A DNA stretch of 46,124 nucleotides from positions 1 through 46,124 of IMG/VR virus record IMGVR_UViG_3300045993_000634. One strand, 5' to 3'. The DNA comes from a virus. Position 1 is the first letter of the stretch; every line of letters begins with the position of its first letter. Below, one piece after another: positions 1-46,124 of the stretch. Under the pieces are notes generated by a model. The model searched no databases, had not been told where the DNA came from, and saw only the letters and a program-made list of their open reading frames with translations. The position numbers were made by a program, and so were the translations under genes.

Positions 1-238
1 CCGCCCGTTGTGACCCTGAACGACCTTGACGGCTTTATTGCAAACTTCTGGCGCGCCGTTGCCGCCGATCCTGACAGCGTAGCGCGGTTCGTCGATTGGC
101 CAGTGAATGAAATTGATCTGTTTGCGCGGCATGTATGGCTGCTGAAACAGGAAGGCGCACTCCGCGCCAAACTCGAAGCCGATCCCGACTGGTTTGACGC
201 CAAGATCGCGGGCTGGTGGTGCTGGGGCGCGTGCTGTT
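1..238. repeat. Left copy of the 238-bp terminal direct repeat
   Basis: Bases 1-238 match 45887-46124 except at positions 81 (A against T), 90 (C against T), 93 (C against T) and 111 (A against G). In the methyltransferase frame these are third positions of Val, Phe, Val and Glu codons, so all four are silent. The simplest reading is an assembly overlap of a circular or circularly permuted genome, joined from two closely related variants. A true tandem duplication cannot be excluded from sequence alone. Confidence 0.95.
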
Positions 239-468
239 GGATCGGTACGGGCTGGTGTTCAGGCGACGGGCCGCATTGGATCGATGAAGCGGGCAACCGA
301 ACCCGTCGCCAAGGTGGGGGAGTTGCTGCGAAACTCCCCCACCTTGGCAACGCGGGGCGCGGCGTGAACCGAAAGTTACCCTACTTGGGTGGCAGGAACG
401 CGGGGCAGGGCGTCCACCGCAACGATATGAACCACCGCGAGTTATGCACGACCTTGCCGCCCGCCTGA
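1..468 (+). CDS. D12-class adenine DNA methyltransferase, middle part (5' end lies at 45743)
   Basis: Codons run from base 1 in the frame of the ATG at 45743 if the genome is closed through the terminal repeat. This part carries the target-recognition region: the AGWW and WIGTGWC stretches, then two related GGGV/GRGV plus LPHLGN/LPYLGG units ending in GQGVHR. Family members transfer a methyl group from SAM to the N6 of adenine. The frame stops at 466-468, before the catalytic DPPY motif, which sits in the overlapping frame at 444-863. The break maps to about 443-446 (GAGTTATGCAC), where one extra base would give a continuous Glu-Leu-Met-His-Asp-Leu reading. A sequencing or assembly error, a real inactivating deletion, or a -1 slip at TTA-TG are all possible. 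Confidence 0.8.
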   Translation, partial: PPVVTLNDLDGFIANFWRAVAADPDSVARFVDWPVNEIDLFARHVWLLKQEGALRAKLEADPDWFDAKIAGWWCWGACCWIGTGWCSGDGPHWIDEAGNRTRRQGGGVAAKLPHLGNAGRGVNRKLPYLGGRNAGQGVHRNDMNHRELCTTLPPA

Positions 469-863
469 GAACGGCGCGTGTGGCCTGTGGCGATTGGCAG
501 CGCGTGTGTACACCAAGCGTCACGACCCGCCACGGATTAACCGCGATCCTGCTTGACCCGCCCTATGGCGAAGGCGCACAGGAATACAGCGTGGGTGGCA
601 ATGCCGACAAAAGCCTTGCGATGGATGTCTGGCAATGGGCAACCGAAAACGGCAACGATCCGCTCCTGAGAATCGCGGTGTGCGGCTATGAAGATGGGCG
701 CACGGTTCCCGATGGCTGGGAAACACTGCGCTACACCGCACGCAAGGGCTATCAACAGGACACGGCCAGCGCCGTGAATCGCTTTCGGGAATGTATCTGG
801 TTTTCGCCAAACTGCTTAAAGCCAACCCGCCACGAGCAGCATAGTTTGGAGCTAGAAGTATGA
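444..863 (+). CDS. D12-class adenine DNA methyltransferase, catalytic C-terminal part
   Basis: This continues the methyltransferase one frame over. It starts with a stretch reading LAARLRTARVACGDW, typical of the family, then TRHGLTAILLDPPYG with the catalytic DPPY motif (motif IV), then the conserved end with WEVxR-like and GYQQ residues. The ATG at 444 lies inside the end of the upstream frame and lacks a clear Shine-Dalgarno site, so it may be only the first Met after the frame break. The stop overlaps the ATG of the next gene (ATGA at 860-863), which shows tight operon packing. Motif I (DPFCGSAS) is on the right-end part at 45743, so both pieces are needed for activity. Confidence 0.78.
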   Translation: MHDLAARLRTARVACGDWQRVCTPSVTTRHGLTAILLDPPYGEGAQEYSVGGNADKSLAMDVWQWATENGNDPLLRIAVCGYEDGRTVPDGWETLRYTARKGYQQDTASAVNRFRECIWFSPNCLKPTRHEQHSLELEV

Positions 864-1759
864 CAACGATGCAACAAGTAGAACCCGCCCAACTCACCAT
901 GAACGAGCAAGAAGAGTTGCTCGATCATGAAGCCATCATCGAACAGAGCCAAGCCGTATTCGTCGAAGTCGGCAACGCCTTAATGGCGATTCGCGACGAG
1001 CGCCTGTACCGTGCCACCCACGACAGCTTTGAAGCCTACCTGCACGACCGCTGGCCCGCCATCTCGAAACGGCGCGGCTATCAGTTGATCGATAGCGCCC
1101 AGATTGCCAAGGTTGTGCCGATTACGAATGAGCGCCAAGGCCGAGCGCTGAAAGGCGTGCCACCGGAACAAGCCAAAGCGGCGTTTGAGGCTGCCAGCGT
1201 GGCCACCAACGGTGCTCCGACCGCCAAGGCGATTAGTCAGGCCGTGGACAGCCTGCGCCTGCCTCCTGACTTTGCAGCCTATGAAGCGAAGGCACTGGCG
1301 TGCAATCTGCGCTTGATTCGCGATGGCGAATACTACGTGACTGGCATGCCCGATGGCCCGCGAATATCGTCGCAGTGGAGTGTCATCAAGAGCTTTCTGG
1401 ACACGCACGAACAGGCGTATCAGGAGAAGGCACGAGCGGCGGCGCACGTTGCCCAACCCGCAACCGTTGCACCACAGCCGGAGCCGTGGACGCCACCAGA
1501 GCGCAATCAGGAGATCGCCACCGCACGCGGCTACCAGACCCGCCTCTCGATTGGCAATCACGACCTCAGCACGGCCAAGGCTCGCCAGCAGGTGCGACAA
1601 ATCGCGGGCGATCTGCTTTCGTGCCTAGAGCGGATCGATGGGCTGCCAACCGTGTTCGATAAGGCGGTGGAAGCCGTGTTGACGAGCGCCGCCGATTTGA
1701 TGACAGATGCCAACTATCAAGCGCTGGTCAAGCGGCTGGATGGCGTGGTGACACAGTGA
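860..1759 (+). CDS. Phage early protein with ParB/DUF3102-like N-terminal region
   Basis: This is a 299-residue soluble protein. Residues about 25-90 read VFVEVGNALMAIRDERLYR followed by FEAYLHDRW and a Y-QLI helix. The pattern is seen in plasmid and phage DNA-binding proteins that resemble ParB or DUF3102 and carry a helix-turn-helix after a 'can recognise the host rhythm' helix. The middle is Ala- and Gln-rich, and the C-terminal third is helical (residues 215-295). It follows the methyltransferase with an ATGA overlap and precedes a small zinc protein with a GTGA overlap. A role in early DNA handling or gene control is inferred from position; the exact function is unknown. Confidence 0.75.
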   Translation: MTTMQQVEPAQLTMNEQEELLDHEAIIEQSQAVFVEVGNALMAIRDERLYRATHDSFEAYLHDRWPAISKRRGYQLIDSAQIAKVVPITNERQGRALKGVPPEQAKAAFEAASVATNGAPTAKAISQAVDSLRLPPDFAAYEAKALACNLRLIRDGEYYVTGMPDGPRISSQWSVIKSFLDTHEQAYQEKARAAAHVAQPATVAPQPEPWTPPERNQEIATARGYQTRLSIGNHDLSTAKARQQVRQIAGDLLSCLERIDGLPTVFDKAVEAVLTSAADLMTDANYQALVKRLDGVVTQ

Positions 1760-1989
1760 GCGCCCGATCTGAACGCAAGCGGCGGGATCGCGCCAATGCC
1801 GCCGCCGCCGCAATACAGTTCTTTGCTATTCGGAATGCACAGTCGCTGTCAGCGGATGAGCGGGAGCAACGAGCACTCATCCGTCTCGGCCCCGTGCCGC
1901 AACGCTGTTCACGCTGCCACCAGCGCCCGCCAATAACCTTTGTTATGGCCAGCCCAGGCGGCTGGATGTGTCACGAATGTGCATCGTAG
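1756..1989 (+). CDS. Small protein with a C-terminal four-cysteine zinc motif
   Basis: This 77-residue product starts at a GTG that overlaps the upstream stop (GTGA). The N-terminal half is basic and Ala-rich. The C-terminal end has two CxxC pairs (CSRCH and CHEC) about 20 residues apart, a likely zinc ribbon. Nothing else identifies it. Position in the early operon suggests a nucleic-acid-binding accessory protein, but this is inference only. Confidence 0.65.
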   Translation: MSARSERKRRDRANAAAAAIQFFAIRNAQSLSADEREQRALIRLGPVPQRCSRCHQRPPITFVMASPGGWMCHECAS

Positions 1990-2023
1990 GTTCTCCAACC
2001 GAGAACAGAAAGCAGGAACCGAC

Positions 2024-2368
2024 ATGGCCTACAAGATTACCGTCTCCCTCGAAACGACCGACGCATACCAGCGCGATCAGATTCTGGATGACACCATTGA
2101 TCTGCTCGATACCTACGCAACCACCGCCCGCAAAGTGGCGATTGTGGACGAAACCAAGACGCTGCATGGCAAGTTTGGCACGAACGGGAGTCTGACGTTT
2201 GATCCGGGCGAAAGCGCCGAATTATCCGAACTTGGCGACATCATCAAGGTGACGCCGATGGATCGGGCGATGCGAACGATGGAGGAGTTGCGACCGAAGG
2301 CCGGAAGCGGCGTGGAGTATGTGGAGATAAGCGGCGGCGGGCATACGACGCGATTGGAGCCACGATGA
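2024..2368 (+). CDS. Conserved hypothetical early protein
   Basis: The ATG at 2024 follows GCAGGAACCGAC, which contains an AGGA Shine-Dalgarno core. An in-frame upstream extension to 1940 would overlap the previous gene and is not needed. The 114-residue product is acidic, with beta-strand-like stretches (YKITVSLET, KVAIVDETK, GSLTFDPGE), and no domain is recognised. It ends with an ATGA overlap into the next gene, so it is translated as part of the same operon. Confidence 0.7.
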   Translation: MAYKITVSLETTDAYQRDQILDDTIDLLDTYATTARKVAIVDETKTLHGKFGTNGSLTFDPGESAELSELGDIIKVTPMDRAMRTMEELRPKAGSGVEYVEISGGGHTTRLEPR

Positions 2369-2847
2369 CGACCTACGACTCAACCAAAGACACGCTTACC
2401 CACATTGCCAACGTTCAGAACGAGATCGGCTACATCGCCTTAGATCTGATTGAACGCGGCAACCAGCACGATTGGTCAAAGTTGCAAGCCCCGGAAAAGG
2501 AAGCGCTAGACGTGTATACGCCGCTGCTGAAAGATACGACGTATGATGGGCCGCCACGTATTCAGGAGCCGCAATTTCAAGCGTATCTCGCACACCACTA
2601 CGCGTTGAACAGCCATCACCCTGAGTTCTATACCTACGGCATTGATGACATGACCCTGATGGACATTATCGAGATGCTGTGTGACTGGCATGCGGCCACT
2701 CTGCGCCATGCTGATGGCAGTATCGCCAAGAGCCTAGAGATCAACCGCACCCGATTCAAGATCGGCGATCAACTGCTTCACATCCTCGAAAATACCGCGC
2801 TGGCGCTTGGCTGGATCGCACACACCAGCGAGAGGAACGCACCATGA
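2365..2847 (+). CDS. DUF5662-like protein
   Basis: This 160-residue protein has the features of the DUF5662 family found in many phages. They are an N-terminal HIANV helix, a QHDWSK segment (residues about 34-39), an AHHYALNSHHPE segment (about 75-86) and a DIIEMLCDWHAA helix (about 99-110). The many His and Asp residues resemble a metal-dependent HD-type arrangement, but no activity is established as far as I know. It overlaps its neighbours by ATGA on both sides. Confidence 0.75.
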   Translation: MTTYDSTKDTLTHIANVQNEIGYIALDLIERGNQHDWSKLQAPEKEALDVYTPLLKDTTYDGPPRIQEPQFQAYLAHHYALNSHHPEFYTYGIDDMTLMDIIEMLCDWHAATLRHADGSIAKSLEINRTRFKIGDQLLHILENTALALGWIAHTSERNAP

Positions 2848-3287
2848 TCGAACTGACCCCCGACGAATACCGCGCTCTCACCAAGCGCCCCAAGACGGCC
2901 CGCTATGCGCCCACGGAGGCCAGCGAGCAGATCGCGCTGTTTGAGTGGATCGATGTCTGTATCCCGCGTGAACCGCGTCTCGAACTGGCGTTCCATGTGC
3001 CGAATGGCGAGCTACGCGAAAAGGCTGTAGGGGCGCGATTAAAAGCGATGGGTGTGCGCCCTGGAGTTCCTGACATTCTAATTCCGGTCGCGGCGCGGGG
3101 CTATATCGGGCTGGCGATTGAACTGAAGGCCGGAACGAATACCACCAGCCCTGATCAAGATCGCTGGTTGGGACACTTGCGGGATTGCGGCTGGTATGCC
3201 GACTACTATCACGGCTGGGTCAAGGCCGCGCAGGTGATCTGCTGGTATCTGAATCGGAGTTTGGAAGAAATGGGGTTGGGGTCATGA
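2844..3287 (+). CDS. VRR-NUC domain nuclease
   Basis: The 147-residue protein is a single VRR-NUC domain, a PD-(D/E)xK fold nuclease. It shows EQIALFEW (residues 28-35), HVPNGELREK (51-60), GARLKAMG (63-70), GVPDILIP (74-81), the catalytic IELK (92-95), and Q105 with downstream W and GW residues. Stand-alone phage VRR-NUC proteins are thought to act on branched or ended DNA as Holliday-junction or recombination nucleases. Here it may partner with the RecT-like protein at 41436, since no RecE-like exonuclease is visible. It is coupled to its neighbours by ATGA overlaps. Confidence 0.9.
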   Translation: MIELTPDEYRALTKRPKTARYAPTEASEQIALFEWIDVCIPREPRLELAFHVPNGELREKAVGARLKAMGVRPGVPDILIPVAARGYIGLAIELKAGTNTTSPDQDRWLGHLRDCGWYADYYHGWVKAAQVICWYLNRSLEEMGLGS

Positions 3288-3874
3288 AATGCGCTCGCCC
3301 TGGTTGCACACACGAACTGACATCGATTCAGATCGAACGCAAGAACCGCTACTGCTGCCGGAAATGTGTGGCGCTCAATCGCCAAACCGACCGCATTGAG
3401 CGCGCCAAGGTGCTCGGTATCCACGTCTCAACCCATCGCCGCGCAGATCGCGCCAAGCGCTTGGTCAAGATTGGCGACACTGAGCGGATCTATAGCAGCC
3501 GTCGCTGCGCCAACTGCGCCCAGGCGCGCAACATTGAGCGATCCAACCGGCTATGTACCGTGTGCCTTGCGGCGGGCTACCGCTGGTGTGGCTACCATCG
3601 CCATGTGGTGACGACCGAGGGCTATAACAACCGTCGCCGGATGTGTCGCCCCTGCCGCCAGGAGTACGACAACGCACGCGGGCGACGACTGCGCGGCGGG
3701 CCTCCTGATGGCTACATTTCGCTCAAGGTTGCCGCCAAGCGTATCGGCTACGGGCCGTGGGCCGTGCAGAGCGCCATTCAGCGCGGATGGATGGCCGGGT
3801 ATGTCTGGCGACGGGGGCCGCGCTGCAATTGGTACATCGAAGATCGGGCAAGTTATCCGACGTGGGGTGAGTGA
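3284..3874 (+). CDS. Multi-zinc-motif protein with a C-terminal DNA-binding-like segment
   Basis: The start at 3284 overlaps the previous stop (ATGA). The 196-residue product is strongly basic and rich in paired cysteines: C3/C8, CCRKC near 25, CANC near 76, CTVC near 92, CGYH, and CRPC near 124. Several zinc knuckles or ribbons are likely. The final 60 residues (GYISLKVAAKRIGYGPWAVQ, then a WYIE strand) resemble a MerR/excisionase-type winged helix that reads 'I-s-lk-AA-riGy'. A DNA- or RNA-binding regulator is the best guess. It ends just before the short frame that precedes the integrase. Confidence 0.65.
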   Translation: MKCARPGCTHELTSIQIERKNRYCCRKCVALNRQTDRIERAKVLGIHVSTHRRADRAKRLVKIGDTERIYSSRRCANCAQARNIERSNRLCTVCLAAGYRWCGYHRHVVTTEGYNNRRRMCRPCRQEYDNARGRRLRGGPPDGYISLKVAAKRIGYGPWAVQSAIQRGWMAGYVWRRGPRCNWYIEDRASYPTWGE

Positions 3875-4146
3875 TGAGCACCTATCAATTCATGTCCCCT
3901 GAATCCGCTGCGCGGTTCGCCGCGTTTAGCGAGTGGCTGTACCGCTATGGCGTTGCCTGTAGTACAATGCCTGACAACCCAGCTACGACGATTGGAGCGG
4001 AGAACGATGCCAGCCGCCGCCATTTACCTACGGGTGAGCACCGAGGATCAGACGGGCAACAACTCACTCGCTACCCAGGAACTCGCGTGCCGGGCGTATG
4101 CGAGTGCCCACCATCTGACGGTGATCGCCGTCTTATCGGACGATGA
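3874..4146 (+). CDS. Doubtful small open frame overlapping the integrase start
   Basis: The ATG at 3874 overlaps the stop of the upstream gene (TGATG), which is the coupling style used throughout this operon. The first 40 residues (MSTYQFMSPESAARF and onward) look protein-like. The rest lies under the integrase in another frame and is low-complexity Arg/Pro/Gly, as expected of a shadow. It may be real and short, or it may be a leader region before the integrase. A TACAAT sequence at 3962-3967 could also be part of an integrase promoter. Confidence 0.3.
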   Translation: MSTYQFMSPESAARFAAFSEWLYRYGVACSTMPDNPATTIGAENDASRRHLPTGEHRGSDGQQLTRYPGTRVPGVCECPPSDGDRRLIGR

Positions 4147-5560
4147 AACCGGATCAACCATGACTCGCCCGGGCTTCACCGAGTTGCGGCGATTGGTGCA
4201 GGAGCGATCTATCCAGCACCTGATCGTGTATAGCGTGGATCGCTTACACCGCAACTTGGTCAACCAGGTCACGAGCCGCACCGAGTTTCAAGCCGCCGGA
4301 ACCACCATCCATTACGTGCGGCGTGGCGAACTGACCACCAGCCCCGAAGATATTCTGTTTGATAATATTGATGGCGTGTTCGCCGAATACGAGCGCCACA
4401 AGATCCGCGAACGCACCATGCGCGGCACCGAAGGCAAAGCTATCAGCGGGCGGGTGTTGGGCGCTGGCCGTGCGCCGTATGGTTACGCCTATGCCGGCAC
4501 GCGCCGGGATCGCACCATCCATATCCAACCCGAGCAGGCAACCATCGTTGCCGAGATTTATGCGCGCTACCATCGCGGCGAAGGCGTGTCAGCGATTGCC
4601 GCCGATCTGACGGCCCGCCAGCTTCCCACCTGGACGGATTTGTACGGCCATGGCAAACTCCAGCGCGCTCAACGCGCGCCCAATACCTGGAATACGGCTA
4701 CGCTCTACGATATTTTGCACGATGAACTCTATGCCGGAACGTGGCAACACTTCCGCAACCGCAAGCGCGCCAATGGCGTCACGACCCGCACCACCAACCC
4801 CGGCGACTGGGTCGGTGTGCCTGTTCCAGCGATTGTAGGTCGTGACCTCTGGGAACAGGTGCAGACACAGTTAGCGGTGGGCAGTCAGCAGGGCGGGCGG
4901 AATGTCCGCAACGTGTACGGGCTACGCAGTATGATTCGCTGCGGGCATTGTGGTGCGGCCATGACGGGCATGACCCAAGTGCGCCCCAATACCGCCGATA
5001 GCTATTATCGGTGCATCAACCACGGCAAGAGGAACGCTATCCAATGCTATGATAGCCCCTACGTGCGTGCGAGCGCGGCTGATACGGCGATCTGGGCACT
5101 CATTCGCGCCTGCCTTGACCCAGATACCTTGGCCATTGAGCAGGCCGAACGCGAACGCAAGCGCCAGGCGACGATGGCCAGCAGCGACACGCAGCGCGCC
5201 CACCTCGATAGCCGAAAGACAGAACTTCAACGCCAGATTGACAAGCAGCTTGATCTGTATCAGCGCGATATTATTGATCTGGCCACGATTGAGCGCAGCG
5301 TGAAACCGCTCCGAGCGCAGCTTGATGATCTGGATCGACAACTGGCCAGCCACACCCCAAATCGCGCCCCATCGATTGATCTGGCAACCATTGCCACCCA
5401 CTACCGCGCTGCGCTTGATGGCTTAGATCGGGATGTGCTTGCCCGACGTGAGGCATTGCTGCGACTTGAGGTACGAGTGATGGCGCGGCGAGTCGTGAAC
5501 GGCGCACAACTAACGATGACCAGCATGCTGAATGCCGATCCTTTGGAGGCTATGGTATAA
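4007..5560 (+). CDS. int: Large serine recombinase (phage integrase)
   Basis: This 517-residue enzyme integrates and excises the phage at attP/attB. The N-terminal resolvase domain has YLRVSTEDQ with nucleophile Ser11, GSTMTRPGFTEL, and the VYSVDRLHRN motif (75-83). The 'recombinase' domain spans about 155-290. A zinc ribbon uses C312, C315, C336 and C347, and a helical coiled-coil segment spans about 390-460. The ATG at 4007 is chosen because the catalytic fold begins right after it and GGAG lies 10 bases upstream; an in-frame ATG at 3947 adds 20 poorly conserved residues. The enzyme marks the phage as temperate. An extended -10 promoter overlaps its stop codon. Confidence 0.95.
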   Translation: MPAAAIYLRVSTEDQTGNNSLATQELACRAYASAHHLTVIAVLSDDETGSTMTRPGFTELRRLVQERSIQHLIVYSVDRLHRNLVNQVTSRTEFQAAGTTIHYVRRGELTTSPEDILFDNIDGVFAEYERHKIRERTMRGTEGKAISGRVLGAGRAPYGYAYAGTRRDRTIHIQPEQATIVAEIYARYHRGEGVSAIAADLTARQLPTWTDLYGHGKLQRAQRAPNTWNTATLYDILHDELYAGTWQHFRNRKRANGVTTRTTNPGDWVGVPVPAIVGRDLWEQVQTQLAVGSQQGGRNVRNVYGLRSMIRCGHCGAAMTGMTQVRPNTADSYYRCINHGKRNAIQCYDSPYVRASAADTAIWALIRACLDPDTLAIEQAERERKRQATMASSDTQRAHLDSRKTELQRQIDKQLDLYQRDIIDLATIERSVKPLRAQLDDLDRQLASHTPNRAPSIDLATIATHYRAALDGLDRDVLARREALLRLEVRVMARRVVNGAQLTMTSMLNADPLEAMV

Positions 5561-5561
5561 T
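5553..5561 (+). promoter_or_regulatory. Extended -10 promoter candidate before the HNH gene
   Basis: TGGTATAAT has a perfect TATAAT (5556-5561) preceded by the TGn extension. It overlaps the integrase stop codon and no good -35 is visible. Transcription from here would cover the 53-base leader and the HNH gene at 5615. Confidence 0.5.
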
Positions 5562-5562
5562 G

Positions 5563-5594
5563 TGAGTTGTCAATAGTGAAGATATAACAACTCA
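5563..5594. other. Inverted repeat in the integrase-HNH gap (possible attP or operator)
   Basis: TGAGTTGT (5563-5570) and ACAACTCA (5587-5594) form 8-bp inverted arms around 16 bases. Attachment sites of large serine integrases usually lie next to the integrase gene and are imperfect palindromes of about 50 bp, so this gap is one of two candidate attP places (the other is 3875-4006). It could equally be an operator or an RNA hairpin in the leader of the next gene. Confidence 0.3.
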
Positions 5595-5614
5595 GTTCAT
5601 ACAAAGGAGCCCTC

Positions 5615-6025
5615 ATGGATATTGATTTCTTCTTTGCAATGTGTCGCTCACTCGCCGCAAGCGAAGGGAAGGCCGGATACTATGACTTGCCACCAGAGGA
5701 TATTCAAGCACTTTCGTCCCGTCGATCGTGGCGGGTCACTATTTGGCAGCGCGATAACGGCCAGTGCCATGTCTGTGGGCGACATATCCCGCTGAACGAC
5801 TGGTACGAATGTGGGCACATCGTTGATCGTGTAAATGGCGGAATCAATCACCCATCAAACCTCGTTGTTATGTGCCGCCCATGTAATCAGCTCAAGCCAG
5901 GGCACGCAACCCGCGCTGAGTATCTACAATGGATTGCGGACGGTGCATGGATGGCCGCGCTGATTGCGGAAGTTGAGGAAAAGGGAACCCCGTGGCCGCC
6001 GGAATGGCTTCGCATCATCGGCTAG
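5615..6025 (+). CDS. HNH endonuclease
   Basis: The 136-residue protein starts at an ATG with AAAGGAG seven bases upstream. It has a classic HNH fold: zinc pair CHVC (51-54), then YECGHIVDR with catalytic His68, N82 in the HPSNLVVMC stretch, and the second zinc pair CRPC (87-90). It could be a homing-type nuclease or a packaging-associated HNH protein. The position beside the integrase rather than the terminase favours a free-standing nuclease. A strong terminator follows at 6068, so it forms a short transcription unit with the promoter at 5553. Confidence 0.88.
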   Translation: MDIDFFFAMCRSLAASEGKAGYYDLPPEDIQALSSRRSWRVTIWQRDNGQCHVCGRHIPLNDWYECGHIVDRVNGGINHPSNLVVMCRPCNQLKPGHATRAEYLQWIADGAWMAALIAEVEEKGTPWPPEWLRIIG

Positions 6026-6047
6026 AAGTGAGCCGCTTGAACTGAAA

Positions 6048-6065
6048 CGTGCACCATGGTACACA
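6048..6065. promoter_or_regulatory. Copy 1 of the ACCATGGT palindrome (stoperator-like site)
   Basis: CGTGCACCATGGTACACA is an imperfect copy of the 18-bp palindrome found perfect at 40556. It lies 23 bases after the HNH stop and two bases before a rho-independent terminator stem. The other copies are at 10892, 40556 and 43104. Confidence 0.7.
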
Positions 6066-6067
6066 CG

Positions 6068-6095
6068 CCCCGCCAAAGAAGCGGGGTTTTGTTTT
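6068..6095 (+). terminator. Rho-independent terminator after the HNH gene
   Basis: The stem CCCCGC (6068-6073) and GCGGGG (6081-6086) has a 7-base loop and is followed by TTTTGTTTT. It closes the integrase-HNH unit before the promoter at 6105. Confidence 0.88.
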
Positions 6096-6104
6096 GTCTG
6101 TCGC

Positions 6105-6133
6105 TTGACACTCTTGACAGTATAGTGTACACT
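6105..6133 (+). promoter_or_regulatory. Sigma70-type promoter for 6164 onward, with a palindromic -10 region
   Basis: TTGACA (6105-6110), a 17-base spacer, then TACACT (6128-6133). The -10 is part of the perfect palindrome AGTGTACACT (6124-6133), and related TTGACAG, TTGGCAG and CTGACAG words repeat through 6105-6150. This suggests a repressor site laid over the promoter. The same -10 word TACACT is used at 40682. Confidence 0.65.
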
Positions 6134-6163
6134 CTTGGCAGTTCTGACAGATAGGAGATCGTG

Positions 6164-6418
6164 ATGACTGTTGCCGAATTGATAGCCGAGTTGCAGGCGC
6201 TTCCCCAAGATGCCCTAGTAGTGCTGCAAAAAGATGCAGAGGGCAACGGGCATTCGCCCATGGCTGGATTCTGGATCGGCGGGTATCGCGCCGTATCGAC
6301 ATGGAGTGGTGATGTTGGGCTGCTTGAGTTGACGGCTGAAGATGTGCGCCAAGGCTTCACTACCGACGATCTGGCAACAGATGGCGTGGTAGCCGCAATT
6401 CTCTATCCGGTCAATTAG
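6164..6418 (+). CDS. Small acidic protein of unknown function
   Basis: The ATG at 6164 is preceded by AGGAG at 6152-6156. The 84-residue product opens with a helix common to small phage proteins (TVAELIAELQALPQDALVVLQKD) and continues with beta strands. The opening resembles 'T-v-eLi-eL-klpp-d-pV-v' phage proteins of unknown role. It is the first gene of the unit driven from 6105. Confidence 0.72.
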   Translation: MTVAELIAELQALPQDALVVLQKDAEGNGHSPMAGFWIGGYRAVSTWSGDVGLLELTAEDVRQGFTTDDLATDGVVAAILYPVN

Positions 6419-6443
6419 CCGAAGCCTAATCAGAAAGGGGGTG

Positions 6444-6659
6444 ATGCTAGTGACAGACCAAGACCCAAAACGCTACACGATGGGCACCGGGGAAGTAGCC
6501 GAGCGGTTGCAGTGTTCGCGGGAAACGGTACACAATCTCACGCAAACCGGCGAATTGTCGTTTACGACTCGTAGCCGAGGCACGCGGGAATGGAAGTTTT
6601 TTGACCCGAAGGAAGTGGAAGCTTTAGCCCAGAGGCGTGGGGTTGAAGTGAATCCGTAG
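6444..6659 (+). CDS. Excisionase/MerR-like helix-turn-helix protein
   Basis: This 71-residue DNA-binding protein starts at the ATG at 6444 behind AAAGGGGG. Residues about 14-60 read TGEVAERLQCSRETVHNLTQTGEL and then RSRGTREWKF. This is the winged-helix 'excisionase family' pattern of a recognition helix followed by a short wing. It lies within 1 kb of the serine integrase, so it is a candidate recombination directionality factor or a regulator of the integration switch. Directionality factors of serine integrases vary widely in sequence, so this cannot be settled here. Confidence 0.8.
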   Translation: MLVTDQDPKRYTMGTGEVAERLQCSRETVHNLTQTGELSFTTRSRGTREWKFFDPKEVEALAQRRGVEVNP

Positions 6660-6695
6660 GGCCGGGAGTCGCCTGGAAAACAATCTCCCAGCCCT
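6658..6695. other. Hairpin in the 6660-6725 gap
   Basis: The arms AGGGCCGGGAG (6658-6668) and CTCCCAGCCCT (6685-6695) pair with one mismatch around 16 bases. No T-run follows, so it is more likely an attenuator, an RNA-stability hairpin or a weak rho-assisted stop than a standard terminator. Confidence 0.5.
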
Positions 6696-6725
6696 ATTGC
6701 CCAACCGTAAAGAAAGGCAAAATCT

Positions 6726-6974
6726 ATGATACCACAGCGAATCCACATCGCGATCATCGGGACAACCCTGCTCTTGATGATTGTGTTCCTATTCGTTCTC
6801 TTCGCGCCGCTTCCGGTCGGTGCGAGCGCATACCCAACCCCAACAGCGTGTGCCGCCACTCGCTCAGAGACCATCATGGAGGGCGTCACGCGATCAACGT
6901 GCGCCGATGGCAGCACGCAGATCCAGCGACCGAACGCCACGCCGATTGCACCGCGCAAGGTGGTGCGGCGATGA
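6726..6974 (+). CDS. Small secreted or membrane-anchored protein
   Basis: The 82-residue product has one strongly hydrophobic N-terminal helix (IAIIGTTLLLMIVFLFVLFA, about residues 8-27) followed by an AxA-like GASAY. This fits a signal peptide or a single anchor. The remainder is short, polar and contains two cysteines. The ATG at 6726 follows AAAGAAAGG. A superinfection-exclusion or envelope role is possible for such lysogeny-region proteins, but nothing specific supports it. Confidence 0.6.
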   Translation: MIPQRIHIAIIGTTLLLMIVFLFVLFAPLPVGASAYPTPTACAATRSETIMEGVTRSTCADGSTQIQRPNATPIAPRKVVRR

Positions 6975-7225
6975 GCGACATTAAGATCGGTGACGCGGTT
7001 CGTTGGACGGCATCAAGTCAGCGCGGGCGCACATTCTCAATGGAATTGAAAGAGGGCGTTGTCGAGTCGATTGATGGCGACGTGGCGACCGTGCGTACTG
7101 GCAAGACGCGCCACCGTAAGCAAATCCCGCTTTCCAGCTTGAGTGTACGCGGGCAAGCGACTCAGATTGATCGCGTGATTCAGGCAGTTCGCGATCAATC
7201 ATACGGAAAGAAGGATGGAGAATGA
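6971..7225 (+). CDS. Small SH3-like beta protein, unknown
   Basis: The ATG at 6971 overlaps the previous stop (GATGA). The 84-residue protein reads DIKIGDAVRWTA, MELKEGVVESIDGDVATVRT and RKQIPLSSL, a KOW/SH3-type barrel pattern of alternating strands. Such folds are often nucleic-acid-binding. It is coupled to the next gene by an ATGA overlap. Confidence 0.68.
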   Translation: MSDIKIGDAVRWTASSQRGRTFSMELKEGVVESIDGDVATVRTGKTRHRKQIPLSSLSVRGQATQIDRVIQAVRDQSYGKKDGE

Positions 7226-7443
7226 TTGACAGCCTTTTCATCCTGCTTATCCTCCCGCTCGCCATCCTGCTCATCGTGGCGCTGCGTCTGACCAAGCGAC
7301 CGACGCCCGCGCCGGAAGCGCGCCAGATTGTGAGCGTAACTCGCCCGCTGGCACTCGCCGACGATCCGGTCTTCGCCGTGCCGGTTGACGATGGCGTGGA
7401 TCTGCCATCAAGCATGTTGCCGTTTTTGCGAGGTTTGGAATGA
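7222..7443 (+). CDS. Small single-span membrane protein
   Basis: This 73-residue product has one N-terminal transmembrane helix (SLFILLILPLAILLIVALRL, residues about 4-23), followed by a Pro-rich polar tail. It overlaps both neighbours by four bases (ATGA). A one-span membrane protein beside an ASCH protein could serve exclusion or host interference, but there is no direct evidence. Confidence 0.65.
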   Translation: MIDSLFILLILPLAILLIVALRLTKRPTPAPEARQIVSVTRPLALADDPVFAVPVDDGVDLPSSMLPFLRGLE

Positions 7444-7901
7444 AAGCACTCACCCTGACTCAACCATGGGCCACGTTGGTGGCCATCGGGGCCAAGCGCA
7501 TCGAAACCCGATCCTGGCGCACGAGTTATCGCGGGCCGCTGGCGATTCACGCAGCCAAAGGACTCGCGAGCGTGGGTGGGAAGCGTGGGCTTCGGCAGTT
7601 GATCGCGAGTGAGCCGTTCGCGACGGCGCTTGCAGGGCATTCATGGTTGCCACTCGGCGCAATCATCGCAACCTGTACGCCGGTGGATTGCGTGCCAACC
7701 GAACAGATCATGAAGGCATTCGGCGCATACGGCCCAACCGACGCCAGCGGCGGCCATAAACTCTGGCCACTGACCGATCAAGAATTGACCTTTGGCGATT
7801 ACTCCGCAAACCGTTGGGGTTGGCTGTTGGATGACGTGCAGATGCTCGATACGCCAGTGTTTTGCAAGGGGGCGCTGGGCCTGTGGGAGTGGCAACAGTG
7901 A
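7440..7901 (+). CDS. ASCH domain protein
   Basis: The 153-residue protein begins with the hallmark MKALTLTQPWATLVAIGAKR, then ETRSWRTSYRGPLAIHAAK (residues 21-39). This is the ASCH fold, a beta-barrel related to PUA. Known ASCH proteins bind RNA or modified nucleosides, and some cleave RNA or hydrolyse N4-acetylcytidine. Phage copies often lie in early regions, as here. The C-terminal GDYSANRWGWLLDDV is also typical. The stop overlaps the GTG of a 38-codon frame. Confidence 0.88.
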   Translation: MKALTLTQPWATLVAIGAKRIETRSWRTSYRGPLAIHAAKGLASVGGKRGLRQLIASEPFATALAGHSWLPLGAIIATCTPVDCVPTEQIMKAFGAYGPTDASGGHKLWPLTDQELTFGDYSANRWGWLLDDVQMLDTPVFCKGALGLWEWQQ

Positions 7902-8014
7902 CCGCTGGCGATGTCGAGGACGTGCTGCTGAATGCGCTGTGTTGGCTGCGCCTGTTCTCAACGAGCCGCTTGGCACATCACTGGCGAGAAGAAGCCAGTC
8001 AGGAGGCAGAGTGA
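7898..8014 (+). CDS. Putative 38-residue peptide between ASCH and Lar-like genes
   Basis: A GTG at 7898 overlaps the ASCH stop (GTGA), and the frame ends at a TGA that overlaps the GTG start of the next gene (GAGTGA). The peptide is acidic and helical with a WLRLFSTSRL core. Only the perfect stop-start coupling on both sides supports it. Confidence 0.42.
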   Translation: MTAGDVEDVLLNALCWLRLFSTSRLAHHWREEASQEAE

Positions 8015-8493
8015 AACCAACGCAGATCGCCGCCTGCCCGTATTGCGGCAACAAGGACACGGAACTGATTTCAAGCCCGCCGTATCTGACAGGGTTTGTC
8101 ATGTGCTATGCGTGCATGGCGTGCGGCCCAGAGCAGCCCACAGAAGCACAGGCCGTTGGCGAATGGAACCGTGTGGCGCAGGCGGTTGCCTATCGTGAGG
8201 CCATATGCGATGCGCTTGGACTTGATCCGACAGAAGAGATCGCGCCGGGAACCATTGCAGCCTGGAATCGCGTGGCGCGCCTTGCCAGCGACCACGCCGC
8301 GTTGGAAGCCGCCTACTCTGCGCTCAACAGCCAGTGCCAGGCGCGGATTGAACTCATTAACGCCATTGAGCTTCATCTCGATAGTCCGAAATGGACACAC
8401 GAAGAGGAGCTTTCTGACGACGGCTTTCATATTTACTGCAATGGTCGTGAGGACGTGCGTGCGATGATCGCAGATTGGAGGGCGAAGCCATGA
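8011..8493 (+). CDS. Lar-like zinc protein (restriction alleviation family)
   Basis: The GTG at 8011 has AGGAGG seven bases upstream, giving a 160-residue product. Residues 9-55 (ACPYCGN, MCYACMACGP, EAQAVGEWNRVA) match the small zinc-ribbon proteins annotated as Lar-type restriction alleviation, which reduce type I restriction. The C-terminal hundred residues are helical and unlike E. coli Lar. The 'CPYCG plus A-WN' signature is widespread in phage and may be only a zinc ribbon fold, so the restriction role is not certain. A second AAWNRVARLA copy follows at about residue 84. Confidence 0.62.
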   Translation: MKPTQIAACPYCGNKDTELISSPPYLTGFVMCYACMACGPEQPTEAQAVGEWNRVAQAVAYREAICDALGLDPTEEIAPGTIAAWNRVARLASDHAALEAAYSALNSQCQARIELINAIELHLDSPKWTHEEELSDDGFHIYCNGREDVRAMIADWRAKP

Positions 8494-8714
8494 AAGATCG
8501 CTTTGACCCAACCGCCAACTACTATCTGCCGCTCATCGTTCGTGGTTGGCCAGAGGCGATTGATCCGATCTCAGGCCGCCAAACAAACGTTGCGGAGGCC
8601 ATTCGGAACGAAACCAGCATTGGCTACGTTCCGGTGTATGCCACGCTCCAGGATCTGATCAAGGAACATGGCGACGTGCCGTACACGGTGCTACGGCGCA
8701 CGAAGGAGGACTAA
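8490..8714 (+). CDS. Hypothetical small protein
   Basis: The ATG at 8490 overlaps the previous stop (ATGA), and GGAG lies upstream. The 74-residue product has no recognised domain. It contains aromatic and Pro residues near its start (NYYLPLIVRGWPEAIDP) and a helix near its end. It precedes the membrane ATPase gene by four bases. Confidence 0.6.
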   Translation: MKDRFDPTANYYLPLIVRGWPEAIDPISGRQTNVAEAIRNETSIGYVPVYATLQDLIKEHGDVPYTVLRRTKED

Positions 8715-8718
8715 TATT

Positions 8719-10191
8719 ATGAGAGATCCCGGCCCTATCCTTATCGACTCACTCGATAAACCGAACGCCAGCCCGCAAGGCCCCGGCCAGCCACACCCAC
8801 ACGCGCCGATCTCGCGACGTGACGAGCCGCGTACCCGTCTGCCTGCTCAGGCGTGGCTGATCCTGACCCTCTTGGCGGTTGGGCTGACGGCGTTCATGTT
8901 GTGGGGCATCGCCAGCGCATTGCAGGCCGCGCTGTGGGAATGGCCATGGCTTGGTTGGGCGTTCGGCCTGTTGCTGTTACTGGTGGCCGCGACGAGCCTT
9001 GTAGCACTCGGCTATTCGCTCGTGATGTGGCTGTTCTATCGGACGCAACGCAGCCGAATTATTCGCACAGCCTTTGATACGCCTGTGGATAGCATGCAGG
9101 TCTTGAACCGCGATCCGTTGGCGATGGAAGCGCCCCGGCTGGCGTATGAGACGGCCAAGATTGCGGCTATGGAGCACCCGCTGATTACGACCTGGACAAG
9201 TCCACAGCAGCCGCAAGCGAAGGTGGAGGCACCGGCGCTGCTGGCCGCTCCTGACGATCTCGCGCCCGTCTCGCTAGCAACCGTCAGTGGGTGGATCGAT
9301 GAGCTGCCGCATGTGATGTTCGCAGCCAAAACGGGCAAGGGCAAAACCGCGACGTGCCTGCATCTCCTGAAGCCACGCGCTGAAGCGGGCGAGCAATTCT
9401 GTATCATTGATCCGCATAGTGGTGATTGGGGTGGCTTGCCCGTGTTGGGTGGTGGTGAGGATTGGCAGGCGATTGCCCATGTGTTGACCTGTTTACTGGA
9501 CGAATACCAAGCACGCTTGAACGAACGCGAACGGCACAAAGCGGCAACGGGGCGCGAGCTGCCACATGATCACTTTGACCGCATGACCATCATCTTCGAT
9601 GAGGCATGGCTTGCGCGCAAGAACCTGGACATTGCGCCCAAGCGTGGCGAGATCACGATCTGGGAGAAGTTCGTTCCGGTGATGGGTTCAGGCGCACGCA
9701 AGGTATCAATGAACCTGTGGCCCATCGTGCAGACCGCCAACGTTGGCGATCTTGGATTAAGCGGGCCAGCGCGCGAAAACTTCTTGCGTATCCCGCTCGA
9801 TACCCGCGCCTGTCGGATCTTTGTGCAGCAAGAAGAAACGAACGCGGCCCGCCGCGCTAAGCTGCTGGACTTACTGGATAACGAAGAATGGCCCGCTCTG
9901 GTCGAACATCATGGCCGCATTCATCGGGTAGATCGGTCGGCAGCGGCAACGATGCCCGATCTGACCCGCTATGCAGATCAGGTGTGGCAACCGACCCAGC
10001 CGACGCTCCGCCAGCCGACGCCAATGATCACGATTGACGAGATCCTTATTCGAGCGGTGCGCGCTGGGAAGACCCGCGACGAGACTCGCGTCACGCTCCA
10101 GCAGCGCGGCCTAGGCTTCCGCGATCAGCAGTGGACGGATGCGCGCTCGTTCGTGCTGAGTGAACGGCTCACGAGTGCTGATGCCGCGTAA
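8719..10191 (+). CDS. Membrane-anchored FtsK/HerA-like ATPase
   Basis: The ATG at 8719 follows AAGGAGGA. The 490-residue protein has a polar Pro-rich head, two transmembrane helices (about 45-68 and 78-106) and a RecA-type motor. Walker A is AKTGKGKT (203-210), a DPHSGDW stretch lies at 231-237, and Walker B is MTIIFDEAW with D294/E295. The C-terminal 70 residues look like a helical DNA-binding domain. The layout resembles FtsK translocases and the coupling ATPases of conjugative elements, which pump DNA. Host-chromosome or plasmid-state segregation, DNA entry, or mobilisation are all possible. It is not the packaging motor, which is at 33692. Confidence 0.8.
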   Translation: MRDPGPILIDSLDKPNASPQGPGQPHPHAPISRRDEPRTRLPAQAWLILTLLAVGLTAFMLWGIASALQAALWEWPWLGWAFGLLLLLVAATSLVALGYSLVMWLFYRTQRSRIIRTAFDTPVDSMQVLNRDPLAMEAPRLAYETAKIAAMEHPLITTWTSPQQPQAKVEAPALLAAPDDLAPVSLATVSGWIDELPHVMFAAKTGKGKTATCLHLLKPRAEAGEQFCIIDPHSGDWGGLPVLGGGEDWQAIAHVLTCLLDEYQARLNERERHKAATGRELPHDHFDRMTIIFDEAWLARKNLDIAPKRGEITIWEKFVPVMGSGARKVSMNLWPIVQTANVGDLGLSGPARENFLRIPLDTRACRIFVQQEETNAARRAKLLDLLDNEEWPALVEHHGRIHRVDRSAAATMPDLTRYADQVWQPTQPTLRQPTPMITIDEILIRAVRAGKTRDETRVTLQQRGLGFRDQQWTDARSFVLSERLTSADAA

Positions 10192-10296
10192 TGTGGCACG
10201 GAACGCACATTGGGAACACACGAAGCACTGAGAGTTCCTGTGAAGCGCTACGAAGGCGCTGTGAAGGCACTGCATTAGGATGCGGAGAAAGCAACT

Positions 10297-10893
10297 ATGA
10301 GTAATCCACGCACATTCAATCCGGGCAGTGACTTTGCGGCGCTGCTGAATCGAATTTATGAGATCAAGTTCAGTCGGTCGGTACCATTAGTCGTGATTCT
10401 GTTGTCTGGTATTTATGCCATCTATCGCAGCATGCACTATATTTCCAGTTCGTTCCATCTCGATTGGTTCATCGCCGCGCCAACCGCGATCAGCATTGAA
10501 CTGCTGGTGCTTGGCGCGTCGGCCAATGTGTTTATCCAGTTGCGCCGCGATTATGTGGCGGAGTTAGACAAGCAGGATCGGGGCATTACACAATGGGGCG
10601 TGCATCTCGGCATGCTCCTGTTGACCATTGCGTTCCTGGCCCTGATCGGGATTGCTGGGGCTGATGCCTGGAAGCTGACCCAGGATTACGTGGCGACGTT
10701 CTTACTCACGCTGGTGCAAATTGCACAATCGGGGTTCATTGTGTCGTTTGTGATCAGCGCCTTGCTCGACGAGCGCGACGATCTGCGCTCAACCTATGCC
10801 GATCTGAGCCGCCGCACATGCCCGTATTGCGGTGTGTCGGTGAGTCCGAACAATCGCGCCCGGCATATGAATACGTGCCCGAAGAAGCCATAG
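10297..10893 (+). CDS. Four-helix membrane protein with a C-terminal zinc finger
   Basis: The 198-residue product has four predicted transmembrane helices (about 29-46, 58-80, 101-121, 132-157). They are followed by a cytosolic helix and a zinc finger made of C175, C178, H190 and C194. The ATG at 10297 has GGAGAAAGC upstream. It lies 105 bases after the membrane ATPase and in the same unit, so the pair may form one membrane complex whose zinc end touches DNA or the ATPase. The 10192-10296 gap holds only short GTGAAG/GCGCT-type repeats. An operator and a terminator follow the stop. Confidence 0.72.
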   Translation: MSNPRTFNPGSDFAALLNRIYEIKFSRSVPLVVILLSGIYAIYRSMHYISSSFHLDWFIAAPTAISIELLVLGASANVFIQLRRDYVAELDKQDRGITQWGVHLGMLLLTIAFLALIGIAGADAWKLTQDYVATFLLTLVQIAQSGFIVSFVISALLDERDDLRSTYADLSRRTCPYCGVSVSPNNRARHMNTCPKKP

Positions 10894-10909
10894 TGAACCA
10901 TGGTACACA
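10892..10909. promoter_or_regulatory. Copy 2 of the ACCATGGT palindrome (stoperator-like site)
   Basis: AGTGAACCATGGTACACA matches the perfect copy at 40556 in 16 of 18 positions. It overlaps the TAG stop of the membrane gene and lies 11 bases before a terminator, the same arrangement as copy 1. Confidence 0.72.
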
Positions 10910-10920
10910 ATCCTACCCAG

Positions 10921-10944
10921 GCCCGCCGATCTTGGCGGGCTTTT
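10921..10944 (+). terminator. Rho-independent terminator
   Basis: GCCCGCC (10921-10927), a 6-base loop, GGCGGGC (10934-10940), then TTTT. It ends the long early operon before the accessory block. Confidence 0.88.
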
Positions 10945-10989
10945 GGTTGCCCAGATTATGAGAGAAATCGCAAGAGTTCTACAATATGC

Positions 10990-11023
10990 TTGGCATCATT
11001 TGAATTAGTGCTATAATTCAAAT
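10990..11023 (+). promoter_or_regulatory. Promoter with overlapping operator for the accessory block
   Basis: TTGGCA (10990-10995), a 16-base spacer, then TATAAT (11012-11017). The inverted repeat ATTTGAATTA (10998-11007) and TAATTCAAAT (11014-11023) covers the spacer and the -10, so a bound repressor would block RNA polymerase. Confidence 0.75.
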
Positions 11024-11059
11024 CAGGAAGCAAGGACATATACGAAAGAGGCAAAAAGA

Positions 11060-11344
11060 ATGGCAGTCAAAATCAGCACGCAACTCAAAAAGCAAGGCGT
11101 CACGCCCCGAGCGGGCGAAGGCAATTGGGCGAAGTTCGATGCTTTCGGAAATGGCGTTGTTATGGAGTTCATCAAGAGTAACGAGCATCCCGGTGGTGAG
11201 GATTGGTATCCACTGTATCCCGCCAGCCGTGTAACGGGCGCTTCGTACCAGCCGTACCGCAGCGGTACGGAATGGGCGGAATTCGCCAATCGGGCGATGG
11301 CCGATGAGGCCAATAGCAACTTTCGCCGCCGCAATAGCTACTAG
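11060..11344 (+). CDS. Accessory protein of unknown function
   Basis: The 94-residue protein starts behind AAAGAGGC. It opens MAVKISTQLKKQGV, then shows VVMEFIKSNEHPGGEDWYPLYP, an aromatic turn-rich middle, and a basic end (NFRRRNSY). No domain is recognised. It is the first gene behind its own regulated promoter and terminator-insulated from the main operon, a layout typical of phage cargo genes expressed in a lysogen. Confidence 0.65.
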   Translation: MAVKISTQLKKQGVTPRAGEGNWAKFDAFGNGVVMEFIKSNEHPGGEDWYPLYPASRVTGASYQPYRSGTEWAEFANRAMADEANSNFRRRNSY

Positions 11345-11353
11345 GAGGCGCTA

Positions 11354-11608
11354 ATGGCCGGAAAGCCAGGGCGGTCGGGGGGCAAACGCACCCCCGGCCC
11401 TGATGCCCGCAAGGCAGGCCGCAAGGCCGCCAGTATCCGCGTTACGCTCGGCCAAGCGCGGATGGCCGAATTAGCGCTGTTGGCCACCGCCGAACAGACG
11501 ACGCCGGACGCCTTGGCAGCAAACTGGCTGAGTGAGCGGATAACTGCCGAAACCGCCAAGTATGATGCAGATCGGGGCGTGACGGAATGGACGGGGGAGG
11601 TAGTGTGA
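11354..11608 (+). CDS. Small basic protein, possible DNA-binding
   Basis: The ATG at 11354 has TAGGAGGCG just upstream. The 84-residue product has a basic Gly/Pro/Lys-rich head (GKPGRSGGKRTPG, residues 3-15) similar to AT-hook or GRP-type DNA contacts. A helix beginning IRVTLGQARMAELALLA and a second helix follow, as in ribbon-helix-helix proteins. It could be an antitoxin-like regulator, but no toxin partner is evident. Confidence 0.58.
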   Translation: MAGKPGRSGGKRTPGPDARKAGRKAASIRVTLGQARMAELALLATAEQTTPDALAANWLSERITAETAKYDADRGVTEWTGEVV

Positions 11609-11619
11609 ATTATGAGAGA

Positions 11620-11677
11620 AATAGGATTATTCAACAAACCTATTGACAATACAATAGGTATCCTGTATAATCCTATT
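11620..11677 (+). promoter_or_regulatory. Consensus promoter with nested operators
   Basis: TTGACA (11643-11648), a 17-base spacer, then TATAAT (11666-11671) is a perfect sigma70 consensus. A perfect 11-bp inverted repeat (AATAGGATTAT at 11620-11630 and ATAATCCTATT at 11667-11677) brackets it. A second one (CCTATTG at 11639-11645 and CAATAGG at 11652-11658) sits over the -35. Strong promoter strength combined with layered palindromes suggests tight repression or looping. Confidence 0.82.
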
Positions 11678-11708
11678 CATAGACAAGCGGACAGGAAAGG
11701 AAACGACC

Positions 11709-11966
11709 ATGACAGGTACGGAGAAGCAAATCGCATACGCAACCACCATTAAAAACGCATTTCTTCACAACGCAGATCAGATCGTCGGCGCAGAAACCGC
11801 CAAGGCAGATCGTAACGTACCACAACAAGCGGCATTTGTTGCCAAGGTTGAGGCAACGGTCGCTGCGCTCAAGGCGAACGAAAACGCGACATTCTGGATT
11901 AACAACCGTAGCGAGTTTGAGGTTTCGTCGCTGTGGCGCTGCCTCGTTATGCGGTCAATGAAATAA
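11709..11966 (+). CDS. Small helical accessory protein
   Basis: The 85-residue protein starts behind AGGAAAGGAAACGACC. It is almost wholly helical with an even mix of charges (TEKQIAYATTIKNAFL, then AAFVAKVEATVAALKAN). It ends in a WINNRSEFEVSSLW segment. The first helix resembles 'TekQi-yA--I' phage and plasmid proteins of unknown role. It is driven by the consensus promoter at 11643. Confidence 0.62.
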   Translation: MTGTEKQIAYATTIKNAFLHNADQIVGAETAKADRNVPQQAAFVAKVEATVAALKANENATFWINNRSEFEVSSLWRCLVMRSMK

Positions 11967-11978
11967 GGAGAGGTTTCG

Positions 11979-12182
11979 ATGTTTGCACATGTAACTATGA
12001 TGAAAGAACTGAACGAGGCGTACCAAGTGGCGTGCGAGGCCAACAAGCCCGATGCTGATTTCGGTGAAGAGTTGGCCGCTCTGACGGCAGGCAAGCCACT
12101 ACCGCCTGAAGGCCGATTCGAGCGATTTGACGCTATCACTGCTGCAATGCAACAGCGGTGGAGTGAACTGGCAAACAAATGA
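11979..12182 (+). CDS. Small acidic accessory protein
   Basis: The 67-residue product follows AGGAGAGG and overlaps the next gene by ATGA. It is helical and acidic (MKELNEAYQVACEANK, DFGEELAALTAG). No family is recognised. The small acidic type is shared by DNA-mimic inhibitors and many neutral phage proteins, so no role is proposed. Confidence 0.58.
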   Translation: MFAHVTMMKELNEAYQVACEANKPDADFGEELAALTAGKPLPPEGRFERFDAITAAMQQRWSELANK

Positions 12183-12406
12183 CAAACAAAAAGCGCGGAG
12201 GCTGGCGCAATCCCGCCTCCGCTGTCAACGGGCGGATCGGCGCAAACGCCCAGCCCGGACGCCCGCCGAAAGAGCGAGCGATTACGCTCTCGGAGGTTGG
12301 CCCCGAAGGCGCTACGCCAAGCGTCACGGGAACCGCAACGATAGGGCGGGCGATCATCAAGATCGCATTGGACGACGGGCGGAAACTGACGATCTGGATT
12401 GATTAG
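12179..12406 (+). CDS. Small basic protein with a Pro-Gly-Arg-rich head
   Basis: The ATG at 12179 overlaps the previous stop. The 75-residue protein has a basic N-terminus (KKRGGWRNPAS, then QPGRPPKERAITLSE), typical of proteins that contact DNA through an AT-hook-like GRP core, and a C-terminal beta region ending in KLTIWID. Function unknown. It pairs in style with the basic protein at 11354. Confidence 0.52.
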   Translation: MTNKKRGGWRNPASAVNGRIGANAQPGRPPKERAITLSEVGPEGATPSVTGTATIGRAIIKIALDDGRKLTIWID

Positions 12407-12432
12407 CGCAGCCAACTCGGCGCGCAGGAGTA

Positions 12433-12446
12433 GCCCCGATTGGGGC
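12433..12446. other. Short hairpin before the last plus-strand gene
   Basis: GCCCC-GATT-GGGGC is a perfect 5-bp stem with a 4-base loop. It lies between 12179-12406 and the gene at 12462. No T-run follows, so termination is doubtful. Confidence 0.4.
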
Positions 12447-12461
12447 AGAGAGCAGGATGAG

Positions 12462-12749
12462 ATGGAAGGGACGCAAATTCTACAGGCAATCGTAACGGGG
12501 GATTTCCCCCCTCGGAATAATATGAATGGCCTGTCCGAGGATGGCGTCGCCGTCTTTGTGGCGGCTCAGGAGCTTATGGGCTTGGCTATTGAGCATGGGA
12601 TTGAAGTTCGGTCCCATGATGGGGGCTGGAAAAGCTATAGCGGGTTCGCGGAATTTACTTGGCGGGGTCTACCCGTCAAGGCGCGGGGAACGCACGCGAC
12701 AGGAAGCGCGTGGATGGTGCAGAAAGGAGGGGAAATCATTTTCTCCTAA
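12462..12749 (+). CDS. Accessory protein of unknown function (last plus-strand gene)
   Basis: The 95-residue product starts at the ATG at 12462, a few bases after GAGCAGGATGAG. It has a helix (GVAVFVAAQELMGLAIEHG) followed by aromatic beta strands (GGWKSYSGFAEFTWRG, TGSAWMVQ). Its TAA at 12747-12749 overlaps the TAG of the last minus-strand gene (12746-12748), so the two halves of the genome collide in the four bases CTAA with no terminator between them. Confidence 0.55.
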   Translation: MEGTQILQAIVTGDFPPRNNMNGLSEDGVAVFVAAQELMGLAIEHGIEVRSHDGGWKSYSGFAEFTWRGLPVKARGTHATGSAWMVQKGGEIIFS

Positions 12750-13108
12750 CTCCCCACCACCATCGGCAAAATCTGCGCAAAGCGGCTCGGCACAATCAGC
12801 CGGGCCGTTTCTGTTTGTCCGTCAAGGCTCACCAGCACCAGCGTGCGGCCCTGCGGCGTGAAGTTCTGATCAACCCCCAGCCTCGGCAGCCGATACTCCG
12901 CCTGGTCGCAGCCAACGAACTGCACAGGCCGATTGTTGCCAACCAAATATAGACAGCCGGGTTCAGCCGTGACGATCAGCGTGTCGCCTTGCCACGTTGC
13001 TGCAAGCGGAGCGGGTTGGGCGTGCGTTACAGACAGCGCCAAGCACAGCGCAATCAGAAGCGCCGAAACACCAGCCCTAATCGGCTTGGCGTGCCATCGA
13101 GTAGCCAT
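12746..13108 (-). CDS. Small exported protein at the end of the late operon
   Basis: The ATG at 13108 opens a clear signal peptide: basic MATRWHAKPIR, then hydrophobic GVSALLIALCLALSV and a THAQP cleavage region near residue 31. The mature part (about 90 residues) is all beta, with two cysteines (GCLYLVGNN, VGCDQAEYRL) that could form a disulfide. The start lies inside the upstream gene (55-base overlap). Being the last late gene, it may be a minor virion, surface or lysis-accessory protein. Confidence 0.62.
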   Translation of the reverse strand: MATRWHAKPIRAGVSALLIALCLALSVTHAQPAPLAATWQGDTLIVTAEPGCLYLVGNNRPVQFVGCDQAEYRLPRLGVDQNFTPQGRTLVLVSLDGQTETARLIVPSRFAQILPMVVGS

Positions 13109-13455
13109 GTCTGCATTTCCGCGAACAACGCCGCACGCGCCGCCGCATCCTCTTTCGTGATCGTCGTGCCGGCTAGGAGCGCCCCGTCTGCCGTGCCAAC
13201 AATCACGCCCGTAATATCGTTGGTCTGTGCCAAAATCGAAAGCGCATTGGCCTGCGTGATCAGCGTGCGTGCCGTGCCGATCAGATCGCGCAGGTCGCTT
13301 TCCCACTCTTGTGCCGCCGTTAGTCGTTCAGCCATAACAAGCTCCTGTAGTGCCGTCTGAGCGGCTTGTTCGGTTGGGTAGGTGGTTTTTCCGGTATCCG
13401 TGGCGACGATCCACACGGGATCGCCGTTGTTGTTGCGTGCTTGGTAGTAACTCAT
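13054..13455 (-). CDS. Tail-tip or fibre-associated protein, unknown
   Basis: The 133-residue protein starts YYQARNNNGDPVWIVATDTG and continues with long helices (EQAAQTALQELVMAERLTAAQEW, LRDLIGTARTLITQAN). Its start overlaps the previous gene stop by ATGA (13452-13455). Proteins of this kind, with an N-terminal beta strand pair and helical remainder, often sit at the end of tail operons, but no family is recognised. Confidence 0.6.
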   Translation of the reverse strand: MSYYQARNNNGDPVWIVATDTGKTTYPTEQAAQTALQELVMAERLTAAQEWESDLRDLIGTARTLITQANALSILAQTNDITGVIVGTADGALLAGTTITKEDAAARAALFAEMQTWLLDGTPSRLGLVFRRF

Positions 13456-14036
13456 ATGAAGTAAAACCCGCTGATCAGAATCTCGCCTGCGGTATCAATT
13501 GCGACGTTCGCCGTCCCGCCACTAATCGGCGAGATGAACTGGATAGCGTTGGCGCTGGCGTACATATAGCCAACCATCCCCGAACCCGTGAATGTGTGAT
13601 TCAACGGCATGACCGAGAACGTGCTTTCCGTGGCAACTCGCGACGAGATCGGCAACCCGCCCACCACTGCATTCCCCGTCCCGGTTGCGCCTGTCCAGAT
13701 CATGCGCGCCGAGAACCAAAAAACGCTGCCATCGGTGCGGTAGGTTCCGCGCTGAAATGTGTAGGTTGTGACGCCAGCCGTGGTCGATCCATAGTAGGTT
13801 GGCGTGAACGTGCCCGACACAAACGGTGCCATCTGGTACACCGTGCCCGCGTCATCGACCCCGCTCGGAACGCCCGTACTGCTAACAAAGATCGTCCCGT
13901 AGCCAGCGGGTGGCGTAGCAGGCGTGGCAATCTCTGGCAGGCGCAAACTTCTCAGCGCCAATTCGCGACTCGCTAAGGCTTCGAGCGTGGCTTCGAGTTT
14001 ACGCAGGCGCTGCTCTAAGGCAATCGAATCGCTCAT
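13452..14036 (-). CDS. Probable tail fibre or receptor-binding protein
   Basis: The 194-residue product has an N-terminal coiled coil (IALEQRLRKLEATLEALASREL, residues about 5-26), fit for trimer formation. A Pro linker and an all-beta, Gly/Thr/Ser-rich C-terminal head follow (GTFTPTYYGSTTAGVTTYTF, YRTDGSVFWFSARM, then short strands to the end). This architecture is typical of short tail fibres. The place, after distal tail genes and coupled by ATGA on both sides, agrees. Receptor unknown. Confidence 0.68.
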   Translation of the reverse strand: MSDSIALEQRLRKLEATLEALASRELALRSLRLPEIATPATPPAGYGTIFVSSTGVPSGVDDAGTVYQMAPFVSGTFTPTYYGSTTAGVTTYTFQRGTYRTDGSVFWFSARMIWTGATGTGNAVVGGLPISSRVATESTFSVMPLNHTFTGSGMVGYMYASANAIQFISPISGGTANVAIDTAGEILISGFYFI

Positions 14037-15157
14037 AACACTCCCCGAAAGCGCATACGGTCGCGGATTTCTCCGCCCGCTATCCGCACGGTCAAGGTTT
14101 CCAGCCGCACATCAAACGACCCAGCCCGATGTTGCACCGTCACGAGATCGCCAAGATTGTAATGAATGCCGCGCGTAGCGGTGGGCACGTTGATCAAATC
14201 GCCTTCAATCACGACCGTTGGGGCGTTGTTGCGGAGCGCGGCGTCAGCCTTGGCAAGCAATACCGCAGTATCATTGCTGTCTGTCTGCTCGATAAACAAT
14301 TCGCGGCGATTGAGTGGCGAGGCGGCCAAGCGGGCTGCATCAATGGCCACCTGAATACTCCGATCTGAGCCTTGCCCACTGCCGCCACAGATCACGACCG
14401 TGGCCTCAGTGCGGTGGCTTTCGCGCACGGTAACGTTCTCAATATTGCCGCGCTCTTCGCTAAAAATCAGCGGTTGGCTTGTGCCATAGCGCCGATCCAC
14501 GCCGCGCTGATTAACATACGTTCGCACCTCCAGCGAGCGCCCATTCGCACCGCTCGGCACAATCTCGCACACCAGGTACGTCCCCGCCGTTGTGGCCGCT
14601 TGGCTCAACTCCTGAATCACGCGATCTAGCCTGCGTCGGGTACTGGCGTCGTGAAGGGAGGTTGCTTGGGTGAGATCGGCTTGCACACTCAGCAGTGCGC
14701 TAATATCGGCTTGCGTCTCAGTACCATCGCGGGCCGCCGCTACGATGCTCGCGCCCATATTTTCGCGAATATAGGCTTTGATCAGGTCGTCAGGCGCACC
14801 CGTCTTAGCAGTGTAGGTCGTTCCGGCGTCATAGGCCGTGATGCGCCGCTCTAGCAACTCATTCACGTGATAGGCGGTCGTCTCTAGCGCATTCGGTAGC
14901 CATTGATAATCCCGAACTAGGAAGATGGCCTCACAATCCACCACGGGAGAACGCCCCGCAAAGCTGCGCCACACCCCGATTCGCGCATCTAACGGCAGAC
15001 GCTCGCCCGTGGTGTCATCGCGGCGGACAATCAGCGTGCCGATCCCGCCGACACTCAGCGCATACTCCAGCCCCGGCTGCCCACCCACATCCTGCATATT
15101 CGCCCATTTAGCAAGCGGGTTGCCCGAGGCATCAGTAATATCGAGATAGGCGGTCAT
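14033..15157 (-). CDS. Gp37-like tail protein (ReqiPepy6 Gp37-like family)
   Basis: The 374-residue protein matches the Gp37-like family of siphovirus tail proteins. It has an N-terminal strand pair (AYLDITDASGNPLAKW), then DCEAIFLVRDYQW, the helix ALETTAYHVNELLERR, and the middle IQELSQAATTAGTYLVCEIV followed by SLEVRTYVNQRG. The late IHYNLGDLVTVQH stretch is also typical. Members lie next to the distal tail protein and are thought to form part of the tail tip or baseplate hub. It overlaps both neighbours by four bases. Confidence 0.82.
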   Translation of the reverse strand: MTAYLDITDASGNPLAKWANMQDVGGQPGLEYALSVGGIGTLIVRRDDTTGERLPLDARIGVWRSFAGRSPVVDCEAIFLVRDYQWLPNALETTAYHVNELLERRITAYDAGTTYTAKTGAPDDLIKAYIRENMGASIVAAARDGTETQADISALLSVQADLTQATSLHDASTRRRLDRVIQELSQAATTAGTYLVCEIVPSGANGRSLEVRTYVNQRGVDRRYGTSQPLIFSEERGNIENVTVRESHRTEATVVICGGSGQGSDRSIQVAIDAARLAASPLNRRELFIEQTDSNDTAVLLAKADAALRNNAPTVVIEGDLINVPTATRGIHYNLGDLVTVQHRAGSFDVRLETLTVRIAGGEIRDRMRFRGVL

Positions 15158-17640
15158 GGGAGCCTCGGAATGAGATCATCAAGCGACAGATAGCGTAGCG
15201 CCCAAACCAAGTACGAGTTATTCAGCACGGATACCGCGAGTTGATTATCTCCAGGCTGTAAATACATGGTCGTCACATCCGATCCGGGGAACGAACCATC
15301 AGGCAGCAGTCCGCGCACCGTACTCAACGTGATCAGGCGTGTTGGATCAAAATCGATGGCGAGGTATTCCGGCGAAAAGGTAAGATCCAGCCACGACATG
15401 CGCCGGGCGGTGGTGGCATTGAGCAACGAATAGTAGCTACTGCCGTTGTAGATAATCAAGCGCGGATAGGTGGCCGCGCTCCCGCGATTGGTGACGGTGT
15501 TGCCACTCGCACTATTCCGCGCCCCTGCAATGGCGTTGGTTCCGAAGGCCACCGCGCCATTGCGCTGCGTGAGGAGCGACAGTACATAATCCGTATCGAT
15601 ATACATACTCGGAATGATCCACGCGCTGCCATTCCAAATGAGCAGACGATAAAAGCCGATAGAGGTGGCGGATGCGATCTGAAACGCCCCACCCACCCAC
15701 AACCATCCGGTATCCGGCGCAATCGACAGCGCATATACGGACGCATCTGCGCCACTACTCAGTGGCTCCCAGATATTGCCATTCCATGATGCTAGTCGGG
15801 TACACGTCACACCGCCTGCGGTGGTGAAATCGCCACCCGCGTAGATCGTTTGATCAAGGCCGACCGCTAAGGCGCGCACCGTGCTATTCATGCCGGTGCT
15901 GAGTGCCGTCCATGTGCTAAAAGCCGTGGCCTTGGCAATCCGATCCGCCCCTGTTACGCCGCCCATTCCCGTAAAATCGCCCCCAGCCACGGCCGTGATT
16001 CCGTCGCTCAATATCACCAAGCTGTGTACCGTATTGTTTGCGCCCGTCCCGATTGCAGCCCACGTCGATCCATTCCAAACCGCGATCCGATTGGCCGCCA
16101 CGCCGCCGATGGTCGTAAACGTGCCACCGACCACCACATAGTTATAAAACGAAGTTGCGGCAATCGCGTAGACCTCGTTGGCAGCGGCTCCGGTACCCAT
16201 CGGCGTCCAAACACTGCCGTCCCATTTTGCAATGCGGCTGGTATTCGCCACGCCACCCATGAGCGTAAAATCACCACCTGCGTAGAGCGTGCCATTCGGC
16301 CCAACCGCCAACGCTCGGACGATTCCATTCGCGCCCGTCCCCAGCGCGCTCCAGGCCGATCCGTTCCATTTGGCGATCCGGTTGGCGGCCACGCCTCCAG
16401 CGGTCGTCGTAAAATCGCCCGCTGCGTAGATGCTACCATCGGTGCCGACTGCCCACGCCCGGATTGCGCCGTTAAAGGTTGCGCCGCTACCCATCCGCGC
16501 CCAAACGTTGGTTGTTGCGTTCATCTGGACGGCATAGTCGGCAGTCAGCGTCGTATAGCCACTGAGCGCCATCCCGCTTTCGCCACCAATAATCGTTGGC
16601 TGCAACGCCAGAAACGAGATCGCCACTGATTCGGCAAATGCGTTGGTCATGCTCCCCGGCAACCCGCCCGTATACAGCGCGGTGGTGCGGCCCGTTTCGC
16701 CGATCACATTGCCATCATCATCACGCGGCTGGAATTGCACAATCAGTGGCTGATGGCGTCCCAACAAATCCCGATCTAGCAACGCGCCCAGCCCGCCACG
16801 ATTACGCGAAAGTTCGCCCAGATCCCCGCCATCGAAGCGGCCAACCAGCGTAAACGTCTGCTGCGGCTTGCGGCTATCACGGTATTGCGCGCCATCGAGG
16901 ATGGAGAAATCGAGGATGTCATGCTGCGGCGTATCGAGGCCAAGGCCAACGATCGATGAGAGCGTAAAACCGTAGTCACTGAATGGTACCAGTCGCCCAC
17001 CCGCCCGTGTTTGCCCGATCCGGTAGCTCGTACTGGCGTGTGGTGTGCCATTCCAGCCATAGGCCGGTGGCGCTTCATTCGGCATCAGGCCGAATTGATC
17101 GCCGTCAATGTGCGTGGTATCGAACACGCCTTCACTGCCACACGGCTGGATGTCTAAGCCATCCAAATAAAATACGCCCGTTTGCGTGCCAACCTTGGTC
17201 ACATACACGCGCCGATTTGCGCCAGTGCTTTCGAGATACGGCAACCAGATCCGCTCCCAATACCCGCTGGCGATATACGGCTCGCTTCTGAGGCTTACCC
17301 CCGCTGTCGTTCGGACGCTGATCTCGTAGGCTTGCCCCGGCACACCAAGCAACGAAATCGACACCGCGTAGGTTGTGCCATTTACGAATGCGGTCGTATC
17401 ATCGTAGTATGCCCCGGTGCCCGTGGTGGCGGTTGGGATGACGGCCAGCCCGTAGGCTCCAAAGTAGCCCTTGGTGGTGTCTCGCGCAACCGATCCCGCC
17501 CCCGCCGCCGCCCAGCCCGTCGATCCGGTTTCGAGGCTCGGGTTCTTGGCGATGTTCGTGCGCGCAACGGGCACCACCACCGACACATCCCATGTCAGGC
17601 GTGCCCCATCGACAACCCCCGGCAGCTGGCTTTGGATCAT
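15154..17640 (-). CDS. Distal tail protein with a six-repeat beta-propeller insert
   Basis: This 828-residue virion protein has three parts. Residues about 25-165 resemble a carbohydrate-binding jelly roll (NIAKNPSLETGSTGW and onward). Residues about 210-380 look like a distal tail/Dit core. Residues about 383-680 hold six repeats of roughly 47 residues with the pattern VRALAVGPDGTLYAGGDFTTxGG then ANRIAKWNGSAWSAL, a Kelch/WD-like propeller. The C-terminus again looks like a tail structural strand set. It is coupled to the Gp37-like gene and the tape measure gene by ATGA overlaps. Adhesive propellers on tails are plausible glycan or protein binders, so this is a candidate host-recognition module. 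Confidence 0.78.
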   Translation of the reverse strand: MIQSQLPGVVDGARLTWDVSVVVPVARTNIAKNPSLETGSTGWAAAGAGSVARDTTKGYFGAYGLAVIPTATTGTGAYYDDTTAFVNGTTYAVSISLLGVPGQAYEISVRTTAGVSLRSEPYIASGYWERIWLPYLESTGANRRVYVTKVGTQTGVFYLDGLDIQPCGSEGVFDTTHIDGDQFGLMPNEAPPAYGWNGTPHASTSYRIGQTRAGGRLVPFSDYGFTLSSIVGLGLDTPQHDILDFSILDGAQYRDSRKPQQTFTLVGRFDGGDLGELSRNRGGLGALLDRDLLGRHQPLIVQFQPRDDDGNVIGETGRTTALYTGGLPGSMTNAFAESVAISFLALQPTIIGGESGMALSGYTTLTADYAVQMNATTNVWARMGSGATFNGAIRAWAVGTDGSIYAAGDFTTTAGGVAANRIAKWNGSAWSALGTGANGIVRALAVGPNGTLYAGGDFTLMGGVANTSRIAKWDGSVWTPMGTGAAANEVYAIAATSFYNYVVVGGTFTTIGGVAANRIAVWNGSTWAAIGTGANNTVHSLVILSDGITAVAGGDFTGMGGVTGADRIAKATAFSTWTALSTGMNSTVRALAVGLDQTIYAGGDFTTAGGVTCTRLASWNGNIWEPLSSGADASVYALSIAPDTGWLWVGGAFQIASATSIGFYRLLIWNGSAWIIPSMYIDTDYVLSLLTQRNGAVAFGTNAIAGARNSASGNTVTNRGSAATYPRLIIYNGSSYYSLLNATTARRMSWLDLTFSPEYLAIDFDPTRLITLSTVRGLLPDGSFPGSDVTTMYLQPGDNQLAVSVLNNSYLVWALRYLSLDDLIPRLP

Positions 17641-19877
17641 ATATCCCCGCTCGCAATCGCTTGCACAATCGCGTAACTACTCTGGAGCGCCTGTGGGCTA
17701 TTGTTGGTGTACACAGGCATAGTCACACTTCGGCTATTAGAGATGTTATTGGTAACGCTGCCACCGCTAATAGATTGTGGGCTAGCATCAGGGGTGACGC
17801 GGTTCATGCCACTCATCGCTTCGGTTAAGCGGCCCATTTCGGGCACGGTCACTTTCAACGCCCCGCTAATCCCGCGCAACCCCATCTCAAACGGCGTGGG
17901 ACTCCCCGGCGTGAGTGCTGGTGGCAACGAGGGGATACCCCGAATCGCATCGCCAAGCCGAAAGACCCAGCCAATCGTGCCATCAATGGCTCGCCCAACA
18001 CCCTCAAACGCGCCGCCGATGCCATCGAGTGCCCACTTAAACGCCCCTGCAAAAAAGTCACTGACACTTTTACCCGCTTCCGCGAGTTTGCCAAAAATGT
18101 TGATCCAGCCCTGAATGGCACCGCCGATAATACTGCCAATCACATCCGCCAGTACCTTGATCGTCGGGATCAGGCCGAATTCCAGAAAGTCAAACACCGG
18201 CTTCATGGCGGGAAAGAGCTTATTGCTGAAGAAGTCGGCTAAAGTGGCAATAATCGGCGGCAAGGTGTCATGCAGCCAACCCGCCAATGTTTTGATGATC
18301 GGGATCACGCTGGTATCGAGAAACGCCCACACAACCTTAATGGCCGGAACGAGCATATTTGTCCAGTACGACGCCAGCACCTGAATAGCACTATCGAGGA
18401 TAGGTAGCACGGTGAACGTTAAGTCATCGAGGATCGGCAGCAGGTCGTCAACAAAAAACGCTTGCGCCACTTCCAGCGCCGGAACCAGGTCTTTTTCCCA
18501 TGTGTCGGTGAGTTGCCGCAGATACTTATCTGAGAGCATCTTGACCACGTTGCCCACATCGGTGAGAAAGTCGGTTACTTTTTGCAGCACGGGATTGGCA
18601 GCGGTGACGGCAGCGGTTGAGGTGTCAAAGGCACTGGCAAACTTCGTGACGGTATTGATCGCGGGTGCGAGTGTCGTATTAAACACATCGGTGAGGATAG
18701 GTAGCAACTTATCGCCGAGCGTGATTTGTAACGCCTCGACTGACCCCTTGAAGTTGTCGAGCGCGACGTTAAAGCCCTTTTGCTTGCCCGCCGCCGTGGC
18801 CTGCACGCCGCTCGCCTCTTCCATTTTCTTGGCAAACGCATCATAGGCTTCTGCGCCGCCATCGGCGAGCGCGGTTGCGGTGCCCATCGCGTCGTTGCCA
18901 AAGATCGTTTGCAGCGCCTGTACCCGTTGCGCATCTGAGAGGCCAGTCAGCCCTTCTTTAAGCAGCCCAGCGGCTTTTTCCATGCCGATGAATTGGCCGT
19001 TGGCATCGTAGAACTTGCTACGTCCGTCTTCGGTTAGCAGGTTTAGTTGCTGCATCGCCGCTGCTGCGCCATCGGTGGCGGGTTGCAAGCGCACGAGGAA
19101 GTTCTTGAAACTGGTTCCGGCTTCGGAGGCACTACCGAACGACGGGCTAATCAGGCCCATCGTGGTCACAAAATCTTGATATTCTACGCCCGCTGCCTTG
19201 GCTTGGCCACCTGCCGACAGCATCGCATCGCCAAGCGCGCCAACGTCCAACGTTGAGGCTCCGGCGGCTTTCACGAGCAGATCCTGGGATTTAGCCAGGA
19301 ACGCGGTCTGTTCTTCAGCGGTGGCCGTGACAGATACAAACGTGCCGAGTTGCTTGACGGATAATTCGGCGGCGCTGTTCAGATCAAGACCCGCCGCTGC
19401 GGCAAACTGGATCGAGCTTTCTAGCCCGCCCATTTTGAGGATCAGCGGATCGAGGCCACCCTTGACCAGCGTGGTTGCGGCGTCCTGTACCTCTTTGGTG
19501 CTGACCGGGAGCTTTTGCCCAAGCTCCAAAAACAGATCGCGAAACTCGGCGGTTTTCAGTCCAGCGGCATCCATTGCGCCGCCCGCTGCGACTTGAAACG
19601 AGTTCATCCCCGCTTCAAAATCGCCCGCTTTGCCGACACTATCGGTAACAAACTGCCCAAACGCCTGCGCGCCTTGGGCGGCCATGTCGAACGCCGCTTG
19701 CCCGACGCCTTGCAACACGCCAGTCATGATGCTGCCGGACTTGGTCACACCCTGCGCCCCGGCAGCGGTTGCCTTCTCGAAGCCATCCACCGCATCGGTG
19801 GATTTGTTCATCGCACCGATAAAGGCCGCTGCATTCTCGGCAACCAGTTCAACCCCAGATTGTGGCAAACTGGACAT
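17637..19877 (-). CDS. Tape measure protein
   Basis: The 746-residue protein is the tail length ruler. Residues about 75-420 form a phage minor tail/TP901-type core (DFEAGMNSFQVAAGGAMDAA, LFLELGQKLPVSTKEVQDAA, TLVKGGLDPL, then FGNDAMGTATALADGG). Long amphipathic and hydrophobic helices fill residues 430-620, and a Ser/Asn-rich tail ends the protein. It is on the short side; by the usual relation of about 1.5 angstrom per residue it would fit a tail near 110 nm, which is an estimate. It starts two bases before the tail chaperone frame ends. Confidence 0.92.
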   Translation of the reverse strand: MSSLPQSGVELVAENAAAFIGAMNKSTDAVDGFEKATAAGAQGVTKSGSIMTGVLQGVGQAAFDMAAQGAQAFGQFVTDSVGKAGDFEAGMNSFQVAAGGAMDAAGLKTAEFRDLFLELGQKLPVSTKEVQDAATTLVKGGLDPLILKMGGLESSIQFAAAAGLDLNSAAELSVKQLGTFVSVTATAEEQTAFLAKSQDLLVKAAGASTLDVGALGDAMLSAGGQAKAAGVEYQDFVTTMGLISPSFGSASEAGTSFKNFLVRLQPATDGAAAAMQQLNLLTEDGRSKFYDANGQFIGMEKAAGLLKEGLTGLSDAQRVQALQTIFGNDAMGTATALADGGAEAYDAFAKKMEEASGVQATAAGKQKGFNVALDNFKGSVEALQITLGDKLLPILTDVFNTTLAPAINTVTKFASAFDTSTAAVTAANPVLQKVTDFLTDVGNVVKMLSDKYLRQLTDTWEKDLVPALEVAQAFFVDDLLPILDDLTFTVLPILDSAIQVLASYWTNMLVPAIKVVWAFLDTSVIPIIKTLAGWLHDTLPPIIATLADFFSNKLFPAMKPVFDFLEFGLIPTIKVLADVIGSIIGGAIQGWINIFGKLAEAGKSVSDFFAGAFKWALDGIGGAFEGVGRAIDGTIGWVFRLGDAIRGIPSLPPALTPGSPTPFEMGLRGISGALKVTVPEMGRLTEAMSGMNRVTPDASPQSISGGSVTNNISNSRSVTMPVYTNNSPQALQSSYAIVQAIASGDI

Positions 19878-19879
19878 AG

Positions 19880-20242
19880 CTATCCTCGGCGTTTCCCGCG
19901 TGCGTTCATGCGCGCTTGGCGGCTTTTGCGTTCCTGCTCTTTGCGCTGATGTTCTGCTTCCAGGCTGGACAACCGCGCCTCACACTCGTACTCCGCGATG
20001 TAGCCCGCTTGAGCGTCCGGCTCTAGCTCGCAAAATACCTCCCACGTTAGCCCGCGCCATTTCGCCACTTTGCGCCAATGGAAGATCGCGCTATAGCTTA
20101 CATCGCCTTTTGGTGAGGATTGCTGCCAAATATCACGATTGCGAAACGTCACCGCGAAAGGTGGCTTTTTGCGCTTCGATTGCCTCACTACTTGGCATGC
20201 TGCGATTGATCGCAAAGGCCATGATCGCAATCTGATCTTCAC
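19880..20242 (-). CDS. Tail assembly chaperone, frameshifted extension (gpT-like)
   Basis: The frame opens at a GTG at 20242, but its first part overlaps the end of the upstream frame and looks non-native. The protein-like part begins about residue 25 with KKPPFAVTFRNRDIW, then FHWRKVAKWRGLTWEVFCEL and a charged coiled end. It sits directly before the tape measure gene, where most siphophages make a second chaperone by ribosomal frameshifting. Its frame is +1 (equal to -2) relative to the frame upstream. The likely product is therefore a fusion from 20654 through about 20168 to 19880, not a separate protein. Confidence 0.65.
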   Translation of the reverse strand: MKIRLRSWPLRSIAACQVVRQSKRKKPPFAVTFRNRDIWQQSSPKGDVSYSAIFHWRKVAKWRGLTWEVFCELEPDAQAGYIAEYECEARLSSLEAEHQRKEQERKSRQARMNARGKRRG

Positions 20243-20654
20243 TCACAGGCGCTAAGATTCGCCACAGCCAGATTTGACGGTCGCTTTCGTGATCGAGATT
20301 GACGCCCTGTGCTTCCATCAGCAGCCGGAAATCCTTGACCTCATCGGCATCCGTTGGTGTCACGATGGCGTAATCGGCCAAGAGTGCCAGCATCTTATTC
20401 GCAGCCCGTTGGCGGACTTCGCTATCCCACGCCTTTTTTGTGTCTTGGTATTCTTTGCTAGACGGGTTGGGCATGTCCTTGGTTTCGCCTGGGCCGATAG
20501 AAACCGTTTCAATCGGCACGGTTGGTTGGCTATCGGCTAACTCGCGTTGAGCAGCGGCCTGGAGCAAGGCGGGTGTATCGGGGCTGATTTTGCGGATGGG
20601 CAGCGTGTACCCGGCACTGGTTTGGACGGTCGGATAAATTGGTTTGATGCTCAT
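20133..20654 (-). CDS. Tail assembly chaperone (gpG-like)
   Basis: The ATG at 20654 has GAGGAG upstream. The 173-residue product has an N-terminal strand pair (SIKPIYPTVQTSAGYTLPIRKI) and then a helical region (QDTKKAWDSEVRQRAANKML). Next come DEVKDFRLLMEAQGVNLDHE and QIWLWRILAPVSEDQIAIMAF. The last segment with a conserved 'v-W-Rilap' turn is typical for this position. It lies between the tail tube candidate and the tape measure gene. It contains the A5 slip site near its end and should also be produced as a longer frameshifted form. Confidence 0.75.
   Translation of the reverse strand: MSIKPIYPTVQTSAGYTLPIRKISPDTPALLQAAAQRELADSQPTVPIETVSIGPGETKDMPNPSSKEYQDTKKAWDSEVRQRAANKMLALLADYAIVTPTDADEVKDFRLLMEAQGVNLDHESDRQIWLWRILAPVSEDQIAIMAFAINRSMPSSEAIEAQKATFRGDVSQS
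20165..20171 (-). other. Candidate programmed frameshift site (CAAAAAG)
   Basis: On the minus strand the upstream frame reads GCG-CAA-AAA-GCC. Moving a Lys tRNA back two bases on the A5 run gives AAA-AAG-CCA, which is exactly the chaperone extension frame. The frames of the two chaperone parts differ by +1 or -2, and this is the only long homopolymer in their 110-base overlap. A -2 shift at tail chaperones is known for some Mu-like phages, whereas lambda uses -1. Confidence 0.5.
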
Positions 20655-20726
20655 GAAACAATCTCCTCTCAGATTGTTATGATGGTCGGTTGGGTCGGGG
20701 AGAGGCCCAACCCAACGCAACCCGGC

Positions 20727-22262
20727 TTAACTGCGGGGAGCGACCCCCACTTGGATGACGCCATCGCCGCCAACCCCGTAGAGTCCGGCAATGGCAATCG
20801 TATTACTCTTGGTGTCGGCTCCGTTGGCCTGTGGAACGACCGCACGATTGCCGCGCTCAAACGTCGGCCAATTCAGCACCCGACTACCATCCCGCGCCCA
20901 TGTGCGACCGCCGTTGATCGTGCAGTTCAACCACGCAGTGCTTGAGGCGTCGTGCAGAATATAGCCAACCTCGGGCGTCACAAACACCACGTCGCGGCAT
21001 GCGCCTGCGGCGCTGCCGTCAAAGGTTACGAGTGTCCAGGTGATTCCACCGTTCTCCGTGACATACGCATTGCCCGCCGTTGAGACGACCCACCAGCGCT
21101 TCTCAGTGATGCAGAATATTCCAGTGAGGCTATCCGTCACCGTCACCGTTGTCACGAGTGGCAGTGTGGCCCAGGTTAACCCGCCATTCTTGCTGGCCCG
21201 AATAGTGCCCGATGTGCCGACGGCAACGATGGCCTGACCCGCGCCGTGAATACGGTTCAGCGTGGCGCTACTCGCGCCGTTGTCAATCACGGTTGGCGCA
21301 ACCGCAATGTTCTGCGTGCGAGCGATATTGCCTGATGCGCCACAGAACCAGACCTCTCGCGCAGATCGGACAAACGCATCACTATAGGCGGCTCCGGCTG
21401 CGACCGTAATCCACGTTCCTGGCGCGCCGGTGTCCTTGTTCAGATTGCTGTAGAAAATCTGCGAGCCAGCACTGACCAGGACAAACAAACGCGTGCCGAC
21501 AATATCAATGGCGTTCGGTGCGTTGGTCGTGCCAATGCCTGTAATACTGGCCGTGGCATAGGTGAGCCAGCCATCCAACGTGTACACGAGTTGCCCGGCA
21601 GCCGATGGGCTGCCCACGTTGGCCCGCGTGATCATGTAGGAAAAGCGCGTCCCGTCACTGGCGAGTCCACAATCGCCGCATGTCTGTTTCGGCAAATACA
21701 CGCCGTCGATCACTTCCTGAACGACCACGGCTGCGGCCTCTTCGCCAAAGGCCAGTTGCCCCACCGGATAGGCCCGCGATCCCGTGAACGATGTGCTATC
21801 CGTCAGTGGCGTGTCATCGGCTCCGCTTCCGCGTCCGCCCATATCGGTTGGTTGTGCGAGGCCATCGGCGCGAATGAAGGCATAGCCCTCCCAGCCACGA
21901 TCCATATCCGCCAAGCTCTCACAGCGGCCCGAGACTTCGTAGAAACTAATCGGGCAACTCAGATCGCCGAGGACGCGAGCAATCGTATTGTGGTATTCCA
22001 GTGTCTCCACATCCCACGATGGCAGATCGGGCGGCGGTCGTTGGCGTCCGCGCAACAGGTACTCGCCCGGCTGTTCGGGGTTGGGCGACCAGATCGGGTC
22101 AATCGTGCCGTTGTGCGGAACGGTCGATCCCGACACCCAGCCAATCGGCGCGTCACTGGTGCCAAGCAAATAGACTTCGTTCTGTTGTGCGCCGCCGCCG
22201 GGCTGCCAGAAGTGGCGCACATTCTGCATTTTCTTGATTTGGTCGTTCGTTAAATCCGGCAT
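20727..22262 (-). CDS. Probable major tail (tube) protein with a C-terminal BNR propeller
   Basis: The ATG at 22262 with AAAGGAG seven bases upstream is preferred over a TTG six bases earlier. The 511-residue product sits directly before the tail chaperones, the place of the tail tube gene. Residues 1-190 have an SPNPEQPGEYLLRGR strand set and a YEVSGRCE turn consistent with a tube domain. Residues about 200-480 contain Asp-box turns (SKNGGLTWATL, TENGGITWTLV, TINGGRTWARD), the mark of BNR/sialidase-type propellers. Tail tube proteins often carry a surface-exposed C-terminal domain, usually Ig-like; a whole propeller would be unusual. It might instead be a separate tail-surface protein. Confidence 0.62.
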   Translation of the reverse strand: MPDLTNDQIKKMQNVRHFWQPGGGAQQNEVYLLGTSDAPIGWVSGSTVPHNGTIDPIWSPNPEQPGEYLLRGRQRPPPDLPSWDVETLEYHNTIARVLGDLSCPISFYEVSGRCESLADMDRGWEGYAFIRADGLAQPTDMGGRGSGADDTPLTDSTSFTGSRAYPVGQLAFGEEAAAVVVQEVIDGVYLPKQTCGDCGLASDGTRFSYMITRANVGSPSAAGQLVYTLDGWLTYATASITGIGTTNAPNAIDIVGTRLFVLVSAGSQIFYSNLNKDTGAPGTWITVAAGAAYSDAFVRSAREVWFCGASGNIARTQNIAVAPTVIDNGASSATLNRIHGAGQAIVAVGTSGTIRASKNGGLTWATLPLVTTVTVTDSLTGIFCITEKRWWVVSTAGNAYVTENGGITWTLVTFDGSAAGACRDVVFVTPEVGYILHDASSTAWLNCTINGGRTWARDGSRVLNWPTFERGNRAVVPQANGADTKSNTIAIAGLYGVGGDGVIQVGVAPRS

Positions 22263-22274
22263 GGTCAAGCTCCT

Positions 22275-23543
22275 TTAGGACTGTACGCCACGGGTCAAGC
22301 GGTCGTGTTGGGTTTGTGTCCACGCTTCGATCTGACCAATACGGGCACCGAAGGGATTATTCGCTCGCGGTTGGGCTTGGAAGGTTTCCCCGCCTGCCGC
22401 CCGCGTGACATCCGTTTGCCAGCGATTAATGATGGATGTGGTATCGACACAGCCCGCTAAGGGCCGCGCTAACATGGCACACGCCATGCCCACGATCAAC
22501 CGATCCCATGGACTAGCAACGGCCTGGTTGACCAGTGGCCGCCCGGCCAAGTACCGCACCTCCACCCGATCCGGCGGGCGACACCCCCACCAACCCCAAC
22601 AATCGGCACTGGCCCACGTCTGATTGGTCGTATCGTAGACCGCCTCAGCGGGTGTCACTAAGCCCTGATCGGCATTGCGGATGCCGACACGGGCAATCGC
22701 CTCGGCGGTCGCTGCTGGATCGCTGCTGGTTGGGCACGCACACCACGGCCATGGCGCGGTTTCCCAAATAAGTTTGGCTTGCGCGGTGGCGACGGTCGTT
22801 CCACTCGGATCGGCGCGGCGTCGGCAGACCTCCATACTAGCCATGTAATTGGATTGGGTGGTTGGCTCTAAGCCGTTCAGCATCCCGGCTAGCGCGCCTT
22901 CGTACAGGGTTGGTCGGACGCACTGCCATGCACTCAGGCGGATCGTCACAATCGCACCGGATCGGGTGGCAATCGCCGGATGGATACGCCAGCGCTCGCT
23001 GCGGTCGGTGCCATCAAACCGATCATCAACGCTCACATACAGTTGGATCTCATCGAGTGGTGTATCACTATCGGCCAAACTGAGGACGGCTTGATCCCAC
23101 AGCCCATCCCCGTCGTTATCGCTATAGGTCACAGTTGCGGTTGCCAGAAGCGTGATGGTTTCCACGCCAATGGCGCAGATCTTGCCATCGGGGAGTTCGA
23201 CGCTCAGCCAGCGGCCATCACTGATGGGCGCAGACTGAATCAATCGCCGATCATAGTAGGTTGGCCATGGCATCGTGGCAGTAGCATACAGCGGCGCAAT
23301 CGGATAGTTCAGTTGGGCGCGTACCAATTGCTCGGCCTCTTCCAGTGCTTGCGCGATCTGTACGCGGCTGACGGCATCGCCTGCTTGCCAACCATATTGG
23401 CGCAGCACCGGACGGCAGTTATTGGCATTGGTGGATGGCTTGGTCACACTGACTGGCCCCGTCGCGCCCGCCAAGCTCCAGAAATGCCAGGGATGGTATT
23501 GGGTGATGGATCGAAATGCATCAAGCGAAGTCAGTGGCGTCAT
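22275..23543 (-). CDS. Head-tail connector or neck protein, tentative
   Basis: The 422-residue protein lies between the sugar cassette and the tail tube candidate, where siphophages place connector and stopper genes. Its beginning has AQALEEAEQLVRAQLNYPIAP, like the helical gp6/gp15-type adaptors that open with a short helical bundle. The middle is beta-rich (TATVTYSDNDGDGLWDQAVL). The end is helical (DRLIVGMACAMLARPLAGC, then WQTDVTRAAGG). Several cysteines and CxC pairs are present. Function is inferred from order only. Confidence 0.5.
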   Translation of the reverse strand: MTPLTSLDAFRSITQYHPWHFWSLAGATGPVSVTKPSTNANNCRPVLRQYGWQAGDAVSRVQIAQALEEAEQLVRAQLNYPIAPLYATATMPWPTYYDRRLIQSAPISDGRWLSVELPDGKICAIGVETITLLATATVTYSDNDGDGLWDQAVLSLADSDTPLDEIQLYVSVDDRFDGTDRSERWRIHPAIATRSGAIVTIRLSAWQCVRPTLYEGALAGMLNGLEPTTQSNYMASMEVCRRRADPSGTTVATAQAKLIWETAPWPWCACPTSSDPAATAEAIARVGIRNADQGLVTPAEAVYDTTNQTWASADCWGWWGCRPPDRVEVRYLAGRPLVNQAVASPWDRLIVGMACAMLARPLAGCVDTTSIINRWQTDVTRAAGGETFQAQPRANNPFGARIGQIEAWTQTQHDRLTRGVQS

Positions 23544-23848
23544 GTCGTCACCTTAATCAGCACAAGCGCGCCGCCCGCAATGCCCAGCCAATTCAATATC
23601 CACGGTTGGGCCGGATCAATCCATTGCACGCCAAGCGCCACCACAAAGGCAATCCAGAAACTGAGGCACACGGGACACGTCACCCCATCGGTGAGCCAAT
23701 GCCCTTCGCCAAACCGCCCGATGAAATAGCCACGCATGTGCAGATACAGATGCGCCGGGCCATCCATACGTGTCAGATCGAACGCGAGCCGATAGGTGGC
23801 CAGCATGGCAAGGAACAGAATCAACGGGCTAACCGATTGTGATAGCAC
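23540..23848 (-). CDS. DUF1360-like small membrane protein
   Basis: The GTG at 23848 gives 102 residues with three hydrophobic segments (about 7-22, 58-75, 84-100). The DUF1360 hallmarks are ATYRLAFDLTRMDGP, GHWLTDGVTCPVCLSFW with the CPVC pair, and a final helix. Family members are small inner membrane proteins of unknown role that recur in Gram-positive and phage genomes. Here it closes the glycosyltransferase/methyltransferase cassette and overlaps both neighbours (28 and 4 bases), so it is co-translated with them. Confidence 0.75.
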   Translation of the reverse strand: MLSQSVSPLILFLAMLATYRLAFDLTRMDGPAHLYLHMRGYFIGRFGEGHWLTDGVTCPVCLSFWIAFVVALGVQWIDPAQPWILNWLGIAGGALVLIKVTT

Positions 23849-24423
23849 AGCACGTCCTCAATAAACACAAAGGCGGATGGGTTGGACTCGTAAATCCGCT
23901 GGACAAAGCCGCCATCATCGGCAGGAATGGGCTTGATGCGCTCATCGCCAATCAGATCGCGGCGAATGATGTATTGCGCGGTATCCACGCCTTCGGGGCG
24001 GAGTGTCTCAGCGGTTGGGATCAGCGTGCGACCATCGGCGCGATCTTGCGCTACCACGAACGCTTGTTTATCAGGATGTTCTGCCATCAGTTCGTGCAGG
24101 CGCTCGGCAAACTGTGGGTGACAGAGATTGTCATCGTCCAGTGTCCAGACCCAGCCATCAGAGATAAAATCAATGGCCGCACTGCGTTGGGGGTGTCCCC
24201 ATGCGCCGGGTGTGGGTGCGTGGTGAAACCAGATCGTGATCCGGTTGCCATACTCGGCCAAGATATTTCGCACCGATTCCGGGAACGGTTGCGGCACAAG
24301 ATCAATCACGATCCACCAATGCAGATCGAACTGCACATAGCAATCACTGAGACTTATCCACGACAGCGCCAGATTCTCAAGGCGCGTCGCTGGCGTGATG
24401 ACATGCAGCTTCTCTTCAGACAT
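23821..24423 (-). CDS. GT-A-type glycosyltransferase-like protein
   Basis: The ATG at 24423 overlaps the upstream stop by eight bases; longer in-frame extensions upstream are shadow-like. The 200-residue product begins with HVITPATRLENLALSWISL, a nucleotide-sugar-binding first strand and helix. It continues with HWWIVIDLV and a VWTLDDDNLCHPQF segment whose DDD fits the metal-binding DxD motif (about residues 93-95). DRADGRTLIP and DDGGFVQR follow. It looks like a compact family 2 or 43-like transferase, soluble and cytoplasmic. Donor and acceptor unknown. Confidence 0.68.
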   Translation of the reverse strand: MSEEKLHVITPATRLENLALSWISLSDCYVQFDLHWWIVIDLVPQPFPESVRNILAEYGNRITIWFHHAPTPGAWGHPQRSAAIDFISDGWVWTLDDDNLCHPQFAERLHELMAEHPDKQAFVVAQDRADGRTLIPTAETLRPEGVDTAQYIIRRDLIGDERIKPIPADDGGFVQRIYESNPSAFVFIEDVLCYHNRLAR

Positions 24424-24970
24424 GCACCACTCCAATCCCGCACAATCCCGGCAGTCCGGCGCTAATCTCTTCGGTGGCATAGCCCTGCGTGTTGATTTCG
24501 TGCCACAACTGACTGACGCCATAGCCTTCGCGTGGGTTGATGTCGTGGAAGGCCACGATCCCGCCTGGCCTCGCCATTGCGCCATAGATTGCCCAATCGT
24601 GCGAAACGTCAACGTAGCTATGATCGGCATCGATAAAGACAAAATCATAGGGGCCGAATGCAGCGACCTGCTCAATTATTCGATGATCGCGATTATCACC
24701 AACCAAATAGTGCAAGTCTTGGCCAGCAGCAGCAGCCCAACCCTGAAAGCGTTCGCTGTTGACTTCGTGCGGCGGCATGTCCACACTAACGATGGTGGCA
24801 CCTGGTGCGGTTGATTCAAGAAAGCGCTTGAGGGTTCCGCCGTAATAGGTGCCGACTTCCAGCATCGTGCGCGGCTGCTGTTTGGTATAGATCGCCAGCA
24901 GCGATTCCAGTTCATAGGCGCTCTGAAACGTGGGCGGGTCGTTCTCAATCAGCAGGTCTATCGCACCCAT
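24416..24970 (-). CDS. Class I SAM methyltransferase (Methyltransf_24/CmcI-like)
   Basis: The ATG at 24970 is chosen because the conserved fold follows it directly; the upstream frame overlaps the previous gene. The 184-residue protein reads ELESLLAIYTKQQPRTMLEV and then GTYYGGTLKRFLE, the SAM-binding loop. TIVSVDMPP (acidic ribose-binding Asp) and YDFVFIDADHSYVDVSHDW follow, and then GGIVAFHDI. This is the small sugar- or antibiotic-type methyltransferase pattern. It lies between two other sugar-modification genes with 8- and 13-base overlaps, which suggests O-methylation of a glycan. Confidence 0.8.
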   Translation of the reverse strand: MGAIDLLIENDPPTFQSAYELESLLAIYTKQQPRTMLEVGTYYGGTLKRFLESTAPGATIVSVDMPPHEVNSERFQGWAAAAGQDLHYLVGDNRDHRIIEQVAAFGPYDFVFIDADHSYVDVSHDWAIYGAMARPGGIVAFHDINPREGYGVSQLWHEINTQGYATEEISAGLPGLCGIGVVHV

Positions 24971-25491
24971 ACCATGCCCGTCGCTTTCGTGTACACATCG
25001 GTGCCATTTTGCCGTACCCATTCGGTGGCCTCGGTGTCTTCCGTCCAGCCATCGGCCTGAAGGATCGCCCGCCAATACGCAGGTGGTTGCTCGTTGACGT
25101 GATGATGGCCGGTCTGGCCGGGCACGGCATGAGTCAGAAACAGCACGCGCCCGGATCGGAACGTGGCTAAAAAGTTGGCAATATACTGAGCTTCCACATG
25201 CTCGACGAACTCCACACACCACACCAGGTCGTACGCGGCCAGCATCTCAAATGGGTCGGTGGTGTAATCGTGAATAAACACATCGGGGCGTGCCACATCC
25301 GGATCGCCATCTACCCCAAACGCATCAATGCCCAGACGAGCCGCACAATCGAGCATGCCGCCCGGTCCACAGCCCACATCGAGCATCGTGCGAATGCTGT
25401 AGCGCTGCTGGAGATAGGCCAGAATTGCGCTATCCGTGTGCGTGATGCCGTGGTGTCCGCCGAGATGGGCGGGAGTTATTGCGCTGGCCAT
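24958..25491 (-). CDS. Class I SAM-dependent methyltransferase (Methyltransf_11/23-like)
   Basis: The 177-residue protein has IRTMLDVGCGPGGMLDCAA (motif I, about residues 33-51), then IDAFGVDGDPDV (motif II). YDLVWCVEFVEHVEAQYIANF, the post-motif typical of glycan and small-molecule methyltransferases, comes next. The end (FLTHAVPGQTGHHHVNEQP, then ILQADGWTED) is also typical for methyltransferases in O-antigen and phage sugar clusters. It overlaps its neighbours by 13 and 16 bases. Confidence 0.85.
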   Translation of the reverse strand: MASAITPAHLGGHHGITHTDSAILAYLQQRYSIRTMLDVGCGPGGMLDCAARLGIDAFGVDGDPDVARPDVFIHDYTTDPFEMLAAYDLVWCVEFVEHVEAQYIANFLATFRSGRVLFLTHAVPGQTGHHHVNEQPPAYWRAILQADGWTEDTEATEWVRQNGTDVYTKATGMVWVR

Positions 25492-26117
25492 CCCTGTGCC
25501 CTCCGCTGCTCATACAAGGCTTGATCGCGTTCGGCTTTTGCTCTGCCCTCAACATAGACCGCATCATCAGTTCCGCCAAAATACGGATGGTCGTGAAACA
25601 GCGTGGCCCATGGCGCTTTGGCGTACACGCCATCTTGGATCGCCCGCTGACACAACTCGGTATCGCCAAACGCATGATCGTACCAAACAGGCCAGCCGCC
25701 ATAGCGAGCAAGCAGATCGCGATGAATGAGGAAGTGGCAGCTATGGGCACTGGTGTGGTGGCCATCGTTGAAGCCAAGCAAGCCTAGTCCATCGCCAAAC
25801 CGTCGTGCATACGCCTCTACGCCACGTTGCAGCCACTGATGGCCGGGGATCAGATCGTTCGCCAGATTGCAGATCAGTGGGCTATCGATCAGGGTTGTAA
25901 TACGGGTCAGTGCCTGCCAATAGGTGAGGCGGTCGGTCTCTGCGCCATGCACGCGCACGGTAGGATCGAATACGCCAACAAACGGCTGCATCTCGCGGGT
26001 CGCACCAATCAGGTGCAAGCGCCAATCAACATCGCCCGCCTGACTCAGCAAGCGCTGGACGTTGGTAATCGTCTGATCGACGCGCCCACGGCATGGCATG
26101 ATGGCAGCAACCTGCAT
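25476..26117 (-). CDS. Family 2-like glycosyltransferase
   Basis: The 213-residue protein begins AAIMPCRGRVDQTITNVQRL, a GT-A first strand with the PxRxR turn. It then has LICNLANDLIPG (acidic ND near residue 87 in the DxD position), LGLLGFNDGHH and FLIHRDLLARYGGWP. FGDTELCQRAIQDG, the GT2 acceptor/base loop, follows. It lacks membrane segments. Its ATG shares a base with the stop of the transferase upstream (TGATG), so the two GT proteins are translated in step and may form one complex. Confidence 0.75.
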   Translation of the reverse strand: MQVAAIMPCRGRVDQTITNVQRLLSQAGDVDWRLHLIGATREMQPFVGVFDPTVRVHGAETDRLTYWQALTRITTLIDSPLICNLANDLIPGHQWLQRGVEAYARRFGDGLGLLGFNDGHHTSAHSCHFLIHRDLLARYGGWPVWYDHAFGDTELCQRAIQDGVYAKAPWATLFHDHPYFGGTDDAVYVEGRAKAERDQALYEQRRAQGWPAQ

Positions 26118-27133
26118 CAGCGTGCCCCTACCAGTGCGCCAACGTCCGAAGCGACTAGGCTTAGATCGGCGCTTACATCAAGCACCACTGGTGGTGGCAC
26201 AAATGGGCCGCCAAGCGGGATCGGACGCCACGCCGCGCCGTTGCCGGATTGAAACGAGAGCAGCCACGGCACATCGACATTGGCATAATCGGGTGGCACA
26301 TCGACCAAACGACCTTGCCCGCCTTTATACGTTTGCCCGGTATACGGGCTGCGCACCGTGAACCCGCCCTGCTGCGCCCCGACGTATTGCAGCCGGATCG
26401 CGCCGTTTTCGAGCGGCAACCCTGGCAAGGCCTGTACCATCTGCTGTGCGGCAAACGCGGGAGCGGGATCACGCCCTCCACAACATGCCATATCGATCCT
26501 CCCATCTTTATTGGCGTAACGCGACGTGACGGCGGCCATGCGCGCAATGTTTTCGTCGTGATTGCTGAGGAAGCGACTCATCCTATCGCCCTCGCCCAGC
26601 CGATAGACTAAGGCCGGAGCCGGGATACGTGCGCCACAGTAGCCACGAATGGCCATGCGGAGCCACAGTGTCCAATCTTCCCAGGCATCAATGGCTTCAT
26701 CAAAGCCACCTACATCGCGGATAACAGCGGTTGGGGCAAAGGCAGTGATCACATGTTGGTTGTAGCTCGCCATACGAGTCTGGCTATATTCTTGGCTACT
26801 GCTGATGCCATGCTCGCCATTGGTATGGATCACATAGTTATCGCAGTAGACATAGGTTTGTTGGGTGCCCGCATAGCCTCGGATATAGGTTTCCAAGGCT
26901 TGCGGGATGAGATAGTCATCAGCATCCAAGAACACGGTAAAGATCCCACGTGCCTTGGCAATGCCCTGATTGCGACAGACCGCCGGGCCGCGCTTGTCGG
27001 TGTCGAATACGGTGATATGCTCCCACCAATGGCGCGGGATGGTTTGCCATTCCAGGCTCGCCCGCGCCGTCCGCACATGGCGGTGGTGACGCGGGCCAAC
27101 CGGAGTGATGACTGAAATAAACGGCTGCTCCAT
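26117..27133 (-). CDS. Family 2 glycosyltransferase with a C-terminal beta domain
   Basis: The ATG at 27133 with GGAG nine bases upstream is preferred to a TTG at 27148. The 338-residue protein starts FISVITPVGPRHHRHVRTA. It has VCRNQGIAKARGIFTVFLDADD with the DxD-type DADD at 70-73, and AWEDWTLWLRMA near 147 with the catalytic ED. Residues about 225-338 form a second domain (IRLQYVGAQQGGFTVRSPYT, then VDVPPDYANVDVPWLLSF), a beta-rich module common in phage head and neck proteins. The gene directly follows the major capsid gene with only 15 bases between stop and start. The fusion hints at a transferase that docks on a virion protein. Confidence 0.82.
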   Translation of the reverse strand: MEQPFISVITPVGPRHHRHVRTARASLEWQTIPRHWWEHITVFDTDKRGPAVCRNQGIAKARGIFTVFLDADDYLIPQALETYIRGYAGTQQTYVYCDNYVIHTNGEHGISSSQEYSQTRMASYNQHVITAFAPTAVIRDVGGFDEAIDAWEDWTLWLRMAIRGYCGARIPAPALVYRLGEGDRMSRFLSNHDENIARMAAVTSRYANKDGRIDMACCGGRDPAPAFAAQQMVQALPGLPLENGAIRLQYVGAQQGGFTVRSPYTGQTYKGGQGRLVDVPPDYANVDVPWLLSFQSGNGAAWRPIPLGGPFVPPPVVLDVSADLSLVASDVGALVGAR

Positions 27134-27148
27134 ACGGAACGACTCCAA

Positions 27149-28594
27149 CTAGCTCGGGCTGCTGTAGGTCGTCTGGCCAGTGAACGAATAATTCCCACCG
27201 TCCAGGTTGTAGGCGTTACCCGGGAATGGCGACCGCTCGTTGTAGCGCTTCTGGTAGCGCGCATCATTGAATTTCGCGGCCAAGAATGGCGCGCGGACGA
27301 TCAGGCGCGGACGTGTCCACAGGCTGGTGACGAAACAGCCGTAGGTCGGTGACTCGTTCAGGATCAGGTAGCGACCGTCGTTACTGACTTGGCCATAGCT
27401 CTGGATCTTGGCGTCGTTGATAATGCTCTGGGCCGCGCCGGGAGCACGATAATCGAAGTTCTCGATATAGGTGATCTGGCCATTCGTGTCACTGAACGCC
27501 GGGCTGCTCATCGGGATCAGGTAGAAGTCGGACTCATTGAGTCCGCCGCCTGCGGTGACGTTGTTGATGAAGGTTTCTGAGAGGCAGTCATCCAACAGCA
27601 CCGGGATCTTCTTGCCATCAATCAACAGGTACTGGCCGTTGCGCATATCAACGACATCCTGAGCCATCGCAGAGCCGTCAAGCACAACCTGCGTATTCGT
27701 GCTGCCGGGGGTGTGACAGCGATACGTGCGGTAGGTGCATGGCCAGAGTTGGGTCAGCGCCCGGAACAGCCCACGCTTCATCACAAATGCCCACTCAACT
27801 GGCCCCAAGAACATCCGTTCAGCGGTGTAGTTGAGCAGGTCGTAGGTTTCAACAATCGTGGCCACCGTAGTTTCTGCGTCGGTGGCGACGTTCACGCCTG
27901 CCAAGTTATTGACAATCAGGCTATCGGCGGCAGGGCATGCCGTGTGGGTGATGACATCGGCATAGCCGGTTTGAATAATCCGATCCAACCCGTTGTACTC
28001 GATATAGCCCGATGAGTTTGGCGTGTTGGCGGGATTACCCGTAAACACCAGCCCGCAATAGTCGCGGTTGATCGCGTTGACCAACTCCAGCACGGCCTTG
28101 GCCCACTTTGATTTGAACATCTGCTCAGGGCTAACGGGGAGCGGCTTGGCAACTTCGGCAAACGGATTGCCGATCAATTGCAGATCGACGCTTTCGCCGC
28201 GATTGACATACTGGCCCGCATCTTGCAAGCGGATCACTTGGCTGCTCATGGTCATCTGGCCAAATGGCCATGCCTGTTGACACAGCTTAAAGTTCCCCGG
28301 CGTGCGGCCCGGCGTACAACCTGCGGTTGGTTCGGTGCCACTGGAGGCGGTCTGACCCGTCAGGATACCAAAGATCGGGTTGGTGTAGACCCCGGTGCGA
28401 ACATGGCCACGGCGATACAACTCCCCAAGCAAGCCCGGCAGCGGCTGTACCATGGCGTTCACGATGCCGCGCTCTAACCCTGGCGTGTTGAACAGACCAA
28501 GCGGCCCGTGCGGCGGGGTAACGAGTGGCGTTGTCGGGCTAGCCTTATACGCCGCTTCCAACATTTCGATACGGGCGATCAGTTGTGGATCCAT
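27149..28594 (-). CDS. Major capsid protein
   Basis: The 481-residue protein starts behind TAGGAGTAATC. It follows the protease-scaffold gene and has the usual HK97-like pattern. A helical N-terminal arm precedes SPEQMFKSKWAKAVLELVNA, an LVFTGNPANT loop, TAERMFLGPVEWAFVMKRG and DVVDMRNGQYLLIDGKK. The IPVLLDD and AQSIINDAK segments come next, and WTRPRLIVRAPFLAAKF near the end. Residues 28-40 (PHGPLGLFNTPGL) recur almost unchanged at residues 9-21 of the protease-scaffold. The sugar-modification cassette begins immediately downstream. Confidence 0.86.
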   Translation of the reverse strand: MDPQLIARIEMLEAAYKASPTTPLVTPPHGPLGLFNTPGLERGIVNAMVQPLPGLLGELYRRGHVRTGVYTNPIFGILTGQTASSGTEPTAGCTPGRTPGNFKLCQQAWPFGQMTMSSQVIRLQDAGQYVNRGESVDLQLIGNPFAEVAKPLPVSPEQMFKSKWAKAVLELVNAINRDYCGLVFTGNPANTPNSSGYIEYNGLDRIIQTGYADVITHTACPAADSLIVNNLAGVNVATDAETTVATIVETYDLLNYTAERMFLGPVEWAFVMKRGLFRALTQLWPCTYRTYRCHTPGSTNTQVVLDGSAMAQDVVDMRNGQYLLIDGKKIPVLLDDCLSETFINNVTAGGGLNESDFYLIPMSSPAFSDTNGQITYIENFDYRAPGAAQSIINDAKIQSYGQVSNDGRYLILNESPTYGCFVTSLWTRPRLIVRAPFLAAKFNDARYQKRYNERSPFPGNAYNLDGGNYSFTGQTTYSSPS

Positions 28595-28654
28595 GATTAC
28601 TCCTAATGCGTGTGATTGCCCGCGCTATCCTCTCATAGCCAAGGCCCAAACGAA

Positions 28655-30787
28655 TTACAGACCGTTGCGGGTGAACAATTGATTCATATCGGGTGCCATC
28701 TCGATCAAGGCATCTTCGGCGGGATTGCCCGTCGATGGACGGCGGGCGAGTTGTTTGCGGCGGGCTTCGAGGTCGTCAACGGAAATAGCGCGGGCATCCT
28801 CCTGACCATCGAGCGATGGGCGATAGGGGCGCGGGTTGGGATCGGTGAGCGCCTTGAGTTGCTTTTGCAGTTCGGCGATCTGATTCTGGATCGTCGCCTC
28901 TTTCTGCTTGCGCTCATACCCCATCGCCGCCATCTTCTGATCCATTTCCGTCAACGTTCCGCCCGCCTCCTGAATGACTTCGCGGAAGATGGCTTTCAGG
29001 TCGTCAACGGTCAGATCCCCAACGAACTGCGCTTCAATGGCTGGCTCGCCCTCAGCGGCCTCATCCATGCCGCCATTCGCAGCATCTTCGGCCATGTCTT
29101 CTGGTGTGCCAGCAACGAGGGTGGCCGCAATCGGCGGCTCCGCTTTCAGCGCCACGAACTGCCCGTTCTGAATGATCCCCGGCGTGCCATCGGGCATCGT
29201 GTACACGGTTGGCGCTTCCTTGAATGCGACCTGCTGGCTATCGGCCTGCTTCTCGGCAGCGGTCAGATTGCTCGCCAGCCGCGCAATGGTGGCGTCGTCG
29301 GCTCCCGTCTCAGCTTTCAGCGCCGCCAACTTCTTGGCTAACTCTTTTTCGTCCATGGATCGTTGCTCCTTCACGGCAAAGCCGGTGAAATAGTTACTTG
29401 CCCGCCCAAATCGCGTTGGAACGGGGCTACGCTCAAAAATCAACATATCGGTAAACGTCCCATCGGACTCGCGCCAGTTGGGAGCGTAATAGAATCCGGG
29501 CGACATCTCCAGGCTATCGGCTTTGAGCGCCAATGCTTGCCCAAGGGCGTCGTCGTAGAACGTGCCACTCTCCACCAACGTGCGGCCAATCACGGCGGCA
29601 TAGTCGCACATGCCAAGGTCTAGTCCCGGCCCCCACGGGCGTTGGGCGTCTTCGGGCGTGGGCGTGCCAACGTGCCACCAGCGCAGCGGGCCGTATTGCT
29701 TCGTTATCCGCATGCGGTCTGCGGCTTTGGTGAGGGCAGCCACGCTCAAGATCTCGCCGTCGCGATCTCGGAATGCGGTGGTGGTGCGGCTAATCCAGCG
29801 CAGTCTGCCGTTGGCAGCTTTGAAGATCGTCAGAGCTTTGGTTGCGCGTGCTAATCGGCGCGCTTCGCTATCCGCTCTGCGTTGATCGGCAGCAGCGCGG
29901 CGCGTAGTGCGATCTGCCTGTGTTGCCTGGCTCTTCTTCAGATCGTCGCCTGCCTTGCCGATACTGTCTACGGCGTTGCGGTAGTTGCCGCTATTGATGG
30001 CCTGAATAGCCGCTCGCCCGCCGGTGGTGAGGCGTGGCGGTGTGCCTTCGACTAAGCCCATATTGGTGAGTTCTTTTGCAGTCGTACTATCCAGCGTGCC
30101 GCCATCCGCAAACGCCGCGAAGCGATCAAAGCCCGTAGGAGACAGGCCTTCATCGTTGTTCATCATTTGGGTACGCATGTTCGTGCGCGCCGTGGCAAGC
30201 TGCGCGGCCTTGCCAGGCTTGGCTGGCACTGGTTTAGGGGTTGGCTTGGGCGTGGCCTGTCGTGGCGTTGGGGTGCGCTCTGGCTTGGGTTGCGGTGTGC
30301 GTGCCTGTTGTTCCGTCGCACGTTTCGCCCGATCCGCCTGCCGCTCCTGCTCACGCGTGGCGCGATCTGCTTGCCGTTCGGTTTCGCGTTGGGCGCGAGT
30401 GGCGAGCCGCTCCTGTTCGCGCTTGGCGGCAGTGGCTTTCGGATCGGCTTTGGGTGCTACCGGCTTCTTGGCGTTAGTCTTGCCTGCTTTGGGCTTGGCA
30501 GGTTTCTTGGGTGCGAATCCCGGCGCTTGCGGGCGTGCATCACCTTTTGGCGCAGCATCACACGGCCCGTACTTGCCATGCACATTACACAGGTTGCCAC
30601 GAATGCGCGTAATGCCCGGCGCGATCTTCTCACCTGGTGCGCCGGTTGCCTTGAATGCGTAGGTGTAATCAGCCTTGCGCCGCGTCGCCCACTTGCGACC
30701 TTTGCCGCGTCGTTTGGGCGTGCCGAGTCCGGGCGTGTTCAGCAAACCGTTTGGGCCGTGGGGGCTGATTGTGAGTGGTTCGCTCAT
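28655..30787 (-). CDS. Prohead protease-scaffold fusion
   Basis: The 710-residue protein should cut and shape the capsid. Residues 9-21 (PHGPNGLLNTPGL) repeat a capsid peptide. Residues about 35-80 form a small cysteine-containing domain, and 85-215 are a Lys/Ala/Pro- and Arg/Glu-rich stretch with repeated REQERQADRA units. Residues about 218-290 form a small helical domain. About 320-490 is the protease: WISRTTTAFRDRDGEIL, GPLRWWHVG, LGMCDYAAVIGR, then LEMSPGFYY and FERSPVPTRFGRASNYF. The C-terminal 200 residues are an acidic, Ala/Glu-rich scaffold ending in charged helices. The H of WWHVG and the S of the LEMSPG turn are the best nucleophile/base candidates. Confidence 0.8.
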   Translation of the reverse strand: MSEPLTISPHGPNGLLNTPGLGTPKRRGKGRKWATRRKADYTYAFKATGAPGEKIAPGITRIRGNLCNVHGKYGPCDAAPKGDARPQAPGFAPKKPAKPKAGKTNAKKPVAPKADPKATAAKREQERLATRAQRETERQADRATREQERQADRAKRATEQQARTPQPKPERTPTPRQATPKPTPKPVPAKPGKAAQLATARTNMRTQMMNNDEGLSPTGFDRFAAFADGGTLDSTTAKELTNMGLVEGTPPRLTTGGRAAIQAINSGNYRNAVDSIGKAGDDLKKSQATQADRTTRRAAADQRRADSEARRLARATKALTIFKAANGRLRWISRTTTAFRDRDGEILSVAALTKAADRMRITKQYGPLRWWHVGTPTPEDAQRPWGPGLDLGMCDYAAVIGRTLVESGTFYDDALGQALALKADSLEMSPGFYYAPNWRESDGTFTDMLIFERSPVPTRFGRASNYFTGFAVKEQRSMDEKELAKKLAALKAETGADDATIARLASNLTAAEKQADSQQVAFKEAPTVYTMPDGTPGIIQNGQFVALKAEPPIAATLVAGTPEDMAEDAANGGMDEAAEGEPAIEAQFVGDLTVDDLKAIFREVIQEAGGTLTEMDQKMAAMGYERKQKEATIQNQIAELQKQLKALTDPNPRPYRPSLDGQEDARAISVDDLEARRKQLARRPSTGNPAEDALIEMAPDMNQLFTRNGL

Positions 30788-30798
30788 AGATCACAAAA

Positions 30799-30836
30799 CG
30801 GGGCGCAATCCCTCTTGGTAGAGAGAAAGCGCCCCG
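30799..30836 (-). terminator. Hairpin terminator candidate before the protease gene
   Basis: Read on the minus strand, CGGGGCGC (30836-30829) and GCGCCCCG (30806-30799) pair over 22 bases and TTTTGT follows. It would end or attenuate transcription between the upstream head genes and the protease-scaffold. TTGACA on the minus strand at 30885-30880 may start a fresh transcript; no good -10 is seen at the right distance. Confidence 0.5.
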
Positions 30837-30862
30837 ATACTCCGAGACGATATGTATTACTG

Positions 30863-31003
30863 CTATTCTATACGATCTGTCAATTGACCGCTACTACTGC
30901 GTGGCGTCCAGCCATAGGCTTCGAGCAATGCAGCATCAATGGCTTTTAACACCATAATCAGGGCACTCCGCAGATGGAGCAAAGTTGTTTTGTTGAGTAC
31001 CAT
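30863..31003 (-). CDS. Small 46-residue late peptide
   Basis: The ATG (31003-31001) overlaps the stop of the upstream gene (TAATG). The peptide is helical (KTTLLHLRSALIMVLKAIDA, then LLEAYGWTPR) with a polar end. No family is recognised. Stop-start coupling is the only support, and the frame is followed by the terminator-like hairpin. Confidence 0.45.
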   Translation of the reverse strand: MVLNKTTLLHLRSALIMVLKAIDAALLEAYGWTPRSSSGQLTDRIE

Positions 31004-31476
31004 TAGCTCATCTCCGCATCAATGGCTCGCTGCATCTGCTTGGCGAAATGATCTTGACTCTTCTTAGCAGCAGCCGCATCCCACTTGCGCGCCTCGGTGC
31101 CGGGATGGTTGACCTGCTTGGCGAATGCCGATCCGGTACCTTTCGCTCCGCTACTACTGCCAAGCACGCCGCGTTGCGTTTTCGCCTGAAAGCCACTCCC
31201 GCGAAACGCCAACACCTTCCCCGGTTTAGCCCGAATGATATGCGGCTTGGTGCCGACATTCAGCATATTCCACACGGCATGCCGCGTCGTAATCGTGCGC
31301 CGCGATGGGTTGGGGCTGGCAATGTCGAACGTGGCTTTGTCGGCCCACGTCTCTACCGTTGCGGCTAAGTCGCTCTCCACGCGCTTGGCCTCGGCGTCCA
31401 TGCCGTTGGTGATGGCACGCGCCAGCTTCTGCGGATTCAGCAGCAGCGAGGGCGGAGCCTTGATCTGCTTCATCAT
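31003..31476 (-). CDS. HK97 gp10-like head-tail protein
   Basis: The 157-residue protein has features of the gp10-like/neck family: a helical start (NPQKLARAITNGMDAEAKRV), then AVWNMLNVGTKPHIIRAKPG with the GTKPHxI signature, a strand VLAFRGSG, and VNHPGTEARKWDAAAAKK. The family forms part of the head-tail joint or tail completion ring. It is placed between portal and protease rather than after the capsid gene, which is unusual. It is coupled to its neighbours by ATGA and TAATG. Confidence 0.76.
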   Translation of the reverse strand: MMKQIKAPPSLLLNPQKLARAITNGMDAEAKRVESDLAATVETWADKATFDIASPNPSRRTITTRHAVWNMLNVGTKPHIIRAKPGKVLAFRGSGFQAKTQRGVLGSSSGAKGTGSAFAKQVNHPGTEARKWDAAAAKKSQDHFAKQMQRAIDAEMS

Positions 31477-32012
31477 ACCAATCGTCCTTCCCTAATTTTG
31501 AGCGGTGCCCAGAGCCGGGCGCGAGCTTTGCAGGTCGTACAATGATCGGTTGCCCCCAGCCGCCAATGACAATCATAGTTCTCATTGCCATCGAGCTTAA
31601 TCAGATCCCAGAAACAGGTACAGTGGCTGAGACAGAATGTTGAGCCATCTTTCGGCATGGCCGGCAGCGGCAGCATACGGGTGCGACCCGCTTCGTAGCT
31701 GGCTCCAATCGCTTGCCCGTACATCTGTGCCCGCGCTTTCCAGCCCTCTTGAAATGCGGCTTCTGATTCGATCGCTAACTGGAAGTTGCCCAAGAATTGC
31801 AACTGCGTGCCGAGCATCTTAGTTAACCAGTCGGCGGCAGGTTCGGTCAACGGCTGTCCACTGACGAGCAGGGCGGCTTGATGATAGGCGGCCAATTCAC
31901 TTGAGAATTGCTGCGCCCACACTGCGGGCGTCATGCCCTGTTCTAAGGCCGTCATCAGATCCTCAATGCGAATACTGAGTTGTTGTAAGAGTTGTTGTAG
32001 CGCCTTATCCAC
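31473..32012 (-). CDS. Head morphogenesis protein with C-terminal zinc ligands
   Basis: The GTG at 32012 lies inside the end of the portal gene and fits the first good helix (DKALQQLLQQLSIRIEDLMTAL). The 179-residue protein is helical up to residue 130. It ends with a cysteine-rich tail (CLSHCTCFWDLIKLD, then DCHWRLGATDHCTTCKARA) that should bind zinc. The position right after the portal matches the MuF-type head morphogenesis proteins, whose C-terminus has a similar 'C-C-W-l---gatd-C--C' zinc domain. Such proteins help portal incorporation and are carried in the virion. Confidence 0.74.
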   Translation of the reverse strand: MDKALQQLLQQLSIRIEDLMTALEQGMTPAVWAQQFSSELAAYHQAALLVSGQPLTEPAADWLTKMLGTQLQFLGNFQLAIESEAAFQEGWKARAQMYGQAIGASYEAGRTRMLPLPAMPKDGSTFCLSHCTCFWDLIKLDGNENYDCHWRLGATDHCTTCKARARLWAPLKIREGRLV

Positions 32013-33459
32013 GACTTGCCCGCTTTGCCAACTGTTCGGCTTTGCGAGCTTCTTGCTCCAGCAACTTTGCGGCGCGCTTCTGCCACACGGCTGATGGATC
32101 GGGAACGGGATTGGCAAACAAGGCGCTGGCTTTGGCTGCTGGGATCGTGGCGTCGTCGGCTTGATCTTCATCGGTGAGCGTCCCGCCGGGCGTAATGTCG
32201 GGCGGAGTCAGTTCAACGGGCAAGATATTGGCGTCCAGTAACAGTTGCTGGCCTTGGCGCACATCGATAAAGCCACCAAGCGCCATGTCACTGATATTCT
32301 TGATCTGAATCGCTTGCGTTTCGGCTTGCTTCTTCTTATCGGCCAGATCATTAGTTGACCATGTAAAGGTGGTGGTCGTCGGATTGATGCGCTTGGTAAA
32401 CGTCTGGAATTGTTTGCGCCATGCGGCTAACCCCATTGCCTCGGCGCTCTCTTCCAGAATGCGCGCCTGTTGACCGTTGCCTAAACCTTGCCCGGTCAGT
32501 GGCCGGAGATCGCCAATGAAGATCCCAGCCGCGTGGGCATAGATTTGATCGGCGCGCTCGCGTTCCTGCTGAATATCAAAGGCATCAGGAATACTTGAGA
32601 GATCAATCCGGCTGATGCTTGGCGCAACTTCGCTATCGAAGCCAGGAATCAGTACCGCACCTTTGTAGACCAACACGCCTTTACGTACCGCGTCAGCATC
32701 GGCGCTCTCAATGCCATCTTTCAGTTGCTTATGCGTGACGCCCGAGATCAGGTAGATCGCCCGCTGATTGTTGCCCGTCACCTTTTCGCGGAAGTACGTC
32801 TCGATGGCGGCCTGCTTGATGATCGTATCCCACGCGACACTGGCACCGCACAACCCTACGCCTGCGAGTTCCACACGCGGGCTGGGGCTGTCGGTGAAGT
32901 TCGCCACAAAATCATAGGGCAGCGGCTTCCAGCCATCACGCAGGGTCTGGTACCACGCCGGGATATTGGGATCGCGGGTACGCTGCACGCGGAGGCTGTC
33001 AAGGTGGTAGATGCCCTCCACGCGGCTGGCTCCGCCACGGGTGGCCCGCGCAATCTCGATCCATGCGCCATTATCACAGGTCAGGAAGTCCCTGAGATGG
33101 CGCTGCAAGCCGCTCTCAAAGTCGCCGTCAAAGGATTCGATGATCAGTTGCGCGCGCTTGGCGCGGGTCGCCACGTCCTTGGCGTCGTCAACTTGCCAAC
33201 CGAGTGCAACCTGCTTGCTGATGCTCTTCTTAATCGCAATCCCCCACATGTTATCGATCAGTGGGGTTGACTGGAGGAGGCTATCACGAAAATATGGGTA
33301 GGGCGATTGGGCGGGCAATCCCGTTTGTGGCACAAAGCTATTGCCATAGGCCCAATCGGCGGGGCCAAACATCACATGCAGCACACCAGGGCCAGTGGAT
33401 ACGTCGTAATCAGCGCTGGTAATCGAGCGCTTGCGGCCAACAATATCAAGATCAGTCAT
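32005..33459 (-). CDS. Portal protein
   Basis: The ATG at 33459 overlaps the upstream stop (TAATG), which is preferred to a longer frame. The 484-residue protein has the portal plan: an N-terminal arm (DIVGRKRSITSADYDVSTGP), then MWGIAIKKSISKQVALGW, FLTCDNGAWIEIARATRGG and VEGIYHLDSLRVQRTRDP. The clip and stem follow with YETYFREKVTGN-type residues, and the crown with ERADQIYAHAAGIFIGDLRP and QQARILEESAEAMGLAAWRK. It forms the dodecameric ring through which DNA enters. Terminase genes lie directly upstream. Confidence 0.85.
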   Translation of the reverse strand: MTDLDIVGRKRSITSADYDVSTGPGVLHVMFGPADWAYGNSFVPQTGLPAQSPYPYFRDSLLQSTPLIDNMWGIAIKKSISKQVALGWQVDDAKDVATRAKRAQLIIESFDGDFESGLQRHLRDFLTCDNGAWIEIARATRGGASRVEGIYHLDSLRVQRTRDPNIPAWYQTLRDGWKPLPYDFVANFTDSPSPRVELAGVGLCGASVAWDTIIKQAAIETYFREKVTGNNQRAIYLISGVTHKQLKDGIESADADAVRKGVLVYKGAVLIPGFDSEVAPSISRIDLSSIPDAFDIQQERERADQIYAHAAGIFIGDLRPLTGQGLGNGQQARILEESAEAMGLAAWRKQFQTFTKRINPTTTTFTWSTNDLADKKKQAETQAIQIKNISDMALGGFIDVRQGQQLLLDANILPVELTPPDITPGGTLTDEDQADDATIPAAKASALFANPVPDPSAVWQKRAAKLLEQEARKAEQLAKRASRG

Positions 33460-33695
33460 TAGCGGCCTCGTTGTTTTGTTTGGGCGCGGCGTTCGTGGCG
33501 GTTGCGCGGCGGGCCTCGATACACCTGGCGTGGCGGCGGTTCGGGCAATCGATCTGCGATATGGATCATTTGCCAGCCACGACACAATACATCACCACAG
33601 TTGCACGGTTCGGCATATCGTCCGAACACATGGAGTTGATCGACGGTGATACCGCTGGCAGTGGCGTATTGAAGTTCAAATTCATCACGAGTCAT
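33459..33695 (-). CDS. Small protein between terminase and portal
   Basis: The 78-residue product overlaps both neighbours. It starts TRDEFELQYATASGITVDQL, a helix ending with 'asGi-v--L' as in DNA- or protein-binding helical hairpins. It then has CNCGDVLCRGWQM, three cysteines that may bind a metal, and a basic Pro/Arg-rich tail (PRNRHERRAQTKQRGR). A role in packaging is possible by position. No family is recognised. Confidence 0.6.
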   Translation of the reverse strand: MTRDEFELQYATASGITVDQLHVFGRYAEPCNCGDVLCRGWQMIHIADRLPEPPPRQVYRGPPRNRHERRAQTKQRGR

Positions 33696-34993
33696 TCGTT
33701 TGTGTCCTCATGGCGCTGCGACCAAGCCAAATAGCGAAGCGCGTCTAAACCATGATCAAAGGCTTTCACGGGCGTGTCCGACCCTGGTTCAATTCGGTAA
33801 CTCGCCATCTCACTACGCAAATGCTTACAGCGCGGATGGACGCGAATACGGCGAACGCCGTTGTTGTCGGCTGCCAGATACGAGCGCAAATGCTTGATGC
33901 CTTCCACAACCGCATGCGTACCGCGCTTGGTGGGAATACTGTTGTCATGTAATCGGCGGCGGAGCGTGGCGGCGCTGCTATCACAGATTGCGCCATCTGG
34001 CTCTGGGTACGGCTTGGCCAGGGCGCGAGCAATCTGATCTTCAGGGAGGGTTTGGGTTTCGTAGAGTTCATCGAAAATATCAAGGTGGCCATCGGTCTTA
34101 ATCTGCGCAAACAGAATCACCCGAGGATGGGCGTCTGATGGATACAGGCCCGTCACCCGATCCATGGTGCCGCTATAGCCATCGTCAACGCCCCACAGCA
34201 GCGTACCCACATCGGGGGCATACTCCGCATCCTCGGTGACATTGCCGGGATCGGCCCACACATCGCCATACACTAACCCTGTTGCCTGCACCCACTGACC
34301 GCCCGCCAAGCGCAGCGCCTCCACACCCGTCAGTGTGTTCAACGTCTGTACATAGTCTGCCGGATTGTGCGGATTATCGGCAGCTTTGCTGTAGTAGATT
34401 TTTGCCTCGCCGCCCACGATCAGCCGCCGATAGATCCAATGGGTTGGCGCGTCGGGATTGCACGTATACACAATCTGATGCCAGTTGGCAGCCTTGCCAC
34501 GCATACGAGCGATCAAGGCATTGTGATCAGCCTCTTCAAGCTCGTTTGGCTCTTCGCCCCAAACAAAGTCAACACCACCCTTGGGGCCGATACTCTTTAA
34601 TCGCTCGCGCTGCTTTCCGTCTTCTAGGCCCATATAGGCCAAAATGGAGCCATTACGATACTGAAAATAATCTTTACTTTCAATGTGGTTCACACCGGGG
34701 TCAGAGCCGATCACGGTTTCTTTCAGGAACAAGATTGAGCCTTTGGTCATGCTCGCTCGCGTCTTGCGCACCAGCAGCCCAAACGCGCCCGGATATTTCA
34801 GGCAGAAGCCGTGCAACTTCTCAGCCGCGAGGCGCGACTTGCCACCGCCCGCCGATCCAGTCAACAGCAGCACCGGGCTTTTATCTTTCCACGGTGCAAC
34901 CTGCCACGGCAACGGCGTGTAAGGGGCGATAATGTTATTCAGTTGTGGGGGCGGCGGCTTCGTCGTCCCACGCGTCTGGGCTAATGCTGACAT
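33692..34993 (-). CDS. terL: Terminase large subunit
   Basis: The 433-residue packaging motor has the ATPase P-loop GSAGGGKS (46-53), a Walker B VDFVWGEEPNE with the acidic pair near 147-148, and coupling TCNPDAP. A C-terminal RNase H-like nuclease follows: LLWGVDDGYSGTMDRV, then DGAICDSSAATLRRRL and KAFDHGLDALRYLAW. The three acidic clusters fit the metal-binding nuclease site. It overlaps the small subunit gene by 59 bases. The nuclease is complete, so packaging is expected to be functional. Confidence 0.93.
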   Translation of the reverse strand: MSALAQTRGTTKPPPPQLNNIIAPYTPLPWQVAPWKDKSPVLLLTGSAGGGKSRLAAEKLHGFCLKYPGAFGLLVRKTRASMTKGSILFLKETVIGSDPGVNHIESKDYFQYRNGSILAYMGLEDGKQRERLKSIGPKGGVDFVWGEEPNELEEADHNALIARMRGKAANWHQIVYTCNPDAPTHWIYRRLIVGGEAKIYYSKAADNPHNPADYVQTLNTLTGVEALRLAGGQWVQATGLVYGDVWADPGNVTEDAEYAPDVGTLLWGVDDGYSGTMDRVTGLYPSDAHPRVILFAQIKTDGHLDIFDELYETQTLPEDQIARALAKPYPEPDGAICDSSAATLRRRLHDNSIPTKRGTHAVVEGIKHLRSYLAADNNGVRRIRVHPRCKHLRSEMASYRIEPGSDTPVKAFDHGLDALRYLAWSQRHEDTNE

Positions 34994-35237
34994 AGGCTTT
35001 TAGCGGTGCTCCATCGGTTCCGGTAATCTCTTTGCGTTCAATCGGCTTGCCATAGGCATAAGCGAGCAACAGTACCCGCGCATCATGTTCGCCTGCCTCA
35101 GCATCTTTTATGAGTTTCTTGAGCACCTTCTCTCGACTGGCAGGCGTCCAGACCCGCTCAAGGAGATCGCTAAGTTCCATCCGGCGTGCGGATGGTTTCC
35201 CGGTTGGGTTCCCTGATTTTCCTTTTTGAAATGGCAT
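34935..35237 (-). CDS. terS: Terminase small subunit candidate
   Basis: The ATG at 35237 is chosen because the frame then opens MPFQKGKSGNPTGKPS, a DNA-contact head shared with many small terminases (KGxSGNPxGxP). The 100-residue product continues with two short helices (RMELSDLLERVW, REKVLKKLIKDAEAGEHDA) and ends with KPIERKEITGTDGAPL. The 59-base overlap with the large subunit supports coupled translation. Confidence 0.75.
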   Translation of the reverse strand: MPFQKGKSGNPTGKPSARRMELSDLLERVWTPASREKVLKKLIKDAEAGEHDARVLLLAYAYGKPIERKEITGTDGAPLKAYVSISPDAWDDEAAAPTTE

Positions 35238-35280
35238 AAGCAATGGTTGCGATCAATAGAATCAAGCACAACAGCAATCC

Positions 35281-36090
35281 TCAGATCAATGTACAACCTT
35301 CGGTCGTCAGATGAAACGACAACTCCCGCAGCCCCAATTTCACCATCGCCCGCCGCACATTGCTTTGCTCGGACGGTTCCACGAAGAACAACAAATAGCC
35401 ACCGCCCCCAGCACCGCACAGTTTGCCACCCGCTGCGCCTACATCAATGGCGGCGCGATAGGCCCGATCAATGGCAGGCGTGGAAACGTCGCTATGATAG
35501 AAGCGCTTGGCCTGCCATGTGACATCTAGCAGTGCGCCAAGGTTGACGGCATGCCCAGATAGCCACTGGTGTGCGGTGCGTTGGGCCAACTCGATGGATT
35601 CGGTAATCGCGCCTCGATGATCGGGCATGGCGGCGTTCTGGGCTTGCAGAATGGTTCCGGTGGATCGGGTAATGCCCGTGCCGAACAGCATCAAACTCGT
35701 GTCCAGGCGATAGGGAATCGGGATGGGTTGCACGGTCAGTTCTTCATCGAACGTAAACAGGTTTAGCCCGCCGAATGTTGCCGCTGCCGCATCTTGCCAG
35801 CCTGCATAGCGATTCTGCGCGAATTCACGCTGCCACGCGGCCTGGAAGAGTGCATGACCGGTCAGATCGGGATTATCGAGCTTGGCTTGTGCGGTATGCA
35901 TCGCGCCACTGCCACCGAGGCCGGAACCAGGCGCAATGTCGCTATACACGGCAACCGGACGGGCATGGACGCAGTGGTCAATGGTGCAACTCAGCACGCA
36001 GCCGCCACTACCCGTAAGTTCGCGGTACATTGGCAGATCCGACCCGCCGCCGAAAAAGCTAATCCGCAATGGTGCGCGTGCGGTTCTCAT
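35281..36090 (-). CDS. GHMP-family sugar kinase, short form (heptose-7-phosphate kinase-like)
   Basis: The ATG at 36090 gives 269 residues. It has RAPLRISFFGGGSDLPMYRE (5-24), SCTIDHCVHA (34-43), and the ATP-binding GHMP motif APGSGLGGSGAM (53-64). AGWQDAAAATFGGLN with Asp100 and the C-terminal AAGGKLCGAGGGGYLLFF (219-236) follow. This matches HddA-type D-glycero-D-manno-heptose 7-phosphate kinases, which are about 330 residues. About 50 residues are missing between His42 and the GSGLG motif. Catalytic parts are all kept, so it may be a compact active kinase. It lies in a virion operon between a BppU-like gene and the terminase genes, far from any host pathway. Confidence 0.8.
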   Translation of the reverse strand: MRTARAPLRISFFGGGSDLPMYRELTGSGGCVLSCTIDHCVHARPVAVYSDIAPGSGLGGSGAMHTAQAKLDNPDLTGHALFQAAWQREFAQNRYAGWQDAAAATFGGLNLFTFDEELTVQPIPIPYRLDTSLMLFGTGITRSTGTILQAQNAAMPDHRGAITESIELAQRTAHQWLSGHAVNLGALLDVTWQAKRFYHSDVSTPAIDRAYRAAIDVGAAGGKLCGAGGGGYLLFFVEPSEQSNVRRAMVKLGLRELSFHLTTEGCTLI

Positions 36091-36467
36091 GTAATGGCCC
36101 TCGTCACGTCCTGGCCGATACTGAGTTGTCCCCACGCCACGGTGATTGGCTGCCCAGTCGGGGCTTTGATCTGCACATCATAAAACAGCGTCAGCGGCAC
36201 GGTTAAGGTGCTGGTATCGCTTGCCGGAACGGTGACAGTGGCAATATTGTTCCCCGCGCCACTGACCGCAATATCGCCTGCGGCCTTCGTTACCTGAAAG
36301 ACGGCGTCGGCGTCGGCATCACTCAATTGGCGCTTGCCCGTACACCAGATGCTATAGGCGCTCAGATCGACGGGCACACCCTCACTGGTGACGGCACAGG
36401 TAAAGATCAGACCATCACCACGCCAGAAGGCAATATCTTGGCGGGTTGGAATAAAACTAACAGCCAT
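36087..36467 (-). CDS. BppU-like N-terminal domain protein (baseplate or virion decoration)
   Basis: The 126-residue all-beta protein begins SFIPTRQDIAFWRGDGLIFT and then DLSAYSIWCTGKRQLSD. GNNIATVTVPASDTSTLTVP and FYDVQIKAPTGQPITVAWGQ follow, ending with a 'G-l-i--DvT' strand. This is the pattern of the baseplate upper protein (BppU) N-terminal domain, which attaches receptor-binding parts in lactococcal and related siphophages. Placed before the terminase genes rather than after the tail genes, it is out of its usual order. Confidence 0.68.
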   Translation of the reverse strand: MAVSFIPTRQDIAFWRGDGLIFTCAVTSEGVPVDLSAYSIWCTGKRQLSDADADAVFQVTKAAGDIAVSGAGNNIATVTVPASDTSTLTVPLTLFYDVQIKAPTGQPITVAWGQLSIGQDVTRAIT

Positions 36468-37479
36468 CGATTGTTCCTTCGGTTTGCGTGCCGCGAATTA
36501 CACCGAGCGTTGCGGCTCCGTTGATTGCACCAGCTACTGCTATGCCGCCGATCTGCCCCTCGGTGCGCTGCCCGGTCAGTACGCCAGTCGTGCGAATACC
36601 GCTGATTACGCCATCGGCGCATGAGATAGGTGGAATAACAATATTGCTGAGTACACTCCGTAGCCATGTGACCGTCGCGCCGGGAATGGGCGGGTAGTTC
36701 ACGATTGCCAGGATCGGGCGTGGAAGTTGTTGCGGCGCATCGAATGGGCGTGGCGAGAACTGCGCGCCAAATTGCGGGGTTGGAACTTGACCAACAACGA
36801 CCGTCAGCGGCGCAAGGCGTGGCGGATCGGTTTGTCGCGCACCGCGCAACAGAATGGTAACGGGCTGCGGCGTCGGCTGCGCGCCAAGCGTGATGCCAAG
36901 CGGGGCGAGCCGATCTGATGGTGTAACCACCACATCACGAATGCCTACCGACAGCCATACGCTGCTGAGTGGCGGGAATTGCTGTCCAACCGATACGAGC
37001 GGCGGAATGAGCCGATCCGGTTGGGCGGCTGGCTCATCTTTGATCCCAATTGACAGCCACGCTTGCCCGTTGGGTTGAGGTTGCGCGCCAACATTCAACA
37101 GGATCGGCGCGAGGCGGGATGTGTCATCTTTTCGTCCGACTGGTAGCCACGCGCTGCTTAGTGGGGTTGGCTGCTGTCCGCTGATGAGTTGAACTGGCGC
37201 GAGTCGCTCAAACGGATTGGTTGGCTGTGCGCCACGCAAGAACAGCGCCTGACCTTGCGGGATGGGCTGCTGGCCTGTCACGACCCGCATGGGGCGACTC
37301 ATCGCCGGAGTGTCCTTGATCCCGGTTGATAGCCGCGCTATGCCTCGCACTCCCGGCAAGAGCATCGGCGCGGCCACCGCAACCACCAGCATGCCACGCG
37401 CAACCCCAGCCGCCGCATCCTGAAATGGTGCAGGCAGCCATGGTTGGCGAATGCGGGTAGGCTGGAGGATCTTGGACAT
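36457..37479 (-). CDS. Virion-type protein built of tandem repeats of about 30 residues
   Basis: The 340-residue protein has a short N-terminal region. Residues about 45-275 hold seven or eight degenerate repeats of 30-34 residues, each opening with RLAP plus hydrophobic residues, then VGQQPTPL, then a WLSVGIKD or LLRGAQ strand. The C-terminal 55 residues switch to short Gly-Ile/Gly-Thr repeats (GVISGIRTTGVLTGQRTEGQ and onward), a beta-helix-like style. No known family is recognised. Pro- and Gln-rich repeats suggest an extended fibrous or decorating virion protein. Confidence 0.68.
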   Translation of the reverse strand: MSKILQPTRIRQPWLPAPFQDAAAGVARGMLVVAVAAPMLLPGVRGIARLSTGIKDTPAMSRPMRVVTGQQPIPQGQALFLRGAQPTNPFERLAPVQLISGQQPTPLSSAWLPVGRKDDTSRLAPILLNVGAQPQPNGQAWLSIGIKDEPAAQPDRLIPPLVSVGQQFPPLSSVWLSVGIRDVVVTPSDRLAPLGITLGAQPTPQPVTILLRGARQTDPPRLAPLTVVVGQVPTPQFGAQFSPRPFDAPQQLPRPILAIVNYPPIPGATVTWLRSVLSNIVIPPISCADGVISGIRTTGVLTGQRTEGQIGGIAVAGAINGAATLGVIRGTQTEGTIDGC

Positions 37480-37548
37480 TTAGAGCCTACTCCTCAAAAT
37501 CAATCGTAGCGACCACGTTCACCACAGCGGGAGCCGTCAGTTTGAGCG

Positions 37549-37938
37549 CTAAACGCCCGCACCAATGATGATCTTTTCCTGCCCGAACGGGTAGAAAATA
37601 ATCGCGCCCTGCTGCGGATGTACCAAGCCCTCGGCAACAATGTTGCCGTTCGTACCCTCCGCCGAGAAGTTTTCACCAGCGGTGGTTTGGATTGTTTCCG
37701 GGTCGGATGACACGCGCTTAATCACGGTAAGCGCGGTTGAGGTGCCTGCCGTTGAGGTCGTGATTAGCTTCCAGCGAACGGGTACGGCGGTCGTGCTTGC
37801 GCCGTCAAAAGCAAGACTGATACCAAGTACCTTGACGCGGGTATTGGTTGCGGCAGTGAGTTGGATCGCGGTTTTCTCGGTGGCGGCGCTGAGCGCGACG
37901 GCGGTAGTGTTTGCGGCGTAGGCAATAATTCCGGCCAT
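37549..37938 (-). CDS. Small beta virion protein
   Basis: The 129-residue protein is all beta and Thr/Ala-rich (GIIAYAANTTAVALSAATEK, VKVLGISLAFDGAS, VPVRWKLITTSTAGT). It has the polar, low-Cys look of phage decoration or fibre-head proteins and no signal peptide. The 37480-37548 gap before it holds no further frame. Function unknown. Confidence 0.62.
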   Translation of the reverse strand: MAGIIAYAANTTAVALSAATEKTAIQLTAATNTRVKVLGISLAFDGASTTAVPVRWKLITTSTAGTSTALTVIKRVSSDPETIQTTAGENFSAEGTNGNIVAEGLVHPQQGAIIFYPFGQEKIIIGAGV

Positions 37939-37962
37939 GAGTAGAGTCTCCTTATGATGTGC

Positions 37963-38694
37963 TTATAATTCCAACGCCGCATACGGCAGCGGCGGTTGAA
38001 CGATGAGTAAGCCGCGCGTAATGGCGGCGGCGGATGCGACCGCAGCGAATACCGCGATCACGCCGATATACACGCCAGTGCCCCAATTGCTACAAACAGA
38101 GTCTTGCACGCCCGTCGCAGAAAGCACCTTGTAGGCCGTCGCAATGATGGCGGTCGTCGCGTCGGGGTTTTGATATGGCCCCGCCGTGAACGCATTCGTA
38201 AATGCAGGAACCAGCGCTCCCGGCGTGCCACGATGGCGGAAACTTGCAAACGCAATCGCATCGGTGCTGGTGGTCGTCGCGGTCGTGCCTGAAGGAAAAG
38301 TCGCAGCACTGCCTCCCGATGCCGAGGCCACCTGATCGACGCTCGTATAATTCCCGACGACCTCATAAATTGCAATCGTGGCGGTCTTGCCACTCAGGCC
38401 GCCCGTCACGGCTGCCGTTACGGCAAACGATGCGCCGCCTGTTGTTGCTGGAGCTACGTAGATTGCTCCGGTGCGGCTATTCGATGCATCGCCAGGGCTA
38501 CTGGTGAGCGTGACGGCACGGCTGTATGCATTGCCTTTGCTGTCGGAAACATCGCTTGCTGGCACGTCGTCGGTTGCAAACCCGCTGAGACAAACGACAA
38601 TCGTATTCCCGGCAGTGACCGAACTCCCGAACGTGGCCGTGACGCTTCCGGTAGACGACTGGACACTCGTTGATTGTGCGACAGATGCTGGCAC
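37963..38694 (-). CDS. Ig-like surface protein of the virion
   Basis: The GTG at 38694 overlaps the preceding stop. The 243-residue Ser/Thr/Ala/Gly-rich all-beta protein opens SVAQSTSVQSSTGSVTATFG and goes on with TIVVCLSGFATDDVPAS and ASFAVTAAVTGGLSGKTATI. It ends with a hydrophobic stretch VYIGVIAVFAAVASAAAI near residue 210 that could anchor it to a membrane or pack in a core. It resembles surface-exposed phage proteins of unknown role. Confidence 0.62.
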   Translation of the reverse strand: MPASVAQSTSVQSSTGSVTATFGSSVTAGNTIVVCLSGFATDDVPASDVSDSKGNAYSRAVTLTSSPGDASNSRTGAIYVAPATTGGASFAVTAAVTGGLSGKTATIAIYEVVGNYTSVDQVASASGGSAATFPSGTTATTTSTDAIAFASFRHRGTPGALVPAFTNAFTAGPYQNPDATTAIIATAYKVLSATGVQDSVCSNWGTGVYIGVIAVFAAVASAAAITRGLLIVQPPLPYAALEL

Positions 38695-38816
38695 TAAATT
38701 GCACTAATCGCCCGCCCAAAGAGGCAGGAGGCGACCATCAAAATGATGACAACAATGGCGATACCTGCGGCAATGAACCCGCCAATGTTGTGCTGTTCGT
38801 CGGGATAGTTTCTCAT
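38694..38816 (-). CDS. Tiny 40-residue membrane protein (holin-like)
   Basis: The ATG at 38816 follows GGAGAATACG, a good Shine-Dalgarno site at proper spacing. The 40-residue protein has a polar start (MRNYPDEQHNIGG) and one transmembrane helix (FIAAGIAIVVIILMVASCLF, about 14-33). It ends by overlapping the GTG of the next gene (TAGTG). It lies three genes downstream of the lysozyme-like enzyme, so a holin or pinholin-type role is possible. It is too small to claim more. Confidence 0.6.
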   Translation of the reverse strand: MRNYPDEQHNIGGFIAAGIAIVVIILMVASCLFGRAISAI

Positions 38817-38826
38817 CGTATTCTCC

Positions 38827-39363
38827 TCAATGCGGGCCGATTTGGATCTGTGCGCGGATCTCGGCCAGTCGCTGATCGATCAGGGTTAGATCGACACCTA
38901 GTCGCGCCAATTCAGCGCGGAGCAACAGGTTCTCTTCGGCTAAGAAATACTTTTCGGCTTCGGCCTGTTGGGCAACCGTGGCCGCCCTGGCGCGTTCGTT
39001 AGTCAAGTACTGCACTTGCGTTTCAAGTTCGCCGAGCCGTGCGCCCTGGCGCTCGTGGCTGGCGTGGCCGACACGGATCTCCGCTTGCAATGCGCCGATC
39101 TCGCGCACTCGCTCAGTGATGGCAGATGTAAGTTCGATTCGGCGTTGCTCACTGTCCTGGTACTGACTCTGGACTCTGGCAATCGTGCGATCTTGTTCGC
39201 CAAGACGGGCGAGTAGTTCGTTGATCTGACTGGCGTAGCGCTTGCGATCCTCGAAGATCTCGCCAAATGCCTGCTCTAGCGTCACCAGCCGCGCAATCGT
39301 CTCAGGATCGGGCGATGGTAGTACGACCATCGGCACATTGTTGAACCATTCTCGCCATGGCAT
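38827..39363 (-). CDS. Coiled-coil late protein
   Basis: The 178-residue protein starts at an ATG overlapping the previous stop (TGATG). Residues about 20-170 are a long heptad-type coiled coil (LVTLEQAFGEIFEDRKRYAS, then LGEQDRTIARVQSQYQDSEQ and so on). No membrane span or signal is present. Long coiled coils of this type in a lysis block could be spanin-like partners or virion fibres, but lack of an anchor argues against a spanin. Confidence 0.65.
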   Translation of the reverse strand: MPWREWFNNVPMVVLPSPDPETIARLVTLEQAFGEIFEDRKRYASQINELLARLGEQDRTIARVQSQYQDSEQRRIELTSAITERVREIGALQAEIRVGHASHERQGARLGELETQVQYLTNERARAATVAQQAEAEKYFLAEENLLLRAELARLGVDLTLIDQRLAEIRAQIQIGPH

Positions 39364-39674
39364 CAGGCGTTACGCTCCCGTGTGAGTTGTGCGTTAATAT
39401 CGTGCAAAATAACCCGCTTCTCCTCCTGGTTGCCCACGATCCATTCGTTCACGCGCTCTTGTGCTTCTTGGCGAAGATGCAACTGATCAATCTGGCGGCC
39501 CATCGCGTCAACCATCGTTTGCAGGGTTAGTAGCTTATCCTCAATTGGCTTGAGCATCGCGTCAATGCGACTGACAAGCGCGTCTTGATTCTGCTCAAAC
39601 ATCATAGCCAGCGCTTGCTGTGACCGTTCGAGTTTTTTAGCGCTGCTGTCGCTCACACTGTCTCCTGTTGCCAC
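39363..39674 (-). CDS. Small coiled-coil protein of the lysis block
   Basis: The GTG at 39674 lies inside the end of the lysin gene (22-base overlap). The 103-residue protein is nearly all helix with heptads (KKLERSQQALAMMFEQNQDA, then IEDKLLTLQTMVDAMGRQID). It resembles XhlA-like proteins but lacks the C-terminal membrane helix found in XhlA, so the resemblance is weak. Confidence 0.6.
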   Translation of the reverse strand: MATGDSVSDSSAKKLERSQQALAMMFEQNQDALVSRIDAMLKPIEDKLLTLQTMVDAMGRQIDQLHLRQEAQERVNEWIVGNQEEKRVILHDINAQLTRERNA

Positions 39675-40384
39675 TGCGCCACACTGGCACGCACAGCAGC
39701 GATATAACGATCCGGCTTGTTATGATCGGAACTTGGCGCGTAGATCGGGATCGCCTGTTCAACGGTCGTTAACCCCCGCTCTACATAGCGCCGTTTGATA
39801 TAGGCACACCAATCCGTTAAACTCGCCTCCCATGTGATGTACCACGCCCATCCGCCGCTCTCTTTCGCCTGACGCCCTTCCCCACGCCGCATGTTGCCCC
39901 AATTGCGCGTATGCACAGCAGCCCCATCGGTTCCGTAGCTGCTCTCGTGCTGAAAGAACGCCAACGCCACGGCGGGATCAATGCCAGCATTGACACAGAT
40001 CAGGTAGAGCGTAGTGGCATTGATCGCAGGGCTGTGGGCGTCGTGCAGCGCCCGTGCAAAGCGGACTGGGGTGATACGGGGCGCGTGAAGAAACGTCAGA
40101 GGGAGAAGAGGTTTGGGCGCTGCAACGACCCACGCGAGTGAGGCATAGGCATCTATCGAATGGGGTTGACCTTGGGGCGGCGTATAGCTGGTAACGTGTC
40201 CCCAGGCGCGTGTTTGGCGGGCCGGTTCGGGCGTGGTCGGATCGTCGTAGCCAACAATCAGATCGCCGTCAACAGTCAGATCAGTAATGAGCAGGGTATC
40301 ACGCGCCACGGCGGCCAGCACTAAGCCAGTGAGGCGTGGCTGACTGCGGAGATTCAGGCTTGATGCTTTGACGATGTAGCGCAA
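39653..40384 (-). CDS. Endolysin: SH3-like domain plus lysozyme-like glucosaminidase domain
   Basis: The TTG start at 40384 is supported by GGGAGG nine bases upstream. The 243-residue enzyme has an N-terminal SH3b-type cell-wall-binding domain (residues about 3-67, YIVKASSLNLRSQPRLTG, then TRAWGHVTSY). The C-terminal domain of the glucosaminidase/lysozyme superfamily (about 105-240) has the catalytic Glu147 in FFQHESSYGT, then NWGNMRRGEG and WEASLTDWCAYIKRRYVER. It should cut host peptidoglycan. It is the first gene of the late operon, whereas most siphophages place lysis genes last. An SH3b domain suggests a wall-binding type of lysin. Confidence 0.82.
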   Translation of the reverse strand: MRYIVKASSLNLRSQPRLTGLVLAAVARDTLLITDLTVDGDLIVGYDDPTTPEPARQTRAWGHVTSYTPPQGQPHSIDAYASLAWVVAAPKPLLPLTFLHAPRITPVRFARALHDAHSPAINATTLYLICVNAGIDPAVALAFFQHESSYGTDGAAVHTRNWGNMRRGEGRQAKESGGWAWYITWEASLTDWCAYIKRRYVERGLTTVEQAIPIYAPSSDHNKPDRYIAAVRASVAQWQQETV

Positions 40385-40493
40385 GAAAATAGCCTCCCAA
40401 ACCAGTAGTAATCTACTAGCTCAGGAAGCTCGGCACATCTAGTATAGCCGATCTGTCAAGGATACGATAGGTAGGCATGCTACAATGTTAGGC

Positions 40494-40545
40494 AAACCCC
40501 ACGCGGCTCAGGCAAGCTCGGCAGCACCCTGACAGCGTGGGGTTT
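40494..40545. other. Large hairpin with a perfect 11-bp stem
   Basis: AAACCCCACGC (40494-40504) pairs exactly with GCGTGGGGTTT (40535-40545). The 30-base loop contains a further TCAGG/CCTGA pair (40508-40512 and 40528-40532) and a GCAAGCTCGGCAGC core. It can act as a bidirectional terminator because T3 or A3 runs flank it, as a structured RNA leader, or as a cruciform DNA site. Confidence 0.6.
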
Positions 40546-40555
40546 CGATGTAGTT

Positions 40556-40573
40556 TGTGTACCATGGTACACA
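40556..40573. promoter_or_regulatory. Perfect copy of the ACCATGGT palindrome
   Basis: TGTGTACCATGGTACACA is a perfect 18-bp palindrome and the best of four related copies (6048, 10892, 43104). It is placed between the late and early promoters, where a phage repressor site is expected. Confidence 0.78.
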
Positions 40574-40658
40574 CGGGGATTATTTATGTGTCGTATTATC
40601 GGTGTAAACGACCGTATCGCCTAGGCTTAAAAAGTGCAATGTCACTTTTAATTCCCCC

Positions 40659-40687
40659 TTGCGATCCTAACGTATCCGTGATACACT
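40659..40687 (+). promoter_or_regulatory. Promoter of the Cro-like gene
   Basis: TTGCGA (40659-40664), a 17-base spacer, then TACACT (40682-40687). Operator O1 TAACGTATCCGTGA (40668-40681) fills the spacer, and O2 TAACGGATGCGTTA (40697-40710) lies between the -10 and the ribosome site GGAG (40711-40714). Confidence 0.74.
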
Positions 40688-40696
40688 GGCAATCAG

Positions 40697-40710
40697 TAAC
40701 GGATGCGTTA
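40697..40710. promoter_or_regulatory. Operator O2 of the Cro-like regulator
   Basis: TAACGGATGCGTTA, the reverse of TAACGCATCCGTTA, matches the TAACG-N4-CGTTA consensus shared with O1 (40668-40681), O3 (40954-40967) and O4 (40979-40992). Confidence 0.7.
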
Positions 40711-40720
40711 GGAGCCTACC

Positions 40721-40948
40721 ATGAACACGATAGCCCTTATCAACAACCTCTTCGACCATATCAAGGAACAGCATGCCCTCCCTTCTGATTCTGCATTAGC
40801 ACGACATATTGGCGTTCCTGATATGTACATCTGGCGTTGGCGGCGGGGCGAGTTCGGTACGAGCACTGACGTACTGGCTCCGCTACTTATCACATACGGC
40901 CCAACCATTCCCCGGTCAGATCTGACTCCTGCTCAAATTGCCGCTTGA
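40721..40948 (+). CDS. Cro/CI-like helix-turn-helix regulator
   Basis: The 75-residue protein has ALINNLFDHIKEQHALPSDS and then the helix-turn-helix SALARHIGVPDMYIWRWRRG (residues about 24-43), where the recognition helix follows Val-Pro-Asp. It is of Cro size and lacks a C-terminal dimer/cleavage domain, so it is more like Cro than CI. Its start is preceded by two operators and its end overlaps the -35 of the next promoter, which also carries two. This points to autoregulation and to control of the early plus-strand operon. Confidence 0.83.
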   Translation: MNTIALINNLFDHIKEQHALPSDSALARHIGVPDMYIWRWRRGEFGTSTDVLAPLLITYGPTIPRSDLTPAQIAA

Positions 40949-40993
40949 CAGTCTAACGTTTACGTTATATACTAGCTATAACGTAAACGTTAG
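40945..40993 (+). promoter_or_regulatory. Early promoter with double operator O3-O4
   Basis: TTGACA (40945-40950), a 17-base spacer, then TATACT (40968-40973), overlapping the end of the regulator gene. A perfect 17-bp inverted repeat with a 7-base spacer (40953-40969 and 40977-40993) holds O3 TAACGTTTACGTTA (40954-40967) and O4 TAACGTAAACGTTA (40979-40992). These repeat the operators at 40668 and 40697. Confidence 0.87.
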
Positions 40994-41019
40994 TTATTTA
41001 GTTTGACAGGAGCCACCCA

Positions 41020-41343
41020 ATGACCACCACCGAAATCACCTACAGCCCAGAAACCAACGACTACACCTGCTTCATCGATGGCGAGTGCATCGGCTTCACC
41101 AAAAGCCACGTTGCAGGCGAAATCCTGATCAACCAGAAACTCGGCAACCATCCGGTCGTCGCGCAGAACATCGGCATGCAGATCGCACAGTTGGCCGTGC
41201 AGTATGGCAAAGAGACCAGCGAAGCCAGCCGCAAAGCCATCAAGACCGAGGCCAAGCGCCTGATGGCCATCCGCGATGGGATTGAATACAGCGTGTTTGA
41301 GCAGGGCTATCAAGAGTATCGCGCTCAGCAGCGAGCGGCGTAG
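41020..41343 (+). CDS. Early hypothetical protein
   Basis: The 107-residue protein starts behind CAGGAGCC and is the first gene of the early operon. It has a beta strand start (TEITYSPETNDYTCFIDGEC) and a helical remainder (AGEILINQKLGNHPVVAQNI, then EASRKAIKTEAKRLM and YSVFEQGYQEYRAQQ). No family is recognised. Tight operator control means high early expression, as for anti-host or anti-defence proteins, but nothing specific is shown. Confidence 0.65.
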   Translation: MTTTEITYSPETNDYTCFIDGECIGFTKSHVAGEILINQKLGNHPVVAQNIGMQIAQLAVQYGKETSEASRKAIKTEAKRLMAIRDGIEYSVFEQGYQEYRAQQRAA

Positions 41344-41357
41344 GGGAACGGTGGGTG

Positions 41358-41381
41358 AGATGGGTGGGATGCCGCCCATCT
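41358..41381 (+). other. Hairpin upstream of the RecT-like gene
   Basis: AGATGGGTGG (41358-41367), loop GATG, then CCGCCCATCT (41372-41381) pairs with one G-T. It lies right after the stop at 41343 and before the RecT-like gene at 41436. Without a T-run it may attenuate or protect the transcript. Confidence 0.5.
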
Positions 41382-41435
41382 TACTACAAGCATTCGTAGT
41401 GGTCAAATCTTAACAAACCGGAAGGAACCAAAGCG

Positions 41436-42227
41436 ATGACACAGCTTACCCGCTACACCCCAGCGCAAGAAGCGCCGGATATGGATCTCGCCACCCTTGG
41501 CAGTGTGTTGGTCAAATCGAAGTATTTCTCTGATACCACCGAAGCCGCACAGGCGATTGTCAAGGTATTGGCCGGGCGCGAGATGGGAATCGGGCCAATT
41601 GCCTCGATGACCGGAATCTACATCGTGAAGAACCGCGTCACAATGGGCGCAAACCTGATCGCGGCCCAGATCAAGCGCCACCCAATCTACGATTATCAGG
41701 TTGTCTCACTCACCGATAAAGGCTGTGAACTAGCCTTCTATGAGAAGCGCGGCGCACAACGTGTTGAGATTGGCCGATCCGCATTCAGTCAGGCCGATGC
41801 GCAGGCCGCTGGCCTCACTGGCTCAGACACCTACAAGAAGTTCCCCCGCAATATGTACTTCTCACGCGCCCTCACCAATGGCGCACGCTGGTACACGCCG
41901 GATGTGTTCGGCGGAGCACCCGTCTACACCCCCGACGAACTCGGTGGCGTTGCCGATCAAGAAGCGCAGTACATCCCACCAACCGTGCAAGCCAACGTCA
42001 CGACGGGCGAAGTAGCCAACCCAACGCCGCTCACGAAGCGCGAGAAGCTCTTGGCGCGCATTGCCGAGGTCGAGGCGGAAGCCGAAAGCGCCGGGGTAGC
42101 GAGGAACCCAGTTAAGCCACTCGATCAGATGAACGACGGGGAGTTGCTTGATTATGGCGTGGATTTGCGCCGCTCAATTGATATTGAGTTGTCATTGCGA
42201 CAGACGCCGCAAGCCGTGCCCGCCTAA
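41436..42227 (+). CDS. RecT-family single-strand annealing protein
   Basis: The 263-residue protein carries the RecT-like core. It has SVLVKSKYFSDTTEAAQAIV, then GREMGIGPIASMTGIYIVKN, VTMGANLIAAQIKRHP and YDYQVV. A G-S-F-x-x-DAQAAGL stretch, KKFPRNMYFSRALTNGARWY and VFGGAPVYTPDELG follow. The C-terminal 80 residues are variable and charged. Such proteins anneal complementary strands in phage recombination. No exonuclease partner is adjacent; the VRR-NUC protein at 2844 may serve. It is followed by a strong hairpin. Confidence 0.87.
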   Translation: MTQLTRYTPAQEAPDMDLATLGSVLVKSKYFSDTTEAAQAIVKVLAGREMGIGPIASMTGIYIVKNRVTMGANLIAAQIKRHPIYDYQVVSLTDKGCELAFYEKRGAQRVEIGRSAFSQADAQAAGLTGSDTYKKFPRNMYFSRALTNGARWYTPDVFGGAPVYTPDELGGVADQEAQYIPPTVQANVTTGEVANPTPLTKREKLLARIAEVEAEAESAGVARNPVKPLDQMNDGELLDYGVDLRRSIDIELSLRQTPQAVPA

Positions 42228-42233
42228 CACGAC

Positions 42234-42263
42234 AAAGCCCCTGCCGAGCAAGCAAGGGGCTTT
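42234..42263 (+). terminator. Hairpin after the RecT-like gene, possible terminator
   Basis: AAAGCCCCT (42234-42242) and AGGGGCTTT (42255-42263) form a perfect 9-bp stem with a 12-base loop. A short TTT run is the only T-rich tail, so it may be weak or two-way. Confidence 0.55.
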
Positions 42264-42292
42264 GGAATGGAACCGAAATAGAACGATGCACC

Positions 42293-42322
42293 GACAGGGT
42301 AGCACACACGACCTACCCTGTC
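42293..42322. promoter_or_regulatory. Perfect 10-bp inverted repeat before the zinc-finger gene
   Basis: GACAGGGTAG (42293-42302) and CTACCCTGTC (42313-42322) are separated by CACACACGAC. They lie just upstream of AAAGGAACC and the ATG at 42338. This could be a regulator site or an RNA hairpin that masks the ribosome site. Confidence 0.6.
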
Positions 42323-42337
42323 AAGAAAGGAACCGAG

Positions 42338-43102
42338 ATGTTTGAACCACTGGAAGCGCCGATGAAGGATTACATGACCGCTGACTTGCCCGTTGTGGCG
42401 GATTTCCGCGAGTTGGATGGCACAACGTATCACGAACTGCACTTGATCGTGAAGCGCCATCCGGGCGGCCACGCCGGAGTCTATTGTCTGGGCAAGGATT
42501 GGCCGCAGACCATGGCCGCGCAATTGGCCTACTACCTCGTGATCAACCGCTCCTTGATGGAGCAGGTCACGGGGCAGGCGGAAGCGATTGATGAGTTAGT
42601 TGGCGACCGTGATGCACTACTCGGGGATAGCCTGAAGCATCGCACATTGACCGATTCGGCAGTGGCGCTCAGTGCTGAGAACTTGGCATTGCGTCGTCAG
42701 GCCGATGTCGCACACGCCGAGAATGACGCACTTCGCGTGGCCATCGCCGCGCTGCAATCGGAACTCGTTCGGGCGATTGATGGCCAAAAGAGCGACCTCG
42801 ATCTCATTAGCGACTCCTTGGCGATTGCTAGCCGCCCACAGCCCAACGAGGCCACGCCGATTGTTTGTCGTTACGCTGGCTGTGATGATGAGTTTAAGAC
42901 GACCAGCGGGCGCGGGTCGCACGAAAAGCGGCTGCACGGTGCGGTGTGGCAATCGGCCCCGCTGCCCATCGTGTCCATCGACTCGACATGGCGCTGTGGC
43001 GTGTGCTACTCCGACGCCTTTGCGCAGAGCGTGGCGCATCCGGATCGGTGCATTCGTTGCGCCAAGATGAGCATGAATGGCCACGCCCTGGAAGCCGCCT
43101 AA
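42338..43102 (+). CDS. Coiled-coil protein with a C2H2-type zinc finger and a CxxC zinc ribbon
   Basis: The 254-residue protein has an N-terminal alpha/beta region and a coiled coil (about residues 78-160). Residues 177-200 hold C177, C182, H195 and H200, in which the GCDDEF and SGRGSHEKRLH stretches closely follow the eukaryote-like C2H2 pattern. Then come paired C220/C223 and C238/C241 (CGVC and CIRC). Bacterial and phage C2H2 proteins of this kind bind DNA. It lies between RecT and the replicative ATPase, so a role in replication or recombination is probable. The stop is two bases before copy 4 of the palindrome. Confidence 0.7.
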   Translation: MFEPLEAPMKDYMTADLPVVADFRELDGTTYHELHLIVKRHPGGHAGVYCLGKDWPQTMAAQLAYYLVINRSLMEQVTGQAEAIDELVGDRDALLGDSLKHRTLTDSAVALSAENLALRRQADVAHAENDALRVAIAALQSELVRAIDGQKSDLDLISDSLAIASRPQPNEATPIVCRYAGCDDEFKTTSGRGSHEKRLHGAVWQSAPLPIVSIDSTWRCGVCYSDAFAQSVAHPDRCIRCAKMSMNGHALEAA

Positions 43103-43103
43103 A

Positions 43104-43121
43104 AGTGAACCATGGTACACA
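43104..43121. promoter_or_regulatory. Copy 4 of the ACCATGGT palindrome, covering a start codon
   Basis: AGTGAACCATGGTACACA is identical to copy 2 (10892). Here its centre contains the ATG (43112-43114) of the helicase-like gene, so protein binding would block both transcription and, if the RNA folds, translation. Confidence 0.74.
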
Positions 43122-44950
43122 AACCTATGGCTACAGCACCAATTAACCTACAACAAGAGCGGGCGAAGCGCGCAGCCCCCATTGCCGCCAACCCGCTTGA
43201 GTTACCGTCCGACCCCGATGCGGAACAGGCCTGCATCGGGTCGATCCTGCTCAACCGTGAGGCAATCATCGCGGTCAAAGATTGGCTACTGCCGGAGCGG
43301 TTCCACTTAGCCAAGCATCGCCAAATCTACGAGGCCGCGCTGGCGTTAGTCGCCAATGGCGTGCCGCCTGATATCCGCACCGTGTCGTCCGAGTTGCGGG
43401 TACGTGGGCAGCTTGAGGCAGTAGGCGGCATCCTCTACCTGAATGAACTGATCCAGAGTGCGCCAACGAGCTACCACATTGCGCACTATGCCGAATCGGT
43501 AGACCGTACCGGCTGGCAGCGTGAACTCATTCGGGCCGCCAGCAAGTTAATAGCAACCGCCTACGCAAATGCCGATCAGGCCGCTGCTGAGATTGAGGCC
43601 ATCACCACCGTGGCCGCGAACCGACGCCACCACGCGGTGCGCATCTTCCACATTAGCGAACTCTGGGCAGAACAGTTCCCCCCGCTCCAAATCTTGATTG
43701 AGGGCCTGCTGTACGAAGGCGTGACCCTCTTCTCGGGCAAGCCCAAGATGGGGAAGTCGCTCTTAACCATTGATGTTGGGGCGGCGATTGCAGCAGGCGG
43801 GATGGCGCTTGGCGGCGTGCAGGTCGCTGGCGGGCCGGTGCTGTACCTGTGTTTGGAAGATCCGACCGCTGCGCTTCAGGAGCGGTTGGCCAGCGTGCTG
43901 CATGGCCGTCCCAATATCCCCTTCTACTACCAAACGCAATGGCCTGCGCTCGATAGCGGTGGCCTCTCCGCAATCCAAGGCTGGCTCGACGAGCATGAGG
44001 ACGCCAAGTTGATCGTGATCGACACGTTGGCCAGCATCGCCCCGGCCCCTGATGCCCGAAAGACGAGCTATCAGGCCGATTACGATTCGCTCAAGCACCT
44101 CCAGCGCATCGCGGCCAAGCGTCCCGGCCTGAGCATTATCGTCAACACACACAGTCGCAAAGCTGGCGCTGATGATGTGCTGGACGAAATATCCGGCACC
44201 ACGGGCAAATCGGGAGCCGTCGATCACGTGTGGGTCATGCGGCGCGTGCGTGGCGAGAACGAGGCTGAACTACACGTGCAGCCCCGACGAGCGGCCTCCA
44301 GCGTGCGAGCGCTCACCTTTGATGAACAACTAATTACGTGGCGAATCGGCGGCGATGCGGAAGCGAGCAAAGCGGCTCGTATGCGCCAAGAACTGCTAGA
44401 GGCGCTGGCTGATGAAGATCTGTGGCCATCAGATCTCGCCTCGCTCCTCGATATGGACACGGAACAGGGCAAGGCCAAGATCCGACAGCAGTGCAGCAAG
44501 CTGCTCAAGGCCAAGTTGGTGGAGAAAATTGAGAAGGGCAAGTATCGGTTAACGCGGTTGGGCCAACAGGAATTAGCCGTTACGTCAAGTGATGAAAATA
44601 AAGATCAACGAGATCGGAAGATCGGAGATCGGAACTCTGCATCTGGCTTTCGGCAGGTGACAGGCTTCGATGAGGCACCGGAACCAATCAACGAAGTTCC
44701 GATCTCCGATCTTCCGATCCACGGCAATCGATCCGAGAACACAACCGACATTGCCGCCAAGGAAAGCGCCATTGATGGCGTCCTAAAGCCCATTGCGCCC
44801 CAACAGCGCTTCTTTGTGCGCATCCAGATTAACAGCAATAAGGCATCTGACCAAGCCAAAGCGCGCCTAACGTGTGAACAGGCCGGAGTCGACTACCGCG
44901 CACTCTACCGCCTGATACGGGGCCACGAGCCGCCAGAGCAGGCCGAATAG
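43112..44950 (+). CDS. Replicative ATPase: DnaB-type N-domain, RepA/AAA_25 core and winged helix
   Basis: The 612-residue protein has three domains. Residues about 30-135 match the DnaB N-terminal domain (SDPDAEQACIGSILLNREAI, then LAKHRQIYEAALAL). Residues about 185-390 match a RecA-type AAA_25/RepA ring ATPase with Walker A GKPKMGKS (209-216), VLYLCLEDP and a Walker B LIVIDTLAS. Residues about 405-475 are a winged helix (LLEALADEDLWPSDLASLL, then ILKLRLTRL-like). The last 130 residues are linker and a small C-terminal helix pair. It is a likely helicase or loader. The ATG at 43112 has no clear Shine-Dalgarno site; an in-frame ATG at 43127 is an alternative. Iterons lie in its linker. Confidence 0.82.
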   Translation: MVHKPMATAPINLQQERAKRAAPIAANPLELPSDPDAEQACIGSILLNREAIIAVKDWLLPERFHLAKHRQIYEAALALVANGVPPDIRTVSSELRVRGQLEAVGGILYLNELIQSAPTSYHIAHYAESVDRTGWQRELIRAASKLIATAYANADQAAAEIEAITTVAANRRHHAVRIFHISELWAEQFPPLQILIEGLLYEGVTLFSGKPKMGKSLLTIDVGAAIAAGGMALGGVQVAGGPVLYLCLEDPTAALQERLASVLHGRPNIPFYYQTQWPALDSGGLSAIQGWLDEHEDAKLIVIDTLASIAPAPDARKTSYQADYDSLKHLQRIAAKRPGLSIIVNTHSRKAGADDVLDEISGTTGKSGAVDHVWVMRRVRGENEAELHVQPRRAASSVRALTFDEQLITWRIGGDAEASKAARMRQELLEALADEDLWPSDLASLLDMDTEQGKAKIRQQCSKLLKAKLVEKIEKGKYRLTRLGQQELAVTSSDENKDQRDRKIGDRNSASGFRQVTGFDEAPEPINEVPISDLPIHGNRSENTTDIAAKESAIDGVLKPIAPQQRFFVRIQINSNKASDQAKARLTCEQAGVDYRALYRLIRGHEPPEQAE

Positions 44951-44971
44951 AGTTCCGATCCACGGATCGGA
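44612..44971. other. Candidate replication origin: eight GATCGGA heptamers
   Basis: Three direct copies of GATCGGA lie at 44612-44618, 44620-44626 and 44627-44633. Three reverse copies (TCCGATC) lie at 44698-44704, 44705-44711 and 44713-44719. One inverted pair is at 44954-44960 and 44965-44971. The first two groups make a perfect 24-base inverted repeat (44612-44635 and 44696-44719) around 60 bases. The groups lie inside the helicase linker and just after its stop. Lambda and other phages also keep origin iterons in a replication gene. Confidence 0.65.
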
Positions 44972-45041
44972 TTAGTTTTAGCCCGCCTGGGGTGGGACTA
45001 TCAAGACACAACTCTGATTCTGGTTCGTTTTCAACCCCTCT

Positions 45042-45074
45042 TATACCCCCCCTATATATACATGGGGGGGTATA
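45042..45074. other. C7/G7 hairpin with an AT-rich loop
   Basis: TATACCCCCCC (45042-45052) pairs perfectly with GGGGGGGTATA (45064-45074) over TATATATACAT. With the AT-rich stretch before it (44971-45041) it could be an unwinding or control element of the origin, or an operator for the following genes. Confidence 0.55.
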
Positions 45075-45099
45075 GAGATACACGAAGTCGGATAGAACG

Positions 45100-45363
45100 A
45101 TGCAAGAACCAACAATGAAAGCCTACGCAATTGATCACGACGGCTGCTACTGGCTAGCTCATGCGCCAACCGCCGCAATCGCCAAGGGGTTGCTTTTGGC
45201 TCGTGAAGGCTTCACCCGCCCGCTGCGCTGCCGACGCTGGCCAGAACTGGATCGCGCCTGGGGCGATACTGAGTTACAGGCATGGGGCGTGCCTGGGCTA
45301 CGCGATTGGGAATGCGGCAACATTATTGGCACGCCAGCGCCGTTTGAGCAGGTGCGGCCATGA
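45100..45363 (+). CDS. Hypothetical protein before the methyltransferase
   Basis: The 87-residue protein starts at 45100, but an ATG at 45115 is equally possible. It reads KAYAIDHDGCYWLAHAPTAA, then RCRRWPELDRAWGDTELQAW, with two cysteines near the ends. Nothing further is recognised. It overlaps the next gene by ATGA. Confidence 0.58.
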   Translation: MQEPTMKAYAIDHDGCYWLAHAPTAAIAKGLLLAREGFTRPLRCRRWPELDRAWGDTELQAWGVPGLRDWECGNIIGTPAPFEQVRP

Positions 45364-45743
45364 CCACCAAAAGCAACCTCTCCGCTATCTATCAGAAGCT
45401 CCTGAGCGATGCCCAGAAGCTGCCCAGGCACGATCACGCCACCACCCTCCGCAATGGCGCACGCATCGCCCTGCGCTTGCGCAACGGCGTGCAGACCGTC
45501 ACCTTTTCACGCAGCGATGTGGAAGTTGGCGAGATTGAGTTAGCGACGTTCCAGAAGCATTGCAGTATCCCCAGCCACGCAAGGCGCATTCCGGCAGAGG
45601 GCCAGGGCGAGCGCAACGAGGGCGGGCGACTACGGCGCTACGTGGCCTATCGCTGGTCGCTTGTGCCGGAAACCCAAGCCCAATTTGCCCTGCCACCAGG
45701 GGCGCGCAATAACGACGAAGAGTTGTTTCCAGAGGAAGCGTGA
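45360..45743 (+). CDS. Hypothetical protein coupled to the methyltransferase
   Basis: The 127-residue product overlaps its neighbours (ATGA at 45360 and TGATG at 45741-45745). It has a helical head (TTKSNLSAIYQKLLSDAQKL), then strands (ARIALRLRNGVQTVTFSRSD) and a basic middle. An acidic tail (NNDEELFPEEA) ends it. No family is recognised. Coupling to the methyltransferase is the only hint. Confidence 0.6.
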   Translation: MTTKSNLSAIYQKLLSDAQKLPRHDHATTLRNGARIALRLRNGVQTVTFSRSDVEVGEIELATFQKHCSIPSHARRIPAEGQGERNEGGRLRRYVAYRWSLVPETQAQFALPPGARNNDEELFPEEA

Positions 45744-46124
45744 TGCAGCCAATCAAAGCGCCATACCCCCAATTCGGCGGTAAGTCTGGCATTATGCCCG
45801 CGATCTGGCGGCGCTTTGGTTTGGTTCGGAACTTTGTCGATCCGTTTTGCGGCTCGGCGAGTTCGATCCTTGGTGCGCCCGAATTGCCGCCCGTTGTGAC
45901 CCTGAACGACCTTGACGGCTTTATTGCAAACTTCTGGCGCGCCGTTGCCGCCGATCCTGACAGCGTTGCGCGGTTTGTTGATTGGCCAGTGAATGAGATT
46001 GATCTGTTTGCGCGGCATGTATGGCTGCTGAAACAGGAAGGCGCACTCCGCGCCAAACTCGAAGCCGATCCCGACTGGTTTGACGCCAAGATCGCGGGCT
46101 GGTGGTGCTGGGGCGCGTGCTGTT
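45743..46124 (+). CDS. D12-class adenine DNA methyltransferase, N-terminal part (runs off the window)
   Basis: The ATG at 45743 overlaps the previous stop. The first residues read QPIKAPYPQFGGKSGIMPAI, then LVRNFVDPFCGSASSIL, the family motif I (SAM binding). TLNDLDGFIANFWRAVA follows, as in Dam-type enzymes. The frame leaves the window at 46124, at a point equal to base 238, and continues at 239-468 and 444-863. The complete enzyme would then have about 336 residues if the frame break is repaired. Confidence 0.9.
   Translation, partial: MQPIKAPYPQFGGKSGIMPAIWRRFGLVRNFVDPFCGSASSILGAPELPPVVTLNDLDGFIANFWRAVAADPDSVARFVDWPVNEIDLFARHVWLLKQEGALRAKLEADPDWFDAKIAGWWCWGACC
45887..46124. repeat. Right copy of the 238-bp terminal direct repeat
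   Basis: Matches 1-238 with four silent differences at window positions 45967, 45976, 45979 and 45997 (equal to 81, 90, 93 and 111). It lies within the methyltransferase gene, so it is not a dedicated terminal-repeat sequence with its own function. Confidence 0.95.

Follow-up and report, generated by a model that had tools for sequence, protein, structure and literature searches.

The 46,124-nucleotide viral sequence that was analysed in full (hereafter the window, also designated G000) contains four copies of an 18-bp palindrome that, as read from sequence, are very probably dispersed loading sites of the parS type, and it may be proposed with high confidence that a ParT-like protein, the product of positions 860-1759 in the same genome, binds and loads at them. 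When the 18-mer was sought with up to three mismatches allowed, exactly four matches were found in the 46-kb window: a perfect copy at 40556, and copies at 6048, 10892 and 43104 that carry two mismatches each (rather than the one to three changes ascribed to them in a first-pass annotation of this DNA). The next best 18-mer in the window differs at five positions, the core ACCATGGT does not occur in the window beyond the four sites, a reversed-pattern control gave no match there, and dinucleotide shuffles gave a mean count of 0.02, with a maximum of 1. The presence of four copies in noncoding gaps, as first annotated, is therefore real, and their number is not that expected by chance.

The perfect copy, site A (40556-40573, TGTGTACCATGGTACACA), lies at the left edge of the immunity region between a leftward late operon and a rightward HTH gene, and thus between divergent operons as had been described. 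Site B (6048-6065, plus strand, CGTGCACCATGGTACACA) is found downstream of integrase and HNH genes, where it lies 22 bases past a stop codon and is immediately followed by an intrinsic terminator (6067-6087, plus strand) and then by a promoter-like element, TTGACA-17-TACACT (6105-6133, plus strand), that is kept in the relative G001. Site C (10892-10909, plus strand, AGTGAACCATGGTACACA) overlaps a TAG stop codon and precedes both a terminator-like GC hairpin with T's and a second promoter-like element that is also kept in G001, TTGGCA-16-TATAAT (10990-11017, plus strand), so that two of the four copies indeed sit by a stop codon and before a terminator. Site D (43104-43121, plus strand), which is identical to site C, lies just upstream of the gene for a dnaB-like helicase (43127-44950, plus strand) and was originally thought to cover its start codon, since an ATG at 43112 overlaps the site; comparison with G001 led to re-assignment of that start from 43112 to 43127, and the site would therefore probably lie outside the start codon.

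Searches of viral contigs, using both the pattern and DnaB, identified two informative relatives: G001 (IMGVR_UViG_3300045993_000716), with a DnaB protein approximately 72% identical to that of the window, and G013 (IMGVR_UViG_3300033067_001598), with a DnaB protein 50% identical to it. Among INPHARED phage records the region had no close relative at either the DNA or the protein level, and both there and in a DnaB-based genome search the DnaB matches were distant. The sites are not missing from a relative with equivalent gaps: G001 carries five, of which four occupy gaps equivalent to those of the window and one is additional, and the bases kept at sites A, B, C and D are 17/18, 17/18, 18/18 and 16/18, respectively. 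Sites B (6048), C (10892) and D (43104) each mark a mosaic junction with respect to G001. In G013, the set has been altered in concert to the form GTGAACC-CC-GGTTCAC; a variant site corresponds to site A, the counterpart of site B is GCGAACCCCGGTTCGC, which immediately follows the equivalently placed gene, and a further site is located within the G013 homologue of the 860-1759 gene, a copy that is absent from the window gene and from its G001 homologue.

The sequence to the right of sites B, C and D is 77-86% identical to that of G001 and the sequence to the left cannot be aligned, a pattern that, together with the position of one site after the integrase gene, would suit a recombination or module-boundary sequence serving the integrase or homologous exchange. 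An attP site is normally present only once per phage, however, and both the concerted change of the core in the G013 set and the covariation of the site with a ParT-like protein (described below) argue against such a sequence, leaving it highly improbable.

The gene proposed to encode the binder (860-1759, plus strand) specifies a ParT-like protein of 299 amino acids, with a conserved N-terminal domain (residues 1-135) that was modelled by AF2 with a pLDDT of 92.8. Structural alignment of that model (VIA-align) gave Z scores of 9.8 for Noc-NBS, 9.2 for Spo0J, 8.2 for Spo0J-parS and 6.2 for SopB, values that are middling for a helical model and are equalled by RuBisCO accumulation factor 1; Foldseek alone returned nothing below E 0.001, and a PDB sequence search gave no match. 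A family profile that was built without plasmid members matches ParA-adjacent proteins from Streptomyces and Bacteroidota plasmids, with E values between 7e-16 and 5e-43. No Pfam match to the ParB CTPase N-domain was found in the protein, its predicted N-terminus consists of helices only, and the model would assign it the ParT-like combination of a ParB-type HTH DNA-binding (M) domain with no CTPase N-domain. The SRR-type N-terminus that is present in the family members L227 and L246 is absent from the window protein, which starts MTTMQQVEP. The product is most likely a ParT-type, ParB-like protein that lacks the CTPase domain, and the comparison with ParT was made through L227 (a ParA-linked, SRR-bearing homologue) rather than through the ParT protein of plasmid SCP2 itself. 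Its predicted recognition helix (residues 70-83, encoded at 1067-1108, plus strand, and containing R71, R72, Y74 and Q75) was placed by the AF2 model and by covariation with the half-site. Three other HTH proteins, encoded at 40721, 6444 and 11354, had been nominated as possible binders; the ParT-like protein is instead the best candidate.

For the ParT protein of the Streptomyces plasmid SCP2, ChIP-seq and BLI experiments demonstrated binding to a parS that is an 18-bp inverted repeat and that falls within parT itself (PMC12260392). In the portions of that report drawn upon here, approximately 100 homologues are noted, of which the ParA-associated ones come mostly from Actinomycetota and the others are given no settled role; in-gene sites in other homologues, a recognition code and dispersed sites are not described in those portions, in which in-gene parS is a trait of the one studied member and not part of the family definition. 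A set of 60 family genes was collected by protein search; their sources are viruses, plasmids (cyanobacterial, Streptomyces, Bacteroidota and Deinococcus) and chromosomes, including genomes of the Dehalococcoidia phylum (in Chloroflexota-centred genomes the family is seldom carried, at 7 of 400). In 46 of the 60, an inverted repeat whose arms span 7 or more positions lies within the gene just past the recognition helix, against an expectation from base composition of approximately 0.04 per gene, and the repeats differ in sequence between members. The 26.6 kb of family genes contain 18 perfect 16-bp palindromes, where approximately 0.4 would be expected for random sequence, and the 358 kb of flanking DNA contain 14. 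Three viral contigs that were found by DNA pattern alone (L019, L031 and L034) have the palindrome within a family gene, in the same loop, between the HTH and a NERQARPL motif. In family genes the palindrome is translated in different frames (VYHGTQ, GTMVP and SPMGD), which indicates selection on the DNA rather than on the peptide. Whole-contig scans of other family viruses found mostly a single, in-gene copy, with a second copy in G037 and one site outside the gene in G029 as the exceptions, and dispersal is therefore a feature of the lineage to which the window belongs.

Several plasmid members of the family display additional arrangements. Tandem repeats of the in-gene site (NVTHGSQ / DATCGSQ) are found at 3187-3322 of L148 and 3154-3260 of L149, both from cyanobacterial plasmids, so that arrays of sites can grow inside the gene. 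L230 and L231, from Spirosoma and Emticicia plasmids, share an identical 22-bp palindrome, TTTGTCGGAAATTTCCGACAAA, inside a ParT-like gene beside ParA, and represent ParATS-like loci outside Actinomycetota. A very long, odd-centred in-gene palindrome, AAAATGTGATCCATTGGATCACATTTT, is found in the ParT-like genes of L236 and L240 (Nostoc and Stanieria plasmids).

The in-gene location of the site, beside the helix that reads it, would make the specificity of the family readable. Across 44 distinct protein-site pairs, the four helix positions that follow a conserved W (R71, R72, Y74 and Q75 in the window) covary with half-site bases, with z scores of 10.6 for residue 75 and position 4, 10.0 for residue 71 and position 6, 5.9 for residue 72 and position 4, and 5.7 for residue 74 and position 7; for each main pair, none of 2000 permutations reached the observed covariation. 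R75 is accompanied by G at position 4 in 16 of 18 cases, Q75 by T at that position when R72 is also present (9/10) and by C when it is not (8/8), R71 by C at position 6 in all 17 cases, and Y74 by A at position 7 in 28 of 31. Family members are related, and the P values weaken as clustering is loosened: Fisher tests gave 9e-7 and 1.1e-6 at 60% identity and 0.002-0.003 at 50%, and significance was lost at 45%, where the eight remaining clusters are too few. The rules were fixed before L243-L250 and the odd-centred repeats of L122, L137, L233, L235, L241 and L242 were examined; among these new members nine obeyed them, and L249 failed at position 7. The quadruple of the window protein, RR-YQ, is common only to members whose half-site is TGGTnCAC, which is the half-site of the dispersed copies in the window, and those members are only 36-39% identical to the window protein outside the helix. 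The code further predicts that a Q75R substitution would shift preference from ACCATGGT to CCCATGGG. This residue-base covariation lends strong support to a match between protein and site, and on sequence grounds the palindromes very probably pair with the protein of 860-1759.

The same covariation bears on two quite different explanations of the palindromes. One of these regards them as RNA-level elements that form a transcript hairpin near 3' ends, as might be suggested by the ability of palindromes to fold in that manner and by the terminators that follow sites B and C. A mismatch falls within the would-be stem in three of the four window copies, however, most family sites remain self-complementary at their centre, where a hairpin loop would not require it, and the covariation ties the site to protein residues; the probability of this explanation is accordingly negligible. 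The other holds that the palindromes are stoperators or operators of a conventional CI-like or Cro-like HTH repressor that silences the prophage, as gp71 does for L5. The short gaps, the orientation of the sites with transcription (the right half, GGTACACA, is intact in all four copies), the terminators that adjoin two of them and the CI-like and Cro-like genes of the relatives (the XRE repressor gene of G001 lies at 22535-22888 in reversed orientation) all favour such a role. Against it, G001 and G013 have no palindrome in their CI/Cro-like divergent intergenic regions, the window retains all of its sites without having a CI-like gene at the corresponding position, only four or five sites exist and these are symmetric rather than asymmetric, and the covariation links the site to another protein; among the genes scanned, neither Pfam nor PHROGs named a repressor of the L5 gp71 type. 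Conventional repressor operators are thus very unlikely. RNA hairpins, CI operators and att-type sites were rejected on the points listed for each.

The immunity region displays several further features. The segment 40384-40721 of the window is without the leftward genes for a CI-like XRE repressor and a lipoprotein-like protein that face the Cro-like gene in G001 and G013, and may, to judge from that comparison, have undergone a deletion. A GC-stem hairpin (AAACCCC...CTCAGGnAAGCTYGGCAGCACC...GGGGTTT, 40494-40545) lies directly to the left of site A, is kept in G001 and has a similar counterpart in G013; it is possibly a terminator or a small RNA, and at Rfam gathering thresholds neither it nor any other part of the window or relatives gave a match. 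A near-perfect palindrome of 17 pairs at 40953-40993 (CTAACGTTTACGTTATATA...AACGTAAACGTTAG) and a second inverted repeat at 40670-40715 (CTAACGTATCCGT...ACGGATGCGTTAG) are both unlike the sites studied here, and are likely operators of the Cro-like protein.

In the mechanism proposed for the ParT-like protein, two subunits would read the two TGGTnCAC half-sites of a palindrome through the recognition-helix residues R71, R72, Y74 and Q75. Within this phage lineage the in-gene copy is absent (in the window and G001) or kept (in G013), and four or five copies are spread over positions next to operon ends, ahead of promoters and in front of dnaB. By homology to ParT, for which sliding on DNA is described as nucleotide-independent in the SCP2 report (PMC12260392), the protein might load onto the DNA at every site and slide along the adjoining sequence; clamps of the type formed by the plasmid protein KorB, positioned at various places in the early region, could then dampen or coordinate promoters much as stoperators do.

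The SRR N-terminus of SCP2 ParT, according to the same portions of that report, contacts ParA (PMC12260392). No match to PF13614 or PF01656 exceeded the cut-off in the window, G001, G013 or the other family phage records searched, and plain partition is therefore unlikely; in combination with the lack of an SRR-type N-terminus, this leaves the partition role known for ParT unsupported. The same observations weigh against a dispersed centromere that would serve a plasmid-like prophage stage by means of a host or unrecognised ParA, and the serine integrase of the phage also suggests chromosomal lysogeny instead. Such a centromere would be in keeping with the ParT-like nature of the protein, with the ParA genes that adjoin its plasmid relatives and with the dispersed centromere sites of phage N15, and is regarded as unlikely. 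Given the pairing of protein and site, a regulatory role, for which the positions of the sites and the analogy with KorB are the basis, may be assigned somewhat less than an even chance; a role in replication, packaging or some other process appears rather unlikely, and segregation with a host or other ParA unlikely. A clamp or repressor network resembling that of KorB is favoured, by analogy, as the most economical reading. It is suggested only tentatively that an in-gene parS, at first the self-contained site of a ParB-like clamp that needs no CTP, became in this phage lineage a set of genome-wide loading stations that regulate early genes without ParA, within a ParT-like family that carries a readable specificity tag.

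An in-gene site that is so far known, from the published portions cited above, for one ParT protein (that of SCP2) now looks like a family-wide rule that extends over viruses and plasmids and over several phyla. With it comes a recognition code of three to four residues that can be read directly from genomes, so that dozens of proteins annotated as 'hypothetical' acquire a predicted binding site. The phage lineage described here, with its sites outside the gene and spread over the genome, makes it possible to test in a definite case whether a CTP-independent clamp can act in gene regulation.

The arrangement can be compared with four known systems. The stoperators of mycobacteriophage L5 are asymmetric 13-bp sites, some 20-30 in number, that are bound by the repressor gp71 and are scattered over short gaps in an orientation that follows transcription. 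The first-pass annotation had likened the present sites to them while noting a difference in sequence: the layout of that analogy stands, in that both sets are scattered over the short gaps of a temperate phage genome and follow the direction of transcription, and the protein and site family do not, the window sites being four symmetric 18-bp palindromes and their proposed binder a ParT-like protein unrelated to gp71. Phage N15, which persists as a linear plasmid prophage, likewise has ParB-type sites (those of SopB) spread over a temperate phage genome, and differs in its plasmid life and in encoding SopA and a CTPase-type SopB. KorB of plasmid RK2 is a ParB-like protein whose OB operators are dispersed over a mobile element (PMC11790492), and the clamp-mediated regulation proposed for the window protein would resemble its own; KorB, however, is a CTPase clamp that works with KorA, whereas the window binder has no CTPase domain, and the site sequences differ. 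ParT-parS of the Streptomyces plasmid SCP2 (PMC12260392) shares with the window system a ParB-type HTH protein without a CTPase domain and an inverted-repeat site of 16-18 bp that across the family lies mostly within its own gene, whereas the window lineage is that of a phage, with no detectable ParA and no SRR peptide, in which several sites are dispersed over the genome and, in the window and G001, none remains in the gene.
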